Part shown: positions 1 through 64,000 of the stretch, one piece after another
Layout of the letters: each line of letters begins with the position of its first letter
Position numbering within the stretch: the first letter of the stretch is position 1
Assembly: GCF_000013045.1 (NCBI RefSeq)
Contig: NC_007677.1
Span: 1,178,001 to 1,242,000, forward strand
Direction of reading: 5' to 3'
Length of the DNA stretch: 64,000 bases
DNA from: Salinibacter ruber DSM 13855
GTDB taxonomy: Bacteria; Bacteroidota; Rhodothermia; Rhodothermales; Salinibacteraceae
Position numbers and translations under genes: made by a program
The notes under the pieces: model-generated
The model's database searches: none
Told to the model about the DNA's origin: nothing
The model's input: the letters and a program-made list of their open reading frames with translations, nothing else

Positions 1-528
1 GCCGTGCGTGAGGGTGATGTACCGGATGCCGCGGTCGTAGAAGTGCTCCACGTTGTCGAGTTCGCCGCCGAGGCCGGCGCCGTTTTCCATGCCCAGGGGG
101 AGGGCCACGGCCTCCGTCGTGGCAATCTGCCGCACCTCGTTCGGCGAGGTCGCCAGTGCAAACTCGGTCGGGTGATCCGTCGCGATCTTCTCTACCAGGT
201 CGATGAGCGCGTCGGCCCGGTTCGTCGCGGCGGCGGGGTTGCTCTGCAGGTACGGGGGAATGTAGATGGACATGAAGGGCGCGTCGAGGCCGCCGGCCCG
301 GGCCCGCGGGTAGTCGACGTCGCCCCCCACCGTGGAGTCGGCCGGGTTTTCGTAGAAGTCATTCAGGCGGTAGGGCAGGTCGACGTGGCCGTCCACGAGG
401 AGGGAGGCCTGGACGAGGCTGTCGGCCCGGGCCTCGATCGACGCGGCGGGCTGTGCCTGAGAGACCCCGCTCCCCATCAGAAGAAGCACGAAGGAGCCAA
501 CGATCAAAGAAGAGGTCGGGGCCGGCAT
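1..528 (-). CDS. Membrane dipeptidase (peptidase M19), 3' part missing
   Basis: The first 176 codons are visible and the gene runs off the left edge. The family consists of zinc enzymes that cleave dipeptides; bacterial members are often exported. The ATG at 528 is followed by a hydrophobic signal segment (residues 7-22) ending in SQAQ. The metal-binding His-x-Asp then appears in DGHVDLP at about residues 47-53. Further on, ENGAGLGGELDNVEHFYDRG and IRYITLTHG are typical of the family barrel and include the zinc-ligand Glu region. The downstream His ligands lie outside the window. The next gene on the same strand (BtuF-like) ends 66 bp upstream of this start, so co-transcription is possible. 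Confidence 0.85.
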   Translation of the reverse strand, partial: MPAPTSSLIVGSFVLLLMGSGVSQAQPAASIEARADSLVQASLLVDGHVDLPYRLNDFYENPADSTVGGDVDYPRARAGGLDAPFMSIYIPPYLQSNPAAATNRADALIDLVEKIATDHPTEFALATSPNEVRQIATTEAVALPLGMENGAGLGGELDNVEHFYDRGIRYITLTHG

Positions 529-593
529 AACGAAGACAGGGCGGTGGAGAGAGATCCTCCAAAGAGAGGGCGGGGGCAGGCCGAAGCGGGGGG

Positions 594-1400
594 TCACCTG
601 CGCGGCGCAGGGGTAGGCAGGCGCTCGCGCAGGGTTTTCAGGTACGACGGGGTGTCGAGAAGCCGCGGGCCGTACCACGAGAACGGCTGGCCGTCCACGA
701 TCTCGACCGACGTGTCGGGGAGGGCCTCGCGGAGGTCGGCCGTGAAGGCGTCCTTTTCGTGGAAGGGAAAGGGCTCGCTGGAACAGAGGACGACGTCCAG
801 GTCCTGCTCGGCAAGGTCGGCGATCGTCACGTCCGGGTACCGGGTCTGATCGCCGTAGGCGTTTTCGAGGCCGCCCCAGTGCATCACGTCGTGGATGAAC
901 GTATCATTCCCGATGGTCATGTAGGGGTCGCGCCAGATGAGATAGGCGGCGCGGAGGGACGTAAAATCGGGCAGGGACTCGAAGCGCGAAATAATCTTGC
1001 CGACCAGGGTGGAGGTTTGGTCGGACGTCTCCGTGAGTGTGCCCACCGTGCGGATCATTCCGAGGGCGTCCTCAACGGTCTTCACCTCCGTGACGAACAC
1101 CGGCGCAATTTCATCGAGCGTCTCGACGTCCTCGGCCGTGTTCTCCTCGTGGTTGGCGAGAACGAGGTCCGGGTCCAGGTCGCGGACGGTGTCGAAGTCG
1201 ACCTGCTTCGTGCCGCCGACGATGGCCTTTTCCGAGCGCCAGTGTTCGGGCCGCTCACAGAAGCGGGTGATGCCGACGACCTCGTCCGCCAGGTCCAGAT
1301 GCGCCAGCAGTTCCGTCTGGCTGGGCACCAGGGAGAGGATCCGGCGGGGCCGGTGGTCGAGTGTGACGGTGTGGCCGCGGGCGTCGGTGGCGGTAGGCAT
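594..1400 (-). CDS. BtuF-like corrinoid/metal-binding protein, cytoplasmic form
   Basis: A 268-residue protein of the helical-backbone metal receptor family, which includes the periplasmic vitamin B12 and siderophore receptors of ABC importers. Visible features are the opening ILSLVPSQTELL, the GITRFCERP loop, GGTKQVDFDTVRDLDPDLVLANHEEN, and the C-terminal lobe with DVVLCSSEPFPF and FSWYGPRLL. There is no signal peptide or lipobox and no adjacent permease or ATPase. It therefore looks like the soluble, unlinked subgroup often annotated as cobalamin-binding protein, and its ligand is not proven. It is divergent from the MetE-like gene at 1536, with 135 bp between the starts, which may hint at a corrinoid or methionine link. 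Confidence 0.75.
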   Translation of the reverse strand: MPTATDARGHTVTLDHRPRRILSLVPSQTELLAHLDLADEVVGITRFCERPEHWRSEKAIVGGTKQVDFDTVRDLDPDLVLANHEENTAEDVETLDEIAPVFVTEVKTVEDALGMIRTVGTLTETSDQTSTLVGKIISRFESLPDFTSLRAAYLIWRDPYMTIGNDTFIHDVMHWGGLENAYGDQTRYPDVTIADLAEQDLDVVLCSSEPFPFHEKDAFTADLREALPDTSVEIVDGQPFSWYGPRLLDTPSYLKTLRERLPTPAPRR

Positions 1401-1535
1401 TGGAAGACTGGACTATGAGAAGGCTGGATGCCGTAAAACGACGGCCTGAGCCGGGTTGATTCCTGCAGAGAAGAATCGTTTCGGGGGCTGGGGCGTGTGG
1501 TCGGCCCGCATCCTCCCTTTCAAATCGCACCCCCC

Positions 1536-2606
1536 ATGTCCCTTCCCACCGAGCCCATCGGCAGCATTCCCCGCCCCGAAGAGGTCATCGAGGGCCTGAA
1601 GGCGTACCGACGGGGCGACCTGAGCCAAGAGGCCCTCAATCAGATTGCCGACCGGGCCCTGCGGGCCACCATCGGCGCGTTCGAGGACACCGGCTCGCCC
1701 GTCATCACGGATGGGGAGCAGGCCAAGCCCAGCTTTCTGACCTACCCGATTGAGGGGGCCGACAACGTCGAGCCCGGCGGGGTCGAGATTCCGTTCGAGG
1801 CGGGACACACCCGCACCCTGCCCCGCCTCACCGCAGGCCCCTTCCGCTACCAGACCTACGCAGCAGAGTACCTGGAGCGGGCCCAGGCCTACGCGAGTGT
1901 GCCGGTGAAGCAGAGTGTCATATCGGCCTCGGCGCTCAGTTTCCTCTACCCGGACGACGGCCTCGACGGGTACGCGCGCGCGGCGTTTCTGGAGGACCTG
2001 GTCGACGAGGTGGAGGCCGACATTCGCCGGTGCCTCGACGCCGGGGCGCACGCCGTCCAGATGGACTTTACGGAGGGCCGGCTCGCGGTGAAGCTCGATC
2101 CCTCGAAGGGATTGCTCCGCGAGTTTGTGGCGCTCAACAACCGCGTCCTCGACCGCTTCTCCGACGAGGCGCGCCAGCGAATCGGCGTGCACACCTGTCC
2201 GGGGGGCGACAAGGACTCCACCCACAGCGCCGACGTGGACTACGCGGAGCTTCTGCCCCTGCTTTTCGACCTAAACGTAGGCCGCTTCTACATGCAGTTC
2301 GCCAGCGAGGACGAGCCGGCGCGCGTGCTCGACGTTGTGCGCGAGCACAGCACGGACGACCAGACGATCTTCCTCGGCGTGACGGACGTGAACGATCCTC
2401 GTGTGGAGTCGCCCGAGGAGGTGCGCGACACGATTTTACGGGCGGCGGAGCACCTTTCGCCGGAGCGGCTCGGGACCACCGATGACTGTGGCTTTTCGCC
2501 GTTCGGGGACGACCGGTCCACGGCCCGACGCACCGCGTTCGACAAGATCGAGGCGCGGGTGGAGGGGACGAGGCGGGCACGGCAGACGCTCGGGCTTCCG
2601 GAATAG
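1536..2606 (+). CDS. MetE-like (cobalamin-independent methionine synthase C-domain) protein
   Basis: A 356-residue single-barrel protein related to the catalytic C-terminal half of MetE; the N-terminal half of the long enzyme is absent. By hand alignment the zinc-site residues His219-x-Cys221 (HTCPGGD) and Cys318 (DDCGFSPF) are present. The position of the family Glu ligand falls on Gln254 (FYMQFA), so the metal site may differ. Short relatives include core-MetE proteins that take methyl groups from corrinoid proteins, and paralogues of unknown substrate. The ATG at 1536 is preferred over an upstream in-frame GTG at 1497 because homology begins there (LPTEPIGSIPRP). It is divergent from the corrinoid-binding-like gene. 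True methionine synthase activity is uncertain. Confidence 0.75.
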   Translation: MSLPTEPIGSIPRPEEVIEGLKAYRRGDLSQEALNQIADRALRATIGAFEDTGSPVITDGEQAKPSFLTYPIEGADNVEPGGVEIPFEAGHTRTLPRLTAGPFRYQTYAAEYLERAQAYASVPVKQSVISASALSFLYPDDGLDGYARAAFLEDLVDEVEADIRRCLDAGAHAVQMDFTEGRLAVKLDPSKGLLREFVALNNRVLDRFSDEARQRIGVHTCPGGDKDSTHSADVDYAELLPLLFDLNVGRFYMQFASEDEPARVLDVVREHSTDDQTIFLGVTDVNDPRVESPEEVRDTILRAAEHLSPERLGTTDDCGFSPFGDDRSTARRTAFDKIEARVEGTRRARQTLGLPE

Positions 2607-2607
2607 C

Positions 2608-4083
2608 TCATTCCGATTGCGCCAGCGCGTCGGGCAGGCGCTCGGGCAGGCCGCCGAAGCGGCCGTTGCTCATGAGGAGGGCCACGTCGCCGGGCTGCAG
2701 CGTGTCTGTAAGAGTGGGGAGCACGGCGTCGACGTCCTCGAACACCTCGGCGGGGACGCCGCGGTCGCGGATCGTGTGGGCCACGGCCGTCGGGTCGAGC
2801 ATCGCGTCGGCGTCGTCGTTGTGGCGCACCGGCGGGGCCTTCAAAAACACGCGGTCGGCGGCGTCAAAGGCGGTCCCGTAGGCGGCCTCAAAGCGTGTGC
2901 GCCGGCTCGTGTTGGACCGGGGCTCGAAGATGGCGACGAGCCGCCGGTCCGGATGGGCCGCCCGGAGGGCCTCCACGGTGGCCGCCACGGCGGTGGGGTG
3001 GTGCGCAAAGTCGTCGACCACGAGCACGTCGTTGGGGCGGCCGCGCACCTGCTGGCGCCGCTTCATGCCCCCGAACGAGGCGAGCCCCGCCGCAATGGTG
3101 GAGGGGGACACGCCTTCTCGACGGGCGAGCAGGGCGGCCGCCAGCGCGTTTTGCACGTTGTGCCGCCCCGGGAGGGGGAGGCGTACCTCCTCACGGTGCC
3201 GGCCCATGCGCAGGGTGAACGACAGGCCGCTGCCCGTGGGCGTCAGGGCCTCGGCGCGAATGTCGTTTGAAGGGGCGAGCCCGTAGGTCCGGACCGGGGC
3301 CCGGGTGTGGTCGGCGAGGGCCCGCACGGCGGGGGCGTCGCCACAAAGGGCCAGTTGCCCGTCGCGGGGCAGGCGGCCGACGAACTCCTCGAAGGCCCCT
3401 CGATAGTCGTCCCGGTCGACAAAGATGTCCGCGTGGTCGAACTCCAGGGAGGTGACGATGGCCGACTGCGGGCGATAGTGCAAAAACTTGGGCTGCTTGT
3501 CGAAGTACGCACTGTCGTACTCGTCGCCCTCCACCACGAAGGGGGCATCCGAGCCCAGCGCGTAGCTCTGCTCCGTGTCCTCCATGACCCCGCCGACAAG
3601 AAACCCGGGGTCGACGCCGGCGTGCCGGAGCAGGTGCACGAGCAGGCCCGTGGTGGTGGTTTTCCCGTGCGTGCCGGCCACGACGAGGGGGCGCCGCTCC
3701 CGAAGGAAATGATGGGCGAGGGCCTCCGGAAACGACTGCTGCGGAAGGCGCTCCTCGCGGGCGTGCGCGGCCTCCGGATGGGTCGGCGTGCAGGCGTTGC
3801 CGACGACCGTCAGGTCGGGAGGGGGCACGAGGTGCGACGTGGAATAGCCGTCGTGGACCGGAATGCCCCGCTCGGCGAGATGGGTGCTCATGGGCGGGTA
3901 CACCCCGTCGTCGCTCCCCCGAACGTCGAGCCCGGCCTGGTGGAAGAGGCCGGCCAGGGCCCCCATGCCCGTCCCACAGATGCCAATGAGGTGGACCTCT
4001 TCGATCTGGGCGGGCGGCGGCACGTCGGGACGCGAAAACTGCCGGAGCGACGCGTCCGGCAGGTCGTCGATGGGACGAGGCAT
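2608..4083 (-). CDS. mpl: UDP-N-acetylmuramate:L-Ala-gamma-D-Glu-meso-DAP ligase
   Basis: A 491-residue Mur-ligase-family enzyme that reattaches recycled murein tripeptide to UDP-MurNAc in the cytoplasm. The N-terminal Rossmann-like domain carries IGICGTGMGALAGLF. The ATP-binding P-loop is AGTHGKTTTT at about residue 135. Mpl-specific features follow: FVVEGDEYDSAYFDKQPKF, then ITSLEFDHADIF. The C-terminal domain has DDFAHHPTAV and FEPRSNTSRR. Length fits Mpl rather than MurC. It ends one base from the convergent MetE-like stop and starts 31 bp from the end of the CNNM gene on the same strand. Confidence 0.95.
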   Translation of the reverse strand: MPRPIDDLPDASLRQFSRPDVPPPAQIEEVHLIGICGTGMGALAGLFHQAGLDVRGSDDGVYPPMSTHLAERGIPVHDGYSTSHLVPPPDLTVVGNACTPTHPEAAHAREERLPQQSFPEALAHHFLRERRPLVVAGTHGKTTTTGLLVHLLRHAGVDPGFLVGGVMEDTEQSYALGSDAPFVVEGDEYDSAYFDKQPKFLHYRPQSAIVTSLEFDHADIFVDRDDYRGAFEEFVGRLPRDGQLALCGDAPAVRALADHTRAPVRTYGLAPSNDIRAEALTPTGSGLSFTLRMGRHREEVRLPLPGRHNVQNALAAALLARREGVSPSTIAAGLASFGGMKRRQQVRGRPNDVLVVDDFAHHPTAVAATVEALRAAHPDRRLVAIFEPRSNTSRRTRFEAAYGTAFDAADRVFLKAPPVRHNDDADAMLDPTAVAHTIRDRGVPAEVFEDVDAVLPTLTDTLQPGDVALLMSNGRFGGLPERLPDALAQSE

Positions 4084-4114
4084 ACGGCGCTACATCGTAG
4101 ACGGGTTGGGGCAA

Positions 4115-5302
4115 CTACTCGTCCGATGGGGACTCCGACGAGGACCGCCGCGCCATCTCGGCGGCCACCTGCGACTCCGTCTCGGCGGTGGTATCGGACT
4201 CCAGGACGGTCTCGCTGGACGCCTCGGCCTCGGCGTTGGTGGGGGCCTCCAGCGCCTCGTCGGAGACCATTCCCAGCTCGCGGGCGCGCTTGAACCACTG
4301 CTTGCGGGCGAGGGCCTGCATGTCCTCCACGGAGTCGGCCTCGTCCACGATCTCAAGCCCGAGGAGCGTTTCGACCACGTCCTCCATCGTGACAACCCCC
4401 GCCACGCCGCCGTATTCGTCCACCACGAGCGCAATGTGCTCCAGGCGGTCGAGCAGGCGCTCCAGCAGGTCGGGCAGGGCCAGGGTCTCGTGCACCACCA
4501 GAATGTCACGAGAGATCTCCGAGAGGGAGACGTCGAACTCCTCCTGGGCGGCCCGGAGGAGCATCTCGTCCTTGAGCACGTAGCCGGTAATGTCGTCCGG
4601 GTCGTCGTCGTAGACCGGAATTCGGGAGAACCGAAACTCGTCGTGCTCCTCCACCACGTCGCCGATCGTCCTGTGCTCCGGCATCTGGAAGATGACGGTG
4701 CGGGGGGTCATCACGTCCTTTACCCGCAGGGAGTTGAAGCGGAAGAGGTTCCGCAGGATGCGGGACTCCTTTTCCTCAAAGACGCCCTCCTCCTCCCCGA
4801 GCTCGGCCATCGCCGTGAACTCCTCGCGGCTGAAGGCCGCCTCGTCCTCGTCCTGCGAGAGCAGGTACGTCAGCCCCTGCGACAGCTTCACGAGGGGCCA
4901 CATCACGATGATCGTCGCCGTGAGGAGGCGAACGAGTGCCGGGGTGAGCGTTCTCCAATAGACGGCCCCGAGGGTCTTCGGAATGATTTCCGAGAGAACG
5001 AGAATCAGAAGGGTGAGGACGCCCGCGACGATGCCGGTATAGGCCTCCCCAAAGACGACGGCCGCCTGCGCGCCCACGCCGGCCGCGCCCACGGTATGGG
5101 CGATCGTGTTGAGGCTCAGGATGGCCGCCAGCGGGCGGTCGACGTTCTCCTTGAACTGGTGCAGCCGCTTGCCGACCGTGCTCCCCTCGCGCTCCAGTGC
5201 CGCCACGTACGAGGGCGTCACGCTCAGCAAGACGGCCTCCATCACGGAGCACAGGAAAGAGACCCCGATCGCCAGTGCAACGTAGAGGAGAAGTAATCCC
5301 AT
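4115..5302 (-). CDS. CNNM/HlyC-CorC family membrane protein with CBS pair
   Basis: A 395-residue inner-membrane protein. The CNNM (DUF21) transmembrane region spans about residues 1-155 and has hydrophobic helices around LLLYVALAIGVSFLCSVMEAVLLS and the SEIIPKTLGAVYW signature. Two CBS domains follow, beginning VKDVMTPRTVIFQMP and including ALVVDEYGGVAGVVTMEDVVE. The acidic, Ser/Glu-rich C-terminal tail replaces the usual CorC_HlyC domain. Relatives are linked to Mg2+/Co2+ homeostasis, but direct transport is not shown for most of them. It lies immediately upstream of mpl on the same strand. Confidence 0.9.
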   Translation of the reverse strand: MGLLLLYVALAIGVSFLCSVMEAVLLSVTPSYVAALEREGSTVGKRLHQFKENVDRPLAAILSLNTIAHTVGAAGVGAQAAVVFGEAYTGIVAGVLTLLILVLSEIIPKTLGAVYWRTLTPALVRLLTATIIVMWPLVKLSQGLTYLLSQDEDEAAFSREEFTAMAELGEEEGVFEEKESRILRNLFRFNSLRVKDVMTPRTVIFQMPEHRTIGDVVEEHDEFRFSRIPVYDDDPDDITGYVLKDEMLLRAAQEEFDVSLSEISRDILVVHETLALPDLLERLLDRLEHIALVVDEYGGVAGVVTMEDVVETLLGLEIVDEADSVEDMQALARKQWFKRARELGMVSDEALEAPTNAEAEASSETVLESDTTAETESQVAAEMARRSSSESPSDE

Positions 5303-5617
5303 TCGCGATCAGCGGAGAGCTCAAGAACAGTCAGGGGGACAGGCCCGAACGGGGGAACCCATCCGGGCGCCCGCAGAGTGCCCGGGACGCTTTTCAGGTC
5401 GTGCTGCAAACGGACCCCTCATAAATGCGGATGGGTTCTTTCGGTTTCTTGGGCGGGGCCGAGGCGGTGGACTCGAGGCCGAAGGCCCCCGGTGGGCGAC
5501 GGGTCCGCCCGGCGGCAATGCGGATGCAACACGAGATTTTCACGCGTTCGTCCGGGTCGAGCCGGTCGTCTTCCGGCCCCGATGCGTCCGGGAAAGACAG
5601 AGGGGGCGTCCCCGCCT
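5303..5617. other. Gene-free stretch between CNNM gene and RND operon end
   Basis: 315 bp between the start of the CNNM gene and the stop of the pump gene, both on the minus strand. It should carry the promoter of the CNNM-mpl unit and the end of the efflux transcript. I see short GC-rich inverted repeats but no hairpin with a T-run and no coding pattern. Confidence 0.5.
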
Positions 5618-8600
5618 TCACGTCTTGGAGGGACGATCCGCCTGTGGCGTCGAGGCATCGCCCGCCGGGGCCCCGTCGCCGGGGGAGCCGTCATCGAGCA
5701 GGCTGTCCGTCACGACCGTCTCGCTGACGATCGAGGCGTCGTCCGAGCTGCCGCCGAAGGCCGTCGTCAGGCGCAGGCTCACGGAATCAAATACCGAGTA
5801 CATGACGGGGACGATGACGAGGGTGAGAAAGGTGGCAAAGGTGAGCCCCGAGATGATGGCCGTCCCCATGGGGCCCCAGAACTGCGTATTTTCACTTCCG
5901 AACTGGAAGTTCGGGGCAAAGTCGGCCAGTAGGCCCACAAAGTCGACGTTGATGCCGAAGGTAAGCGGAACGAGGCCGAGAATGGTCGTGAGGGCGGTGA
6001 GGAGGACCGGCCGCAGGCGCGTCGCGCCGCCCTCGACGATGGCCTCCTGTTTGTCCTGGCCGCGCCCGCGGAGCTGCATGATGTAGTCGACCAGCACAAT
6101 GTTGTTGTTCACCACGATGCCGGCCAGGGCAATGATGCCGATGAAGGTGAAGAGGTTGAAGGGCGTGCGCGTGAGAATGAGGCCCAGTAGGACACCGATC
6201 ATGCTCAGGCCCACGGCGACCATGATGATGAACGGGGCGCTGATCGAGTTGAACTCCACGATGAGGATGAGCAGAATCAGGGAGGCCCCGATCAGGAGCG
6301 CCGTCGTGAGGAAGCCGAAGGACTCTTGCTGGTCCTCGTTGCCCCCGGTGTACTCCATCGTGTAGCCCGGGGGCAGGCCCTGCCGGTACTCGGAGAGCTC
6401 GTCCTGCACGCGGGTTAGCACCTCTGGGCCGTTGTAGCCGGGGGCGGCGCCGCCGGAGACGGTCACCACGCGGTTCTGGTCGATTCGGGTGATGGACCCG
6501 AAGCCGGTTCCCTCCTCAATGTCGGCCACCGAGGTGAGGGGAATCTGCTGGCCGCGGGGGTTGGTCACGGTCAGGCTCCCGAGGCTCTCGATGCTCTTTC
6601 GGTCCTGCTTTTGGAGGCGCACGGTGATGTCGTACTCGTCCTCCCCGCTGCGGTAGGTGTCGGCCTCCGTGCCCTGGATGGCGGTCCGCACCGTCTGGGC
6701 GATCTGGCTCGTCGAGAGGCCGTACTCCGCCGCCTGGGCGCGGTCCACGTCGACCTGCACCTCGGGCCGTCCGGTGTTCAGGTTGTCCGTGACATCGACG
6801 AGGCCGGGGAGGCGCCCGCTCTGGGCCGCGTCCGTGAGCCGGCGCTTGACCTCGTTCGAGATCTGGACAATCCGCTCAAACTCCGGCCCCGAGAGTTCAA
6901 TGTTGACCGGGGGGCCGGTCGGGGGGCCCTGCTCCTGCTTCGTAAACTCAATCTCGGTGCCCGGAATGCCCTGCAGTTGGGCACGCATCTTCTCCAGGGT
7001 GCGGGTGGACGACTCCGGCCGCTCGGCGTAGTCCACCATGTTAAGGGAGACGCGGGAGCGCTCGGGCTGTTGGGCCCCGCCGCCGAACTGGGCGTCCCCG
7101 CCCACCCCCACGTTCACCAGGAGGTTTTCGATGTTGGCCTCCGAGTTCGGGTTCTGGTCCAGCAGCTTCAGGATGCGGTCCCCCACCGTCTGTGCGATGC
7201 GGTTGGAGGCTTCGATGTTGGTGCCCAGCGGCGCCTCGGCGGTAATTTGCACCCGGTTCGGGTCCGTGTCGGGAAAGAACGCCTGACCGGTGGGGGCGAC
7301 CAGGTAGAGCCCGACGATGAGCACGAGGCCGCCGAGCGAGCCGTTCAGGAGCGCCGCCCGGGTGTCCGTCAGCAGAAGGCGGTCGCGGGTGTTGAAGAGG
7401 GCCCCGATGAGGCCCACCCCCACGACGAACACGGGGGCCGCCGCCAGGCGGAGCATGGTGCCGGGGCCGATGCCGCCGGCAAGGTAGTTGAGCCCGAGCA
7501 CGGCGAGCATCACGGCGAGCAGGCCAACGCCCCCCTTCACGCTCGTCCAGCCGCCCAGGTAGATGCTTTCGAGGGTGTGCACCAGAACGCCGAGGGCGCC
7601 GAGGGCCGCCAGCACGCCGCCCGGCACGAGCAGCAGCAGGCCGGCGGTCTGGCCGGCCACCGTCGTGATCAGGCCGCCCCCGGCGGCCAGCAGGGCGCCG
7701 GCGGCCAGGGCCGTCAGCGCGCCCGTGTTGCGCAAGAAGGCGTACGGAACCGAGTAGTCGCGCTCCAGCATCCGCTGCAGGTAGCCGCGGTACCAGCGGA
7801 TCAGGCGCGGCAGGCCGCTCTCGACGAAGCGATCGCCGATGGGGGACATCACGTAGACGTGCAGAAGGTAGAGTGCCGGAACCGCCGTCGCGACCACGAC
7901 CAGCGTCTTCCAGTTCGCGATGCCGAGGGTCACGCCCAGGAGCAGAATCAGCCCCACGCCGCCGTATCGCGCCAGGGCCGGCCACCGCGAGGAGCCCTTC
8001 TCCCCGTTTGAACGGCCCTTCACCTCCACGAAGAAGCCCGTAATGACCGGGTTGATGATGAGGGCCACGAACAGCGAACTCGTGAGCGTAATGATGAGCG
8101 TGAGGGGCATGTAGCTCATAAACTCCCCAATGATGCCGGGCCAGAGCAGCATCGGGGCGAAGGCCGAGACCGTCGTGGCGGTGGCGGCGACCACCGGCCC
8201 CCCCACTTCGGCGGTGCCCAGCCGGGCGGACTCCCACCGCGAATAGCCCTGCTCCCGGAAGCGGTAGATGTTTTCGATTACCACCACCGCGTTGTCCACC
8301 AGCATGCCCAGGGCGATGATGAGGGAGAAGAGGATAATGAAGTTGAGGGTGTACCCTAGCGCCTGAAAGACGAGGAAGCTGGTAAACATGGACAGCGGAA
8401 TGGCGATGCCCACGAGCGTGGCGTTGCGCACCCCCAGGAAGAACAGCAGCACGGCGATCACGAAGATCAGGCCGCTGATGATGTTGTTCTCCAGGTCCGT
8501 CACCAGCGACTGTACGTTCTCACTCTGATCCCCGGTGAGCAGCACCTCCGTACCGCTGGGAAAGCTGAACGCATCGAGGGTCGACTTCACCGCGTCGGAG

Positions 8601-9544
8601 GTCTCCAGAATGTTGGCGCCGGGCCGCTTTGTGACGTTTAGCGAGATGACCTGAGCCGTGCGGCGCTCCGACGCGGGCACGGATACGGTTTCGCCGTCCG
8701 CGCGCTCTCGCTTCAGGACGCGGAGGCGAGAATAGGACGTGCGGTCCTTGAAGCCGAAAATCACGTCCGCGACGTCCTTCACCTGTACGGTGCGACCGTT
8801 CGCGGTGGTCTTGACCACCAGTTCTTCGATCTGCTGGGCCGGCTGGTCGAACTGGCCGTCGACCCGAACGAGGTAGTTCAGTCGGTTCACGTCGATGGAG
8901 CCCCCCGGAATGTTCGTGTTCTCCTGCTGGATGGTGTTCACCAGGCTGTTGTAGGAGACGTTGTAGTTTTTGAGGGCCGCCAGGTCCACGTTCACCTGCA
9001 CCTCGCGCGTGAGCCCCCCAATCAGGTTGGCCTCCAGCACGCTGGAAATGCCTTCGAGGTCGTCCTGCAGGTCCTCGGCCACCGTCTTCAGCCGCGCCAG
9101 CGAATAGGTGCCCGAGAGGTTGACCGTCATGATGGGGAACTGGTCGGTGTTGATCTCGTCGACCAGCGGCTCCTCCACGGCCCCGGGCAGGTCGGGCTGG
9201 GCGCGGTCTACGGCCCGGTTCACCTCCTGGTAGGCCTTGTCCGTGTTCACGTCCGGCGTAAACTCGACGACGATGGTGGAGACCCCCTCCGAGGAGGTGG
9301 AGCGCATCTCGTCGATGCCGTTGATGGAACTGATCTCCTGCTCAATCACCTGAGAGACGGTCGACTCCACGTCGCTCGGACTGGCGCCCGGGTAGACCGA
9401 CGTCACGACGATCTGCGGGAACTCGATCGACGGGTTTGACTCCTTCGGAATCGTGAGGTAGCTCGCCAGCCCGCCGACCGCCAGGATCAGTGTGAAGACG
9501 GCAATCGCCGTGCGGTACTTGATCGAGAGGTTGGTGATCTTCAT
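5618..9544 (-). CDS. RND efflux pump (HAE1-like) with extra membrane insertion
   Basis: A 1308-residue inner-membrane proton-driven multidrug-type exporter, last gene of a TetR-TolC-adaptor-pump operon. TM1 is followed by the porter domain, with YPGASPSDVESTVSQVIEQE at about residues 51-70. The TM4 proton-relay region is LGMLVDNAVVVIENIYR, and the TM10 equivalent is GIVVNNNIVLVDY. Typical pumps of this class are about 1030-1060 residues. The excess lies mainly between TM6 (ending about residue 505) and the second porter domain (starting about PTGQAFFPDTDPNR, residue 751). There I count about six extra hydrophobic stretches rich in Gly, Ala and Leu. The Asp/Ser-rich C-terminal tail is also extended. 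Substrates are unknown. Confidence 0.93.
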   Translation of the reverse strand: MKITNLSIKYRTAIAVFTLILAVGGLASYLTIPKESNPSIEFPQIVVTSVYPGASPSDVESTVSQVIEQEISSINGIDEMRSTSSEGVSTIVVEFTPDVNTDKAYQEVNRAVDRAQPDLPGAVEEPLVDEINTDQFPIMTVNLSGTYSLARLKTVAEDLQDDLEGISSVLEANLIGGLTREVQVNVDLAALKNYNVSYNSLVNTIQQENTNIPGGSIDVNRLNYLVRVDGQFDQPAQQIEELVVKTTANGRTVQVKDVADVIFGFKDRTSYSRLRVLKRERADGETVSVPASERRTAQVISLNVTKRPGANILETSDAVKSTLDAFSFPSGTEVLLTGDQSENVQSLVTDLENNIISGLIFVIAVLLFFLGVRNATLVGIAIPLSMFTSFLVFQALGYTLNFIILFSLIIALGMLVDNAVVVIENIYRFREQGYSRWESARLGTAEVGGPVVAATATTVSAFAPMLLWPGIIGEFMSYMPLTLIITLTSSLFVALIINPVITGFFVEVKGRSNGEKGSSRWPALARYGGVGLILLLGVTLGIANWKTLVVVATAVPALYLLHVYVMSPIGDRFVESGLPRLIRWYRGYLQRMLERDYSVPYAFLRNTGALTALAAGALLAAGGGLITTVAGQTAGLLLLVPGGVLAALGALGVLVHTLESIYLGGWTSVKGGVGLLAVMLAVLGLNYLAGGIGPGTMLRLAAAPVFVVGVGLIGALFNTRDRLLLTDTRAALLNGSLGGLVLIVGLYLVAPTGQAFFPDTDPNRVQITAEAPLGTNIEASNRIAQTVGDRILKLLDQNPNSEANIENLLVNVGVGGDAQFGGGAQQPERSRVSLNMVDYAERPESSTRTLEKMRAQLQGIPGTEIEFTKQEQGPPTGPPVNIELSGPEFERIVQISNEVKRRLTDAAQSGRLPGLVDVTDNLNTGRPEVQVDVDRAQAAEYGLSTSQIAQTVRTAIQGTEADTYRSGEDEYDITVRLQKQDRKSIESLGSLTVTNPRGQQIPLTSVADIEEGTGFGSITRIDQNRVVTVSGGAAPGYNGPEVLTRVQDELSEYRQGLPPGYTMEYTGGNEDQQESFGFLTTALLIGASLILLILIVEFNSISAPFIIMVAVGLSMIGVLLGLILTRTPFNLFTFIGIIALAGIVVNNNIVLVDYIMQLRGRGQDKQEAIVEGGATRLRPVLLTALTTILGLVPLTFGINVDFVGLLADFAPNFQFGSENTQFWGPMGTAIISGLTFATFLTLVIVPVMYSVFDSVSLRLTTAFGGSSDDASIVSETVVTDSLLDDGSPGDGAPAGDASTPQADRPSKT

Positions 9545-9629
9545 CGCGGAGAGGGCGGATGGTACGAGGCAGAGTGTCTATCGGGGCGTGGGGCGCGCGC
9601 CGCCCCGCGTCACCGTGAGGCGTTCCTGG

Positions 9630-10784
9630 TCAGTCGGTCGGCGGGGTGGGAAGCGACGAGCTGCCCTCGTACGGCGTGCCCGCCGCCGTGGTGCTATCGT
9701 ACTGCTGGGCAATGCTGACCGGGGCGCCCGGGGACACGTCGTTCTGTCCCACAACGATGACCTCGTCGGTGGCGGAGAGGCCCGACTCTACGACGACGAG
9801 TCCCCCGCTGGAGGGACCGAGCGCGAGGGTGCGTTTCCGGGCCACGTCCGTCGAGTCGGTTCGCTCCGCCACGTAGGCGTGCGTGCCGGACTCGTCCCGA
9901 ACGACGGCCGAGCGGGGAATCGTGATGGCGCTGTCGATGACGGCGCGGGTGACACGGAGGTTGACGCCCATCTCGGGCTTCAGTGTGCCGCGCTCGTTCG
10001 ACACGGTCGCTTCGATGCTGAAGGTGCGGCTCTCAGGGTCAATTGTGCTTCCCACGAATGTGACCTCGGCGGTGCGGACCCCCGCCCCGTAGCGCCGAAA
10101 GTCGAGCTGCACGGGCGTGCCCGCCTGAATGTCGTTGGCGTAGCGCTCCGGAACGCCGGCGGTGACCTTGACCCGGCGGGTGTTCACCAGGCGCGCGATT
10201 CGAGTGCCCGGCGAGGCCTGCTCGCCCACCTCGGTAAACCGCTCCTCGATGCTGCCGGCGAAGGGCGCTCGTATCTGCGCGTTGTTGAGCCGGGTTTGGG
10301 CCTGGGAGAGCGCGGCCCGTGCCTGGTTGCGCTCCGAGCGCACCTGCTCAAACTCCAACGCGCTGATCACGGAGTCGCGGTAAAGCGGCTGCTGGCGCTG
10401 GAAGCGATCCTGGGCCAGGTCGTACTGGGCGCGTGCCTGCTCGACTGCCGCCTCGGCCTCTTCTGCGTCGATCTCGGCCACGATCTCGTCCTCCTCTACG
10501 CGCGTGCCTAGGTCCCGAAGCATCGTCACGGGCCCGCTGGTCTGGGCCGAGAGTGTGGCGTCGTCGAGGGCCTCTACGCTGCCGGTCAGGCTAACGACAT
10601 CGGTGAACGAGCTGGGGGACAGGACGAGGGTTTCCACCCGGGAGGCCTGGGGCGTGCGCCCCTGGCCGGCCCCCTCCGAGGCGGCGCCGTTGGTACACGC
10701 AGTCGTTCCTGCCAGGAGGCTGAGGAGCAGTGCGGCCGCGACCGGGCGCGACCAGGAGAGGAAAGAAACCGTGGGCCAATGCAT
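9630..10784 (-). CDS. RND periplasmic adaptor (membrane fusion) lipoprotein
   Basis: A 384-residue HlyD-family adaptor linking the pump to TolC. The signal segment AAALLLSLLAGTTAC suggests lipid attachment at Cys, although the lipobox is imperfect. The first lipoyl half is near VSLTGSVEALDDATLSAQTSG, the helical hairpin spans about AEEAEAAVEQARAQYDLAQDR to ALSQAQTRLNNAQ, and the second lipoyl half is RAPFAGSIEERFTEVGEQASPG. Beta-barrel and membrane-proximal domains follow. The ATG at 10784 places the signal sequence properly; an in-frame ATG at 10832 would add 16 residues. It lies 85 bp upstream of the pump gene and 104 bp after the TolC stop. Confidence 0.9.
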   Translation of the reverse strand: MHWPTVSFLSWSRPVAAALLLSLLAGTTACTNGAASEGAGQGRTPQASRVETLVLSPSSFTDVVSLTGSVEALDDATLSAQTSGPVTMLRDLGTRVEEDEIVAEIDAEEAEAAVEQARAQYDLAQDRFQRQQPLYRDSVISALEFEQVRSERNQARAALSQAQTRLNNAQIRAPFAGSIEERFTEVGEQASPGTRIARLVNTRRVKVTAGVPERYANDIQAGTPVQLDFRRYGAGVRTAEVTFVGSTIDPESRTFSIEATVSNERGTLKPEMGVNLRVTRAVIDSAITIPRSAVVRDESGTHAYVAERTDSTDVARKRTLALGPSSGGLVVVESGLSATDEVIVVGQNDVSPGAPVSIAQQYDSTTAAGTPYEGSSSLPTPPTD

Positions 10785-10888
10785 CGGGAAGCGGGGAAAC
10801 GTTGTCGGAAAGGAAGAAGGGCCAAAAGGCATGTCGCGTAGACGGAGCCGTTCTGAAGCGTGCCGCCGGGCTGGGCGGAGACGCCGCG

Positions 10889-12571
10889 TTATTCGAGGCG
10901 GGCGGTCTCGAAGGAGGCGGCGTCCGGCACCCCGGCGGGCTGTCCGACGGCGGTTTCGAAGGCGCTCTTGGCGTTCATGTAATCCCGGACGGCCTGCAGG
11001 TAGTTGAGGCGGCTCTGGTCGAGCTGCCGCGAGGCCTCGCGCACCCGAAACGGACTGGAGACGCCCTGCCCGAGCCGCTGCTGGGCGAAGCGGTAGTTGG
11101 TACGGGCGGTCTCCAGGTTCGTGGACTGGGATTGAATCCGCTGGCGCGCCGCCTCCAGATTCCGCAGGGCGCGCTGCACCTGAATGCGGACGGACTGGCG
11201 GAGCTGGGACACCTGCAGCTCGGCGCGCTGCACCGCCACCTCCTGCTGTTGGATGCTCGACCGCCGCTGAAAGCCGTCGAAAAGATTCCAGCTCAGCTCC
11301 AGGCCGACGCTGAGCGAGGGATTCCAGTACGAGTCCGCGAAGACACCCCGTGTCCGCGTGTCGAACTCAAACGGATCGGTCGGGTCCGAAATCACGGAGG
11401 TCCGGTCGCTCGGGATGCGCCCGGACATCGACAGGTTCGCCACCGCCGCGACGGTGGGGAAGTAGCGGGCCTGCTCCGTGTCCTTGCGCACCTCTTGCAG
11501 CTCGGCGTTGAGGCGGGCCCGCTCCAAATCTGACCGGTTTCGGAGGGCCCGATCTACGGCACTTTGGACCGAGACCTCGGCGTACTGGTCGCGCTGGTCG
11601 GCCTCTAAGTCGCCGGTGAGTTGGATTGCGGCGTCGGCGTCGATGCCCATGGTCTGCTTCAACCCATCGAGGGCCGAGGCGTAGTCGGATCGGGCCTGCA
11701 CCAGTTGCGTCTCGCGGTTGGCCCGCTCCACCTCTGCGCTCAGGCGCTCGGACTTCGGCACGGTGCCGGCCGAGACCTGCTGGGACACCTCGCGAAATGT
11801 TTCTTGCGCCCGCTGCAGGCCCTGCCGGGCCACGTCGATCTGTGCACGGGCCAGGAGGGCGTCGTGGTAGGCCTGCCGCACCTCGTTGACGAGCACCCGC
11901 TTTTGCCGATCGAGGGCCGTCTGGTTGAGGTCCTTGAGCGTCTGGGCCCCCTGCACCGCCGCGATGGCCTGGCCGTTGTAGAGCGTCTGCCGGAGGCGGA
12001 GGGCCCCGGTGAACTGGTTGGCCACCCCGAATGGGTTTCCTCCCCCACTGCCCGGCGTAATGCCGGCCTCCCGGCGCCCGGCCTGCTGGCGCCTCCGAAA
12101 CTCCTCGATGGTGATGGGATCGGGATTCGGGTTCCCATCCGTCCGGAGCTGTTCGTTGAACGTGACCCACTCCGACGCGCCGCCGCCCGAGAAGAGCCCC
12201 GTGACGTCGCTGCCGGCGAACGGATTGGCGGTCCTGATATTGCGGGTGTAATTGCCGGTGGCGTCGAGCTGGGGGTACAACCGCCCCCACGCGCTCTGGA
12301 TGCGGGCGTCGGCGTTGCGCACGTCGAGCTGCACGTCCCGCAGGGAATAGCTCTCCTCCAGAGCGACCTGAATTGCGTCGGTGACGGAGAGCAGGGTGCC
12401 CGACCGGCGACGAGCGGATGCCCGGTCCCGTGAGGTGTCTGGGTGGGCTGTGGTGTCCGAGTGGCGGATCGGCTCAATCGGCTGGGCCGGTGCGGCCGAC
12501 GGCGCGAGAAGAACCGCGCAGGCGCACACCGCCAGCCCGACGGCCAAAAGCGAGGAATGGGAGGTACGCAT
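10889..12571 (-). CDS. TolC-family outer-membrane efflux protein
   Basis: A 560-residue outer-membrane channel of the tripartite pump. The signal peptide is residues 1-29 (hydrophobic VGLAVCACAVLLAP, ending AAPAQ). Two similar long-helix halves follow, with the usual Gln/Arg/Ala-rich coiled-coil segments, such as LAVGLELSWNLFDGFQRRSSIQQQE and YRFAQQRLGQGVSSPFRVREASRQLDQSRLNYLQAVRDYMNAKSAFETAVG split over the C-terminal half. The ATG at 12571 (MRTSHSS) is preferred. An in-frame ATG at 12631 would overlap the tetR gene and precede the signal peptide with 20 unlikely residues. Confidence 0.92.
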   Translation of the reverse strand: MRTSHSSLLAVGLAVCACAVLLAPSAAPAQPIEPIRHSDTTAHPDTSRDRASARRRSGTLLSVTDAIQVALEESYSLRDVQLDVRNADARIQSAWGRLYPQLDATGNYTRNIRTANPFAGSDVTGLFSGGGASEWVTFNEQLRTDGNPNPDPITIEEFRRRQQAGRREAGITPGSGGGNPFGVANQFTGALRLRQTLYNGQAIAAVQGAQTLKDLNQTALDRQKRVLVNEVRQAYHDALLARAQIDVARQGLQRAQETFREVSQQVSAGTVPKSERLSAEVERANRETQLVQARSDYASALDGLKQTMGIDADAAIQLTGDLEADQRDQYAEVSVQSAVDRALRNRSDLERARLNAELQEVRKDTEQARYFPTVAAVANLSMSGRIPSDRTSVISDPTDPFEFDTRTRGVFADSYWNPSLSVGLELSWNLFDGFQRRSSIQQQEVAVQRAELQVSQLRQSVRIQVQRALRNLEAARQRIQSQSTNLETARTNYRFAQQRLGQGVSSPFRVREASRQLDQSRLNYLQAVRDYMNAKSAFETAVGQPAGVPDAASFETARLE

Positions 12572-12608
12572 GAGAGGCGTCGTCACGTCGGATGGAGGAT
12601 CGAACACG

Positions 12609-13310
12609 TCACGCAGAGGCCGAGGAGGCATCCCCGACCGCCAGGCCGTCGAACAGAATGGTCGTTAGGGCGTCGGCCGCCCGGTCGGGGTTGTTCAGGG
12701 GACGAACCGCGCCGGCGGGGCCGTCGGTGGGGGCGTGGTCGCCCTCAAGAATGTGGTGCGTCCCCATGCTCCGGAGGCTCGTGAACAGGACGTTCGCCAC
12801 CAGTGTGGGGGAGAGGCGTCGAATCTCCGCCTGGTCCATTGCCTCACGGAGCACAGGCACAAGGGTGCCCAGCACACGCTCCTGCTGCTTCTCGAAAAAC
12901 TCGACGCGCTCGGTCTCGTCGCTGAACGCAATGGTGTGAACCTCCTTCACCAGAACGAGAAACAGGTCCTGCTGGTCGCGAACCATCTCGAAGTAGCGCA
13001 CCACGAACTCGTGGACCGTGTCCCGCAGCGGACGGCCGCCGGGGGACGCGTGGAAGACCGTCCGGATGAGCCCTTCTAGCTCCTGGGAGGCCTCGTCGAA
13101 AACGGCGAGAAAGAGCTCTTCCTTTCCCCCTTCGAAGTAGTTGTACAGCGTCCCCTTGCCGAACTCTGCCCGCTCCGCAATTTCGTCGAGCGTAGCGTCG
13201 GCGTATCCCTCCTCCGCGAAGACGGCCCGTGCGGCATCGAGCATGGCCTGTCGTCGTCGCTTGCGCTCACGCTCGCGACGGGACAGAGACGGATCGGGGG
13301 AACTGGCCAT
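12609..13310 (-). CDS. TetR/AcrR-family repressor of the efflux operon
   Basis: A 233-residue regulator and the first gene of the operon. The N-terminal helix-turn-helix covers about residues 20-65 ([37 protein letters not shown] split by its turn) and is preceded by a basic [10 protein letters not shown] tail. The C-terminal ligand-binding domain is variable, as usual. It lies 37 bp upstream of tolC, so it probably controls its own operon through the inverted repeat at 13347-13379. The inducer is unknown. Confidence 0.92.
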
Positions 13311-13346
13311 GAAGCGAAGTGCCCGGATGGCTGAACGGTCAGAATA

Positions 13347-13379
13347 TGACTACTGAGTCACCGAGTGACCGTATAGTCA
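13347..13379. promoter_or_regulatory. Candidate operator for the TetR regulator
   Basis: A 33-bp symmetric element centred on 13363, 37 bp upstream of the tetR start. Outer half-sites are TGACTA (13347-13352) and TAGTCA (13374-13379). Inner half-sites are GTCAC (13357-13361) and GTGAC (13365-13369). The same TGAC core occurs four times with two-fold symmetry, which suits binding of two TetR dimers. The position between the regulator and its upstream neighbour supports autoregulation. Confidence 0.65.
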
Positions 13380-13564
13380 CTTCGCGGGCGATCCGTTCGG
13401 TGCGTTTGGGAAACGCGCCATGAAGATTGGGCGGGGATCCTGCGAAGGAGCGACCGTGGTCGGGGCTCCACAGGATGCGACCGTATCGACCCCCTGGATC
13501 CAGATGGGGATGGCCTCCGTGGAGGCGAGGCCTGGGGGCCGAGAGCAGTGCCACGTGCCGCGCA

Positions 13565-14908
13565 TTAGCGCTCCACCGCGGCGCAGCCGAGTCCCTCCAG
13601 CGACTCGTTCAGGAGCGACAGGCTTTCGGTGGTGTCCACGCGGGCCTCAAGCCGGGTCAGCAGGTTGAGCAGGCCGACCAGGGCCTTATTGAGAAAGATG
13701 AAGTGCGGAGACCCTGTGGCGGCGCGGAGGTGGGAGGCCTGCTCGAAGCAGTCCTGCAGGCGGTCCCGAAAGGCCGGGTCGCCAAAGTCGAAGGACGACT
13801 GGCGGTAGGGCTCTACGATAAGCGATCCGTACTCGTCGAAGAAGTGGCGCAGCTCCTCCTGGGTCTCTGCCGGGAGGCCGTCGTGGAGGATGTCGAGGGT
13901 GTAAAGAAGGTCGGTGATCTGGTCCTCGTCGCCGGCCATGCGGGCCCGGAAGAGGCGCAGCATGTCGTCGCGGAACTGCTGGGGAAAGGTCTTCACGCAG
14001 CCGAAGTCGATGACCCCGAGCCGCCCGTCGTCGCGGAAGAGGAAGTTGCCGGGATGGGTGTCGGCGTGGAGGGTACGGGCATTGCCCGCCACCTGCTCGT
14101 GGAGAAAGTCCCACAGCAGCTGCCCAAATCGATCACGCTCGCCTGGGCTCGGATCCGCATCGAGGAAGGCATCGAGGTGCTGGCCGTCGACGTGCGTCAT
14201 CGTCAGGACCGTCTCGGCCGTCCGGTCGGGGACCGGGCGGGGGACGACGAGCTTCTCCCCGTCGTACTGGTCCGCGAAGTGGTCGATGTTCTGCGCCTCA
14301 TTGAGGTAGTCTGTTTCCTCCTGGAGCCGGGCCTTCACCTCCTCAAAATGGGCGTCCACCCCGTCGCCCTGAATCAGGCGCTCGAACAGCGTGCGGGCCA
14401 CCGACAGGTCGGACTCGATGGTCTCCCGCACGTTCGGATACTGCACCTTCACCGCGACGTCCCGGCCGTCGTCCAGGCGCGCCCGGTGGACCTGCCCGAG
14501 CGAGGCGGCCGCCATCGCCTCCGGCTCGAAGTCGTCGAAGAGCAGCTCCGGAAAGCGCCCGAGCCCGTCCCGAATCCGCTTGCGCACCAGCGCCTTGTTC
14601 ATCGGCGGCACGCTGTACTGCGCCTCCGCCATCACCTCCATGAACTCGTCCGGCAGCAGCCCGGTGTCCATGCTCATCGACTGGGCGAGCTTGAGGGCCG
14701 TCCCGCGGAGGCGGGTAAACTCCTCGAAGAGATCGCGGGCGTTCTGTGCGTTAAGCTCTCGCTTCCGCGCCTCCTCCTCCGCACCGGTGGCCCGGTCCAT
14801 GAGGTACTGGGCGTAGTTCTTGCCCACCTTCAGCCCCGTCTTGGCGAACAGGCCGCTCCGCTCCAGCTTGGAGGCGGGAAAGTCGTCGGAGGCGTCGTCG
14901 GTGCTCAT
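13565..14908 (-). CDS. ABC1/AarF (UbiB-like) atypical kinase
   Basis: A 447-residue protein of the ABC1/COQ8/UbiB family of protein-kinase-like ATPases, often tied to isoprenoid lipid or quinone metabolism. Visible motifs are the KxGQ-type element written here as LKLAQSMS, the Ala-rich loop MAAASLGQVHRA, the Lys strand VAVKVQYP, the catalytic-loop equivalent ADTHPGNFLF, and the metal-binding IDFG. A long upstream in-frame extension to 15307 is rejected because it contains repeat sequence and has no homology-like content. The ATG at 14908 opens MSTDDASDDFPASKLER. The TetR-like gene at 15064 lies upstream on the same strand. Confidence 0.88.
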   Translation of the reverse strand: MSTDDASDDFPASKLERSGLFAKTGLKVGKNYAQYLMDRATGAEEEARKRELNAQNARDLFEEFTRLRGTALKLAQSMSMDTGLLPDEFMEVMAEAQYSVPPMNKALVRKRIRDGLGRFPELLFDDFEPEAMAAASLGQVHRARLDDGRDVAVKVQYPNVRETIESDLSVARTLFERLIQGDGVDAHFEEVKARLQEETDYLNEAQNIDHFADQYDGEKLVVPRPVPDRTAETVLTMTHVDGQHLDAFLDADPSPGERDRFGQLLWDFLHEQVAGNARTLHADTHPGNFLFRDDGRLGVIDFGCVKTFPQQFRDDMLRLFRARMAGDEDQITDLLYTLDILHDGLPAETQEELRHFFDEYGSLIVEPYRQSSFDFGDPAFRDRLQDCFEQASHLRAATGSPHFIFLNKALVGLLNLLTRLEARVDTTESLSLLNESLEGLGCAAVER

Positions 14909-14966
14909 GCTGCGTCGAAGTTCATGAAAGGTGCTGCGGAAAAGGGAAACGGCCGAAGCGGAAGAA

Positions 14967-15029
14967 GTATTGCGTACGGTGTATTTCGTATTGCGCAATA
15001 GCTCCGATACGCAACACGCACTACGAAAC
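14967..15029. repeat. Intergenic repeat, copy A (GTATTGCG/GTATTTCG units)
   Basis: Direct and inverted copies of a short unit: GTATTGCGTAC at 14967-14977, GTATTTCGTATTGCG from 14981, the perfect palindrome TATTGCGCAATA at 14989-15000, and GATACGCAACACGCACTACG from 15006. The same unit occurs at 20887-20949. It lies in the 155-bp gap between the ABC1-like and TetR-like genes. Confidence 0.6.
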
Positions 15030-15063
15030 CCTCGAACAGGGCAACACGGTCTGGACGTGGACA

Positions 15064-15702
15064 CTACGTTCCGGAAAAGAGCCGCCCCACGATCGGGAGC
15101 CGCCCGATCCCCAGCGAATCGTGCTGTACGATGTGCCAGGCAAGATTCAGACCACTGGATACGCCGCGGAAGGTCACCAGTTCGGCGACGAACGCAACGA
15201 GCTTGTCGACGAGCGCCGTGGTGGCCTCCTGGTCCTCGGTTTCGTCCCGGATCCAGTGGCGGATGAGGGCGAACGTGACCTCGGTCAGCACTTCGTGCAC
15301 CGGCCACAGGCCCGTGACGAGCTGGTTTGTGCCCGGCACGAGGCCATCCTCCGTCAGGAGGCCGCGGAGGGCGCTCCGCACCCCGGTTCGGAACGAGGAC
15401 TGGTAGCGGGCCCGGTCGTCGAAGGTGGCCTGGACGAATGCGCGGTGCTCCCCGAGCGCGTCGAGCAGAATGTAGTAGAACGACGCCAGCCGCTCCTCGA
15501 AGGAGAAGTCCTCGTAGCCGGTCGTGGCCGCCGTGAGCATCCGGTACTGCTCCAGCGTAAGGTCGTAGAAGGCCGGGGGCAGTTCGTCGACCGTCTCGAA
15601 GTGGGCCTCGAACACGGCCCGTTCAACCTCGGCGTCGGCACAGACCGCCGGCACGGTCAGGGGCGCCTCCTGCTCTCTGCGGAGCCGTAGGGCCGATTCC
15701 AC
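15064..15702 (-). CDS. TetR-like regulator with degenerate N-terminus
   Basis: A 212-residue protein from a GTG at 15702. Its C-terminal two thirds are alpha-helical and resemble TetR ligand domains (DFSFEERLASFYYILLDAL, VHEVLTEVTFALIRHWIRDE). The N-terminus reads ESALRLRREQEAPLTVPAVCADAEVERAVFEAHFETVDELPPAFYD, which resembles a TetR HTH that has lost part of its consensus. The frame is open upstream to 15787 without ATG, GTG or TTG. A rare ATT at 15741 would add the plausible leader IPDPDAFAEKKQLV. It precedes the ABC1-like gene on the same strand and may act with it. DNA binding is uncertain. Confidence 0.6.
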   Translation of the reverse strand: MESALRLRREQEAPLTVPAVCADAEVERAVFEAHFETVDELPPAFYDLTLEQYRMLTAATTGYEDFSFEERLASFYYILLDALGEHRAFVQATFDDRARYQSSFRTGVRSALRGLLTEDGLVPGTNQLVTGLWPVHEVLTEVTFALIRHWIRDETEDQEATTALVDKLVAFVAELVTFRGVSSGLNLAWHIVQHDSLGIGRLPIVGRLFSGT

Positions 15703-15881
15703 GAGCTGCTTTTTCTCGGCGAACGCGTCGGGGTCGGGAATGGGGCAGAGAGAAAAAGAAATGGACAGGCATTGAGAGGGCCCTTACGCACGATTCCGTA
15801 GGATTTTCCACGGGCCGCGGTGCCGGACGCCGAACAGGCTCCATCGGGCCGCGTCCACTCCCAAACGCATCCATTCGCGCC

Positions 15882-17186
15882 CTACGCCGGGACGTCGTTC
15901 TCGGGCACCCCCGTGGCCGTCTCCGTGTCGGGGTGGCTGCTCCATTCGTACCACCCGCCGTCGTAGACCGAAATGTTGGGCCATCCCATCAGGTAGGCGT
16001 TCATAAACGCCTCGCTGCCGCGCCAGCCCGTACCGCAGTAAAACGCGATGTGCTTGTCGGGCGTGATGCCCATCTCGGCCCACTTCCCGGCGATCTCCGA
16101 AAACTCCCGCGTCGTGTAGTCGAAATTGCGGTAGTTCTCCATGTGGTAGGCGTCGCTTCCACAGTTGCCGAACACCGCCCCCGGGATGCGGCCGGTCTTG
16201 TCGATGTAGTGGTAGCCGCTCCGCTCCCCAATGAACTCGGCCCAACTGCGCACGCTGACGAGGTCGCCGTCGTCGGCCTCCAGAAGGGCCTTCGCCTCGT
16301 CGAGGGTGAGCATGTACTCCGGATGGGCCGGCACCTCGGCCCCGAAGTCATCCACCGGCGCCGGCTCCACGTCGTCGGTCGAAACGTCGTAGCCGGCGGA
16401 CTCCCACGTGCTGATCCCACCGTTGAGGATCTTGACGTCCTCCACCCCGGCGTACAGCATCAACGCCGCACACCGCATCGCGCCCAGGTGGCCGGCGCTC
16501 TGGGCGGGATCGTCCTGGTCGTACGTCGGGTAGGAGAAGCGCCCGTAGAGCACAACGGTGGTGTCGTGGCGAATGCCGTGGTCCTCGAGGGCCGACTTCA
16601 GCTCTTCCGGGGAGCGCCGATTCCACGTCTCTGGCGACTCCAGGGCATTCGTGTTGAGGGGGATGGCGCCGGGGATGTGGCCGTCCTCGTAATCTTGGCG
16701 GTAGCCGAAGTGCGCGTGGCACAGGACATGATCGTCGCCCCGCATGCCGGGGGGCGTCTCGCCGGTGCGGAGGCGCTGCACCCACTCCGGATAGACGAGC
16801 TGTTGGTACCGCTCCATGCGCTGGAGGGGCCGGTCCGGGTCGGGCGCCCAGTCCTCCAAAAAGCCGTCGTAGACGCCGACCGCCTCAAAGCCGAGCCGCG
16901 AGAGCTTATCCGCCATTTCCGCCGCGGCATCGGCGGTGTAGCCGTACACCGTCACGGGGGCATTCTGCGACAGTCCCTTCTCGTCGAGCACCTCCACCCA
17001 GTCCATGTACTGCGTCCATTGCAGGGGCAGGCTCTTGGCGCCCGGCACGTGCCCGCTTCGGGACTCGTCTTGAAGGGGCCAGCCGTTGTAGGCCGCGATG
17101 GGGCGAACGTCGAGAATCGTGTGGTCGGGGTCTTCCGCCTGCAGGGCGAACGCTTCGGTGGAGACGGTGTGGATCGTTTCTTCCAT
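15882..17186 (-). CDS. Sulfurtransferase with three rhodanese-like domains
   Basis: A 434-residue protein with three rhodanese-like modules. The first (about residues 5-130) and second (about 150-280) have the fold signatures, including ILDVRPIAAYNG, HVPGAKSLPL, GHIPGAIPLN and VKILNGGISTWESAGYDV. They lack a catalytic Cys: the loops read VYGYTADAA and LYGRFSYPT. Only the last domain has one, in FYCGTGWRGSEAF, as in thiosulfate and mercaptopyruvate sulfurtransferases. The start at 17186 (MEETIHTVS) is chosen. The frame is open further to 17498 but the extra sequence has no domain-like content. It is probably cytoplasmic. Confidence 0.88.
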   Translation of the reverse strand: MEETIHTVSTEAFALQAEDPDHTILDVRPIAAYNGWPLQDESRSGHVPGAKSLPLQWTQYMDWVEVLDEKGLSQNAPVTVYGYTADAAAEMADKLSRLGFEAVGVYDGFLEDWAPDPDRPLQRMERYQQLVYPEWVQRLRTGETPPGMRGDDHVLCHAHFGYRQDYEDGHIPGAIPLNTNALESPETWNRRSPEELKSALEDHGIRHDTTVVLYGRFSYPTYDQDDPAQSAGHLGAMRCAALMLYAGVEDVKILNGGISTWESAGYDVSTDDVEPAPVDDFGAEVPAHPEYMLTLDEAKALLEADDGDLVSVRSWAEFIGERSGYHYIDKTGRIPGAVFGNCGSDAYHMENYRNFDYTTREFSEIAGKWAEMGITPDKHIAFYCGTGWRGSEAFMNAYLMGWPNISVYDGGWYEWSSHPDTETATGVPENDVPA

Positions 17187-17675
17187 CAGTCCGGGGAGGA
17201 GGCATAACAGAAAAACGCTCGCCAACGAATTTGAGGGAGCGGGCGATAAGACGCAACTCTCGAAGGCCGTCGCTGGACATCCGAATACAGAAAAACCCGC
17301 AACAACTTTAGCGGAGCGTCGGAGCAAGGCGGCGGGACGTGGGCGAGACCCGGCACAGACCCCGGTGGATCGACGGATGCCGCGTGCGCCCGGCCCGGCG
17401 CCTGCAGTCCCCCCCCGAGGGAGGAGGACGGCAAACCAGAGAATGGCGAGTGCCCCCAGAAGCGGTGCCCGCCCGAGCCGGCTCGACCGCCATCGCATGC
17501 GTTCGGCCTCGGACGTTCCGGCGGTCGAGCGACCGCTCCCCGCGGCAGGGCGGCGCTGGCCGACGGGGTTCGCTGTCTCCGTCTCGCGTGGGGCCGAGTC
17601 TACAGGAGGAAAGACCGAAGTGACAGAAAAGGCACCGTCGGGGGGCAGACGAGCAGCCGCCCGTGCACGTGGTGC
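17187..17675. other. Gene-free stretch upstream of the sulfurtransferase
   Basis: 489 bp between the sulfurtransferase start and the end of the CoA-binding gene, both on the minus strand. The minus-strand frame continuous with the sulfurtransferase encodes one hydrophobic stretch near 17410-17490 (LLGALAILWFAVLL), but the rest looks non-coding. No terminator or repeat was recognised. Confidence 0.4.
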
Positions 17676-18107
17676 TCACGCGAGGAGCCGGTCGTACTCG
17701 ATTTTGATGCACCGGTTGCGCACGTAGGGCAGCCCCGCCTCTTCGGCCTGGGCCTTTGCTTCCGTGGTCGACACCCCGAGCTGCGTCCAGATCACCGGAT
17801 GCTCGTCCGTCTGCTCGACGCGCTCAATTGTCGACCGGACCATGTCCGCCGTGTGCTCTGGGGCACGGAAGATATCGACGATGTCGAGGTTCACCGCCGC
17901 CGGGAGGCTCGGCAAATCCGGATAGCACGGTTCGCCCAGCACCTTGTCGTAGTTCGGGTTGACCGGCACGATGCGGTAGCCGCGGTCCTGCAGGTACCGG
18001 GCAATCTTGTGGCTCGTGCGCGTCGGGGTGGCCGAGCAGCCGACCACCGCAATCGTGTCGGCCGTGTCGAGCACAGTGAGCAGGTCCAGGGACGGATTGT
18101 CGGGCAT
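17676..18107 (-). CDS. CoA-binding protein (YccU-like)
   Basis: A 143-residue single-domain Rossmann protein of the CoA-binding family. The nucleotide-binding opening is TIAVVGCSATPTRTSHKIARYL, followed by GYRIVPVNPNYDKVLGEPCYPDL and the family-typical VDIFRAPEH. The C-terminus VIWTQLGVSTTEAKAQAEEAGLPYVRNRCIKIEY is also typical. The physiological role is not established. It is divergent from leuS, with 187 bp between starts. Confidence 0.9.
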   Translation of the reverse strand: MPDNPSLDLLTVLDTADTIAVVGCSATPTRTSHKIARYLQDRGYRIVPVNPNYDKVLGEPCYPDLPSLPAAVNLDIVDIFRAPEHTADMVRSTIERVEQTDEHPVIWTQLGVSTTEAKAQAEEAGLPYVRNRCIKIEYDRLLA

Positions 18108-18294
18108 AGAACGATTGAATTCGTGCGTGGGCAGTGGAGAGGCGGAGGGGCGGTGCTTACCCTATGCCGTACTCCAGGATCCTCTTCTCCCCTCCGTCCC
18201 GTACAATTCGGTGTTCGTTACGACCTGTGCCGAGCACGAAGCGGGGAGCGTCCTCGACGCCACAGTTCACTAGACCGTCCAGCCGCCGCCCGTC

Positions 18295-20886
18295 ATGGCC
18301 TATCCGTTTCACGACATTGAAACCAAGTGGCAGCAGTACTGGGAGGAGCACCAGACCTTCCGCACGCCCGACGAGGTGCCGGACGACCAGGAGGAGTTCT
18401 ACGTGCTCGACATGTTTCCGTACCCCAGCGGGTCGGGCCTCCATGTGGGCCACCCGGAGGGCTACACGGCCACCGACATCGTGGCCCGCTACAAGCGCAA
18501 GCAGGGGTTCAACGTGCTGCACCCGATGGGGTGGGACGCGTTCGGCCTCCCCGCCGAGCAGTACGCGCTGAAGACGAACACCCATCCGCGCGAGACGACG
18601 GAGAAGAACATCGCGCAGTTCAAGCGGCAGCTGAAGCGCCTCGGCTTCTCGTACGACTGGCAGCGGGAGATCAACACCACGGACCCGGACTACTACAAGT
18701 GGACCCAGTGGATCTTCCTGCAGCTCTACGAAAAAGGACTCGCCTACCAGTCCGAGGAGCCGGTGTGGTGGTGCGAGGAGCTGGGCACCGTGCTGGCGAA
18801 CGAGGAGGTCATCGACGGCAAGAGCGAGCGGGGCGGCTATCCCTGCGAGCGGGTGCCGATGCGGCAGTGGGTACTGAAGATCACCGAGTACGCCGATCGG
18901 CTGCTGGAGGGGCTGGAGGACCTGGACTGGCCGGAGAGCACGAAGGAGATGCAGCGCAACTGGATCGGCCGGTCGGAGGGGGCGAACGTCTACTTCGACC
19001 TTGTGGGCGCGGACGACGCGCTGGAGGTCTACACCACGCGGCCCGACACCCTCTTCGGCGCCACCTACATGGTGCTGGCGCCCGAGCACGAGCTGCTCGA
19101 CGAGATTACGACCGACGAGCACCGTGAAGACGTAGACGAGTATTGCCGACAGGCCCTCCGGAAGAGCGAACGAAAGCGCCAACAACAGGGCGACAAGACG
19201 GGCGTGTTTACCGGCGGCTACGCCGTGAACCCGGTGAACGGGGAGGAAATTCCGATCTGGGTGGCCGACTACGTGCTCGTCTCCTACGGCACCGGGGCCA
19301 TCATGGCCGTCCCTGCCCATGACGAGCGCGACCACGCGTTCGCCAACAAATACGACCTGCCGATCCGGGAGGTCGTGGAGGGGGGCGACATCGACGAGGA
19401 GGCGTACACGGGCGACGGGCCGCACGTCCATTCGGCCAACGAGGCGGTCTCCCTCAACGGGCTCCGCAATGAGGAGGCGAAAGAGGCCATCACCGAGTGG
19501 CTCGACGAGGAAGAGAAGGGGGAACGCACCGTCAACTACCAGCTACAGGACTGGCTCTTCAGCCGCCAGCGCTACTGGGGCGAGCCGTTCCCCATCGTCT
19601 TCACGGAGGACGGCGAGGACAAGCCGGTGCCGGAGGAGGAGCTGCCGGTCACGCTGCCCGACCTCGATGTCTTTGAGCCGAGCGGCACGCCCGAAGGGCC
19701 GCTGGCCACCATCGAGGACTGGCGGGAGACGACCGACCCGGAAACCGGCGAGCCGGCCCAACGCGAGACGAACACGATGCCCCAATGGGCGGGGTCCTGC
19801 TGGTACTACCTCCGCTTCATCGACCCGGACAACGACGAGCAGCTCGTCGACCCGGAGAAAGAAGAGTATTGGATGCCCGTCGATCTGTACGTGGGCGGCT
19901 CCGAGCACGCCGTGCTGCACCTGCTCTACGCCCGCTTCTGGCACAAGGTGCTCTACGACGCGGGCGTGGTCTCCACGAAGGAGCCGTTCCAGACGCTGGT
20001 GCATCAGGGCATGATCCTGGGCGAGACGGAGTACACGGCGTACCGGGACGACGCCGGCGAATTCGTCTCCGCCGAGCAGGTGGACGACGATGCCGACCTC
20101 ACGCCCGTACCGGTGGACGACGGGGACGTCAAGAAGGACGGGGACGTGTTCGTCCTCGCGGACCGGCCGGCGGTGCGGGTGGACGCCCGCAGCCACAAGA
20201 TGAGCAAGAGCCGCGGCAACGTCATCAACCCCGACGACGTGGTCGACGAGTACGGGGCCGACACGCTCCGCCTCTACGAAATGTTCATGGGGCCGCTGGA
20301 GCAGGACAAGCCCTGGAGCACCGACGACATGGAGGGGGTCCATCGGTTCCTCAACCGCATCTGGCGCCTGGTCGTCGACGCGGACAGTGGCGGGCTTGCG
20401 GTGAGCGACGAGGAGCCGGACCGCGAGCAGCTCCGCACGCTGCACCGCACCATCAAGACGGTGACGGAAGACATTGAGGCGCGAGACTTCAACACCGCCA
20501 TCGCGGCGATGATGGAGTTCGTGAACGCGGCGAACAAGTGGGACGCACTGCCGCGGCAGGTTGCAACGCCGTTCGTCCTGCTGTTGAGTCCGTTCGCGCC
20601 GCACCTCGCCGAGGAGCTGTGGGCGCGCCTCGGCCACGACCAGTCGCTGGCCTACGCGGACTGGCCGGCGTACGACGACGAGCTGATCCGGCGGGAGGTC
20701 GTGGAGATGCCCGTACAGGTGGACGGCACCGTCCGCGCCACCATCGAGGTGGCGGCCGACGCGGAGGAGGCCGACGTGCTCGCCACCGCGAAGGAGGCCG
20801 AGAATGTGGCTCGTCACCTCGACGACGAGGACCTCCAGCGCGAGATCTACGTGCCGGGGCAAATCGTCAACTTCGTGACCGGGTGA
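18295..20886 (+). CDS. leuS: Leucyl-tRNA synthetase
   Basis: An 863-residue class Ia synthetase that charges tRNA-Leu in the cytoplasm. The HIGH element is [12 protein letters not shown] near residue 43 and the KMSKS element is KMSKSRGNV near residue 635. The inserted editing domain includes [19 protein letters not shown]. Length matches bacterial LeuS. Asp/Glu runs such as [21 protein letters not shown] are consistent with a salt-adapted proteome. No T-box or other leader structure was recognised in the 187-bp upstream gap. Confidence 0.98.
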
Positions 20887-20949
20887 GTATTTCGTTGTGC
20901 GTATTGCGTATCTGTGTATCGCCCACGCAATACGAAATACGCAATACGG
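20887..20949. repeat. Intergenic repeat, copy B (GTATTGCG/GTATTTCG units)
   Basis: It follows the leuS stop directly. GTATTTCGT (20887-20895) and GTATTGCGT (20901-20909) face ACGCAATACGAAATAC (20925-20940), so a stem-loop with a 15-nt loop can form, and another ACGCAATACG follows. The unit matches copy A at 14967-15029 but the arrangement differs. It may help end leuS transcription, but there is no T-run. Confidence 0.6.
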
Positions 20950-21007
20950 ACCTCCAGTCCAGGGCAGTTTTCTCTCCGATTTGCAAGCCTTGAAAATCGC
21001 ACTTCCC

Positions 21008-21766
21008 ATGCCCACCCTCGACGTCCTCGCCTTCGCCGCCCACCCCGACGACGTAGAGCTCTGCGCGGGGGGGACCGTGTGCCTCCTTGCCCAGCAGGGA
21101 TACGACGTGGGCATCGTCGACTTCACAAAGGGCCAACTGGGGTCGCGAGGCACCCCCCAGCAGCGGATGGAGGAGGCCGAGCGCGCGTCGGATATCATCG
21201 GCCTCAGCGCCCGCGAGAACCTTGGGCTGATGGACGGGGACATTCGCAACACGAAGGCCAATCAGCGACGGGTCATCGAGGCGGTGCGCCGGTACCGGCC
21301 CGACATTGTCCTCCTCAATGCCCCCGAGTCGCGCCACCCCGACCACAGCGACGCCGCCGACCTGTCCACTGATGCCCTCTACTACAGTGGGCTCCAGGAG
21401 ATTGAGACGACGGGCCCCGACGGGACTCCGCAGGCGCCCTGGCGGCCGCACCACGTGCTTCATTACATGCAGGCCGTCTCCTTCGAGCCGACGATGGTCG
21501 TGGACGTGACCGACGTATGGGACCAGCGCATCGAGGCGCTGCAGGCCTTCGCGTCGCAGTTCCACAACCCCGACTACGAGCCGGACCCGGACGAGCCGGA
21601 GACCTTCGTGTCCAACCCGGAATTCTTCGAATGGGTAAAATCGCGGGCACGCACCTACGGATACACGGTGGGCGCCACCTACGGCGAGCCGTTTAAGTAC
21701 CGGCACGGCCCCTTCGGCGTCACGGACCTGCCCGGCGTGCTCAGCAAGGAGAAGGAGTTTCGGTGA
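21008..21766 (+). CDS. bshB1: Bacillithiol biosynthesis deacetylase (PIG-L/LmbE family)
   Basis: A 252-residue zinc deacetylase. BshB1 removes acetate from GlcNAc-malate in bacillithiol synthesis. Zinc ligands lie in FAAHPDDVELCAGGT (residues about 9-23) and in SRHPDHSDAADL near residue 112. The C-terminus (YGYTVGATYGEPFKYRHGPFGV) is typical of the BshB1 branch. The ATG at 21008 is chosen because an upstream in-frame start at 20897 runs through the repeat. BshA and BshC are not in the window. A MshB-like or other LmbE substrate cannot be ruled out. Confidence 0.85.
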   Translation: MPTLDVLAFAAHPDDVELCAGGTVCLLAQQGYDVGIVDFTKGQLGSRGTPQQRMEEAERASDIIGLSARENLGLMDGDIRNTKANQRRVIEAVRRYRPDIVLLNAPESRHPDHSDAADLSTDALYYSGLQEIETTGPDGTPQAPWRPHHVLHYMQAVSFEPTMVVDVTDVWDQRIEALQAFASQFHNPDYEPDPDEPETFVSNPEFFEWVKSRARTYGYTVGATYGEPFKYRHGPFGVTDLPGVLSKEKEFR

Positions 21767-21869
21767 ACTGGATCCCACGTGAATTGCGGGCGGGACGGGC
21801 CCAGACCCCGCAACAAACGACCGGTCTACGTTTTTAGCTACAATCAAACCCGCCCAAGGCGGCTGGGAG

Positions 21870-21899
21870 TTGACACCGCTCCCCGCGACGTAATATATT
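21870..21899 (+). promoter_or_regulatory. Candidate promoter of efp
   Basis: TTGACA (21870-21875) and TATATT (21894-21899) are separated by 18 bp, 39 bp upstream of the efp start, in the 172-bp gap after bshB1. It is a good match to the general primary-sigma consensus. The Bacteroidota TAnnTTTG form is not seen. Confidence 0.5.
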
Positions 21900-21938
21900 A
21901 CCCCACTGCAACTGCGACGAAACGACCTTCCTCCCCCC

Positions 21939-22517
21939 ATGGCGGACACGAGTGACTTTCGAAACGGCATGACGTTCATCTGGAAGGACGATCTCTGGGA
22001 GATCGTCGACTTCCTCCACGTCAAGCCGGGCAAGGGCGGGGCATTCGTCCGTACCACCCTCAAGAACGTGAAGGACGGCCACGAGGTGGAGGAGACGTTC
22101 CGGGCGGGGGCGAAGGTCGACGAGGTGCGGGTCGAGCGCCGCGAGCACCAGTACCTCTACGAGGACGACTATGGCCTTCACTTCATGGATCAGGAGTCCT
22201 ACGAGCAATTCTCGATGCCGCCGGAGCAGGTGGAGGGGCGCGAGTTTTTGAAGGAGGGGGGCGACGTCGACATTGTCTTCCGTGCCGACACCGAGGAGCC
22301 GCTCCGCACCGAAGTGCCGCAGAAGGTGGACCTTGAGGTCACGGAGACCACGCCCGGCGTGAAGGGCGACACCGCGCAGGGCGGGGACAAGCCCGCGACG
22401 TTGGAGAGCGGGGCGACCATCGACGTGCCGCTCTTCATCAACGAGGGGGACGTCGTCCGTCTCAACACCGAGACCGAAGAGTACGAGACCCGCGTATCGG
22501 CCGCCTCCACCGTGTAA
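21939..22517 (+). CDS. efp: Elongation factor P
   Basis: A 192-residue translation factor that rescues ribosomes stalled on proline stretches. Three beta-barrel domains are visible: KOW-like residues 1-65 with HVKPGKGGAFVRTTLKN, the OB-like middle, and a C-terminal domain with GDTAQGGDKPATLESGATIDVPLFINEGD. The usual modification site is Lys32 (PGKGG), so a lysine-type modification is possible. No epmA, epmB or earP gene is seen nearby. It precedes accB-accC by 45 bp, a common arrangement. Confidence 0.97.
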   Translation: MADTSDFRNGMTFIWKDDLWEIVDFLHVKPGKGGAFVRTTLKNVKDGHEVEETFRAGAKVDEVRVERREHQYLYEDDYGLHFMDQESYEQFSMPPEQVEGREFLKEGGDVDIVFRADTEEPLRTEVPQKVDLEVTETTPGVKGDTAQGGDKPATLESGATIDVPLFINEGDVVRLNTETEEYETRVSAASTV

Positions 22518-22562
22518 CCCGGGGCGCGCCCGCCGTTCTTTCGCACACACGTATCCAGACGC

Positions 22563-23192
<630 letters not shown>

Positions 23193-23456
23193 GGCATCGC
23201 CGTCTTGTCATGCTGATGGCTCCGGGAAGCCCGGGGCCGTTTTCATGTTGAGCCGCCGACGACCCTCTTTCTTCGACCCTTCGCCGTCGAGCCGGAACGG
23301 GCTCTGGGGCCAGTGCCGTGTGCGGACCACGATGCGTGACGAGGTCCAGTGCGCTCATCCACGCCGCAGGGCCCACAGCGCCCGTCCCACAGACCTCCTC
23401 CCCCGAGACCGACGACAGGAAAGGAAGCCCCTCCATTCGCAGGACCCAGACCCCAC

Positions 23457-24824
<1,368 letters not shown>

Positions 24825-24962
24825 GGCGCAGACCGTGTTCGCGGCCCAAGAGAGTGACACACGCCCGGCGCGCCCGAAACGCAGTCAGGGGAAAACGTGC
24901 CCGTCTCCTTGGGGCCGGGCACGCCGACATTCTTCTTTTCGCTGGTTCGCAGGTGCCTCCCC

Positions 24963-26177
24963 ATGTCGTCCTCACCCCATTCCGTTCGATTTAACGACCG
25001 CGTGGCCGCGATGCAGCCCTCCGCCACGCTCGCCATGAAGTCGCGCGCCGAGGAGCGACGGCGGCAGGGACACCCGGTCGTGGCCCTCAGTGCCGGGGAA
25101 CCGGACTTCGAGACGCCCAAACCCATCTCGGATGCGGGCGTGCAGGCCATCCGGAACGGGTTCACGAACTACACCGAGAACCCGGGCACGCTGGAGCTCC
25201 GGGAGGCCATCTGCAGCAAGCTCGACCGCGACAATGACCTGTCGTACACGCCGGAGCAGGTCGTGTGCTCGAACGGGGCGAAGCAGTCCCTCGCCCTGGC
25301 CATCCACGCCCTCTGTGACGAGGGCGATGAGGTCCTCATTCCGGCGCCGTACTGGGTGAGCTACCCGGAGATGGCGCGTTTCAGTGGGGCCGAGCCGGTA
25401 CCGGTGCCCACGGACGTAGACAACGGGTACCGCCTGACGCCTGCGGCCCTGGAGAAGGCAATCACCGAGCGGACGCGGCTGCTCATCCTGTGCACCCCGT
25501 CCAACCCCACCGGGACCGTGTATTCGCCCGACGAGCTGGCAGCGCTCGCCGACGTGCTACGCGACCACGACGGGATCTACGTCGTGTCCGACGAAATTTA
25601 CGAATACGTGCTGTACGACGCCGAACACCGTGCCTTCGCGTCGCTTCCGGACATGAAAGAGCGGACCGTCACGGTGAACGGGTTCTCGAAGGGCTTCGCC
25701 ATGACGGGGTGGCGGCTCGGCTACATGGCCGCGCCGGGGCCGATTGCCGAGGCCGCGGGCAAGATCCAGGGGCAGTTCACCTCGGCGCCCAGCAGCATCA
25801 CGCAGAAGGCGGGCGTAGCGGCCCTGGAGATGGACAAGGAGCCGGTGGAGGAGATGGTGTCGGCCTTTCGGCGCCGGCGCGATGTGGTCCTGGAGCGCCT
25901 CCGCGCCATCGACGGGGTGCAGTGCCCCACCCCCGAGGGAGCCTTCTACGCGTACCCGGACGTGTCGGCCTTCTTCGGGGCCACGGCGCCGGACGGCTCG
26001 ACGATTGAGGACGGCGGCGACCTGTGCTTCTACTTGCTGGAGGAGCAGGACGTCGCCCTCGTCCCGGGGCCGGCGTTCGGGGAGCCCGACGGGCTTCGCC
26101 TGTCCTACGCCTCGTCGATGGAGGACCTCGAAACGGGCCTCGACCGCATTGAGGCCGGGCTCGCGGCGCTTCGCTGA
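24963..26177 (+). CDS. Aspartate/aromatic aminotransferase, class I
   Basis: A 404-residue PLP-dependent fold-type I aminotransferase of the class Ib AspB type. Substrate-binding and cofactor motifs visible are ALSAGEPDFETPKP, the NPTGTVYS turn, SDEIYEYVLYD, and the PLP lysine in NGFSKGFAMTGWRLGY near residue 245. The C-terminal arginine region is RLSYASS. The ATG at 24963 is chosen over an in-frame start at 24897. It probably makes aspartate from oxaloacetate, but prephenate or other acceptors are possible in this branch. Confidence 0.9.
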   Translation: MSSSPHSVRFNDRVAAMQPSATLAMKSRAEERRRQGHPVVALSAGEPDFETPKPISDAGVQAIRNGFTNYTENPGTLELREAICSKLDRDNDLSYTPEQVVCSNGAKQSLALAIHALCDEGDEVLIPAPYWVSYPEMARFSGAEPVPVPTDVDNGYRLTPAALEKAITERTRLLILCTPSNPTGTVYSPDELAALADVLRDHDGIYVVSDEIYEYVLYDAEHRAFASLPDMKERTVTVNGFSKGFAMTGWRLGYMAAPGPIAEAAGKIQGQFTSAPSSITQKAGVAALEMDKEPVEEMVSAFRRRRDVVLERLRAIDGVQCPTPEGAFYAYPDVSAFFGATAPDGSTIEDGGDLCFYLLEEQDVALVPGPAFGEPDGLRLSYASSMEDLETGLDRIEAGLAALR

Positions 26178-26240
26178 CGGGGGCGATGCCGAGCGGCACC
26201 GGGGCCCGATCACGATTGTTACTGACGCACGTTTTCGCTC

Positions 26241-27488
26241 GTGGAACCGAATCAGTCCTCCGGTGACGCCCGGATTGAGGTAAACAGTGATCCCGACTCG
26301 GCCTCGGCGGCGGGCGCGCCCCAACCGACGGCCGACCGCTACTGGTTGCACCTCCTACTCTTCGTGCTCACGCTGGCGTCCACGGTGTACGTGGGGGCCT
26401 CGTGGTGGGCGAACCGACTGCTCCACTACGAGGCGCACGACCAGACGATCTCCCTTTTCTTCCTGACCCTCAATCAGGCCTGGCTCGTCGACGGGCTGCG
26501 CTACGCGATTCCGCTGGTCGGCTTCCTCACGGTGCACGAGTTTGGGCATTACTTCGCGGCGCGGTACCATGACGTGCGCACGTCGCTGCCCTACTACATC
26601 CCGTTTCCGTTCAACGGCATCGGCAACTTCGGGGCCGTCATCAGCATTCGGCAGCGCATCCCGAGCACGCGCTCGCTCTTCGACATTGGCGTGGCCGGGC
26701 CGCTGGCAGGCTTCGTGGTCGCGCTCGGCGCCCTGATCTACGGCTTTGCCACGCTTCCGCCCCCCGAGTACCTGCTCGACCTGCCGGGCCACGAGGCGCT
26801 GAAGGCGCACATCCGCCAGCACGGAACGTTCCCGGACGTGCGCCCCACCTCGGGCAACGGGATGCCGGTCCTGATCGTGGGGTACACGCCGCTCTACTGG
26901 GCCCTGTCCCAGGTTTTCGCGAACGTCCCCCCGATGTACGAGATGTACCACTACCCGGTCCTCTTTGCGGGGTGGCTCGGGCTGTTCTTCACGGCGCTCA
27001 ACCTGCTTCCGGTGGGCCAGCTCGATGGCGGGCACGTGCTGTACGCGCTGCTGGGCGACGCGTGGCACCGCCGCTTCGCGCAGGCCTTCGTCTTCGTGCT
27101 GCTGTTCTCGGGGGGCATCGGGTTCATGGATGGAATGCAGCAGTCGCTTCAGGACGTGAGTCCGTGGTTGGGGCGGGCGTCGTGGCTCATCCTCGCGGCG
27201 ATCTACTACGGCTACCTGTACAAAATCTTCGGGGGGACCGACCGGCGCACCTGGGCCGGACTGGTGGGCCTTTTGTCGGGGGTGGGCGCCGCGATGGCGC
27301 TCGGGTGGACGGGCCTCGGGTGGACCGGTTGGCTCGTCTGGAGTCTTCTCATTATCTTCCTCGTCCGGGTGAAGCACCCTCCGGTTCTGCGGCCGCAGCG
27401 ACTGACGCCCGGCCGGCGGATCCTGGGCTACCTGGCCATCGCCATCTTCATTCTTTGCTTCAGCCTACAGCCCCTGAGTACGGTGTAG
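26241..27488 (+). CDS. Site-2-protease-type (M50) membrane metallopeptidase
   Basis: A 415-residue membrane protein from a GTG start. About eight hydrophobic segments are seen. The zinc site is HEFGHYFAAR near residue 99, with the second element LDGGHVLYALLGD near residue 260. No PDZ domain is inserted, and the layout resembles the plant/bacterial EGY-like branch. Substrates are unknown; relatives cleave membrane-bound regulators. It follows the aminotransferase by 63 bp. Confidence 0.88.
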   Translation: MEPNQSSGDARIEVNSDPDSASAAGAPQPTADRYWLHLLLFVLTLASTVYVGASWWANRLLHYEAHDQTISLFFLTLNQAWLVDGLRYAIPLVGFLTVHEFGHYFAARYHDVRTSLPYYIPFPFNGIGNFGAVISIRQRIPSTRSLFDIGVAGPLAGFVVALGALIYGFATLPPPEYLLDLPGHEALKAHIRQHGTFPDVRPTSGNGMPVLIVGYTPLYWALSQVFANVPPMYEMYHYPVLFAGWLGLFFTALNLLPVGQLDGGHVLYALLGDAWHRRFAQAFVFVLLFSGGIGFMDGMQQSLQDVSPWLGRASWLILAAIYYGYLYKIFGGTDRRTWAGLVGLLSGVGAAMALGWTGLGWTGWLVWSLLIIFLVRVKHPPVLRPQRLTPGRRILGYLAIAIFILCFSLQPLSTV

Positions 27489-27571
27489 CCCCCCCGGCGC
27501 TTCGAAGACATAGCCAGTACGAACGGCGCGGGGCGCCTGGGGACACCCGACTCGATCCGGGCTTCTCTGCC

Positions 27572-28108
27572 ATGGTGGACTCGACATTGCCCATTCTGGG
27601 CCGTCTGCTGGGGGCCGTGCTGATTGTGGGGGGGCCGGCCTTGTGGGGCGGGTGCGACACGGTGCCGGCCCCGGAGCGCACTCAGCGGGGGCCGTCGGTG
27701 GCGGACTTGCAGGTGACTCCGGACAGCGTCCACGGGTCGGATTTGGACGACGAGCAGATCGTGGATTCGCTGGCCCAGGTGGCGGTCGATGTGTCGGCGC
27801 GAGTGGCGGACCCGGACGGGACGGTGGAGCGGGTCGTGTTCGTCTTCGAGCCGTCGTCGAACCCACGGCGTACGATCTCGGGGACCCTGTCCGCCGTGGA
27901 GCCACCCGTGTACGGGGGGACGCTCCCGCTCTCCGTTCCTCTCGTTGACGAGGTCTACACGGTCCGCGTCTTTGCCGTGGACGACGACAGCCTATCGGGC
28001 AACCAGGTGACGGGGCAGTTTCGGTTCGTGCCGACGGATACGTCGGGGGCCGGAGAGGGAGAGAATGCTCTTCGCATGCAGGTACATCGCCGCCCAGACG
28101 ACTCGTGA
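27572..28108 (+). CDS. Putative lipoprotein with Ig-like domain
   Basis: A 178-residue exported protein of unknown role. The hydrophobic signal segment ends ALWGGCDTV, so a lipid-modified Cys near residue 28 is likely though the lipobox is weak. The mature part contains a beta-rich module (VAVDVSARVADPDGTVERVVFVFEPSS, then YTVRVFAVDDDSLSGNQVTGQF) resembling bacterial Ig-like folds. Its stop overlaps the next start by 4 bp (GTGA), so the two genes are translationally coupled. Confidence 0.7.
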   Translation: MVDSTLPILGRLLGAVLIVGGPALWGGCDTVPAPERTQRGPSVADLQVTPDSVHGSDLDDEQIVDSLAQVAVDVSARVADPDGTVERVVFVFEPSSNPRRTISGTLSAVEPPVYGGTLPLSVPLVDEVYTVRVFAVDDDSLSGNQVTGQFRFVPTDTSGAGEGENALRMQVHRRPDDS

Positions 28109-29721
28109 ACCGCATCCTCGCGTGGCTTATCGTGCTGGGGCTGGCGGCCGCGCCGGCGTGGGGGCAGGGGCAGCCCCGTCTGCAGGCGTTGCGTCCGACG
28201 CCGGGCCTGGCGAGCAATACGGTCCAGGAGCTGGCCTCGGCGGGCGACTCGCTCTGGGCAGGGCCCCTGCTCACGGTGTACGCGGAGGAGGAGGCGCGCC
28301 TGTTCACGCCGGACGACCCGGTGGTGGCACGTCGGCTGGAGGACGGAAGCAACGTCGTGCTCTCGCTGGCCGCCGAGGGCGGCGTGCAGGCGGCTTCGAC
28401 CGTGTGGGCCGGGCTCGCGTTCGATGCGGGCGGCAATGCGATCGGGGCGGGCGGGTTTTTGGTGTCGACCGACGGTGGGGCGTCGTTCTCGACGCGGCCG
28501 GTCCCGCTGGACGATCCGGCGGACACGACGGTCGCCTACGGTGCGGACACGCTCCCGGCGGTGCCGATCACGCAGGCGGCCGGGAGTCCCCCTCGTGACC
28601 TCGCAATCGAGCCGCAGGCCGACACCGTGTGGACCGCCGGCGGGCGAAGCGGCCTTCGGCGCTGGACGGCGCAGGACTCGGCCTGGACGCGGGCCGTGCT
28701 GCCGCCCGACACGAGCACCCGCATCGAGCCGACCACGCCGACCGACTTTCTCGTGGCCCCGCCCCTCGACGACGGGCGCGGCTTCCAAAACCACCGGGCC
28801 CTGAGCGTGCTGGTGGACGAGACGGGCACGGTGTGGGCCGGCACCGCCGCGGGCCTCAACCGCTCCACCCCCGGGGACGTCGGGCCGTCCGGGGATCGGG
28901 CCTGGCGTCTCTTTCGGCCGGACGGCACCCCAAACAGCCTGACGGGCCAGCTCGTGCTCGGGTTGGCCGAGCAGCCGCGCCCTGACGGGCGCAACCCGGT
29001 CTGGATCGCGACCCTGCGGGCCGACGGCGGCAGCGTGCTCCAGCGCAGTGGGCTGACGGTGACGCCGGACGGGGGGGAGACCTTCCGGCAGCCCCTCGTC
29101 GGGGAGCAGGTGAACGACGTGGCGGCCCGCCGGGCACGCGTCTACGCCGCCACGGAGAACGGGCTCTTCGTGTCGGAAACCCAGGGGCGCACGTGGCGCA
29201 CCGTCGAAGAGGTGGCGCTCGCCGAGCCGGAGCAGGCGTTTCCGGGGGAGCTGACGGCCCGCGCTGTGGAGGTCACGCCCGCGGCGCTCTGGGTGGGGAC
29301 GACGGCGGGCCTGCTGCGCCTGGACCGGGCGGACGAGCCGCGTCTGCTTCCCGATGCCCCCGACGCGCCGCGTCCTAAATGGCAGCTGTTCCGAACCGAG
29401 GTGCCCGTCAATCCCGACGAGCCGACCGAGCAGGTCCCCGACGTCGAGACGTACGCCTACCCGAACCCATTCGTCCCGTCCCGCGACGATGCGGTGCGGA
29501 TCGTCTACGACGTTCCGGAGCCGCAGACGGTGAAGGTGTCCATCTACGACTTCGGGATGAACCGGGTGCGCACGCTCGAAGAGCAAGAGCCTGCGGGCCA
29601 GCAGGAAATCGTCTGGGACGGGACCGACGCCTCGGGCCTCCGTCTGCCCACCGGCACGTACCTATATACGGTGGAGGTGGGGGGCACAACGGTGCGGGGC
29701 AAGATCCTGCTGTCAAATTGA
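28105..29721 (+). CDS. Exported propeller protein with C-terminal FlgD/CHU-type domain
   Basis: A 538-residue protein from a GTG start. The signal peptide is residues 1-20 (WLIVLGLAAAPAWGQ). Repeated blades include LSVLVDETGTVWAGTAAGLNRS, VYAATENGLFVSETQGRTWRTV and LWVGTTAGLLRLD, as in two-component-regulator or sialidase-type propellers. The C-terminus carries the YPNPF motif followed by VKVSIYDFGMNRVRTL, WDGTDASG and GTYLYTVEVGG. This is a FlgD-Ig-like domain commonly used as a type IX secretion sorting tail in Bacteroidota. It is coupled to the lipoprotein upstream and followed by a PorV-like gene. Confidence 0.8.
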   Translation: MNRILAWLIVLGLAAAPAWGQGQPRLQALRPTPGLASNTVQELASAGDSLWAGPLLTVYAEEEARLFTPDDPVVARRLEDGSNVVLSLAAEGGVQAASTVWAGLAFDAGGNAIGAGGFLVSTDGGASFSTRPVPLDDPADTTVAYGADTLPAVPITQAAGSPPRDLAIEPQADTVWTAGGRSGLRRWTAQDSAWTRAVLPPDTSTRIEPTTPTDFLVAPPLDDGRGFQNHRALSVLVDETGTVWAGTAAGLNRSTPGDVGPSGDRAWRLFRPDGTPNSLTGQLVLGLAEQPRPDGRNPVWIATLRADGGSVLQRSGLTVTPDGGETFRQPLVGEQVNDVAARRARVYAATENGLFVSETQGRTWRTVEEVALAEPEQAFPGELTARAVEVTPAALWVGTTAGLLRLDRADEPRLLPDAPDAPRPKWQLFRTEVPVNPDEPTEQVPDVETYAYPNPFVPSRDDAVRIVYDVPEPQTVKVSIYDFGMNRVRTLEEQEPAGQQEIVWDGTDASGLRLPTGTYLYTVEVGGTTVRGKILLSN

Positions 29722-29768
29722 GGGTTCCGCCCGGCGCCGCCGATTTTCACTCACGTGCTCGTTCGTCC

Positions 29769-30836
29769 ATGCGCAGCTGGAGTCTCACATCACTGATTCG
29801 TCGTCTGGGACGACAAGGGGGCCTGAGCATGCTGCTTGGGATCGGGCTCATGGTCGGGATGTCGGTCCCGGCAAGCGGTCAGGACGTGGGGACGGGCGCG
29901 TTCTCGCGACTGGGGTTTGGGGCCCGGGGCATGGCGCTGGGCAACGCGCTGGTGGCCGACCCGTCCGCGGACGTGAGCCCGCACTACAATCCCGCCCTGC
30001 TCCCGTCCGCTTCTGGCCAGCGAGTCTCGGCGTCCGCCGCGCTGTTGTCGTTCGACCGGGAGCTGCAGTTCCTCGAATTTACGGCGCCCCTCGGCCCGAC
30101 CGCCGGGATTGGACTGAGCCTCACCCACGCCGGCGTCAACGACATCGACGGCCGCAACGCCGACGGCGTGCGCACCGAAACGCTGTCAACCGACGAGTTT
30201 GCGCTCTCGCTTGCGTTCGGCAACCGCTTCGCGGACTGGCTGGCGGTGGGCACAACCCTCACGCTCTACCAGTCCGACCTGCTGCCCGAGGTGGACCCCG
30301 TCCGGGGCTTTGGCGTCGACCTGGGCGTGCGGGTGCAGCCCACCGGGCGACTGTCCCTGGCCGCCACTGTCAAGGATCTGCTGGCCAAATACGAGTGGGA
30401 CGCCGCCCCGGCAGGCGGGGGCAGCCACACGGACCGATTTCCGGTGCGGGTACAGGTGGGCGGGAGCTATTCACTTCTCGACGAGCGCCTTCAATTTTTG
30501 GCGGAGATGGAGTCCCGATACACCACGCGGGACCGACGCGACCCACAGACGCTCGTAACGTCGGGCGGCCCGCGGGCACAGACGCGCACCGAGTCGTTCC
30601 TCCTGCACGACCTGCGGGCCCGGGTCGGGGTCGCCTACCGTCCCCTCAAGGTTCTTCGGCTCCGGGCCGGGGTCGACCGCCTTGGGGTGGACGACACGAG
30701 CGGCCTCCGCCCCAGCGCCGGGTTTGGCGTGCGGCAGTCCATCGGGGACCTCGACCTCCGTGTCAGCTACGCGGCCACGCTTGAGCCCTACGTCCGCACT
30801 GTCATGAACACCGGCACCGTAGAGCTCTTCCTGTGA
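29769..30836 (+). CDS. PorV/PorQ-like outer-membrane beta-barrel protein
   Basis: A 355-residue barrel protein. The signal peptide (about residues 19-35, ending PASGQ) is followed by the family-typical opening GTGAFSRLGFGARGMALGNALVADPSADVSPHYNPALL. Alternating beta-strands then run to an aromatic-ended C-terminus (TGTVELFL). PorV is the outer-membrane shuttle of type IX secretion, and the adjacent gene encodes a plausible sorting-tail protein. Many PorV-like paralogues have no proven secretion role. The start at 29769 lies 47 bp after the preceding stop. Confidence 0.8.
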   Translation: MRSWSLTSLIRRLGRQGGLSMLLGIGLMVGMSVPASGQDVGTGAFSRLGFGARGMALGNALVADPSADVSPHYNPALLPSASGQRVSASAALLSFDRELQFLEFTAPLGPTAGIGLSLTHAGVNDIDGRNADGVRTETLSTDEFALSLAFGNRFADWLAVGTTLTLYQSDLLPEVDPVRGFGVDLGVRVQPTGRLSLAATVKDLLAKYEWDAAPAGGGSHTDRFPVRVQVGGSYSLLDERLQFLAEMESRYTTRDRRDPQTLVTSGGPRAQTRTESFLLHDLRARVGVAYRPLKVLRLRAGVDRLGVDDTSGLRPSAGFGVRQSIGDLDLRVSYAATLEPYVRTVMNTGTVELFL

Positions 30837-30869
30837 GGGCCAACGGCAAGCACCGGTCGGCGGCGCCAC

Positions 30870-31667
30870 TCACCCGAGTCGGGACAGGAGCCCCGACAGG
30901 GCGTCGAGGCCGACCCCCGACACGCCCGTCCGAACGCGGAGGGTGCACCACAGGTCGAGCAGCATCATCTGGGCGGCGTGGATGGGGACGGCAATCCAGA
31001 AGGAGCGGCAGCGCCAGACGAGGGCGCCCAGCGCGATGCCGCCCACCACGGAGAGCAGCGCCTCCGGCCACGGCTTCGCGACGTGGAGGGCGGCGAAGGG
31101 AAGCGCCTGCACAAAAATGGCCGACAGGCCGAAGGTCGGCGCGGTGCCGAAGAGCACGAACCCGCGCCACAGGTACTCCCACCCGACCCAGTAGAAGAGA
31201 AACAGGGCCTCGTAGATGAAGAACACGGTCCAGTCTCGGGTTGCCGGCTGGTAGTGCGGGTACTGCTCCTGGAACGCCGCGCCGTCGGAGAGCACCCACG
31301 TTCCCACCGTCACGACCGGCAGGTAGAGGGCAGCGACGATGCTCGCAAAGCGCCATTCGCCCCGGCCCAGGCCGATCTCGTCCAGGGTGGACGCAAAGAA
31401 TGCCCGGAGGGCCACCGCCGGCACCACGAAGCCGAGCAGGCCCTGCATCCCGAACCACCAGCCCCAGGTCGCTAGTCCCTGCCAGCTTCGAGGAACGAAT
31501 CCAGCAAGGTGGGTGCGGAAGAGCCCGCGGTCTCCCAGAATGACCTGGAGGACGACGAGCACCGCCGCGGCCGTGAGGACGAACGTCGTTTGCCCGTCGA
31601 GGGACGCGGCGGCCCGGCGGAGGCGACGCCACTCGGTCCGGAGGCGGGCGGCCAGTGCGTGCAGCAT
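30870..31667 (-). CDS. CPBP-family intramembrane metalloprotease
   Basis: A 265-residue protein with several transmembrane helices. The CAAX-protease/bacteriocin-processing (CPBP) motifs are visible: EYLWRGFVLFG near residue 165 (the EExxR-like element, here with one Glu), FAALHVAKPWPEALLS (FxxxH), and a third element near IAVPIHAAQMM. Eukaryotic relatives process prenylated proteins; bacterial roles vary and the substrate is unknown. It is convergent with the PorV-like gene, with 33 bp between stops. Confidence 0.85.
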   Translation of the reverse strand: MLHALAARLRTEWRRLRRAAASLDGQTTFVLTAAAVLVVLQVILGDRGLFRTHLAGFVPRSWQGLATWGWWFGMQGLLGFVVPAVALRAFFASTLDEIGLGRGEWRFASIVAALYLPVVTVGTWVLSDGAAFQEQYPHYQPATRDWTVFFIYEALFLFYWVGWEYLWRGFVLFGTAPTFGLSAIFVQALPFAALHVAKPWPEALLSVVGGIALGALVWRCRSFWIAVPIHAAQMMLLDLWCTLRVRTGVSGVGLDALSGLLSRLG

Positions 31668-31757
31668 GGGGGGCAGGAAGTTGAGCAGCGAACGCGGTGC
31701 CGAGAAGACCGGGGCGGAGGCGGCAGTGCTCCTGCGCGCCCACGGGGGCCGGTGGGG

Positions 31758-34454
31758 TCAGGGCCGAGGGGGCGATTGAGGGGCAGTCGGGGGCGCAGGG
31801 GGCTCCAAGAAGCGCGCAAGGAACTCGTAGGTCCGCACGAGACGATCCAGGCGCTGGCGTGGAGAGGCCGAGGCCGACATGTCGTGTCCCACCTCAGGGT
31901 ACCGCACGTACTCGACGGGCCGATCCAGGATCTTGAGGCGTTTGTACAGGCGCTCGCCCTGAGACGGCCCCACACGCCGGTCGGCCCCGCCCTGCATCAG
32001 CAAAAGCGGCGTGCGGATCCGGTGCGCGTACGTGAGCGGCGAGTTGCGGTGAAGGGCGGTCCAGGGCGTCTGGGCGGTCGAGTCGGGAGACGGAAGCCGG
32101 GAGGAGAGGACGGGGTCGCCGAGCGAACGCGGCGGAACGCCGTCCCAGGGATATCCGCCAAACTCCGCCGGCACGAGACGCCACGCACGGCCGCCCCCCA
32201 GCAGGGCCGGGAGGTCGTACACGCCGTTGAGCGCAACGGCCGCGGCGAACCGGTTCGTTCGGCCGAGAATCCAGGCGGTCAGGGTGCCGCCGTACCCGGT
32301 CCCGCCGAGGGCCACCCGGGTGGAGTCCGTCCACGACAGCGCCGCGGCAGAATCCGCAAGGGCGAGAATATCGCGGGCAGGACCGGGGCCCCAGTTTTTG
32401 TCGTTAGCGCGCCGGAAGGCCGTTCCGAAGCCCGCCGAGCCCCGCGGAAACCCCTCGACGAGCCCCAGGCCGCGGCCCGTGAGGTACTGCCGCTCGAACC
32501 ACGCCTCCGGCGTATAGGGGGCACTCAAGGCCGGAGGTCCGCCACGCGCCTGCACGAACAGGGGATGCCGGAGCGAGTCCGCGAAGGCGACCGGCCGCGT
32601 CACCCATCCGGTGACGGCGAGGCTGTCGTGGGAGACCGTCATGCGGTCGGGGGGTGCCACCTGTCGGCGAGACAACCACTCGGCGTTGGGGGTGGCAAGG
32701 GGCCGCTCGTTGTTGAAGCTGACGGTATTGGCGTAGAGGGCCGAGGGCGTGGTTGGGTCCGTTGAGGCGTATACGGCGGTCGCGTCGGTCACGTCGAACG
32801 AGTGTATGGCCCGTGCGGCCGACGTCAGTTGTTCAGCCTCGGCGGGCCGAACCATGGTCGAGTCGAACGTGAACGTATTCCGCGATGTGGCCCGGTCCGT
32901 GGGCAGGGTTGGGCTTGGGGCCTGGGGAGCCCCGTCGGTCGTGTCCTGGGCGAAGGGGGTGAAGCGGAAAAGGGGGCGTCCGCCCTCCGAGGGGGCCGTG
33001 GTGTACAGGTACCAGCCATCGGGGGCCCATGTGACCGACGTCACGTCGCGGTCGAGGGCGCTCGTGAGAATGCGGGGCTGGGAGCGGCCATCCAGTGCAA
33101 AAAGCCCGATCTCGGCGGGGGCGTCGCTCGAAGGGGCGAGCGATTCGACTCGGAAGGCCACCGTGCTGCCGTCGGTCGTGACGGAGGGGGAGGTCAGGGT
33201 ATGGTTCTCAATGCGGAGCAGGCGACGGAGCCGAGGGGTGTTCAGATCGGCCACGTACAGGTTGCGCCGACGGACGCGGTCGGGCGATTCGTTCGTGGCG
33301 GGCATCCCGCTTACGACGACCTGCTCGCCCCCGGGGAGCCAGTCGGCCTGGCCGTAGGAGCGGTAGCCGCCCGTCAAGAGGCGAGGCGTGGGGCGCGGCG
33401 GGCGCCCGGAACGGATGCCCGCGGGAAGGTCCACCACGTAATGATGGCGGTAGGTCGGCGTGGGCCGGAGTTGCCGCTCGCCCTGTATCTCGAGCCGGGA
33501 GGAGACGAGGGCCGTCCCGGAACGGCGGTTCTGGTGCATCCATCGCCGGACCTGTGCGAGGGTGCCGTTCGGGGCGGCGGCGGTGTCGGGCCGCACGGCA
33601 ACCGTCGTCGTATCGGAACGGAGCCGAAACCGGTCAAACACCGCCTGTAGGCTATCGGGCGAGAGGCCCGCGAGGCGACGCACGGGCGGGGCGGTGAGGG
33701 TGTCCGAGAGGGACGAATGCCGCGGAACGTGGAGGGTGTCGGTCGTGTCCGTGGGCGTCTGAGGCCGGCCGTCCGCGTCCACCGCGAGGGTATCGACGGG
33801 ACGAAGCGTCCGGTCGTGTCGGAGGACGAGAAGGGTGTCGGGCGGAGGGGTGCGAATGGTATCCGACGCCGTGCGGCCGGGGCGTTCAGTAGGGGGACGG
33901 CGGGCTGTCTGGCGCCGAACGGCCGGCTCGGGGACGTGGCTCGCGAAGAGCAGTCGCTCTCCATCCGGGCCCCACTGGGGGGCCTGGGCCCCGTGTGGCG
34001 TATCGGTCAGCCGATACGGAACGCCTCCGTTGAGAGGAATCACGAACACCTGCGGCGTGCCGTTTACGGGGCGGACGAAGGCGAGGTGTGTGCCGTCGGG
34101 GTGCCAGGCGGGCGCGCGGATGTCGTGTTCGTCTTGGAACAGCAGGCGCGGATCGTCCCGTCCGCTCGTCCGGGCCACGTACAGCCGGGCACGAGGCGCG
34201 GGGGCCTGGCCGGGTGAGAGGCGACGCACCGTGTAGGCCACGGACCGCCCGCGGGGGGACAGGGCGACCTCCGTCACCTCCCGTATCCGGTACAGGTCCC
34301 GGGCCTGGACGGGCCGCTCCTCGTCCGAGGAGACTTGTGCAGATGCCGCCGTGGGAAGGAGGAGGCCCGTGAGGAGACCCACCAGAAGGACAGGGACGGT
34401 CGTGCGGCGGACGCTAGGGGGATACGGTGACGCCGAGCCGGAACAGATTTGCAT
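31758..34454 (-). CDS. S9-family prolyl-oligopeptidase-like protein, catalytic Ser replaced
   Basis: An 898-residue exported protein with a signal peptide (VLLVGLLTGLLLPTAASAQ), a long N-terminal propeller and a C-terminal alpha/beta-hydrolase domain. Family features include VEVALSPRGRSVAYTV-like blades, WHPDGTHLAFVRPV, and the acid and histidine sites GGADRRVGPSQ and YPEVGHDMS. The nucleophile elbow, normally GxSYGG, reads GGTGYGG. Gly (codon 32295-32297, about residue 720) stands where Ser is expected, so peptidase activity is doubtful. The ATG at 34454 overlaps the PagL-like gene by 41 bp; another in-frame ATG is at 34487. Confidence 0.87.
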   Translation of the reverse strand: MQICSGSASPYPPSVRRTTVPVLLVGLLTGLLLPTAASAQVSSDEERPVQARDLYRIREVTEVALSPRGRSVAYTVRRLSPGQAPAPRARLYVARTSGRDDPRLLFQDEHDIRAPAWHPDGTHLAFVRPVNGTPQVFVIPLNGGVPYRLTDTPHGAQAPQWGPDGERLLFASHVPEPAVRRQTARRPPTERPGRTASDTIRTPPPDTLLVLRHDRTLRPVDTLAVDADGRPQTPTDTTDTLHVPRHSSLSDTLTAPPVRRLAGLSPDSLQAVFDRFRLRSDTTTVAVRPDTAAAPNGTLAQVRRWMHQNRRSGTALVSSRLEIQGERQLRPTPTYRHHYVVDLPAGIRSGRPPRPTPRLLTGGYRSYGQADWLPGGEQVVVSGMPATNESPDRVRRRNLYVADLNTPRLRRLLRIENHTLTSPSVTTDGSTVAFRVESLAPSSDAPAEIGLFALDGRSQPRILTSALDRDVTSVTWAPDGWYLYTTAPSEGGRPLFRFTPFAQDTTDGAPQAPSPTLPTDRATSRNTFTFDSTMVRPAEAEQLTSAARAIHSFDVTDATAVYASTDPTTPSALYANTVSFNNERPLATPNAEWLSRRQVAPPDRMTVSHDSLAVTGWVTRPVAFADSLRHPLFVQARGGPPALSAPYTPEAWFERQYLTGRGLGLVEGFPRGSAGFGTAFRRANDKNWGPGPARDILALADSAAALSWTDSTRVALGGTGYGGTLTAWILGRTNRFAAAVALNGVYDLPALLGGGRAWRLVPAEFGGYPWDGVPPRSLGDPVLSSRLPSPDSTAQTPWTALHRNSPLTYAHRIRTPLLLMQGGADRRVGPSQGERLYKRLKILDRPVEYVRYPEVGHDMSASASPRQRLDRLVRTYEFLARFLEPPAPPTAPQSPPRP

Positions 34455-35139
34455 CAACGCCAGGATTGATTTGTCCACGAAAGCCATTCGACAGGTGGTG
34501 GTAGCGGTAGCCAGCAGTGAGAGTCAGGGTGGGGGTCAGGACCACACGGACGCCCGCCCCCACATCGAACATAAAGTTCAGCGACCGTCCTAGCGCATTG
34601 GGGACGGAGCGGTCGAAAAACGCGAGGCCGGTGCTTCCCGCGACGAACGGTTGGACGCGTTTGTGGGGCCGGTAGGTGAGGCGTAGGCCCGCCGGGCGGA
34701 CCCCAACGCCGACTGCGGTTCGATCCTGGGGACGAGAGGAGGACATCCGCGCCGGACTCGATTCGTCGGATGGGAGGGAGGGAAGGGCGCCAGACGGGAT
34801 CGACAGGAAGAGAACGGGAAGCAGGTCTGCCGTGTACGTGAGGGTCGGGCCGTCGAAACTCGGAGAGGGGGAGGCCGGCGCCAGGAGGCGGTGGTAGTGC
34901 AGCCCAACCAGTCCCACTCGGGCGCGCCGGATGTTTCCGATGAGGCGTCCGGTCGCGAACGAACCGGCGGCCCATACGCCGACGGCATTCGTAGAGGGGG
35001 CGGGAGCGAGGCCGTCCGTCGTCTGGCCCGCGCAGGGGACAACGACACCGAGGCTGACAAGTACAGTGAGGACGATAAGGCGAGCGTGCAAAATCGGGAG
35101 CAAGTTCGTCCGTAGCAGCGCGTGAGGGCGGGGGCGCAT
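34414..35139 (-). CDS. PagL-like acyloxyacyl hydrolase (lipid A deacylase family)
   Basis: A 241-residue outer-membrane-type protein. The signal peptide from the ATG at 35139 ends VVVPCAGQ. Beta-strand-like segments lead to the C-terminal motif TAGYRYHHLSNGFRGQINPGVDANLFRLGVTV. This matches the catalytic His-x-Ser-Asn and the following Asn-Pro-Gly of PagL enzymes, which remove the 3-O-acyl chain of lipid A. Other in-frame starts reach 35208. Its 3' end overlaps the S9-like gene, indicating co-transcription. It is divergent from the hydrolase at 35214. Confidence 0.75.
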   Translation of the reverse strand: MRPRPHALLRTNLLPILHARLIVLTVLVSLGVVVPCAGQTTDGLAPAPSTNAVGVWAAGSFATGRLIGNIRRARVGLVGLHYHRLLAPASPSPSFDGPTLTYTADLLPVLFLSIPSGALPSLPSDESSPARMSSSRPQDRTAVGVGVRPAGLRLTYRPHKRVQPFVAGSTGLAFFDRSVPNALGRSLNFMFDVGAGVRVVLTPTLTLTAGYRYHHLSNGFRGQINPGVDANLFRLGVTVSP

Positions 35140-35213
35140 CCAGTCCAGCAACACACGGCTCCGGAGTCCGGGGCCGTGCGAGCAGTTCATTCTCTCACTC
35201 AACCCCATCCTAC

Positions 35214-35990
35214 ATGGAGCTTTTCCACAACCAGTACGGCGACTCCGGGCCTCCGTTCATCCTTCTCCACGGGCTTCTGGGCGCGCACGGCAACTGGCAC
35301 ACCCTCAGCCGGACGGCGTTCCAAGACGTGGCCCGCGTGTACGCCGTGGATCAACGCAACCACGGACGGTCGCCCCACGCCGACGCAATGGACTACCCAA
35401 CCCTCGCGACGGACCTGCGCCGGTTCATCGATCGGCACGACCTCGCCCCGGCCGCCGTGCTGGGCCACTCGATGGGCGGGAAGACCGCCATGCAAGCTGC
35501 GCTCTCGCATCCGGATCGGGTTGACCGGCTGATCGTCGTGGACATGGCCCCGAAGGCGTATCCGCCCCACCACACCAAACTGCTGGATGCACTCGCCCGC
35601 ATCGACCCGACGGCGTACGACGGCCGCGACGAGATTGACGACGTACTGGCCGAGGACGTGCCGTCCTGGCCCATCCGCCAGTTTCTGCTCAAAAATCTCG
35701 ACTACGACGGCGAGACCTACACCTGGCGCATGAATTTGGACGCCATTCGTGCGCACTACGACGACATTACGGCGGCCCTGCCCCGCACGCCGACCTACGA
35801 GGGCCCAGCCCTCTTCGTGCGGGGCGGGGCCTCGGACTACGTGGCCGACGAGGACCGCGAGGGCATCCGGGCGCGCTTCCCCAACGCCGAGCTCGTGACC
35901 ATCGACGGGGCGGGCCACTGGGTCCACGCCGACGCCCCCGACGCACTGGCCGAGGTGGTAACCGACTTCCTCACCGAGGCGGCACCGTGA
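35214..35990 (+). CDS. Alpha/beta hydrolase (YbfF-like esterase)
   Basis: A 258-residue soluble hydrolase. The oxyanion region is LLHGLLGAHGNW, followed by VDQRNHGRSPH. The nucleophile is Ser in LGHSMGGKTAM near residue 88. The acid is likely Asp in GGASDYVADED and the His is in GAGHWVHADAP. Its closest well-known relatives are YbfF-type acyl-CoA/ester hydrolases. The natural substrate is unknown. No signal peptide is seen. Confidence 0.88.
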   Translation: MELFHNQYGDSGPPFILLHGLLGAHGNWHTLSRTAFQDVARVYAVDQRNHGRSPHADAMDYPTLATDLRRFIDRHDLAPAAVLGHSMGGKTAMQAALSHPDRVDRLIVVDMAPKAYPPHHTKLLDALARIDPTAYDGRDEIDDVLAEDVPSWPIRQFLLKNLDYDGETYTWRMNLDAIRAHYDDITAALPRTPTYEGPALFVRGGASDYVADEDREGIRARFPNAELVTIDGAGHWVHADAPDALAEVVTDFLTEAAP

Positions 35991-36065
35991 GCGGGGGTCG
36001 ACACGAGGCGCGCCAGTTCGTAGGTTGCGGGCGCACCGTTCTCGTACAATTCCCCACGTGTACTC

Positions 36066-36869
36066 ATGGACCTAGGACTTTCGAATCGGACTGCTTTCGT
36101 GGCCGGGGCGAGCAAGGGGCTGGGCCGGGCGACCGCCCACGAGCTCGCCCGGGAAGGGTGCAGCGTCGCCCTGTGTTCGCGGGACGGAGACCGCATCCGG
36201 ACGGCGGCGAAGGCCATCCGCGACGATACGGGCGCCGAGGTGTTGCCCCTCGTCTGTGACGTCACCGATGCGGAGCAGGTCGAAAGCGCCATCGCCCAGA
36301 CGGCCAATACGTTCGGCGGCCTCCACGTGCTCGTCACCAATGCCGGCGGCCCGCCCTCCGGAGCGGCCACGGAGCTGGACCCGTCCGACTACCGCGACGC
36401 GGTGGAGCTGAATCTGATGAGCACCATCTCGCTCTGCGACGCCGCGCTTCCACACCTCCGCATGGCGGCGGCGGAGGACGACCATGCCCGCGTCATCATG
36501 GTAACGAGTGTGTCGTCGAAGCAACCCATCCCCACCCTTGCGCTGTCCAACACGGCCCGCGCGGGTGTGCAGGGCTACGCCAAGAGCCTGGCCGACGACC
36601 TGGGGCCCACCGGGATCACGGTCAACACCGTGCTGCCCGGCTACACCCGCACCCAACGGCTCGAAGACCTGGCCGACGAGATACAGGAGCGAACCGGCCA
36701 GTCGCGGACGGAGATCGAGGCGGGCTGGGCGGACGACAACGCGCTTCCACGCATCGGCGAGCCGGACGAGTTTGCCGCGACGGTGGCCTTCCTCGCCAGT
36801 GCGCGTGCCGGCTACGTGACCGGCGTGGCGTTCCCCGTCGATGGGGGACGCAGCAAGCACCTCCTGTGA
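36066..36869 (+). CDS. SDR-family protein lacking the YxxxK catalytic pair
   Basis: A 267-residue Rossmann protein resembling 3-oxoacyl-ACP reductases. The cofactor motif is AGASKGLGRA, a TGxxxGxG variant, followed by CDVTDAEQ and TNAGGPPSG. The catalytic Ser lies in TSVSSKQP. Where YxxxK is expected, hand alignment gives SNTAR in LSNTARAGVQGYAKSL, so both Tyr and Lys are replaced. The C-terminal LPGYTRTQRL and GVAFPVDGG are typical. A subgroup of BKR-like SDRs with this deviation is known but its activity is unclear. It may act as an oxidoreductase by another route, or not at all. Confidence 0.85.
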   Translation: MDLGLSNRTAFVAGASKGLGRATAHELAREGCSVALCSRDGDRIRTAAKAIRDDTGAEVLPLVCDVTDAEQVESAIAQTANTFGGLHVLVTNAGGPPSGAATELDPSDYRDAVELNLMSTISLCDAALPHLRMAAAEDDHARVIMVTSVSSKQPIPTLALSNTARAGVQGYAKSLADDLGPTGITVNTVLPGYTRTQRLEDLADEIQERTGQSRTEIEAGWADDNALPRIGEPDEFAATVAFLASARAGYVTGVAFPVDGGRSKHLL

Positions 36870-36900
36870 GGCGCCGCGCGCTCCCCATCGGTCGGGGAGA

Positions 36901-36954
36901 AAATAAAAAAGCCCCGGACCGCGGGGCGGGGAGGGGGAGGGCGCGGCCCGGGGC
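36901..36954 (-). terminator. Rho-independent terminator, minus strand
   Basis: A 13-bp stem with one mismatch: GCCCCGG-A-CCGCG from 36911 against CGCGG-C-CCGGGGC ending 36954. On the minus strand it is followed by TTTTTTATTT (36910-36901). It suits transcripts from the hydrolase gene that ends at 37123, about 170 nt away. Confidence 0.8.
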
Positions 36955-37045
36955 AAAAACCCTGGAGCGGACGGCAGCCTGTGGCTGCTGCCCTGTCGTA
37001 ATTCACCCGTTCATAAGCACACGCAGATTTTTTTGCTCCGCTAAC

Positions 37046-37079
37046 TTTCGGTGAACCGGGCCGATTCACCGAAATTTTC
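37046..37079 (+). terminator. Perfect hairpin followed by TTTTCT; terminator or RNA element
   Basis: TTTCGGTGAA (37046-37055) and TTCACCGAAA (37065-37074) form a perfect 10-bp stem, and CGG/CCG inside the loop may extend it. TTTT follows on the plus strand. It is 177 bp after the SDR stop and just before the convergent hydrolase stop. It may end the SDR transcript. Confidence 0.55.
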
Positions 37080-37122
37080 TGCCCCTCACGGAAAGGGACG
37101 GGGGCGCCTTCGTCCGGGGGGC

Positions 37123-38127
37123 TCAGTGGAGGTCGAGGAAGGAGTCCAGGGCATCGAAAAAGGGTGCTGGGGCTTCCCAATGGGGGAGCAGGCCCCCGGG
37201 AAGGGCCTGGTGGGAAAGGTCGCGGGCGTTTTGGGAGAGGACCGCAGGGAGTCGCTCGAACGACTGCACGGTGGAGCCGGGCGTGGTGGGGGTAAGGAGA
37301 AGGGTGGGGCGGTAGAGGCGTGCGTAGACGTCGTCTGAGACGTTTGGGACCGAGAGGGTGCCGTCCACGAACCGGAGCGGGGCCCGGTAGGCCCCACGGA
37401 CCTGCGCAGTCTGTTCGGCGTAGTCGAGCAGCGCGTCGGGGATGGCGTCCGGGCTCAGGAAGATCTGCCGGGCGTAGTAGTCTCGGAGTGACGCGCGGCG
37501 GGTGAGGCGGTGGTAGAGCAGTTCGAACGTGCCGGTGTGGTCGGCCAGGGCGAGCCCCAGGCGGCCGGGCGTGGACGGGCCCTGCGTGGGGGCGAAGCCG
37601 GTCGGGGACACGAGCACGAGTCGGCGCACGAGCGGGGCGGCCTGCAGGGCCACCTGGGCGGCGTACTCGCCCCCCAACGACAACGCGACGACGTCGGCGG
37701 GGGCGCCGGGCACCTCGTCGAGGAAGTGGTAGAGCTGTCGTTCGTACAGCGCCGGGGCGTAGGTGCGGGGCCCCCGGTCCGACCGCCCGAAGCCGAGCCA
37801 GTCGAGCGCGTAGACGGGCCGGTCGGTGGTCGCTGCCAGATGCTCGGCGATGGGCTGCATCTCGCGGCTCGACGCGACGGCGTTGAAGCTGTGGAGCAGC
37901 ACGACCGGCGGCCCGGTGCCGGGGCGGACGTAGCATTGGGCACGGCCGTCCGGCGTCTCGACCGGACGCGGTTCCAGATCGAGCGCCGGGGGCAAAGACA
38001 GCGGCGACGGCAGCGTGCGTCGGTAGGCCCAGCGGGCGGCGGCAAGGCTGGCGTAGGTGCCCGCCAGGGTCGCCCCGGCGGTCAGCACGGCGCGCCCGAA
38101 CGAGGAGGACGAAGACGAATCGGACAT
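37123..38127 (-). CDS. Alpha/beta hydrolase with N-terminal membrane anchor
   Basis: A 334-residue protein. A Ser-rich start and a hydrophobic helix (about residues 12-34) suggest membrane anchoring. The hydrolase domain has VVLLHSFNAVASS, ALDWLGFGRSDRGPRTY, the nucleophile Ser in ALSLGGEYAAQ near residue 147 and the catalytic His in GGLLPHWEAPAPF. It resembles plant-chloroplast-like and cyanobacterial hydrolases of unknown substrate. A tRNA gene lies divergently 128 bp upstream of its start. Confidence 0.82.
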   Translation of the reverse strand: MSDSSSSSSFGRAVLTAGATLAGTYASLAAARWAYRRTLPSPLSLPPALDLEPRPVETPDGRAQCYVRPGTGPPVVLLHSFNAVASSREMQPIAEHLAATTDRPVYALDWLGFGRSDRGPRTYAPALYERQLYHFLDEVPGAPADVVALSLGGEYAAQVALQAAPLVRRLVLVSPTGFAPTQGPSTPGRLGLALADHTGTFELLYHRLTRRASLRDYYARQIFLSPDAIPDALLDYAEQTAQVRGAYRAPLRFVDGTLSVPNVSDDVYARLYRPTLLLTPTTPGSTVQSFERLPAVLSQNARDLSHQALPGGLLPHWEAPAPFFDALDSFLDLH

Positions 38128-38254
38128 CGGAACGGGAGGGGGGCAGAAACAATAGATCGGATCCTCGAACGCCGCTCCGGCACCGACGTTCAGCCTGGAA
38201 CCCGTCCCGCCCCATTGGCTACGCCCTTGTGGACGCGTCCGGACGGCCGAGCAT

Positions 38255-38327
38255 GCCCCTGTAGCTCAACTGGAGAGAGCGGTGGCCTCCTAAGCCGCAA
38301 GTCGCGGTTCGAGTCCGCGCAGGGGTA
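38255..38327 (+). tRNA. tRNA-Arg (anticodon CCT)
   Basis: A 73-nt cloverleaf. The acceptor stem GCCCCTG pairs with CAGGGGT, with one G-U pair at the end. The D arm is GCTC/GAGC. The anticodon stem GTGGC/GCCGC encloses the loop CTCCTAA, giving anticodon CCT, which reads AGG. The T arm is CGCGG-TTCGAGT-CCGCG. The discriminator base is A and CCA is not encoded. Confidence 0.95.
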
Positions 38328-38358
38328 CTGCGCATTTCAGTCAACCATTGGTAGACGT

Positions 38359-38559
38359 ATGAGCACCTGTGCGGCCACCAACAAGGACGGAACCCCGTGC
38401 AGCAATTCCACGGCGGCGGGCAGTGCGTACTGTCACGTGCACCAGAACGCCGGTGCGGACACGGAGGCGGACGAGCACGGGTTCGGGGTGATGCTGGCCA
38501 GTGCCCTCGCTGTCATTCTCGTGACCCACTTCCTTCTGCAGTTCGTCCTAGGGGCGTAA
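38359..38559 (+). CDS. Small zinc-motif membrane protein
   Basis: A 66-residue protein starting 32 bp after the tRNA. The N-terminal motif C-x6-C-x10-C-x2-H (CAATNKDGTPC, then YCHVH) resembles the short zinc-binding motif of DUF5763-type proteins. The C-terminal half holds one transmembrane helix (VMLASALAVILVTHFLLQFVL). The likely topology is a cytoplasmic zinc knuckle with a membrane anchor. The function is unknown. Confidence 0.7.
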   Translation: MSTCAATNKDGTPCSNSTAAGSAYCHVHQNAGADTEADEHGFGVMLASALAVILVTHFLLQFVLGA

Positions 38560-38621
38560 GCAGTAACGGGGGATCCAGGAGGCCCCCCTTTGCACAGGGC
38601 GGGCAGAGGGTCACCAGAGGG

Positions 38622-39371
38622 TCACTCCAGGGCCTCGTCGATGTGGGGGCGGAGGTCGTCGATGGTTTCGTACATCCAGTCGAAGTAGCCGGGGTGGTCG
38701 CGCTGGATGTCGCGGAGGGTCTTCCCGTCGTGCTTGCCGAAGCACACCACCACCGCGTCGCCGTCCTGCTTGAGGCGGCGCTGGTCGTCGAGATAGTCGC
38801 CCCGAATCTGTTGGGCCAGGTCGGCCGGCGTACCGTCGATGTCGTGGTCGGCCAGTTGGCGCTGCAGGACCCGCCCGGCCGCCTCCACGTCGCTGAGGGC
38901 GTCGTGGGCGTCGTCTAGCGCGTCGCCGGTGTACCGCTCGTACAGGGCCGAGAGGGTACGCGGACGCAGCACCTGCTCCAGGCGGTACGGGTCGAGGACG
39001 ACGCGGTCGTCGGGGCCCGGAAGCGTCCGCCCGTGCCGTTCAAATTCGGCCTGGAGGAGGGGGATGTCGTACGCGAGGGCGTTGTAGCCGGCCAGGTCGG
39101 CGTCGGCGAGAAGGGGTGCGATGCGGTCAAGGTGAGCCCCGAGCGGGGGCGCCTGCCGGACGGCGTCGGGCGAGAGCCCCGTCAGGTCCGTGACGGCCGC
39201 CGGAATTTCCTCCTGCGGGTCGACGAGCACATCGATGGTCTCGTCTAGCGCGGCCCCGTCCCCGCTCGGCACGAACCGCTGCATCCCGATCTGGATGATG
39301 CGGGCCGCTTGGGGGTCCGTGCCGGTGGCTTCAAGGTCGAAGAAGACGAGGGGGCGTTCGAGGTGGAGCAC
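38622..39371 (-). CDS. DnaQ-like 3'-5' exonuclease with DUF3820 tail
   Basis: A 249-residue DEDD-family exonuclease. ExoI is LVFFDLEATGTDP, ExoII is LAGYNALAYDIPLL, and ExoIII is HDALSDVEAAGRV. The C-terminal segment VVVCFGKHDGKTLRDIQRDHPGYFDWM matches the DUF3820 module often joined to such exonucleases. The GTG at 39371 (MLHLERPLVFF) is chosen because homology begins there; the frame is open to an ATG at 39431. It is probably a repair or RNA/DNA trimming enzyme rather than a polymerase III subunit. Confidence 0.87.
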   Translation of the reverse strand: MLHLERPLVFFDLEATGTDPQAARIIQIGMQRFVPSGDGAALDETIDVLVDPQEEIPAAVTDLTGLSPDAVRQAPPLGAHLDRIAPLLADADLAGYNALAYDIPLLQAEFERHGRTLPGPDDRVVLDPYRLEQVLRPRTLSALYERYTGDALDDAHDALSDVEAAGRVLQRQLADHDIDGTPADLAQQIRGDYLDDQRRLKQDGDAVVVCFGKHDGKTLRDIQRDHPGYFDWMYETIDDLRPHIDEALE

Positions 39372-39594
39372 GACAACACGGAGTACGGGGAGGGGGACGG
39401 TGAGAAGGAGAGAACTGTCTGCTATATGCACGACCGAGAAAGAAGATCAGCGCCTTGCTGAGTGTGCGTTCCGAGACGGATCCTTTCTGCCTAGCTGGCC
39501 GGCAACTCTGGCCACACACGGGCGTAGCTGCGGGCACAGTCGTCGAATCCCGGGACTGCACACTCCACTGATCTTTCCCAGACACCGAACGGCC

Positions 39595-40980
39595 ATGGCC
39601 CGCCTGCTCTTGGTCTTCGCGCTTCTCGTGTTCAGCGGCTGCTCGTCGCAGTCGCCGTCGGCCTCAGATAATCTGCCCCGTGATACTCTTGAGCGATTCG
39701 AGATGGCGGCGGCCTACGCTAAGGTGCACGCCGGCGATGCACTGGTTGTGTGGAAGGAGGGGGACATCGTACTGGAACGGGCGCAGAACGGATACGACCT
39801 CGACGACCCACACTACCTGGCCAGCGGTACGAAGTCATTTGCCGGGGTCGCCGCCCTTGCGGCCGTGGCCGACGGGTTCTTATCGCTCGACGAGCGGGTG
39901 GGCGAGACGATTTCCGCGTGGCAGGATGATCCGAAAAAGTCAGAGATTACGGTCCGTCAACTTCTGCACCTCACGAGCGGGCTCGATCCGGGCGAGGCGG
40001 GGGGCGCCCCGACGTTCGACAAAGCGCTCCGGGCGCCGATGCTCGACGCCCCCGGCACGACATTCCGGTACGGGCCGACTGCCTTTCAGGTGTTTGGGGC
40101 ACTTCTGCAGCGCAAGCTCGACGGCGAGGACCCGCTGCACTATTATGAGCGCCGTTTGTTCGAGCCCATCGGCGTGGAGGTGGGCGGCTGGGCGCGCGTC
40201 GACGGCGAAGACCCGCAACTTGCGGGCGGTGCCCGGCTGACGGCAAGGGACTGGCTTCGATTCGGACGGCTTCTCCTCAGCGAGGGGCGATGGAATGGCG
40301 AGCAGGTGCTTCCAGCCGGGCTTCTCGACGCGCTGATGGCTCCGACGCCAGCGAGTCCGGGCTACGGCCTCACCGTCTGGCTCAATGCCGCTGTCCGTCC
40401 GGAGGCTCCATTCTTTGAGCACGCGCCCCGTACCCTTCAGCCGGACGGCCCGGACGGCATGATCTACGACGAGGGCCCCAGCGATCTCTTCATGGCTGCG
40501 GGCCTCTTTAATCAGCGGCTGTACGTCGTTCCCTCACGCGAGATGGTCGTCGTGCGGTTCGGCCGGGCGGACGCCGCCTGGAACGACGCCGAGTTCCTGG
40601 CGCGCCTGCTCGACGGGCGAGCGTACGAGGCTTCTACGCAGGGCCGGCGACCACTGGACAAACGCGTAGAACTGATCACTACCGTCCACCTGCGACAGCT
40701 CGACGCGGCGGTGGGCCTGACCGAGGCGCAGGAGAGGGCCCTTCATCCCATCGTGGAGAAACAGATTCGAGGGCTGGCCAAGATGCGAGGAGCGCGGGAA
40801 CAGAGCGACTCGCTACGTCGCCAGGAGCGACGCCGACGGCTCCGAACGCTTCGCAGGCTCCGGCGGCGAACCGACCGCGCTATTGAGGCCGAACTTACCG
40901 CCGAGCAGGTAGACGCCTATCGGTCCTTCCGTCACGAGCAGCGCGATCGCTGGCACAAGGCGTGGCGAGAACAGCGTTGA
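39595..40980 (+). CDS. Beta-lactamase-fold serine hydrolase lipoprotein with LTxxQ-like tail
   Basis: A 461-residue lipoprotein with signal LLVFALLVFSGC. The penicillin-binding/class C beta-lactamase fold spans about residues 35-345, with SxxK as SGTKSF near residue 81, a Y-x-[NT]-like YGPT near 160, and LLHLTSGLDPGEAGG. The C-terminal 90 residues are unusual: an Arg-rich helical tail with LTEAQERAL and LTAEQVDAYRSF, resembling the LTxxQ repeats of Spy/CpxP-type periplasmic chaperones. It may be an esterase, peptidase or penicillin-recognising protein. The fusion is not one I recognise. Confidence 0.82.
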   Translation: MARLLLVFALLVFSGCSSQSPSASDNLPRDTLERFEMAAAYAKVHAGDALVVWKEGDIVLERAQNGYDLDDPHYLASGTKSFAGVAALAAVADGFLSLDERVGETISAWQDDPKKSEITVRQLLHLTSGLDPGEAGGAPTFDKALRAPMLDAPGTTFRYGPTAFQVFGALLQRKLDGEDPLHYYERRLFEPIGVEVGGWARVDGEDPQLAGGARLTARDWLRFGRLLLSEGRWNGEQVLPAGLLDALMAPTPASPGYGLTVWLNAAVRPEAPFFEHAPRTLQPDGPDGMIYDEGPSDLFMAAGLFNQRLYVVPSREMVVVRFGRADAAWNDAEFLARLLDGRAYEASTQGRRPLDKRVELITTVHLRQLDAAVGLTEAQERALHPIVEKQIRGLAKMRGAREQSDSLRRQERRRRLRTLRRLRRRTDRAIEAELTAEQVDAYRSFRHEQRDRWHKAWREQR

Positions 40981-41066
40981 TTCCAAAGAGCGCCTCCGCG
41001 AAGAACGAAGAGAGGCGGGGGCGAAGCCTCCTGAACTGCCGGGAGGGATGCAGGATGGTGGTGGGC

Positions 41067-41537
41067 TTAATGTTGCGGGAGCACCGAGTCGAGCCACTGC
41101 ACGAGGGCGCTCTGGTCGCCTTCAGTGCGTAGCTCCAAGAGGGCCCGTTGGAGCGCAAACTCCAAGAGGAGGCTTCGTGACACGGTCGTGGCGTACCGGG
41201 AGCCGAGAACCGACACGGCTTTCTCCAGCTGGCGGGAGAGGTCCGCCCGCACAGACCCGACGGAGACCGGCTGGAGGGACGGGTCCGGTTCAGGAAGCTC
41301 CGACGGGGGCGCCATGGAGAGGGCCAGCTTCTGCTCCAGGGACGACGCTTCGGCGTGCGAGTCCGCCTCGCGGGGCCGGTCCGATTGAACCTCGGGCGCG
41401 GGCGGCGGGGACTGGGTGGCCTGCTCGGTGGCGTCGGGGGGAGGGGCGTCGTACACCATGTCCTGATCCACCGCCTTCATCCAGCCGGGGATCGTGCCGT
41501 CGCCATTGAGGGAGTTCGACGAGGACGACTTGCTCAT
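41067..41537 (-). CDS. Unknown protein paired with ParA
   Basis: A 156-residue protein I do not recognise, directly downstream of the ParA gene (24 bp). Residues 1-90 are Ser/Pro/Glu/Asp-rich and probably disordered, apart from the short motif GTIPGWMKAVDQDM. Residues about 95-155 look helical (RADLSRQLEKAVSVLGSRY, then LLLEFALQRALLELRTEGD). The layout (disordered N-terminus, compact helical C-terminus, ParA next door) is that of many ParA partner proteins such as ParB-like or cargo adaptors. No ParB HTH signature is visible. Confidence 0.65.
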   Translation of the reverse strand: MSKSSSSNSLNGDGTIPGWMKAVDQDMVYDAPPPDATEQATQSPPPAPEVQSDRPREADSHAEASSLEQKLALSMAPPSELPEPDPSLQPVSVGSVRADLSRQLEKAVSVLGSRYATTVSRSLLLEFALQRALLELRTEGDQSALVQWLDSVLPQH

Positions 41538-41561
41538 GGGAACGTCGGGGTCAGGCAGGAA

Positions 41562-42401
41562 TCATGCGGCAGTCGCAACGCGGGAGCGCTCGACGACTTC
41601 GTCGGCGAGGTTGAGGTAGTACGAGGCGGCGTCGGCGGCCCCGTCGTACTCCATGATGTTTGTGCCGTGGGTGGCCACCTCATTGACTTTTGAGCGCCAC
41701 GGGATGGCGGTCTCGAAGAGGATGTCGGAGTACACGTCCTCGAACTTCTCCTGCATGTCGCTCACCAGGCCGGAGCGCAGGTCGAGGTCGTTTGGCAGCA
41801 GGCCCAGGATCCGCAGGCTGTCGTTGTGCACCTTCCGGATTTGCTTGATGGTATCTTGGAGCTGGCTGACGCCCCGCATGCTAAACCGGTCGGCGTGGAT
41901 CGGCACGATGATGCCGTCGGCCCCGGCCAGGGCCGTCGCGATGCTGCGGCCGAGGGACGGCGGGCAGTCCACCAGGCAGTAGTCGTGCTTCATGGTGGAG
42001 CTGGAGTTGCGCTGCACCTCGGCCGTGCGGAATTCCTGGACGCGGCACCGGAACTGCTGGGGAAAGACCGGGCTTCGGCCGATGACCGAGTCGAAGCTTG
42101 CCGCCGCCATGCGCCGGTCGGAGGGGATGAAGTCGATCCCGACGGACTCGGACGTGCGGAGCACGTTGGCGAATGACCACTCGTCGGTTGCGTCTCCGTC
42201 CCAGGTGGCGAGGGAGTCGAAAATGGTTGCGTCATCGTCGGTCGCCTCCCGCCCCATGAGCCAGTCGGTGGCGTTCATTTGGGGGTCGTAGTCAATGACC
42301 AAGGGATCGTGGCCCTTGTGTTTGAGGGCCGTGGCCAGGTTGACGCTCGTGACGGTCTTCCCAACCCCGCCCTTCTGGTTGATGACGGCAATGGTGTACA
42401 T
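41562..42401 (-). CDS. ParA/Soj-family ATPase
   Basis: A 279-residue deviant Walker ATPase. The P-loop is INQKGGVGKTVTSVNLA with the signature Lys. Walker A' includes VIDYDPQMNATDWLMG and Walker B is DYCLVDCPPSLGRSIATALAGADGIIVPIHAD. Such ATPases position DNA, protein complexes or organelles using a ParB-type or adaptor partner, here probably the 156-residue protein downstream. The ATG at 42401 (MYTIAVINQKGG) is preferred; an in-frame ATG at 42416 adds five residues. No parS-like repeat was recognised nearby. Confidence 0.9.
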   Translation of the reverse strand: MYTIAVINQKGGVGKTVTSVNLATALKHKGHDPLVIDYDPQMNATDWLMGREATDDDATIFDSLATWDGDATDEWSFANVLRTSESVGIDFIPSDRRMAAASFDSVIGRSPVFPQQFRCRVQEFRTAEVQRNSSSTMKHDYCLVDCPPSLGRSIATALAGADGIIVPIHADRFSMRGVSQLQDTIKQIRKVHNDSLRILGLLPNDLDLRSGLVSDMQEKFEDVYSDILFETAIPWRSKVNEVATHGTNIMEYDGAADAASYYLNLADEVVERSRVATAA

Positions 42402-42636
42402 AACACTTTGGGGCAACGACGAGGAACAAGAGCTGTAGCGTTTGGCTCTTTAAATCGCCGCAAAGAGTATTCCGGGATGCCGAAGGCACAACGTGACGGA
42501 CGTGTCGCGAGGGGAATGGAGAAAGTACTCACGTCGATGGGTGCATATGTACACCGTCGGCGACGCCCCACCAGGATGCCGTAGGAGCGGCGCGTATCGA
42601 CGGCCCTGCCTGACGATCTTTACGAGCCCCGTCGGT

Positions 42637-43652
42637 TTACTCGGCACTGCGGAGGAAGGACGCGGCGACGGGGAGGTGGTCGCTGGTCGCGGCCATCGAG
42701 TCGGCAGGCAGGGGGCGGGCCACGCGGATCGAACCGTCCACGAGCCGGTCAGAGAGGGCGGGATTGGGCAGAAGGTAGTCGAGCTGACGGACGGGATTGT
42801 CCGCGGGATGGGTAGGGGGGGGCGGTCGGACAGCGGGTCCGTAAACCGGATGTCCCCCGGGACGCGTCCGGGCTGGACCGAGTCCGGCGCCGGCCGGTCG
42901 GGGTTGTTGAGCAGAAGGCGCAGCTCGGGGCTGTCGGGGAGCGAGTTCAGGTCGCCCGCCACGAGCATCTTAGCCGCCGGTCGGTCGTCGCGCAGGCGAG
43001 ACAGCTCCGCGTGCAGGAAGCGAATCTGGCCGATGCGCCAGCCCCGATCCGCCGCGCTGCGCCCGGCCTTTAGGTGGGCGCCGATCAGCGTCCATACTCG
43101 GTTTGGCGCGACCCGCACGTCGGCCGTCCACAGACGGTGGTTGGTGAGCGACTGGGCCGCGGGCTCGCCGTTGTCGGCCTCCTGGCCCACGATGGGGGTC
43201 ACCACGTCCGCGTAGTTGCGCACCACGCCGAGCGGGTAGCGGCTCAGGAGCACCACGTTCATGTACCAGGTGGGGCTCTCCACGGAGGTGGCGAAGCGGT
43301 ATCCTGTGTCTCCGAGGCGGTCTTCGACGAAGGACTGGAGGAAGGCCTCGCTCTCGGCCTCCTGCAACACCAGGAGGTCCGCGTCGAGCCGGCGCAGGGC
43401 CCGGGCCACGCGCCGCTTCCGGTTCTTCAGGTCCGGTGCGGGGGTGTTTTCGGTGCCGGCATCGATGTACGGGTTGTCGTGCCCGTCCACGAAGTGCTCT
43501 AGGTTCCAGGTCGCGACCCGGATGGTATCGGCTTCCGGAAACGCGTAGTCGGCCGGAAGGGCCATTCCGGTCGTGGGAGCGGGAGACGGGGCGTCCGGCC
43601 CGCAGGCGGTGACGAGGCAAACCGTAAGGAGAAGTGGAAGGAAGGAGCGCAT
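42637..43652 (-). pseudogene. Endonuclease/exonuclease/phosphatase-family lipoprotein, frameshifted at C8 tract
   Basis: Reading from the ATG at 43652 gives a lipoprotein (LLTVCLVTAC) with EEP-fold motifs VATWNLEHFVDG, LVLQEAESEAF and AGDLNSLPDSPE. At the run of eight G on the plus strand (42815-42822) the frame is lost. In the frame expected after one extra base, the protein continues NPVRQLDYLLPNPALSDR and ATSDHLPVAASFL, with the family's closing SDHLP motif, to TAA at 42637-42639. A nine-base tract would give about 338 intact residues. As written, the first frame runs on to 42450 with nonsense sequence. Sequencing error, phase variation or true decay are all possible. Confidence 0.85.
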
Positions 43653-43777
43653 GAATGGGATGCAGCGTGCGATTGGCGGAGGCGGGAGGGGTGTGAAACG
43701 TAGGCCCTGGCGCGGACCATCGTGAAGGCTGAAGTTTAAAACCCGGTCCACTTTCTTCCACACACCCATCGAGTCCA

Positions 43778-44332
43778 GTGTCTTCTGCGTATTTGGGGCT
43801 TGGGTCCAACGAGGGCGACCGCCTGGAGCACCTGCAGCGGGCGGCCGAGCGGCTGCAACAGCGCGACGCCCTCACCGTGGTGGGCGTCTCCCCCGTGTAC
43901 GAGACCGAGGCCCACACGACCTCGCCGGACGAGACGCAGCCTCCGTTTTTGAACGCCGTGCTTCGGCTGACCGTCGAGGCCGACCCGCGTTCCCTCCTCC
44001 GAATGGCGCACGCGGTGGAGCAGGCGGAGGGGCGCACCCGGACCGCGGAGCAGCGGTGGGGGCCCCGCCCGCTGGACGTCGACCTACTGGCGGTCGGACC
44101 CCTCACCCGAGACACCGAGGCCCTCACGCTTCCCCATCCGCGCCTTGCGGAGCGCCGGTTCGTGCTCCGCCCCTGGGCCGACCTCGCGCCAAACTTCGTC
44201 GTCCCGCCGCCGTTCGACCGCTCTGTGCAATCACTGCTCGATCAGTGCACGGATCCGGCTTCCATTCGACGGACGGATCACACGATTGGGGAGGGACGAG
44301 CCTCCCCTGAAGCCCCCGGTACGGAGACGTAA
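43778..44332 (+). CDS. folK: Hydroxymethyldihydropterin pyrophosphokinase
   Basis: A 184-residue enzyme of folate synthesis that transfers pyrophosphate from ATP to 6-hydroxymethyl-dihydropterin. The GTG start is followed by AYLGLGSNEGDRLEHL. PPFLNAVL, RWGPRPLDVDLLAVG and LPHPRLAERRFVLRP are the classic substrate- and ATP-binding segments. The Ser/Thr/Pro-rich C-terminal extension after residue 150 is not conserved. It is followed by the deoxynucleoside kinase gene, a pairing common in Bacteroidota. Confidence 0.95.
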   Translation: MSSAYLGLGSNEGDRLEHLQRAAERLQQRDALTVVGVSPVYETEAHTTSPDETQPPFLNAVLRLTVEADPRSLLRMAHAVEQAEGRTRTAEQRWGPRPLDVDLLAVGPLTRDTEALTLPHPRLAERRFVLRPWADLAPNFVVPPPFDRSVQSLLDQCTDPASIRRTDHTIGEGRASPEAPGTET

Positions 44333-44417
44333 GTCTCCGAGTACCCCGGCGGGGAGGGCCCGAGCCGACGACTCCGCCGGATGCGCCCCGACGTTCCTCC
44401 CGAAACTGCCACGCCCA

Positions 44418-45071
44418 ATGCCCCCGACGACCCCGCCGGACGCTCTCGACTACGTGGCCATTGAAGGCGCAATCGGGGCGGGCACCACCACCCTCACCGA
44501 GCTCCTGGCCGACCGCTTCGAGGCCGACCCCGTACTCGAACGGTTCGAGGACAATCCGTTTCTGGAGCGCTTCTATGAGGACCGGGAGCGGTGGGCCTTC
44601 CAGACGCAGCTCGCCTTCCTGGCAAGCCGGTTTCGGCAGCAGAAAGAGCTGTCCGAGCGCGACCTCTTCCGCGACTTTGCGGTCAGCGACTACACGTTCG
44701 ACAAGGACCGCATCTTTGCCCGCCAGACGCTGAGCGGCGACGAACTCCAGCTCTACGAGTCGCTCTTTCGCCTGATGGAGCCGACCGTCCCGTCGCCCGA
44801 CCTCGTGGTGTACCTGCGTTCCTCCCCCGAGCGGCTTCTGCAAAACATTGAGAAGCGCGACCGGCCGTACGAGCGCGACATGGATCCAGGCTACATTGCG
44901 GACCTTCACGAGGCCTACGACCAGTACTTTCGGCAGTACGAGCGCACCCCGCTCCTCGTGGTGAACGTCGCGGAGATGGACTTCGTCGAGCACCCGGCGG
45001 ACTTTCGGGCACTGGTGCGGCACATCGTTGCCCCGTCCGACGAGCGTTCCCGCTACGTCCACCCGTCGTAG
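44418..45071 (+). CDS. Deoxynucleoside kinase
   Basis: A 217-residue P-loop kinase of the deoxyadenosine/deoxyguanosine kinase type, for nucleoside salvage. The P-loop is IEGAIGAGTTTLTELLA (GAGTTT). The substrate site includes FEDNPFLERFYEDRERWAFQTQLAFLASR, and the DRS-like element appears as SDYTFDKDRIFA. The LID region is RPYERDMDPGYI. The ATG at 44418 matches the family start, although the frame is open to 44145. It lies 85 bp after folK. Confidence 0.92.
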   Translation: MPPTTPPDALDYVAIEGAIGAGTTTLTELLADRFEADPVLERFEDNPFLERFYEDRERWAFQTQLAFLASRFRQQKELSERDLFRDFAVSDYTFDKDRIFARQTLSGDELQLYESLFRLMEPTVPSPDLVVYLRSSPERLLQNIEKRDRPYERDMDPGYIADLHEAYDQYFRQYERTPLLVVNVAEMDFVEHPADFRALVRHIVAPSDERSRYVHPS

Positions 45072-45116
45072 CGGCGGGGCTTGTCCCGACAGCACGGCCT
45101 TTCGCAGACGCGCATC

Positions 45117-45386
45117 ATGGAGTACCTCGTTCTTGGCATCATTCTATACTTCATCCTGCGGACGTCCGGGAACCTCGTCCGTCTGATGGGGGGCGAGGAA
45201 GGGACGTCCTCCCGGAAGGGCCCGACGCACGAGTCCCCATCCCGTCAAACCGAGTGGAAAGGCCCCTCGCCCCGGAAGCGAACGGGGACGGCGCGCGACG
45301 AACCGACGTTCTGGGGAAAAGACGTGGAGGACGCAAACTGGCGGGACGTCAACGGAGAGGCCAGTCCCCAGGGCTCGTCTCGCTGA
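45117..45386 (+). CDS. Small single-pass membrane protein (DUF4834-like)
   Basis: An 89-residue protein. An N-terminal transmembrane helix (YLVLGIILYFILRTSGNLVRLM) is followed by a polar, Ser/Arg/Glu-rich tail ending in a short acidic-aromatic segment (FWGKDVEDANWRDVNGE). The layout matches the DUF4834 family of Bacteroidota, whose function is unknown. It follows the deoxynucleoside kinase by 45 bp and ends 13 bp from the convergent TonB-type stop. Confidence 0.65.
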   Translation: MEYLVLGIILYFILRTSGNLVRLMGGEEGTSSRKGPTHESPSRQTEWKGPSPRKRTGTARDEPTFWGKDVEDANWRDVNGEASPQGSSR

Positions 45387-45399
45387 CGCCCGGTCGGCG

Positions 45400-46083
45400 T
45401 TACTCCGACGTGCCAAACTCGAAGGTGAGAGTCGTCTGGCTGGCAACCGGCTGTCCGTTCTGTTGCGCGGGGCGGAAGCGCGACCGGCGGGCGGCAACGA
45501 GAGCGGCCTCCTCCAGGCCGTGGTCGAGGCGCGCGACGGGGCGAGCCCGTCCCTCGTCCGGGAGCCGCCACCGTTTGAGGACAGTTGCCCCCGTCACCCG
45601 TCCCGTCTCGGACACCTGCACGGCGACGCGAACCCGGGCCTGTACGCTCGCCTCGCGGGCAGCGGTCGGATAGTCGGGCTGTACGGCGCGGAACAGACGG
45701 GCGTTGGTGTCGGGCGTGCGGGCCGCACGGGGCGTGTCGGTCGTGCCGTCCCGCAACTGGTCGTCGTCCCCGGGGACGTCGACGGCCAGAGCGGACGTGC
45801 CGAACTCGATCTTGTCTTCGATCACGACGTTGTTGGGGACGACCTTGGGGGGCGCCGGGGCGGGTGGGGGCGGCGTCTGCTCGCGGGCCTGTGCCGTCGG
45901 CTGCACCTCGTTAATTTGGATGCGGTCCGCACTCCGCTCCCCAAACGGACCGTCTGGGGCCCGTGGGGACGGCGCCGGCCACCAGCGCACGAGCGCAACG
46001 CCGAGCGCCAGCACGACGGCCAGCGCCCCGAGAAGGCGGCGTCGGTACGCGTGGTCGGACCTGAAGGCAGCAGCTCGGCGCAT
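45400..46083 (-). CDS. TonB-family protein (energy transducer C-terminal domain)
   Basis: A 227-residue envelope protein. A single transmembrane helix (LLGALAVVLALGVALVRWW) lies near residues 17-36, followed by a Pro-rich linker (TPPPPAPAPPKVVPNN) and the TonB C-terminal domain (AVQPDYPTAAREASVQARVRVAVQVSETGRV, then ALVAARRSRFRPAQQNG). TonB proteins carry proton-motive energy to outer-membrane receptors. No exbB or exbD is adjacent, so it may be an accessory TonB. The ATG at 46083 is chosen; the frame is open to 46314 but overlaps the carA leader. Confidence 0.87.
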   Translation of the reverse strand: MRRAAAFRSDHAYRRRLLGALAVVLALGVALVRWWPAPSPRAPDGPFGERSADRIQINEVQPTAQAREQTPPPPAPAPPKVVPNNVVIEDKIEFGTSALAVDVPGDDDQLRDGTTDTPRAARTPDTNARLFRAVQPDYPTAAREASVQARVRVAVQVSETGRVTGATVLKRWRLPDEGRARPVARLDHGLEEAALVAARRSRFRPAQQNGQPVASQTTLTFEFGTSE

Positions 46084-46231
46084 CGAACGGACGGGCGGTC
46101 GGGGACAACATCGTATCTTTAAGAACGGGGCCCAACATCTGTTTCTGAGCGGGGGGCGGCCCCGGTTTGTGATGCAACCGTGAGGGGGCGTTTGAAAACC
46201 AGCGAAACGAGGCCGCAGTCCAGAAATCCGG

Positions 46232-46262
46232 TTGCGAAACTTTTCGGCCTGCTTGTACTTTG
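46232..46262 (+). promoter_or_regulatory. Candidate carA promoter (Bacteroidota type)
   Basis: TTG (46232-46234) and TACTTTG (46256-46262) are separated by 21 bp and resemble the Bacteroidota -33 TTTG / -7 TAnnTTTG pattern, although the -7 element is one base short. It is about 180 bp upstream of carA, so a long leader would be made. Confidence 0.4.
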
Positions 46263-46300
46263 ATCGGCAGGTTTTGCCAACGCCACCAATCCCAAGCGCC

Positions 46301-46363
46301 ATGTCTCCCGACATTCCCCCCGAACCCGGGCCCTGCTCATTGGCACCGACCCCGTTGGATTAG
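46301..46363 (+). CDS. Possible leader peptide upstream of carA
   Basis: A 20-codon open frame (ATG at 46301, TAG at 46361-46363) ending 9 bp before the terminator stem at 46373. The peptide starts MSPDIPPEPGP and is Pro-rich (seven Pro in 20). Its location in the leader just before a terminator is what a translation-coupled attenuator would need. Chance occurrence is possible and no ribosome-binding site is evident. Confidence 0.35.
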   Translation: MSPDIPPEPGPCSLAPTPLD

Positions 46364-46372
46364 TTCCTCTGC

Positions 46373-46397
46373 CCTCCCCATTTGGGGAGGTTTTTTT
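46373..46397 (+). terminator. Intrinsic terminator in the carA leader
   Basis: Stem CCTCCCC (46373-46379), loop ATTT, GGGGAGG (46384-46390) and seven T (46391-46397) on the plus strand, ending 46 bp before the carA ATG. The upstream neighbour is on the opposite strand and the previous plus-strand gene ended at 45386 beyond it. The terminator can therefore only act on the carA leader transcript, which points to attenuation. Confidence 0.85.
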
Positions 46398-46442
46398 ATG
46401 GCCCCTGGCGCCGCCGTTTGTCACTGACTCTCCTCCTGTCCC

Positions 46443-47603
46443 ATGACCCACGCATCCTCCTCCCCGACCCGCGATCCTGCCAAGCTCGTTCTGTCCGACG
46501 GCACCGTCGCCCGAGGCGTGGCACTTGGCCAGCGAGGGCTGACCGGCGGGGAGCTGTGCTTCAACACGAGCATGACCGGGTACCAAGAAATCATGACGGA
46601 TCCGTCGTACTACGGCCAGCTCATGATGATGACTCAGCCCCACATCGGCAACTACGGCGCCTCGGCCGAAGACATGGAGGCCGATACCCCGATGGTCGCG
46701 GGCTTCATCGTCCGCGATTACCCGCGCCGCCACGCCAACACCCAGGCCGACGAGACGCTCGAGGCGTTCATGCGGCGCCACGGCCTCGTGGGCATTGCGG
46801 GGGTGGACACCCGGGCCCTCGTGCGACACGTGCGGGACAAGGGCGTCATGAATGCCGTCATCTCGTCCGAGGCCCTGGAGGAGGAGACGCTCCTGCAGAA
46901 GGCGCGCGACTGGCCCAGCATGGCGGGCCGGAAGCTGGCCTCGGAGGTGAGCACCGATGGCCCGTACACGTTCTGCGAGGGCCCCGGGCCGCGGATTGCG
47001 GTGTACGACTTCGGGGTCAAGCAGAACATCCTGCGCTCGTTTCGCCGGCGGGGGTGTACGGTGAGGGTGGTGCCGGGCGACACGGACCTGAGCGAGGTCC
47101 GTGCCTGGGACCCCGACGGGCTCTTCTTCTCGAACGGCCCCGGCGACCCGCGTCCCATGTCCGACGCGATCGAGACGGTGGGCGAGGCCATCGACACGGG
47201 CCTCCCGATCTTCGGCATCTGCCTGGGGCACCAGCTGATGTCGCTGGCGGAAGGGATTGGGGTCTACAAGATGCATGTCGGCCACCGCGGGGCCAACCAT
47301 CCGGTGAAGAACCTTGACACCGGGCAGGTCGAGGTGACGACCCAGAACCACGGCTTCGCGGTCGATCCCGAGTCGATTGCGCCGGAAACCGCCCGCGTAA
47401 CGCACGTCAACCTGAACGACGACACGATCGAGGGGCTTGAGTTCAAGACGTTCGCCGGCATGTCGCTGCAGTACCACCCGGAGGCCTCCCCCGGCCCGCA
47501 CGACAGCCACTACCACTTCAACCGGTTCATGGAGCTGGTGGCGGAGGAGCGGGACGTGACGCTGCCGGCGGCCGCCACCGAGCCGGCGGTCGCGACGGCG
47601 TAG
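46443..47603 (+). CDS. carA: Carbamoyl-phosphate synthase small chain
   Basis: A 386-residue glutamine amidotransferase subunit feeding ammonia to CarB for pyrimidine and arginine synthesis. The N-terminal domain has LVLSDGTVARGVALG and CFNTSMTGYQEIMTDPSYYGQ. The class I amidotransferase triad lies in FGICLGHQLMSLAEG (Cys) and LQYHPEASPGPHDS (His, Glu). The leader with a terminator lies directly upstream and carB follows after 120 bp. Confidence 0.97.
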   Translation: MTHASSSPTRDPAKLVLSDGTVARGVALGQRGLTGGELCFNTSMTGYQEIMTDPSYYGQLMMMTQPHIGNYGASAEDMEADTPMVAGFIVRDYPRRHANTQADETLEAFMRRHGLVGIAGVDTRALVRHVRDKGVMNAVISSEALEEETLLQKARDWPSMAGRKLASEVSTDGPYTFCEGPGPRIAVYDFGVKQNILRSFRRRGCTVRVVPGDTDLSEVRAWDPDGLFFSNGPGDPRPMSDAIETVGEAIDTGLPIFGICLGHQLMSLAEGIGVYKMHVGHRGANHPVKNLDTGQVEVTTQNHGFAVDPESIAPETARVTHVNLNDDTIEGLEFKTFAGMSLQYHPEASPGPHDSHYHFNRFMELVAEERDVTLPAAATEPAVATA

Positions 47604-47613
47604 GCGACCAGGA

Positions 47614-47714
47614 GGGGGCCGGCACCGGCGGCACGGCGACCGCCGGCCCCCGAGAATCATCGGCGTCGGGGAGGGCCCCGACGTCGCTCACTCATCACGC
47701 ACCACGCACCACAC
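47614..47714. repeat. Structured carA-carB intercistronic region
   Basis: Two GC-rich hairpins and a short tandem run lie between the genes. Stem 1 is GGGGGCCGGC (47614-47623) with GCCGGCCCCC (47642-47651). Stem 2 is CGTCGGGG (47664-47671) with CCCCGACG (47676-47683). A CACGCACCACGCACCACAC run follows (from about 47696). No T-run is present, so these are more likely mRNA-stability or processing elements than a full terminator. Confidence 0.6.
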
Positions 47715-47723
47715 ACTCCCCAA

Positions 47724-50552
47724 ATGCCCAAGCGCACCGACATCGAGACCATTCTCCTCATCGGGTCCGGCCCCATCGTGATCGGGCAGGCCTGCGAGTT
47801 TGACTACAGCGGCAGCCAGTCGGCCCGGGCCCTGATGGATGAGGGCTACCGGGTGGTTCTGGTGAACTCCAACCCGGCCACCATCATGACCGACCCGCTG
47901 ATGGCCGACGAGGTGTACCTCCGACCGCTCACGCCGTCGTCCATTGCGCAGATTGCCCGTGAGGAGGAGCCGGACGCCGTGCTGCCCACGATGGGCGGCC
48001 AAACCGGCCTCAACGTGGCGCAGGACCTGAAGAAAGACGGGTTCTGGGATGAAGAGGGCATCGATGTCATCGGCGTCGACATCGACACGGTCCAGATCAC
48101 CGAGGACCGTCAGGAATTCCGAACGCTGATGGACGACATCGGGCTCGACCAGTCCCGCAGCGACACGGCCAAGAGCCTGCTGGAGGCCAAAGAAATCACC
48201 CAGGAGCTGGGAGGGCTGCCGGTCGTTATCCGGCCGTCGTACACGCTTGGGGGCTCGGGGGGCGGCATCGTCTGGAAGGAGGACGAATTCGAGGAAATGG
48301 TCACCCGTGGCCTGGAGCTCTCCCCGGCCCACCAGGTGCTGATTGACGAGTGCCTGTTCGGGTGGAAGGAGTACGAACTGGAGCTGCTCCGCGACCCCAA
48401 CGACAACGTCATCATCATCGCCTCCATCGAGAACGTGACGCCGATGGGCGTGCACACCGGCGACTCGGTAACCGTCGCGCCGCAGCAGACGCTGACGGAC
48501 AAGCAGTTCCAGCGGATGCGCGACGCGGCGATCAAGGCGATGAACTCGATCGGCACCTTTGCGGGCGGGTGCAACATCCAGTTTGCCTTCGAGCCGGGGA
48601 CCGGGCGCATGATCGTAATCGAGATCAACCCGCGGGTGAGCCGCTCCTCGGCCCTCGCCTCCAAGGCGACCGGCTACCCCATCGCGAAGGTGGCCTCGAA
48701 GCTGGCGATCGGCTACACCCTCGACGAGCTGCCGAACGAGGTGACCGGCGATACGAGCGCCTGCTTCGAGCCGTCGCTCGACTACGTGGTCACCAAGATT
48801 CCGCGCTTCAACTTCGACAAGTTCGAGGGGGTCGACGAGGAGCTGACCACGCAGATGAAAGCGGTCGGCGAGGTCATGTCGATCGGGCGCACGTTCAACG
48901 AAAGCCTGCAGAAGGCCTGGCAGAGCCTCGAAATCGGGTACGCGGGGCTCGGGGCCGACCGCCCGGACGCCGACCGCGAGACGGTGCGCGAGCGGCTGAC
49001 GGCCCCGCGCTGGGACAACCTGCTGCACGTCCGCCACGCCTTCCGGTACGGGGCGAGCGTGGAGGAGGTACACGACATCACTCAGATCGACAAGTGGTTC
49101 CTCTACCAGATCAAGGACCTCGTCGCCCTTGAGGAGGCGGTCCGCTCCACCCCCCTCCGCGAGATGGACGCCCGCTTCCTCCGAGAGATCAAGCGCGCGG
49201 GCTTTTCCGACGAGCAGATTGCCTTCCTCGTCCCCGAGGACGTGACCGACCGCGAGGTGCGCGCCCACCGGACGGACGAGGACGTGACCCCGGCCTACCA
49301 GCTCGTCGACACCTGTGCGGGCGAGTTTCCGGCGGAGACGCCCTACTACTACTCCAGCTACGAGACCGTCAACGAGAGCACGGTCACGGACCGGCCGAAG
49401 GTGCTGATTCTCGGCTCCGGCCCCAACCGCATCGGGCAGGGCATCGAGTTCGACTACTGCTGCGTCCACGGCGTGAAGGCCGCCCAGGAGATGGGCTACG
49501 AGGCCCTCATGCTGAACTGCAACCCCGAAACGGTGTCCACGGACTTCGACGTGGCGGACAAGCTCTACTTCGAGCCGGTCTTCTGGGAGCGGGTGCAGGA
49601 CGTCATCGACCTGGAGCAGCCGGAGGGCGTCATCCTCCAGCTTGGCGGGCAGACGGCCATCAAGCTCGGCGAGCGGTTCGAGGAGGACGGCATCCAGGTC
49701 CTGGGAACCTCGTACTCGAAAATGGACCTCGTGGAGGACCGGGGCAAGTTCACGTCCATTCTGCAGAAGCTGGACATTCCGTTCCCCCCCTACGGCGTGG
49801 CCCATTCGGTGGAGGAGGCCCTCGAGACCGCCGGCCGTCTCGGGTATCCGACCCTGATCCGGCCCAGCTACGTGCTCGGAGGGGAGGGCATGCGCATCGC
49901 CATCAATGAGGACGAGGTGGCCGAGTACGTGGGCAACGTGCTGGAGACATATCCGGACAATGAGATCCTGCTCGACCGCTTCCTCGAAGACGCGGTCGAG
50001 CTGGACGTGGATGCCATCTGCGATGGCGATGAGGTGTGGATTGCGGGCATGATGCAGCACATCGAGCCGGCGGGGGTCCACTCCGGCGACTCGACCGCCG
50101 TCCTGCCGCCGTTTAGCCTCTCCGACGAGGTGCTCGATACCATTCGGGAGTACGTGCGGGCCCTCGCCTTCGAGCTGGACGTCCTCGGCCTCGTGAACGT
50201 GCAGCTCATCGTCAAGGACGGAACGGTGTACGTCATTGAGGCCAATCCGCGCGCCTCCCGCACGGTCCCCTTCATCGCCAAGGCGGCGGGCATTCCCATT
50301 CCCGCCATCGCCACGAAGGTCATGCTGGGCGAGACGCTCGAGACCTTCCGCGAGCGGGGCGACCTGCAGTCGGACCTGGAGGAGTACGCGATCAAGGAGC
50401 CGGTCTTCTCGTGGGACAAGTTCCCGGAGGTGCCGAAGGAGCTCGGGCCGGAGATGAAGTCGACCGGAGAGTCGATCGCGTTCGTGGAGTCCCTCGACGC
50501 CGAGCAGTTCGAACAGCCCTACGAAATGAAGGACCTATATTTGTCTCGGTAA
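47724..50552 (+). CDS. carB: Carbamoyl-phosphate synthase large chain, no MGS domain
   Basis: A 942-residue synthetase with the two ATP-grasp halves. The first has LLIGSGPIVIGQACEFDYSGSQ, IRPSYTLGGSGGGIVW and VIEINPRVSRSSALASKATGYPIAKVA. The second repeats LILGSGPNRIGQGIEFDYCCVH, LIRPSYVLGGEGM and VIEANPRASRTVPFIAKAAG. It ends at YEMKDLYLSR and lacks the roughly 130-residue C-terminal MGS-like regulatory domain found in E. coli CarB, where UMP and ornithine bind. Shorter CarB chains are, to my knowledge, common in Bacteroidota. Loss of allostery raises the weight of transcriptional control at the leader. Confidence 0.96.
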   Translation: MPKRTDIETILLIGSGPIVIGQACEFDYSGSQSARALMDEGYRVVLVNSNPATIMTDPLMADEVYLRPLTPSSIAQIAREEEPDAVLPTMGGQTGLNVAQDLKKDGFWDEEGIDVIGVDIDTVQITEDRQEFRTLMDDIGLDQSRSDTAKSLLEAKEITQELGGLPVVIRPSYTLGGSGGGIVWKEDEFEEMVTRGLELSPAHQVLIDECLFGWKEYELELLRDPNDNVIIIASIENVTPMGVHTGDSVTVAPQQTLTDKQFQRMRDAAIKAMNSIGTFAGGCNIQFAFEPGTGRMIVIEINPRVSRSSALASKATGYPIAKVASKLAIGYTLDELPNEVTGDTSACFEPSLDYVVTKIPRFNFDKFEGVDEELTTQMKAVGEVMSIGRTFNESLQKAWQSLEIGYAGLGADRPDADRETVRERLTAPRWDNLLHVRHAFRYGASVEEVHDITQIDKWFLYQIKDLVALEEAVRSTPLREMDARFLREIKRAGFSDEQIAFLVPEDVTDREVRAHRTDEDVTPAYQLVDTCAGEFPAETPYYYSSYETVNESTVTDRPKVLILGSGPNRIGQGIEFDYCCVHGVKAAQEMGYEALMLNCNPETVSTDFDVADKLYFEPVFWERVQDVIDLEQPEGVILQLGGQTAIKLGERFEEDGIQVLGTSYSKMDLVEDRGKFTSILQKLDIPFPPYGVAHSVEEALETAGRLGYPTLIRPSYVLGGEGMRIAINEDEVAEYVGNVLETYPDNEILLDRFLEDAVELDVDAICDGDEVWIAGMMQHIEPAGVHSGDSTAVLPPFSLSDEVLDTIREYVRALAFELDVLGLVNVQLIVKDGTVYVIEANPRASRTVPFIAKAAGIPIPAIATKVMLGETLETFRERGDLQSDLEEYAIKEPVFSWDKFPEVPKELGPEMKSTGESIAFVESLDAEQFEQPYEMKDLYLSR

Positions 50553-50626
50553 GCACAGGCGTTCTCGCTAGCGCTGTCGGTGGAAGGAGCGGGACTTTCT
50601 GGAATTCACGGAGCGAAGCGGAGTAA

Positions 50627-50653
50627 ATGAAGAACCTGTACCTGTCCCGGTAG
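50627..50653 (+). pseudogene. Diverged second copy of the last codons of carB
   Basis: ATG AAG AAC CTG TAC CTG TCC CGG TAG encodes MKNLYLSR-stop. The carB gene itself ends MKDLYLSR-stop at 50526-50552, 101 bp upstream. The two nine-codon stretches differ at several third positions and one residue, and the downstream copy has the more GC-rich codons. It appears to be a remnant of a 3' duplication or of an older carB end. Confidence 0.6.
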
Positions 50654-50770
50654 CAGGCCGTTGGGGCGGAGTATTCCGGACGGTTGGCAACTGTGCGTTT
50701 CTGTTACGAATGGGCGGGAGCCTGCGGCGTATGAGGTGCCATGGTCGTCGGACCTCAAGCCGCACGGGTT

Positions 50771-51616
50771 ATGTCCTTTGACCGCGTCGCTCCCCCACGT
50801 CGCCGAGAGCACTGGTTCTGGGCCCTCGTCCCCCCAGCGCGTGCGCTCGTTCTTCTGGTCATTGTCTGGGTGGGGGCGGCCCTCCCGGTTTCGGGGCAGG
50901 CGGTGCGCGCTCCCCTGTCCTTCGATGTCCCGTCCGTAGACGAGCTCGCCCGGCGTGCCGTGGAGCAGCGCAGGACACGCCCGAGCATGCCCGCCACTCC
51001 GGTGGGTCGGGGGCTGCGCTCCGGCCTGCGTGGCAGTCCGCTCTCTCCACGACCGCCCGCCCCGGACGGCCCGCCTCGGTTTCAGCACGCCCTTCTGGGC
51101 AGTGCAATCGGGGTGACGGTCAGTGTAGGAATGCTTTACGTGTTGTCCGACGCCGACCTCTCCGATCGTACTGATCGGCGCCGGTACGGGGGCGACGGTG
51201 AGCTGCGGGCGCAAGGGGCCGCGCTGCTGTTGATTGTTGGAAGTGCGCCGATTGGGGCCGTACTCGGGTCGGGGCTCGTGGACGACGGGCTGCCCGGAGA
51301 GGCCCTCTTCGCCGCGGGACTCGGCGAACTCGTTGTCGGTGGAGTGGGAGCCTTGGCGGGCATTGGAGGGGCGGCCCTTGTGGGAGGCGGCCCCCCGGGT
51401 CAGCGCGTGGGGGCAAGCGTCGGGGCGGGCGTAGGAGCAGCCATTGGGGCCGCCCTGGGGGCAACCCTTTCAGCCCAGGATGGACGCGGGGCGTTGTCGT
51501 TTCGGGGAGGGACCTGGTCGGTTGGCGTACCCGACGCCACGATCTGGCCGAGTTTCCGACACGATGTCCCCATTGCTGCGCACGTCCCCCTCGTTACGGT
51601 GAGTCTCGAACAGTAG
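50771..51616 (+). CDS. Putative membrane protein with glycine-zipper segments
   Basis: A 281-residue protein I do not recognise. A signal-anchor segment (ALVLLVIVWVGAALPVSGQ) is followed by a Pro/Arg-rich region and then several Gly/Ala-rich hydrophobic stretches (ALLGSAIGVTVSVGMLYVL, LLLIVGSAPIGAVLGSGL, GASVGAGVGAAIGAALGATLS) with GxxxG spacing. It is probably an envelope protein. The ATG at 50771 is preferred over an in-frame start at 50741, because the later one places the hydrophobic segment nearer the N-terminus. It is followed by psd after 48 bp. Confidence 0.6.
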   Translation: MSFDRVAPPRRREHWFWALVPPARALVLLVIVWVGAALPVSGQAVRAPLSFDVPSVDELARRAVEQRRTRPSMPATPVGRGLRSGLRGSPLSPRPPAPDGPPRFQHALLGSAIGVTVSVGMLYVLSDADLSDRTDRRRYGGDGELRAQGAALLLIVGSAPIGAVLGSGLVDDGLPGEALFAAGLGELVVGGVGALAGIGGAALVGGGPPGQRVGASVGAGVGAAIGAALGATLSAQDGRGALSFRGGTWSVGVPDATIWPSFRHDVPIAAHVPLVTVSLEQ

Positions 51617-51664
51617 GAACGGGGTGGTTTTCCGGACAACGTTCACGGAGACGGGTGAACTTCT

Positions 51665-52489
51665 TTGTACCCCGAAGGTAAAGCGAACCACGAATCGCTC
51701 GTGCCGCCCTCCCCCCAGCGATCCGGCCTCTCTCCAAACGCCGACCTGCTCGTGATTGCACGCGAAGGATACACCATTATCGCCGTCGTGGCGGGCCTTG
51801 CGCTCATGCTGACCGGGGGGGCGCTCTGGGTGGACGCGTGGCTCTGGCGGGGGCCGATGCTCACCCTTGCAGTTGGGGGGCTCGCGTTTGTTCTCTACTT
51901 CTTCCGGGATCCGGAGCGCACGCCGCCGGCGGATGCCCTGGAAGCGGGCATCGTGGCCCCGGCCGACGGCCGGGTCGTGGAGATTGCCGAAGAGGACGAC
52001 CCGCTGTACCTGGAGGGGCCGGCGCGGCGCATTTCCATCTTTCTCTCGCCGCTGGACGTGCATGTGAACCGGGTGCCGGCGCGGGGGGTCATCGAGCACG
52101 CTGAGTACCGCCCGGGCGATTACCTCGTGGCCTGGCACCCGAAGGCCAGCGAGAAGAACGAACGGTCGGAGTTTGGCCTGCGTCACCCCACCGGCACGAA
52201 GCTCCTGTTTAAGCAAATCGCAGGGGCGGTGGCGCGCCGCATCGAATACGACCTCCGTGAGGGGGACACCGTGGAAACCGGGGCGCGCTTCGGCATCGTC
52301 AAGTTTGGGTCCCGAATGGACCTGCTCGTGCCGCCGTCGGTTGAGCTTCACGCGAAGGAGGGGCAGGTCGTGCGGGCGGGCACGACGGTCTTGGGGCGCA
52401 TCCCGACGCCCGAGTCCGGCCGGTCCTCGTCCGCCGAGGCAACCGCCGCGCCGTCCGCCTCGTCCGCACGCCGCTCGTCTGCTTCTTAA
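51665..52489 (+). CDS. psd: Phosphatidylserine decarboxylase
   Basis: A 274-residue pyruvoyl enzyme making phosphatidylethanolamine at the inner membrane. N-terminal hydrophobic segments (IIAVVAGLALMLTGGALWV and GPMLTLAVGGLAFVLYFF) precede FFRDPERTPP and IVAPADGRVVEI. The self-cleavage Gly-Ser lies in IVKFGSRMDLLVP near residue 220. This is the short PSD-A type. The TTG at 51665 is the only convincing start; the Ser/Ala-rich tail is not conserved. It lies 16 bp upstream of pss. Confidence 0.92.
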   Translation: MYPEGKANHESLVPPSPQRSGLSPNADLLVIAREGYTIIAVVAGLALMLTGGALWVDAWLWRGPMLTLAVGGLAFVLYFFRDPERTPPADALEAGIVAPADGRVVEIAEEDDPLYLEGPARRISIFLSPLDVHVNRVPARGVIEHAEYRPGDYLVAWHPKASEKNERSEFGLRHPTGTKLLFKQIAGAVARRIEYDLREGDTVETGARFGIVKFGSRMDLLVPPSVELHAKEGQVVRAGTTVLGRIPTPESGRSSSAEATAAPSASSARRSSAS

Positions 52490-52505
52490 TTGCTGACTGA
52501 CTGGG

Positions 52506-53381
52506 ATGATCGACCTCTTTGGGGCCGACCGTGCGGGCAGTACGGCCCGGGCGGACGACCGCTCCGCCCGGCCGGCGAGCGTCCGACGCCGCCTCCGGGC
52601 CTACCGGAGCGCGCGCCGCGAGCAGCGGGGCGACCGGCCGCCGCCCCGCGTGGCGGTGCCCTCTTTCTTCACGCTGATGAACCTGCTCTGCGGGTTTATG
52701 GCCCTCACGCAGGTGGCGGACGCTGCGTTCGTCCTGGCCTGCTGGCTCATTGTGCTGGCCGGCTTCTTCGACCTGCTCGACGGGGTGATGGCGCGCCTCA
52801 CGGGCGCCGACAGCCCCTTCGGCGTCCAACTCGACTCCCTCAGCGACATCGTGTCGTTCGGGGTGGCGCCGTCTTTCCTGCTGTACGGCTACGTGCTGGA
52901 CACCTTCAACCCACTCGGGATGATCGTTGCCGCCCTCCCGGCGCTCTGCGGGGCGGTGCGGCTGGCCCGCTACAACATGACCGCCGACGAGAGCGACAAA
53001 GAGGGCTTCGAGGGGCTTCCCATTCCGGGGCAGGCCATTGCCGTCGTGGCGCTCATCCTGGCCGCCGAGAACTCAGCCTGGGACGGGCGCTTCGCCCTCG
53101 ACAGCCTCCGCGTCGTGTTGCCCGTCGTCATCGTGCTCTCCGGGCTGATGGTGTCGAGCATCCGGTTCGACGCAATTCCCATGCCCTCCCTGGAAGCGGT
53201 GCGCACACACCCCTCAAAGATCGCCGCGTACGGACTCGCGGGGCTGCTGATCGTGGGGCTCCAGGAGCGAGGGCTTCTGATCGTCCTGACCGCGTACCTG
53301 TTGCACGGCGTGGGACGGGCCCTCTACAAGCTCATGCGGGCGCTCGTCGCCCCGGTGCCGGACGAGCGGTTGGGCTCCTGA
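52506..53381 (+). CDS. pssA: CDP-diacylglycerol-serine O-phosphatidyltransferase
   Basis: A 291-residue membrane enzyme making phosphatidylserine, the substrate of the decarboxylase encoded just upstream. After a basic N-terminal extension of about 45 residues, FFTLMNLLCGFMAL leads to the CDP-alcohol phosphotransferase motif D-G-x2-A-R-x8-G-x3-D-x3-D (FDLLDGVMARLTG, then FGVQLDSLSDIVSFGVAPS). Several transmembrane helices follow. The psd-pss pair is typical of Bacteroidota. Confidence 0.92.
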   Translation: MIDLFGADRAGSTARADDRSARPASVRRRLRAYRSARREQRGDRPPPRVAVPSFFTLMNLLCGFMALTQVADAAFVLACWLIVLAGFFDLLDGVMARLTGADSPFGVQLDSLSDIVSFGVAPSFLLYGYVLDTFNPLGMIVAALPALCGAVRLARYNMTADESDKEGFEGLPIPGQAIAVVALILAAENSAWDGRFALDSLRVVLPVVIVLSGLMVSSIRFDAIPMPSLEAVRTHPSKIAAYGLAGLLIVGLQERGLLIVLTAYLLHGVGRALYKLMRALVAPVPDERLGS

Positions 53382-53436
53382 GAACACCGCCGGCCCCTTC
53401 GTCACTCTCTGCCGTTATCCGCATCCAACGTCCCCC

Positions 53437-53715
53437 ATGTACAAAGCTACGATCTCGATCACCCTCCGGCCGTCTATCCTCGACCCCGAAGGCAAAACCA
53501 TCCAGCACGCCCTGACCAACCTCGGGTACGACGCGGTGGATCAGGTGCGCATGGGCAAGCAGGCCGAGGTATGGATCGACGCGGCGAGCGAAGCGGAGGC
53601 CCGTGAGGTGGCCACGGAGGCCTGCGAAAAGCTGCTCGCAAACCCTGTCACCGAAAACTTCGAGATCCAGATCGAATCTGCGTCCCGCGAGGCGGTCGGG
53701 GAGGGAACGGCCTGA
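53437..53715 (+). CDS. purS: Phosphoribosylformylglycinamidine synthase subunit PurS
   Basis: A 92-residue small subunit of the three-part FGAM synthase of purine synthesis. Typical segments are YKATISITLRPSILDPEGKTIQHALTNLGY and the C-terminal EACEKLLANPVTENFEI. PurQ and PurL are not in the window. It lies 55 bp after pssA, without obvious functional linkage to its neighbours. Confidence 0.93.
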   Translation: MYKATISITLRPSILDPEGKTIQHALTNLGYDAVDQVRMGKQAEVWIDAASEAEAREVATEACEKLLANPVTENFEIQIESASREAVGEGTA

Positions 53716-53798
53716 CGGCGCAGCCGTCCTCACCCCATTGGGCATTCGATGCGTTTGCCTGCGACGGTCCGTTCACGAATTCGACTCGTTTGCTTGTC

Positions 53799-54137
53799 AT
53801 GACTGAGGGTTTTCCGCGACGCACGCTTGGGGCACCGGCTGAGCCGGACGTTCAGCCGGCCCCGCCGGAGGTGGAAGAAGCCGACCAGGAGGAAGAAAAC
53901 GAGGGGACCGATGAGCCCTGGTTTGTCATCCTCTTCAATGACGAAGTCCACACCTTCGAGGAGGTCATTGGGCAGTTGGTGAAGGCCACGGGCTGCAGCC
54001 GCAGCGAGGCCGAGGACATGGCCTGGACGGTCCACAATGAGGGCAAGGCAACCGTCTACGAAGGCACGTTTGAGGAGTGCTTCGAGGTGCAGAGCGTGCT
54101 GAAGGAGATTCAACTCGTGACGGAAATTCAGGGGTAG
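53799..54137 (+). CDS. clpS: ATP-dependent Clp protease adaptor ClpS
   Basis: A 112-residue adaptor that delivers N-degron substrates to ClpAP. An acidic, Pro-rich N-terminal tail is followed by the core WFVILFNDEVHTFEEVIGQLV and CSRSEAEDMAWTVHNEGKATVYEG. The Asn-Asp pair and the His cluster of the substrate pocket are present. The ATG at 53799 is chosen over an in-frame TTG at 53790. clpA is not in the window. Confidence 0.93.
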   Translation: MTEGFPRRTLGAPAEPDVQPAPPEVEEADQEEENEGTDEPWFVILFNDEVHTFEEVIGQLVKATGCSRSEAEDMAWTVHNEGKATVYEGTFEECFEVQSVLKEIQLVTEIQG

Positions 54138-54153
54138 GCCGTCCCGGTGGGGC

Positions 54154-55356
54154 CTACGAGGCGGAGCGGCGCCACACGTGAAGGAGGGTTTGAGGGGTGG
54201 GATGGGCGTAGCGGGTCGTTCCGTTCAGGGCCTTCACCCGCACGGAATCCGGGCCCGGCACCACCACCGAGCGATCGTCGAGCCAGCCCCACACCGCCCC
54301 GTCGACCCGGCCGAGGCGTCGGGTCTGCCCCTTCACCCGCACGGCGGCCTGCGAGGACGCGTCGCTCCGCAGGGTAAAGGCGATGCGGTTGCCCGACGGC
54401 GACCATCGGGGATGCACCTGGTCGGCCGTGGTTTGGTCGGGAGAGACGAGGAAAGTGGGGCGCGAGCCGTCGTAGACCACCACCTGACGGTGGCCGGACG
54501 CCTCGACCCGTACATCGAGGGCCACCTCGTTCGTCTCCGGGGCCCATCGGTGGTGGCGAGCGTGGCGCTCGTTGCCGAACAGCGTTTCGGGATTGGTGCC
54601 GTCGGGGCCACTCAGGACAAACGACGAGTCGGGCACGTACTCGCCGCGGTCCCGGTCGTACTCGAGCTCCCGGTAGATGTAGGCCATCTGTTGGCCCGTG
54701 GGTGCGTAGCGGAGGTGGTGCATGCGGCGTATGTCGAGGGAGGCCTGGGTGGCACAGTCGCCCGCGTCCACCACGTACAGGTTGTCGTCGGTTCGGGCGG
54801 CGAGCGAGCCGTCCGGAAGCCAGTGGAGGACCTCGCGGACGCTGCTGCATCCCACGTCTCGGGTCGTGCCGTCGGGCGTCACCACCTGGAGCCCGCCGGG
54901 CCCACGCCCGCCGTCGTCGGTGGGGCGGTAGTACCCGACGGCGAGGCGCTCCTGGTTGGGGTGCCAGGCCAGAGAGTAGGCGACCGACGTCCCGGCCGCG
55001 GCGTGCACGCGGTGCGCCTGTTGTGTCGTCAGGTCCAGCAGCGTGAGGTGGGACGAGTCCGCCGTGGCGTAGCTGAAGGCAAGGTGCCGGCCGGACGGCG
55101 ATACCGCCCGGGCCGGCTTGGCCGTGGCGCCCGCGGCGAGGGTCCGGCTTTCATCGGTCCGTGCATCGTGTAACACCAGGCCGTCGGCCGGGGTTGTGTG
55201 CAGCAGAAAGAGGGACGGCCCCGAGGACACCGCTGGTCCGTTCGCCTCGGTCGTGGAGCCGGGCGGCTGTGAGGACGAACAGGCGACCCCGAGCCCCAAG
55301 ACCCCGATCAATGCGCACAAAACGAAGCTACGGGGCGCCGACGAGGGAAAATGCAT
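54154..55356 (-). CDS. TolB-like beta-propeller lipoprotein
   Basis: A 400-residue lipoprotein. The signal and lipobox (LIGVLGLGVACSSS) are clear. WD40/TolB-like blades follow, with repeated SPSGRHLAFSYA, WHPNQERLAVGY, YAPTGQQMAYIYR and WSPSGNRIAFTLR motifs. Such proteins bind partners at the envelope. No pal, tolA or peptidase domain is nearby, and the role is unknown. It is convergent with clpS, with 16 bp between stops. Confidence 0.82.
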   Translation of the reverse strand: MHFPSSAPRSFVLCALIGVLGLGVACSSSQPPGSTTEANGPAVSSGPSLFLLHTTPADGLVLHDARTDESRTLAAGATAKPARAVSPSGRHLAFSYATADSSHLTLLDLTTQQAHRVHAAAGTSVAYSLAWHPNQERLAVGYYRPTDDGGRGPGGLQVVTPDGTTRDVGCSSVREVLHWLPDGSLAARTDDNLYVVDAGDCATQASLDIRRMHHLRYAPTGQQMAYIYRELEYDRDRGEYVPDSSFVLSGPDGTNPETLFGNERHARHHRWAPETNEVALDVRVEASGHRQVVVYDGSRPTFLVSPDQTTADQVHPRWSPSGNRIAFTLRSDASSQAAVRVKGQTRRLGRVDGAVWGWLDDRSVVVPGPDSVRVKALNGTTRYAHPTPQTLLHVWRRSAS

Positions 55357-55639
55357 AAATCGAAATAGACCGACAGAGCGTGGAACGGGTGGAAGGTCGG
55401 CACAAACCTAGCAGGACGAGCCGTGAAGGTCAGACGAAGCCTCCAGGCGGCCTCATTCCGATCAGGTCAACGCTGAAATCGGGACGGAGGGCGTTCCAAA
55501 AGCGTTCCACATGGCCGCAGAACAAGTGCGAAGAGGTCGCATAAAAGACCGATGTAAATAAAATTCCGGGTCCTTTTCCCCTGTGGAGAGGGAGTCGGAG
55601 GTCCGCTGAACGCGAACATGAGAAGATCTTAACTGAGTT
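55357..55639. other. Divergent gap with long csp leader
   Basis: 283 bp between the divergent TolB-like lipoprotein and csp genes, with no convincing coding sequence. An A/T-rich stretch around 55545-55568 is a possible promoter region. The remaining 70-plus bases before csp could form a cold-shock-type 5' leader, but I could not assign a defined structure. Confidence 0.4.
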
Positions 55640-55849
55640 ATGGAGACAGGAACCGTCAAGTGGTTTAGCCCTGCCGAAGGATATGGATTCGTTGAGCCCG
55701 ACAACGGGGAGGACGATGTTTTCCTCCACCACAGTGAGGTGCCCGACGAAGACCTGGAAGAAGGCGACCGTCTCGAGTTCGAAATCGAAGAGACGGAGAA
55801 GGGGCTGAACGCCGTCAACATTGAGGCCCTTACCGAGCCCGAGTGGTAA
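55640..55849 (+). CDS. csp: Cold-shock-domain protein, strongly acidic
   Basis: A 69-residue single cold-shock domain that binds single-stranded RNA or DNA. RNP1 reads KWFSPAEGYGFVEPD and RNP2 reads DVFLHHSEV. About 22 residues are Asp or Glu against three Lys/Arg, which is extreme for the family and fits a protein working in high intracellular salt. A perfect terminator follows 20 bp after the stop, so the gene is probably transcribed alone. Confidence 0.95.
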   Translation: METGTVKWFSPAEGYGFVEPDNGEDDVFLHHSEVPDEDLEEGDRLEFEIEETEKGLNAVNIEALTEPEW

Positions 55850-55869
55850 GCTCGGCCCGGTCCACCCGA

Positions 55870-55903
55870 ATGCCCCTGAGCGTCCTGCTCAGGGGCATTT
55901 TTT
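55870..55903 (+). terminator. Rho-independent terminator of csp
   Basis: ATGCCCCTGAGC (55870-55881), loop GTCCT, GCTCAGGGGCAT (55887-55898): a perfect 12-bp stem followed by a run of six T. Confidence 0.95.
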
Positions 55904-56766
55904 GTTTGGGGGCTCTGTGAGGCGCGGCTGGACCAAGAGGCCTGGAGCATCCAGGAGTCTTCTCTGAATCCCTCGGGCCTGCGCCCCCTTCGTCAGGGAA
56001 ACGTCAGGGAAAAGGATCCGTGTCCCCCGATCTTGTGGCGTCAAGGTCCCGAGGGGCGTTGGGGCGTGGCTCCTGACTGTTCTCGATTTCGATCCCGGGA
56101 CAAGTGCGCCTCGCCCGTACGATGCAGAAGGGCCTCGACGCATGCCAATCCGGCTTCTCCAGACGTATGTGGCCGCGACGCATGCCACAGACTGCGCGCC
56201 GAATGTCCCCGCATGCCGATCGGCGTACGGGCGACGCAGCCGCCGTGTGCGCGTGCCCGACAGCCCCGCCGATCAACCAATCTAGCGCTTCCTTCCCGCT
56301 CTGCGCGGTGAGCCGTCCGGCTGGTCACGAGCCTGGGCCCGGACTTCCGTCCGCGGTTTTGATTCTACTCTCGCACCCGCGTCGTGGGCGACCGGGAGGA
56401 CGAAGGGGACTGCACGTCCCGGAACCGACGACTCAGAACGTCAAAGTTGCGCCCAATCGACGCGCCGAGGGCGGCCTCTAGGTCGCGCACGTGGTGCGTG
56501 TGGACGGGTGGGTTGGAACGCTGAGTCTCCGTGTCGCGCCGGAAGGGGGATCGGAAGAGCGAAGAAGAGCTTTTCATAAAGAGTGCCTATCGGTGTCGTA
56601 GTGACGTATCCTGTGTCCGTTCGCACAATAATTTATCCGATAGGCTTATTAATGTTCCTCACCGGACTTTGAAATTCCCAGCGCCATACTCGTGACTGAA
56701 TTGAAACACGCAAAACTCAAATGACTTTAGGATCCCCGTTTTGAGTGCAAAATCGCTCACCCTGAT
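55904..56766. other. Gene-poor stretch, AT-rich at its right end
   Basis: More than 860 bp after the csp terminator. The left 650 bp are GC-rich with no convincing frame. A minus-strand frame at 56365-56577 (70 codons, including VRDLEAALGASIGRNFDVLSRR) is the best candidate for a small or decayed gene, but I cannot place it. From about 56570 to 56766 the sequence becomes clearly AT-richer. It holds two inverted repeats: GCCTATCGG (56585-56593) with CCGATAGGC (56637-56645), and ACTCAAA (56715-56721) with TTTGAGT (56740-56746). Confidence 0.5.
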
Positions 56767-56967
56767 ATGACCATCAACGAGCTGCAGTCTCTGAAGCCGT
56801 ACCTGAAGATCTCGGCGCTGGCCGACGAGATTGAGGGCATCAACAAGCACACGTTGCTCTCAAAGGTGCGGCGGGGCACCGAGCTCACGATCGTGGAAAG
56901 TGACAAGCTCGAGGCGAAGCTGGGTGAGGTTATGACCCACGCCGGGTTTTCGCTTGCGCGCGAGTGA
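56767..56967 (+). CDS. Small HTH-like protein of unknown role
   Basis: A 66-residue protein. The segment LKISALADEIEGINKHTLLSKVRRGTELTIVESDKLEAKL reads like a compact helix-turn-helix similar to those of Cro/XRE-like or small replication-control proteins, but no family was recognised. The gene sits beside an AT-rich patch, and an ACTCAAA/TTTGAGT inverted repeat ends 20 bp before its ATG, which could serve autoregulation. It may be a remnant of a mobile element. Confidence 0.5.
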   Translation: MTINELQSLKPYLKISALADEIEGINKHTLLSKVRRGTELTIVESDKLEAKLGEVMTHAGFSLARE

Positions 56968-57118
56968 GTGTTGCGGGGCGGGTGCGTGCCCCCCGTCCGT
57001 GTGGTCGGGGCTCGGACGGGGGCGGTCCTGACTGATGAGTGTGCCCGCCGAGTGAAGGCCCTTCGGCCAAAGCCTGGAGGCACAGTCGAAGGTCCGAAAA
57101 AGGGAAAGCTCCCCAGGG

Positions 57119-57961
57119 CTACCGGAGTGCGTCCTCCAAAACCGTGGCGGCGTCGGTGTCGGCGTCGCGGTACTTGACGATGACGGGGGTCGAGAGGGAG
57201 AGGCCGTGCTCTTCTCCGAACGCCGAGTCGACGGACCGGGAGCCCGGCACGACCACGGCATTCTCGGGCACGACCAGCGGCTCGTCGTCGGAGGCGGTGT
57301 GTACCGTCTCCTCCGCGAGGTCGTACAGTCGGGTGGAGGAGGTGAGGGTGACGCCTGCGGCCAGCACGGCCCCGGCCCGCACGATGCAGCCCTCGTAGAG
57401 GCCCGCGTTGCCCCCAACGAAGACATCGTCCTCCACGATGACCGGGGTGGCGTGCACGGGCTCCAGCACACCCCCAACCTGGGCGGAGGCGGACAGGTGC
57501 ACCCGCTTGCCGATCTGGGCGCAGCTTCCCACCAGGGCGTGGGAGTCGATCATGGTCTCCGCGTCGACGTACGCCCCCACATTGACATACATCGGAGGCA
57601 TGCAGACCACGCCGGGCGCCACGTACGCCCCGGTCCGGATCGCCGAGCCGCCCGGCACGAGCCGCACGTTGTCGGCCTTGCGGAGCGGCTTGACCGGGAA
57701 CGTGTTCTTGTCGTAGAACGGGAACCGGTCGCCCGAGTAGTCGACGGTGCGGCCGATTCGGAAGCCCAGGAGGATGCCTTCCTTCACCCATTCGTTGGCG
57801 TGCCAGGTGCCGTCGTCGGCGGGGGTGGCGGCACGCACCTCGCCGGCGTTGAGGGCCTGCACGAGATCGGCCACGGCATCGCCGGCGGTCCCCCGGTCCA
57901 CGCCTGAGGGCTCTTTGGACTGTGCCACCAGCGATTCGATGCGATCTTGTAGGTCGGTCAT
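57119..57961 (-). CDS. dapD: Tetrahydrodipicolinate N-succinyltransferase
   Basis: A 280-residue left-handed beta-helix acyltransferase of the succinylase branch of lysine and meso-DAP synthesis. An N-terminal helical domain with NEWVKEGILLGFRIG is followed by hexapeptide repeats: MYVNVGAYVDAETMIDSHALVGSCAQIGKRVHLSA, then VEDDVFVGGNAGLYEGCIVRAGAVL. The ATG at 57961 (MTDLQDRIESLVA) matches the family start; the frame is open to 58084. It supplies DAP to the same wall that Mpl recycles. Confidence 0.95.
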   Translation of the reverse strand: MTDLQDRIESLVAQSKEPSGVDRGTAGDAVADLVQALNAGEVRAATPADDGTWHANEWVKEGILLGFRIGRTVDYSGDRFPFYDKNTFPVKPLRKADNVRLVPGGSAIRTGAYVAPGVVCMPPMYVNVGAYVDAETMIDSHALVGSCAQIGKRVHLSASAQVGGVLEPVHATPVIVEDDVFVGGNAGLYEGCIVRAGAVLAAGVTLTSSTRLYDLAEETVHTASDDEPLVVPENAVVVPGSRSVDSAFGEEHGLSLSTPVIVKYRDADTDAATVLEDALR

Positions 57962-58084
57962 GCGTCGGAAACCAGTGTGTGGACAGACGATGAGGGCAAA
58001 TCGTCCCCGTTGCGCGCATTCACCATGAAGCTCCGAAGCGATAGACACATTGTAAACCCGTGTCCCGTAGCATTTTTTGTGCAA

Positions 58085-58116
58085 AACGCTTTTTGGCCCC
58101 TGGTGACAGGGGCGTT
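58085..58116. other. Hairpin between dapD and the small lipoprotein gene
   Basis: GCCCCTG (58096-58102), loop GTGA and CAGGGGC (58107-58113) form a perfect stem flanked by AACGC (58085-58089) and GCGTT (58112-58116), which can pair alternatively. It lies in the 189-bp divergent gap and may affect either promoter. There is no T-run on either strand, so termination is unlikely. Confidence 0.45.
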
Positions 58117-58150
58117 ATGCGCTCGCGTCTCACCAAGTTCACCGTCGTCC

Positions 58151-58309
58151 ATGAAACGATCGCTCGTATTTGCGGCCCTTCTTCTCTGTGCCAGCCTCAC
58201 CTCGTGCCAGTGTGCCGACCAGCCCGACGTGGGGCCGGTGGAGGGCGAGGATGAGCAGGCCCATCGGATCCCGACCGAGACCGCGGCAGACCGGGGCCGG
58301 ATCGCGTAG
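58151..58309 (+). CDS. Small lipoprotein, 52 residues
   Basis: MKRSLVFAALLLCASLTSC gives a clear signal peptide with a good lipobox (LTSC), leaving a mature part of only 34 residues, acidic and without recognisable domains. Such tiny lipoproteins are easily missed. It lies 68 bp upstream of dnaG on the same strand. Function unknown. Confidence 0.6.
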   Translation: MKRSLVFAALLLCASLTSCQCADQPDVGPVEGEDEQAHRIPTETAADRGRIA

Positions 58310-58377
58310 AAAAGACCCTCCGGCCACGCCTCTAATCCACATGTGTGCCGTGTCTCCTGCACGGTGCTTCCCCAGTC

Positions 58378-60345
58378 ATGGCCATCCCGGACGAAAAAAT
58401 TGAAGAGGTCCGCACCGCGGTTGATCTCGTGGAGGTGGCGGAAGACTACGTCCAACTGAAGCAGAGCGGGTCGCGGTACATGGGGCTCTGCCCGTTCCAC
58501 AACGAGGACACCCCCTCCTTCAGTGTCGACCCGGACCAGAACCTCTACTACTGCTTCGGCTGCCAGAATGGGGGGGATGCCTTCAAGTTTGTTCAGGAGA
58601 TCGAGGGGGTCGGGTTCTTGGAAAGCGTGCGGATGCTGGCCGACCGGTACGGCGTTCCGCTGCCGGAGGAGGAGACCGACCCCGACGCGGCCAACGAGCG
58701 CGAGGCCGTTCTGCACGCCCTGCGCTTCGCGGCCCGCTTCTTCTATCGCCAGCTCACGCAGTCCGACCGGGGGCGGCCCGCGCTCGACTACCTCCGCCGG
58801 CGCGGCTTCACCCCGCAGACCATCAAACAGTTCGGGCTCGGCTACGCCCCCGACGAGTGGGACGCCCTGTTGACGGTCGCGGAGGAGGAGCAGATCGACC
58901 GGGAGACGCTCGAAAAGGCGGGGCTCATTATCGAGCGCAACGACGGGAGCGGGTACTACGACCGGTATCGCGGGCGGATCATCTTTCCCATTTTCTCCCA
59001 CATCGGCAAGGTGCTGGCCTTTGCCGGGCGCATCCTCGATCCCGACGACGAGCGCGACCAGCCGAAGTACATCAACTCGCCGGAGACGGAGGTTTACCAC
59101 AAGAAGGAGGTGCTCTACGGCCTGCACCAGGCCAAGCAGGCCATCCGCAAAACCGACGAGGTTCTGCTCGTGGAGGGGTACACGGACGTGATTAGTCTGT
59201 CGCAGGCCGGGGTGGGAAACGTCGTCGCCTCCAGCGGCACGGCCCTCACCGAGCAGCAGATCGGCACGCTCGACCGGTACGCCAAGCGGGCGGTGATGCT
59301 CTACGACGCCGACGAGGCGGGGGAGCGGGCGGCCCTGCGGGGGATGGAGCGTGTCCTGGAGGCGGGACTGGGGGCCTACGCCGTAGAACTTCCCGCGGGC
59401 AATGACCCGGACGAGTACGTTCAGGAGCACGGGGGCGATGCCTTTTCCGACTACGTTCAGGAGCACCGGCAGGACCTTCCGTCGTTCGCCTACCAGCGGG
59501 CCCGCCGCAACGGGGTCCTAGAAACCCCAGAGGATCGGGTGGAGGTTCAACGCGAGATTATCGAGTCGGTCGCCCGGATTCCGGACCCGAATCTTCGGCG
59601 CGAGTACGTGGCCCACACGAGCGAGGTCACGGGCGTCCCGGACTCGGACCTGTTCCGCATGCTGGAGGAGGAACGGGAGCAGATGGAGCGCCGGGCCCAG
59701 CGGCAACGAAAGCGAGAGCAAAAGCGTCAGCAGAGACAGGCGGAGGAGGGCGCGTCGCCATCGGGGGAGCAGGCCGCCCCGCCCGACCGGAACGGCGCGT
59801 CGCCCCCGCCTCCCAATTCCACGACCGGGAAGACGGCGTCCGGCCCCGCGCTGCTCCCGGAAGAGCGGGTGCTGTTTCGGCTCATGCTGGAGAACGGGCG
59901 TCGCATGGTGAGTCTCGTGCTGGGGCACATGGCGCTGGACGAGTTTTCGGAGGGGGCGCCCCGTGACTTTGCGCGCGCCTTCGCCGAGATGTACGAGGAC
60001 GGCACGGTGCGGCCCCAGCAGATTCTCAATGGCGAGCACGGCGAGGCGCTTCAGCAACTCGGCGCGTCGGTCATGATGGACGAGCATGAGGCCTCCGAGC
60101 ACTGGGCCCAGAAGGAGGACATCTCGGTGCCCCACCTCAACGACCGCCCCTACGAGGCGGCCCGGAGCGCGATGAAGTTTTTGAAGATGGACCGTGTCGA
60201 CGAGGCCATCGAGGCGGTCCGCGAGCGGATGTATCAGGCGAGCCAGCAGGGGGCGGACGAGGAGGTCCAGCGCCTACAGCAAAAGATGATGTCGCTGCAG
60301 GAGCTCCGGAAGGGCATCAAGCGCGGTGAGTTTCTCGAGGACTGA
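58378..60345 (+). CDS. dnaG: DNA primase
   Basis: A 655-residue primase that makes RNA primers at replication forks. The N-terminal zinc-binding domain has CPFHNEDTPSFSVDP and YYCFGCQNGGDAFKF. The catalytic core includes YRGRIIFPIF and the TOPRIM motifs VEGYTDVISLSQAG and LYDADEAGERAALRG. The C-terminal helicase-binding region follows an Arg/Gln-rich, low-complexity linker (about residues 435-490). The ATG at 58378 (MAIPDEKIEEV) fits; the frame is open to 58345. Confidence 0.97.
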   Translation: MAIPDEKIEEVRTAVDLVEVAEDYVQLKQSGSRYMGLCPFHNEDTPSFSVDPDQNLYYCFGCQNGGDAFKFVQEIEGVGFLESVRMLADRYGVPLPEEETDPDAANEREAVLHALRFAARFFYRQLTQSDRGRPALDYLRRRGFTPQTIKQFGLGYAPDEWDALLTVAEEEQIDRETLEKAGLIIERNDGSGYYDRYRGRIIFPIFSHIGKVLAFAGRILDPDDERDQPKYINSPETEVYHKKEVLYGLHQAKQAIRKTDEVLLVEGYTDVISLSQAGVGNVVASSGTALTEQQIGTLDRYAKRAVMLYDADEAGERAALRGMERVLEAGLGAYAVELPAGNDPDEYVQEHGGDAFSDYVQEHRQDLPSFAYQRARRNGVLETPEDRVEVQREIIESVARIPDPNLRREYVAHTSEVTGVPDSDLFRMLEEEREQMERRAQRQRKREQKRQQRQAEEGASPSGEQAAPPDRNGASPPPPNSTTGKTASGPALLPEERVLFRLMLENGRRMVSLVLGHMALDEFSEGAPRDFARAFAEMYEDGTVRPQQILNGEHGEALQQLGASVMMDEHEASEHWAQKEDISVPHLNDRPYEAARSAMKFLKMDRVDEAIEAVRERMYQASQQGADEEVQRLQQKMMSLQELRKGIKRGEFLED

Positions 60346-60378
60346 GAGGCCGCCGCGCGACGCTTTCGCGCCGCGAGA

Positions 60379-62220
60379 CTATGGCCGTCGCCGGAGCGTA
60401 TCGGGGACGGCGGGGACCGTGGACGAGAGGTCGGGGGGACGGCCCTCAAGCTTCATTCGGCCCGTGGCGCGGGTCGTCGCGTCGGCCAGGTCCTGCCAGG
60501 GACTGGACATCCAGAGCCGTCGGTGCGTGCTGATAATGCGAAGCTGGCGGCGGCGGTACCGGGTCGGTCGCTGTTCGGCGAGGGTCTCGAAGCGGTCGTG
60601 GAGCTGAAGCAGGCGCTCGCGGTTGTCCTTGGTGAAGCCGAAGTGGGCGATGTCGTCGACCAGGGCCTCGTACTGCCGATCCCATCGGGTTACCTGACTT
60701 GGGCTGGGCCCCGCGTAGGTCGAGGCGTCGTACCGAAAGGTCGCGGGCGAGTCGAGGGCCCGAATCCCCGCGGCGCGGAGCACATCGGGGGCTCCCAGCG
60801 GGAGGAAGAAGCGCACGGCCTTGCCGTCGATGGTAGAGACAAACCGTACGTTGCCGGCCTCCGGAATGGACCTGCGAGGGGAGGCCGGCAGGTCGATGTG
60901 GGGGTTCAGCGCGCGGAAGCGGTCGTATGTCGTCCGGGCGGTGTCGGCGGCCGGCCCCCAATCGAGCGACCGGGCCGTGGTGTCGAGGGGGGCGAGAAGA
61001 TCGCGCAGCGTCACTGAGGTGCCCGGTTCCACCTGCAACCGGACGGCCTGGAGTGGGGGGGATTGGTCCACCGGGCGGTCGTCGCGGGCCGTAAGGGCGC
61101 CGTACGCGGCGGGGACGTAGCCGCGGGAGTCGCCGCCGAAGGTGGATCCGTCGCGCACCGTGTCGAAGCCCTCCGTCACCGCCCAGGCGTAGGCGTCCGC
61201 CACGGTCGAGGAGGCGGTAAAGTGGTCCGAGGTGTAAAACGCGCGATACAGCGTAAAGATGTTGCCGGGCCCGGCGTGGTAGGCGGACAGGCCCGGCAGT
61301 TCGTGCCCCACGGCGTTGGCGTAGCCGCGCAGCAACAGGAAGGCGGGCTCCAGCACGAGGAGGGGGTTGCGCTCCTCCCGGACGCGCACCCAGGCGTCGG
61401 CCTCCGTCGGAAGCGTGTACTCGGTCACGCCGCCCCGGCGCAGGATCCAGGGCAGCATCTGGTAGCGGCTCACGGCCCCCGCCGTCGACACGAGGTGATC
61501 CTGGTTGAACGTCTCAACGGTTCCGATCTCTGTCGCGAGCAGGCTCAGTCCCAGGTGCTCGGCGAGTCGGCGCTCGTAGGCCCGGTAGGCCCGATCGCGC
61601 TCGTGGGCGGTTTCGACCTGATTGGCCCGTCCCCAGCGGACGATGATGTCGTCGAGGGGAACGCCACGCCGCTCGTACTTGTCCACGAGCCGGTCCATCT
61701 CCTCGTGGCGCCGCTCATCGACCGTGTTCCAGTCTACGGGGGCGCCGTTTTCGTACGCGGCCCGGAGGTCCGTGAGCGCAAACAGCTCCAGCACCTCGTC
61801 CGTCCGGCGGTCGATGACCCGAATCGTGAAGTTGTCGTCGTGGGCCTGCCGGTGGACGTACTGGTCCAACAGGTCGTGAAACTGCCGGAGGATCTCCGGA
61901 TTGCGGCTTGTCGCGAGGGGGGCAGACGGGGTGAAGTAGGGGGCGAGTTTCGTCGACGGATGCGAAGACCGGTCTGCCAGGACGGGAGCCGGGCTCGCGT
62001 CCGAAGGGGCAGGGCCCTGAAACAGGGGAGAGGGAAAGAACGGAAGGTCGGAGAGAACCTGGGACTGGCCCGGGGAGAACGGCGCGACTGCACTCAAAAC
62101 GACGAGCAACGTCACCCCGCTGAGCATAACGGCCGAGAGACGACGAATGAGCCGGGCGGCCTCGGGGGAGGACGCGTCGACGCCGTCGTCGGATTGGTCG
62201 GACCAGAAGGGGAGGCGCAT
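60379..62220 (-). CDS. Membrane-anchored lytic-transglycosylase-like protein
   Basis: A 613-residue protein with one N-terminal transmembrane helix (about residues 27-48). The middle domain resembles the SLT fold: LLATEIGTVETFNQDHLVSTAGAVSRYQMLP (candidate catalytic Glu followed by the SxxGAxxxxQM element) and LSAYHAGPGNIFTLYRAF (the AYNAGxG-like element). The C-terminal 200 residues (QVEPGTSVTLRDLLAPLD onward) look like a separate domain without clear family. The role would be murein cleavage in the periplasm. Divergence from standard transglycosylases makes this tentative. It is convergent with dnaG. Confidence 0.65.
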   Translation of the reverse strand: MRLPFWSDQSDDGVDASSPEAARLIRRLSAVMLSGVTLLVVLSAVAPFSPGQSQVLSDLPFFPSPLFQGPAPSDASPAPVLADRSSHPSTKLAPYFTPSAPLATSRNPEILRQFHDLLDQYVHRQAHDDNFTIRVIDRRTDEVLELFALTDLRAAYENGAPVDWNTVDERRHEEMDRLVDKYERRGVPLDDIIVRWGRANQVETAHERDRAYRAYERRLAEHLGLSLLATEIGTVETFNQDHLVSTAGAVSRYQMLPWILRRGGVTEYTLPTEADAWVRVREERNPLLVLEPAFLLLRGYANAVGHELPGLSAYHAGPGNIFTLYRAFYTSDHFTASSTVADAYAWAVTEGFDTVRDGSTFGGDSRGYVPAAYGALTARDDRPVDQSPPLQAVRLQVEPGTSVTLRDLLAPLDTTARSLDWGPAADTARTTYDRFRALNPHIDLPASPRRSIPEAGNVRFVSTIDGKAVRFFLPLGAPDVLRAAGIRALDSPATFRYDASTYAGPSPSQVTRWDRQYEALVDDIAHFGFTKDNRERLLQLHDRFETLAEQRPTRYRRRQLRIISTHRRLWMSSPWQDLADATTRATGRMKLEGRPPDLSSTVPAVPDTLRRRP

Positions 62221-62265
62221 AACAGTGCAGTCGTGAACACCGACGAGAAGCGAGGGCGCGGGCCG

Positions 62266-62964
62266 TCAGGCCGAGGAAGGGACAGAGGCCGTCCGGGCGT
62301 GCCCTAGAAACGCCCGAAAGAGCGGTCGGGTGATGTCCCCCATGCGTTCGGGATGAAACTGAACGCCGAACAGGCGTCCACTCTCGTGTTCGATCGCCTC
62401 GATCACCCCGTCCGGGGCCGTGGCCACCACCGAAAATCCCTCCCCAACCGTCGCGATGGCCTGGAGGTGGCGCGTGTTCACGGGTAGGGTGTCGACGTCG
62501 AGCCACCGATGCAGGTGGGAGGACGAATGCAGGGTTACGGGGTGCGTCGTGGCCCCACGTTTCTGGCTGTGCGTCTGCGCGCCCTCGTGTTCAGCCTCTA
62601 CGTCTCCGTAAATCGTGCCCCCTGCGAGGGCGTTGAGGCGCTGCATACCGTAGCAGATGCCCAGAATGGGCCGCCCGGCCTGCCAGCAGGCCTCAATCCA
62701 GCGGCGGTCCGACGCGGCCCGCTGCGGGCCGAGGGCGTCGAGCTCTTCGGGGAGCGGGCCGGTGAGGCCTTCGGAGACGGCCGGCCCCCCCGGCACCACC
62801 AGCCCGTCAATGCGGCCCAGCGTCTCCTCGACCGTCCGGTCGGACGCGGTGATGGGGAGCACCACGGGGACCCCACCGGCGTTTTCGATGGCCGCCGTGT
62901 ACCGGCGGTCCAGACGCTGAGTCCCGTCCGTGTGGGCGGTCGTAATGCCAATGTGAGCGGGCAT
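62266..62964 (-). CDS. Class I glutamine-amidotransferase-like hydrolase (PuuD family)
   Basis: A 232-residue protein of the gamma-glutamyl-GABA hydrolase family. The N-terminus HIGITTAHTDGTQRLDRRYTAAIENAGGVPVVLP, the oxyanion region DGLVVPGGP, the nucleophile Cys in ILGICYGMQRLN and the His-Glu pair in FGVQFHPERMG are all present. The physiological substrate (gamma-glutamylated amine or other) is unknown. It lies 45 bp upstream of the transglycosylase-like gene on the same strand. Confidence 0.88.
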   Translation of the reverse strand: MPAHIGITTAHTDGTQRLDRRYTAAIENAGGVPVVLPITASDRTVEETLGRIDGLVVPGGPAVSEGLTGPLPEELDALGPQRAASDRRWIEACWQAGRPILGICYGMQRLNALAGGTIYGDVEAEHEGAQTHSQKRGATTHPVTLHSSSHLHRWLDVDTLPVNTRHLQAIATVGEGFSVVATAPDGVIEAIEHESGRLFGVQFHPERMGDITRPLFRAFLGHARTASVPSSA

Positions 62965-63065
62965 GGGCGACGGCGAAGAGCGGTGCAGGAAGACGGGTGG
63001 AGGGTAGGGTCAAATTGCGTGCCATCCGACCGGAAGACGGCAGGCGGCCCCAGTCGAGGGGGCCC

Positions 63066-63395
63066 TCAAGGCCGCACGTCGCGCAGCGTGATGGGGGTCG
63101 GGTCGGAGGGGGCCGTCAGGTCGAGGGCCAGGGTGAGGGTGTCGCGGGAACGGATGATGTTCGTCGCGTGGGAGCCGAGGGATCCACGATCGAGTTGATC
63201 GTGCAGGGCGCTCTTGATGGTACGGCGCTGGCCCTGCGTGGTGGAGGAGCCGTGGATCACTTTCAATTGGCTCCGCCCGCGGGTCTCGGCGAGACGAAGC
63301 GTGGTGTAGGTCACGTCGAGGGCCTCGTCGACCGACAGGCCGTGCAGGTCGAGGGTCACCGTGGAACCGTCGTCGTCAAGCGTGGGCGTCGCCAT
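63066..63395 (-). CDS. Smr-domain protein
   Basis: A 109-residue stand-alone Smr (MutS2 C-terminal) domain. The signature LDLHGLSVDEALDVTYTTLRLAETRGRSQLKVIHGSS contains the LDLHG and HGxG-like elements; the second reads HGSSTTQG, so the usual Gly after HG is Ser. Smr domains nick DNA or cleave mRNA on collided ribosomes. The ATG at 63395 is chosen; the frame is open to 63599 but the extra sequence has no domain content. Confidence 0.83.
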   Translation of the reverse strand: MATPTLDDDGSTVTLDLHGLSVDEALDVTYTTLRLAETRGRSQLKVIHGSSTTQGQRRTIKSALHDQLDRGSLGSHATNIIRSRDTLTLALDLTAPSDPTPITLRDVRP

Positions 63396-63849
63396 GGGCC
63401 TCGGGGTGGGGCATAAAAGCAGTGCGTGTGTGGTACCTTCCCGGCCGAGAAGAGATTCGGGGGGAGCCCGGTCCGAAACGGTCCCCGTGGAGGGGCAGTG
63501 CTGTGTACGGAGCACTGGAAGGGGCCCCGCAACAGCCATCGGGAAGTGTGTGAACGCTTCGCCGCGTCCGCCCGGACGAGGCATCGGTCGTTGGGGCACG
63601 ATGGTAAGGCGGCGCCCACGGTGCGTTTCTACGTCGGCGAAGGGCAGAACGGTTGGTGTGAATCGGATCCGGGAGTGCCGCGCCGACGCGGGGCAGCGGA
63701 GGCGGCAGGGCGGCCGTGCCCGCGGAGAAAGGACACACCATCACGCCGCCCAGGCCGGCAGACGCGACGTTGAGTCGACGGAGGCGCCCGCCTTGGCACT
63801 GATCAACGGCCCTGCACCCGGGCGTCGCACGGAGGGCACGGAAACGGGC
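63396..63849. other. Gene-free stretch near the right edge
   Basis: 454 bp between the Smr gene and the last partial gene, both on the minus strand. I see no convincing frame, tRNA, terminator or repeat. Confidence 0.4.
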
Positions 63850-64000
63850 CTACGCAGTGCCGTCGGACGGATCGGACTCTCCAATCAGACGGGCCCGCTC
63901 CCGTTCGATCTGGTCCAGGAGACGGGGGGCGTGCTCCACGAGCCGCTCGATGAGGGTGCTCAACTGGTCCCGATCCATGTCCGCTAGAAGATCGGCGACC
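63850..64000 (-). CDS. Partial gene, C-terminus of an unknown helical protein
   Basis: Only the last 49 residues before a TAG at 63850-63852 are in the window. The visible part (DMDRDQLSTLIERLVEHAPRLLDQIERERARLIG followed by an acidic tail, within the last 49 residues) looks amphipathic and helical. The upstream part is missing, so no family can be assigned. Confidence 0.5.
   Translation of the reverse strand, partial: VADLLADMDRDQLSTLIERLVEHAPRLLDQIERERARLIGESDPSDGTA

Follow-up and report, generated by a model that had tools for sequence, protein, structure and literature searches.

Attenuators of the trp/his amino-acid type combine a short leader ORF with a terminator, and the PyrR-dependent attenuators of Bacillus place a leader terminator before pyrimidine genes. 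To our knowledge, enterobacterial pyrimidine genes are the only described cases in which attenuation is coupled to translation with no antiterminator involved. Termination at E. coli pyrE is described as depending on the proximity of the rph stop codon to the attenuator, and the expression data of that study did not show the expected rise (PMC2784333). Distances for E. coli are given in a further study: a terminator located 5 bp after a stop codon terminated at less than 10%, and more than 27 nt of separation was required for full efficiency (PMC4824070). The same operon as that considered here, E. coli carAB, is controlled at initiation, through two promoters and reiterative transcription, and attenuation is stated to be uninvolved at P2 (PMC6245113). 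In Polynucleobacter a carA motif RNA, found only before carA, is an extended hairpin of betaproteobacteria and a possible riboswitch (PMC8632094). Literature searches on carA/carAB attenuation, Salinibacter, Rhodothermus and Balneola covered few subscription journals; among the matches listed, the leader treated here is undescribed.

The carA leader of Salinibacter ruber

The window analysed is the whole 64,000-nt stretch (64 kb) of S. ruber DSM 13855. Its carA locus comprises the following features, the promoter elements resting on sequence resemblance.

46232-46234 (+): possible -33 element, TTG
46256..46262 (+): putative -7 promoter element, TACTTTG, about 180 nt 5' of carA
46269..46397 (+): predicted terminated leader RNA of about 129 nt, its 5' end deduced from the promoter position and the terminator
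46301..46363 (+): putative leader ORF MSPDIPPEPGPCSLAPTPLD, ATG at 46301, 20 codons plus TAG
46373..46390 (+): terminator stem-loop, CCTCCCC-ATTT-GGGGAGG
46391..46397 (+): T7 tract of the carA terminator
46398..46442 (+): terminator-carA spacer of 45 nt, in which a promoter-like box was not found
46443..47603 (+): carA, carbamoyl-phosphate synthase small subunit (Pfam PF00988, PF00117)
47724..50552 (+): carB, large subunit, 942 aa, lacking the C-terminal allosteric (MGS) domain (Pfam)
45400..46122 (-): divergent TonB_C-like gene, start uncertain (Pfam PF03544)

The original prediction of a 7-bp GC stem followed by seven T on the carA strand, preceded by a 20-codon frame ending 9 bp before the stem and by a gene on the other strand, was confirmed in each of these parts, the upstream gene being TonB_C-like by Pfam. 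The ORF stop thus lies 9 nt from the stem, which folded alone has an energy of -13.6 kcal/mol. Where a Bacteroidota-like promoter had been predicted, about 180 bp upstream of carA, the box is present, one base shorter than the Bacteroidota TAnnTTTG. Some relatives have TAnnTTTG-like boxes 5' of the stem, and the window box goes unscored under a stricter box rule.

Read from its sequence, this leader is probably a transcription attenuator of the translation-coupled kind. The earlier suggestion that carAB is attenuated is strongly supported by comparison, through the conservation of the terminator and the non-random placement of leader ORFs. The UTP-modulated rph-pyrE system of E. coli is alike in that a stop codon lies close to the stem, that ribosome position is said to decide termination and that the gene belongs to the pyrimidine pathway (PMC2784333). 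There, however, the ribosome is supplied by the upstream gene rph, whereas Salinibacter has a 20-codon leader ORF with its own putative promoter; the gene is pyrE, in another phylum, and for carA a response to UTP is a guess. In E. coli pyrBI the terminator lies inside the leader peptide gene, a layout that the Balneolaceae carA leaders share (PMC4824070). pyrBI differs in gene and phylum, and also from both carA layouts, since the ORFs of Balneolaceae extend to the carA start codon and the Salinibacter ORF stops before the stem. PyrR-like proteins, as in Bacillus, are also encoded in these genomes, but no PyrR RNA element or antiterminator was found at these leaders. Unlike attenuators of the trp/his type, the carA leaders have neither shared control codons nor a competing hairpin, and the stop lies within 12 nt of the stem. 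The Polynucleobacter motif is likewise a carA-only leader element, although a layout of leader ORF and terminator is not described in the part of that source available (PMC8632094). The layout resembles that of E. coli pyrE or pyrBI, but at carA and in another phylum.

Rarity and conservation of the terminator

Taken together, the two strands of the window contain three hairpins followed by 6 T or more, the carA terminator among them; the other two lie at 55871 (+) and 36927 (-), neither being assigned to a gene end. The same scan of 14 other stretches found three, one of which is the carA terminator of genome G010. The pattern CCTCCCC-N2-10-GGGGAGG-T5 occurs a single time in the 3.59-Mb genome, at the carA leader. 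When CCTTCC...GGRRGG-T6 was sought in 113 whole genomes of the order (Rhodothermales), it was present in 60 and at carA in 57, sites being matched to carA positions by eye; five sites lie away from carA, and the reversed pattern, used as a control, gave two matches.

Under a relaxed rule, a hairpin and T-run lies at most 235 bp upstream in 105 of the 126 carA upstream regions of the class (Rhodothermia) and in 95 of 108 from the order, or 94 of 108 after discounting L056, whose terminator call was judged spurious. Family f12, 6/15 f7 upstreams, and L094 and L103 of f1 have no terminator. For Balneolaceae (f17), 53 upstreams were assembled, 12 from the 126-member class set and 41 more; a terminator with arms TCCGAC...GTCGGA was found by pattern in 52 and by eye in L232. 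The hairpin and T-run that the original prediction expected in related genomes are therefore present in all but 14 order upstreams and in 53/53 from Balneolaceae. With a pattern that occurs once in the window's genome and a terminator conserved across both the order and Balneolaceae, the carA hairpin is not a product of chance.

In the window the gene upstream of the leader is divergent, so no co-directional gene ends there. The terminator, its conservation at carA, the lack of a co-directional upstream gene, and the leader ORFs with their ends were all read from sequence. Scanning of 27 loci for upstream genes found the stem in 26, and 15 divergent proteins were picked by choice. By eye the neighbour is divergent in 13 of the 15 chosen loci, and the proteins comprise 11 that are tonB-like, one ABC-type ATPase-like, one HAD-type hydrolase-like and two wrong-frame ORFs; Pfam was applied to the window's gene, the remaining identities being assigned by eye. 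Outside the class, a folding rule placed a hairpin and T-run before carA in 16/33 upstreams, and in 10 of these 16 the preceding gene is presumably rplQ, recognised by its tail. In these 10 of the 33 upstreams a co-directional gene ends just upstream of the carA terminator, and in members of f16, f18, f19 and f20 with a terminator another co-directional frame ends right before the stem (both by eye). An ordinary gene-end terminator suffices in those cases. Since the terminator elsewhere follows co-directional genes, its presence before carA may predate any role in attenuation.

Leader ORFs in the order

The start, frame and stop of the leader ORF are kept in L001-L004, that is in Salinibacter and close relatives; named relatives of the window's organism include Salinibacter altiplanensis and Salinivenus. 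Pairwise differences among these four ORFs number 13, 13 and 26 by codon position, 26/52 thus falling at third positions, with pairs that are not independent. The peptide is similar in L006 and partly so in L007, and L005 differs in frame. Conservation of peptide codons, which had been proposed as a check, holds for L001-L004, with their kept frame and third-position bias, but no control-codon run is shared across families. Because the bias is clear in L001-L004 only, and weak, mixed or absent in other groups, the claim rests on ORF position and not on peptide sequence. Peptides differ across the order; the position of the stop near the stem is non-random.

Counting ORFs of at least 10 codons with an ATG or GTG start, a stop falls at -12..+3 of the stem in 44/93 order leaders; dinucleotide shuffles gave 9.7 (sd 3.0), or 15.2 (sd 3.3) with the last 15 nt fixed. 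After removal of leaders at least 70% alike, 21 of the 57 nonredundant leaders have such an ORF (6.1 in shuffles, 8.3 with the last 15 nt fixed). None of 500 shuffles reached the count for either set. With a wider stop window of -30..+3 the count is 49/93, compared with 16/93 for reverse-complemented leaders and 22/92 for arbitrary upstream points. Under the rule used, 36/57 nonredundant leaders have no stop-before-stem ORF. ORFs with ATG alone, regardless of where they stop, are not in excess (47/93 vs 43.3 shuffled), and ORFs reading through the stem are rarer than in shuffles (46/93 vs 58.6). These tests left out L019 (taken as identical to L017), f12 and the class-level families; L095 and L096 repeat L035 and L043, and L100, L102, L179 and L218 were unused. 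Order ORFs that read through the stem and end at carA (24 of the 103 upstreams in which an ATG was located) were dropped as evidence, because open frames overlapping a start codon as ATGA arise often in GC-rich DNA.

Leader ORFs in Balneolaceae

In 42/51 Balneolaceae leaders a frame that begins with an ATG 29-59 nt 5' of the stem stays open across the hairpin and T-run, against 15.5 (sd 3.3) in shuffles; among nonredundant leaders the count is 23/26, against 7.8 (sd 2.3) with a maximum of 15 in 300 shuffles. Stop-before-stem ORFs are at chance here (6/51 vs 7.5 shuffled). The two groups therefore use different layouts. Left out were L239, which is too short, and L232, missed by the pattern. 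For 38 through-ORFs a carA ATG was found, and 31 of them end within -20..+25 nt of it; 23 end at most 4 nt away, seven as ATGA and the others either as TAATG or with a stop followed by 1-4 nt. In the other two frames, taken as a control, the first stop after the T-run lies at most 4 nt from the ATG in 6/66, five being ATGA. Four further through-ORFs had no carA ATG by the rule used. The stem lies between 73 and 328 nt from the CarA match, so that ORFs as different in length as about 32 and about 100 codons share one end point. This through-terminator layout matches that of pyrL-like leader genes.

In 13 leaders of one Balneolaceae subgroup a hairpin with compensatory changes precedes the terminator: 12 cells are changed on both sides (0/500 shuffles), in 5 pairs (9/500), the structure having been drawn from the same sequences that were tested. 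This covarying hairpin lies 30-90 nt before the terminator, 5' of the leader ORF, with a purine-rich loop (CAAAAATGGA in several), at L084, L174, L177, L178, L215, L217, L244, L246, L254, L257 and other f17 loci. RNAalifold on 20 Balneolaceae leaders predicted the terminator alone, the upstream hairpin being absent, and no Rfam family reached gathering in 8 Balneolaceae loci. The idea of a hairpin regulon was rejected: a model of the hairpin, searched with 150 first-look candidates scored per genome, matched once per genome, at carA, in 13/20 genomes, with no second site. Of these matches, 11/13 come from genomes that had contributed sequences to the model, the remaining pair scoring weakly (E 0.01-0.03); the seven genomes unmatched include the window's own.

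Mechanism and alternatives

From the layout we infer where transcription starts, that the ORF is translated, and that termination occurs and can be relieved. RNA polymerase would start about 105 nt before the hairpin, and a ribosome would translate the short leader ORF behind it. A ribosome following closely would sit on or next to the left arm, so that the hairpin could not fold and carAB would be transcribed; with the polymerase ahead of the ribosome, the hairpin would form and transcription would stop at the T-run. We would guess that the speed of the polymerase on a pyrimidine-rich leader reports CTP or UTP, with carAB rising when pyrimidines are short. The 9-nt gap between stop and stem in the window falls in the repressed range of the E. 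coli measurements (PMC4824070).

The leader from 46301 to 46372 is 0.42 C and 0.24 T. Pyrimidine content is higher in leaders than in far-upstream DNA in 8/9 order families (f3 being the exception and f2 barely so) and in Balneolaceae, a comparison of little weight, since most of the far-upstream DNA belongs to another gene. Balneolaceae have a T content of 0.344 in the last 45 nt before the stem compared with 0.286 upstream, and the order families are C-rich or neither. The conserved pyrimidine arm CCTTCCC is not accounted for by this reading.

In a PyrR attenuator, as a first alternative, PyrR with UMP or UTP would bind the leader and favour the terminator. This is very improbable here, even with the PyrR family model NF003549 over cut-off in 28/31 genomes and two copies in the window's genome; the name PyrR is itself uncertain, as the model also matches 12/14 control genomes, six of them over cut-off. 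Searching Rfam up to E=10 over 46100-46500 gave three weak matches, none of them PyrR. Genomes G010, G114 and G202 (the last 77% complete), without an over-cut-off match, keep the carA terminator (L025, L098 and L145). None of 16 pyrR upstream regions has a terminator within 250 nt (a single weak T4 match lies at -289, in L115), and a permissive Rfam search of ten pyrR loci gave nothing relevant. The order leaders also have no antiterminator or conserved upstream structure: in 93 of them the left arm pairs upstream with a partition-function value of 0.271 vs 0.297 in shuffles, so that the leader comparison advised for anti-terminator pairing came out at chance, and folding is no better than in shuffles (-19.0 vs -19.5 kcal/mol). 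The same pairing result, an antiterminator not found in 93 order leaders, tells against a classical arginine attenuator, in which a ribosome stalled at control codons would free the antiterminator. carAB does serve arginine, and some leader ORFs end Arg-rich (RPRRR in f10, RRFRGG in f2). The window peptide, however, has no Arg, and no run of Arg occurs in the f3 (MQEPPL) or f5b peptides; Arg control codons noticed in f2, f10 and f13 were dropped, being absent in L001-L004, f3 and f5b. The ORF stop lies at -12..+3 of the stem in 44/93 leaders, whereas in known amino-acid attenuators the separation exceeds 20 bp (PMC4824070), and arginine attenuation is accordingly quite improbable.

A riboswitch or protein-binding leader, its sensor differing between lineages, is also unlikely. 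The covarying hairpin before the terminator in 13 Balneolaceae leaders is in its favour, to be set against the RNAalifold prediction of the terminator alone for 20 such leaders, the lack of an Rfam family at gathering in eight Balneolaceae loci and the folding of order leaders no better than shuffles. The terminator might instead be unregulated, either closing a short RNA of its own or surviving from a former upstream gene, with the carA promoter downstream. The co-directional genes that precede the terminator in other Bacteroidota classes are as this would have it, as is the varying length of the carA spacer, but the neighbour is divergent in the order loci read, the stem ends as near as 27 nt to the CarA match (L069), and promoter-like boxes 3' of the stem are few. 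Balneolaceae leader ORFs abutting carA, moreover, make sense only on read-through transcripts, and a low probability is given to an unregulated terminator. With no PyrR element, no antiterminator and no shared control-codon run, and with the stop too near the stem, ribosome-polymerase coupling is the likeliest reading.

A wider scenario is offered tentatively, and is rather doubtful as a whole. Rhodothermia may have arrived, separately from enterobacteria, at a control of carA that senses pyrimidine nucleotides through a race of ribosome against RNA polymerase, in which the Rhodothermales ORF stops at the terminator foot (several families being C-rich, and CTP as well as UTP perhaps being read), the Balneolaceae ORF runs through into the carA start codon, and the whole replaces feedback control of a CarB without an allosteric domain. 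The presence of such a layout throughout a Bacteroidota-like class would point to more than one origin of the principle, and close coupling of ribosome and RNA polymerase in the Rhodothermia lineage would be implied if the reading is true. Leader ORF and terminator together look like an on/off valve for carbamoyl phosphate, dependent on the ribosome keeping pace with the polymerase, and could account for the control of carbamoyl phosphate synthesis in organisms whose enzyme has no allosteric domain.

The link to CarB is less specific than originally proposed, when attenuation was said to fit the loss of the allosteric domain. No MGS domain is among the 11 Pfam families listed for the window CarB. 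The CarB of L126-L129 share its C-terminal tail (a sequence tail, Pfam having been run on the window CarB only). Among these four genomes, G077 (f12) and G089 (f7) lack a carA terminator. Since the same CarB form occurs in both without a terminator, the link to attenuation is weak and not specific.

Further observations at carA and pyrR loci

Two PyrR-like paralogues over cut-off lie at G000:C1:1682576-1683118 and G000:C1:3331715-3332200. Around the -33 region of the window, GCGAAACTTTTCGG at 46234-46247 is a possible operator, of which CGAAAC is kept in close relatives. A full TAnnTTTG lies at -29, -30, -37, -41 and -55 of the stem in 5/9 f7 leaders, leaving little or no room for an ORF; in L070, L076, L160, L163 and L172 the terminator, of the same hairpin type, thus follows the box after 29-55 nt of very short leader. 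Family f12 (L033, L039, L040, L044, L056, L059), which has no credible terminator, carries a conserved GTGAAG.T.TTGAGACCGG.CG before carA, a stretch that could encode V-K-V-L-R-P-G-A.
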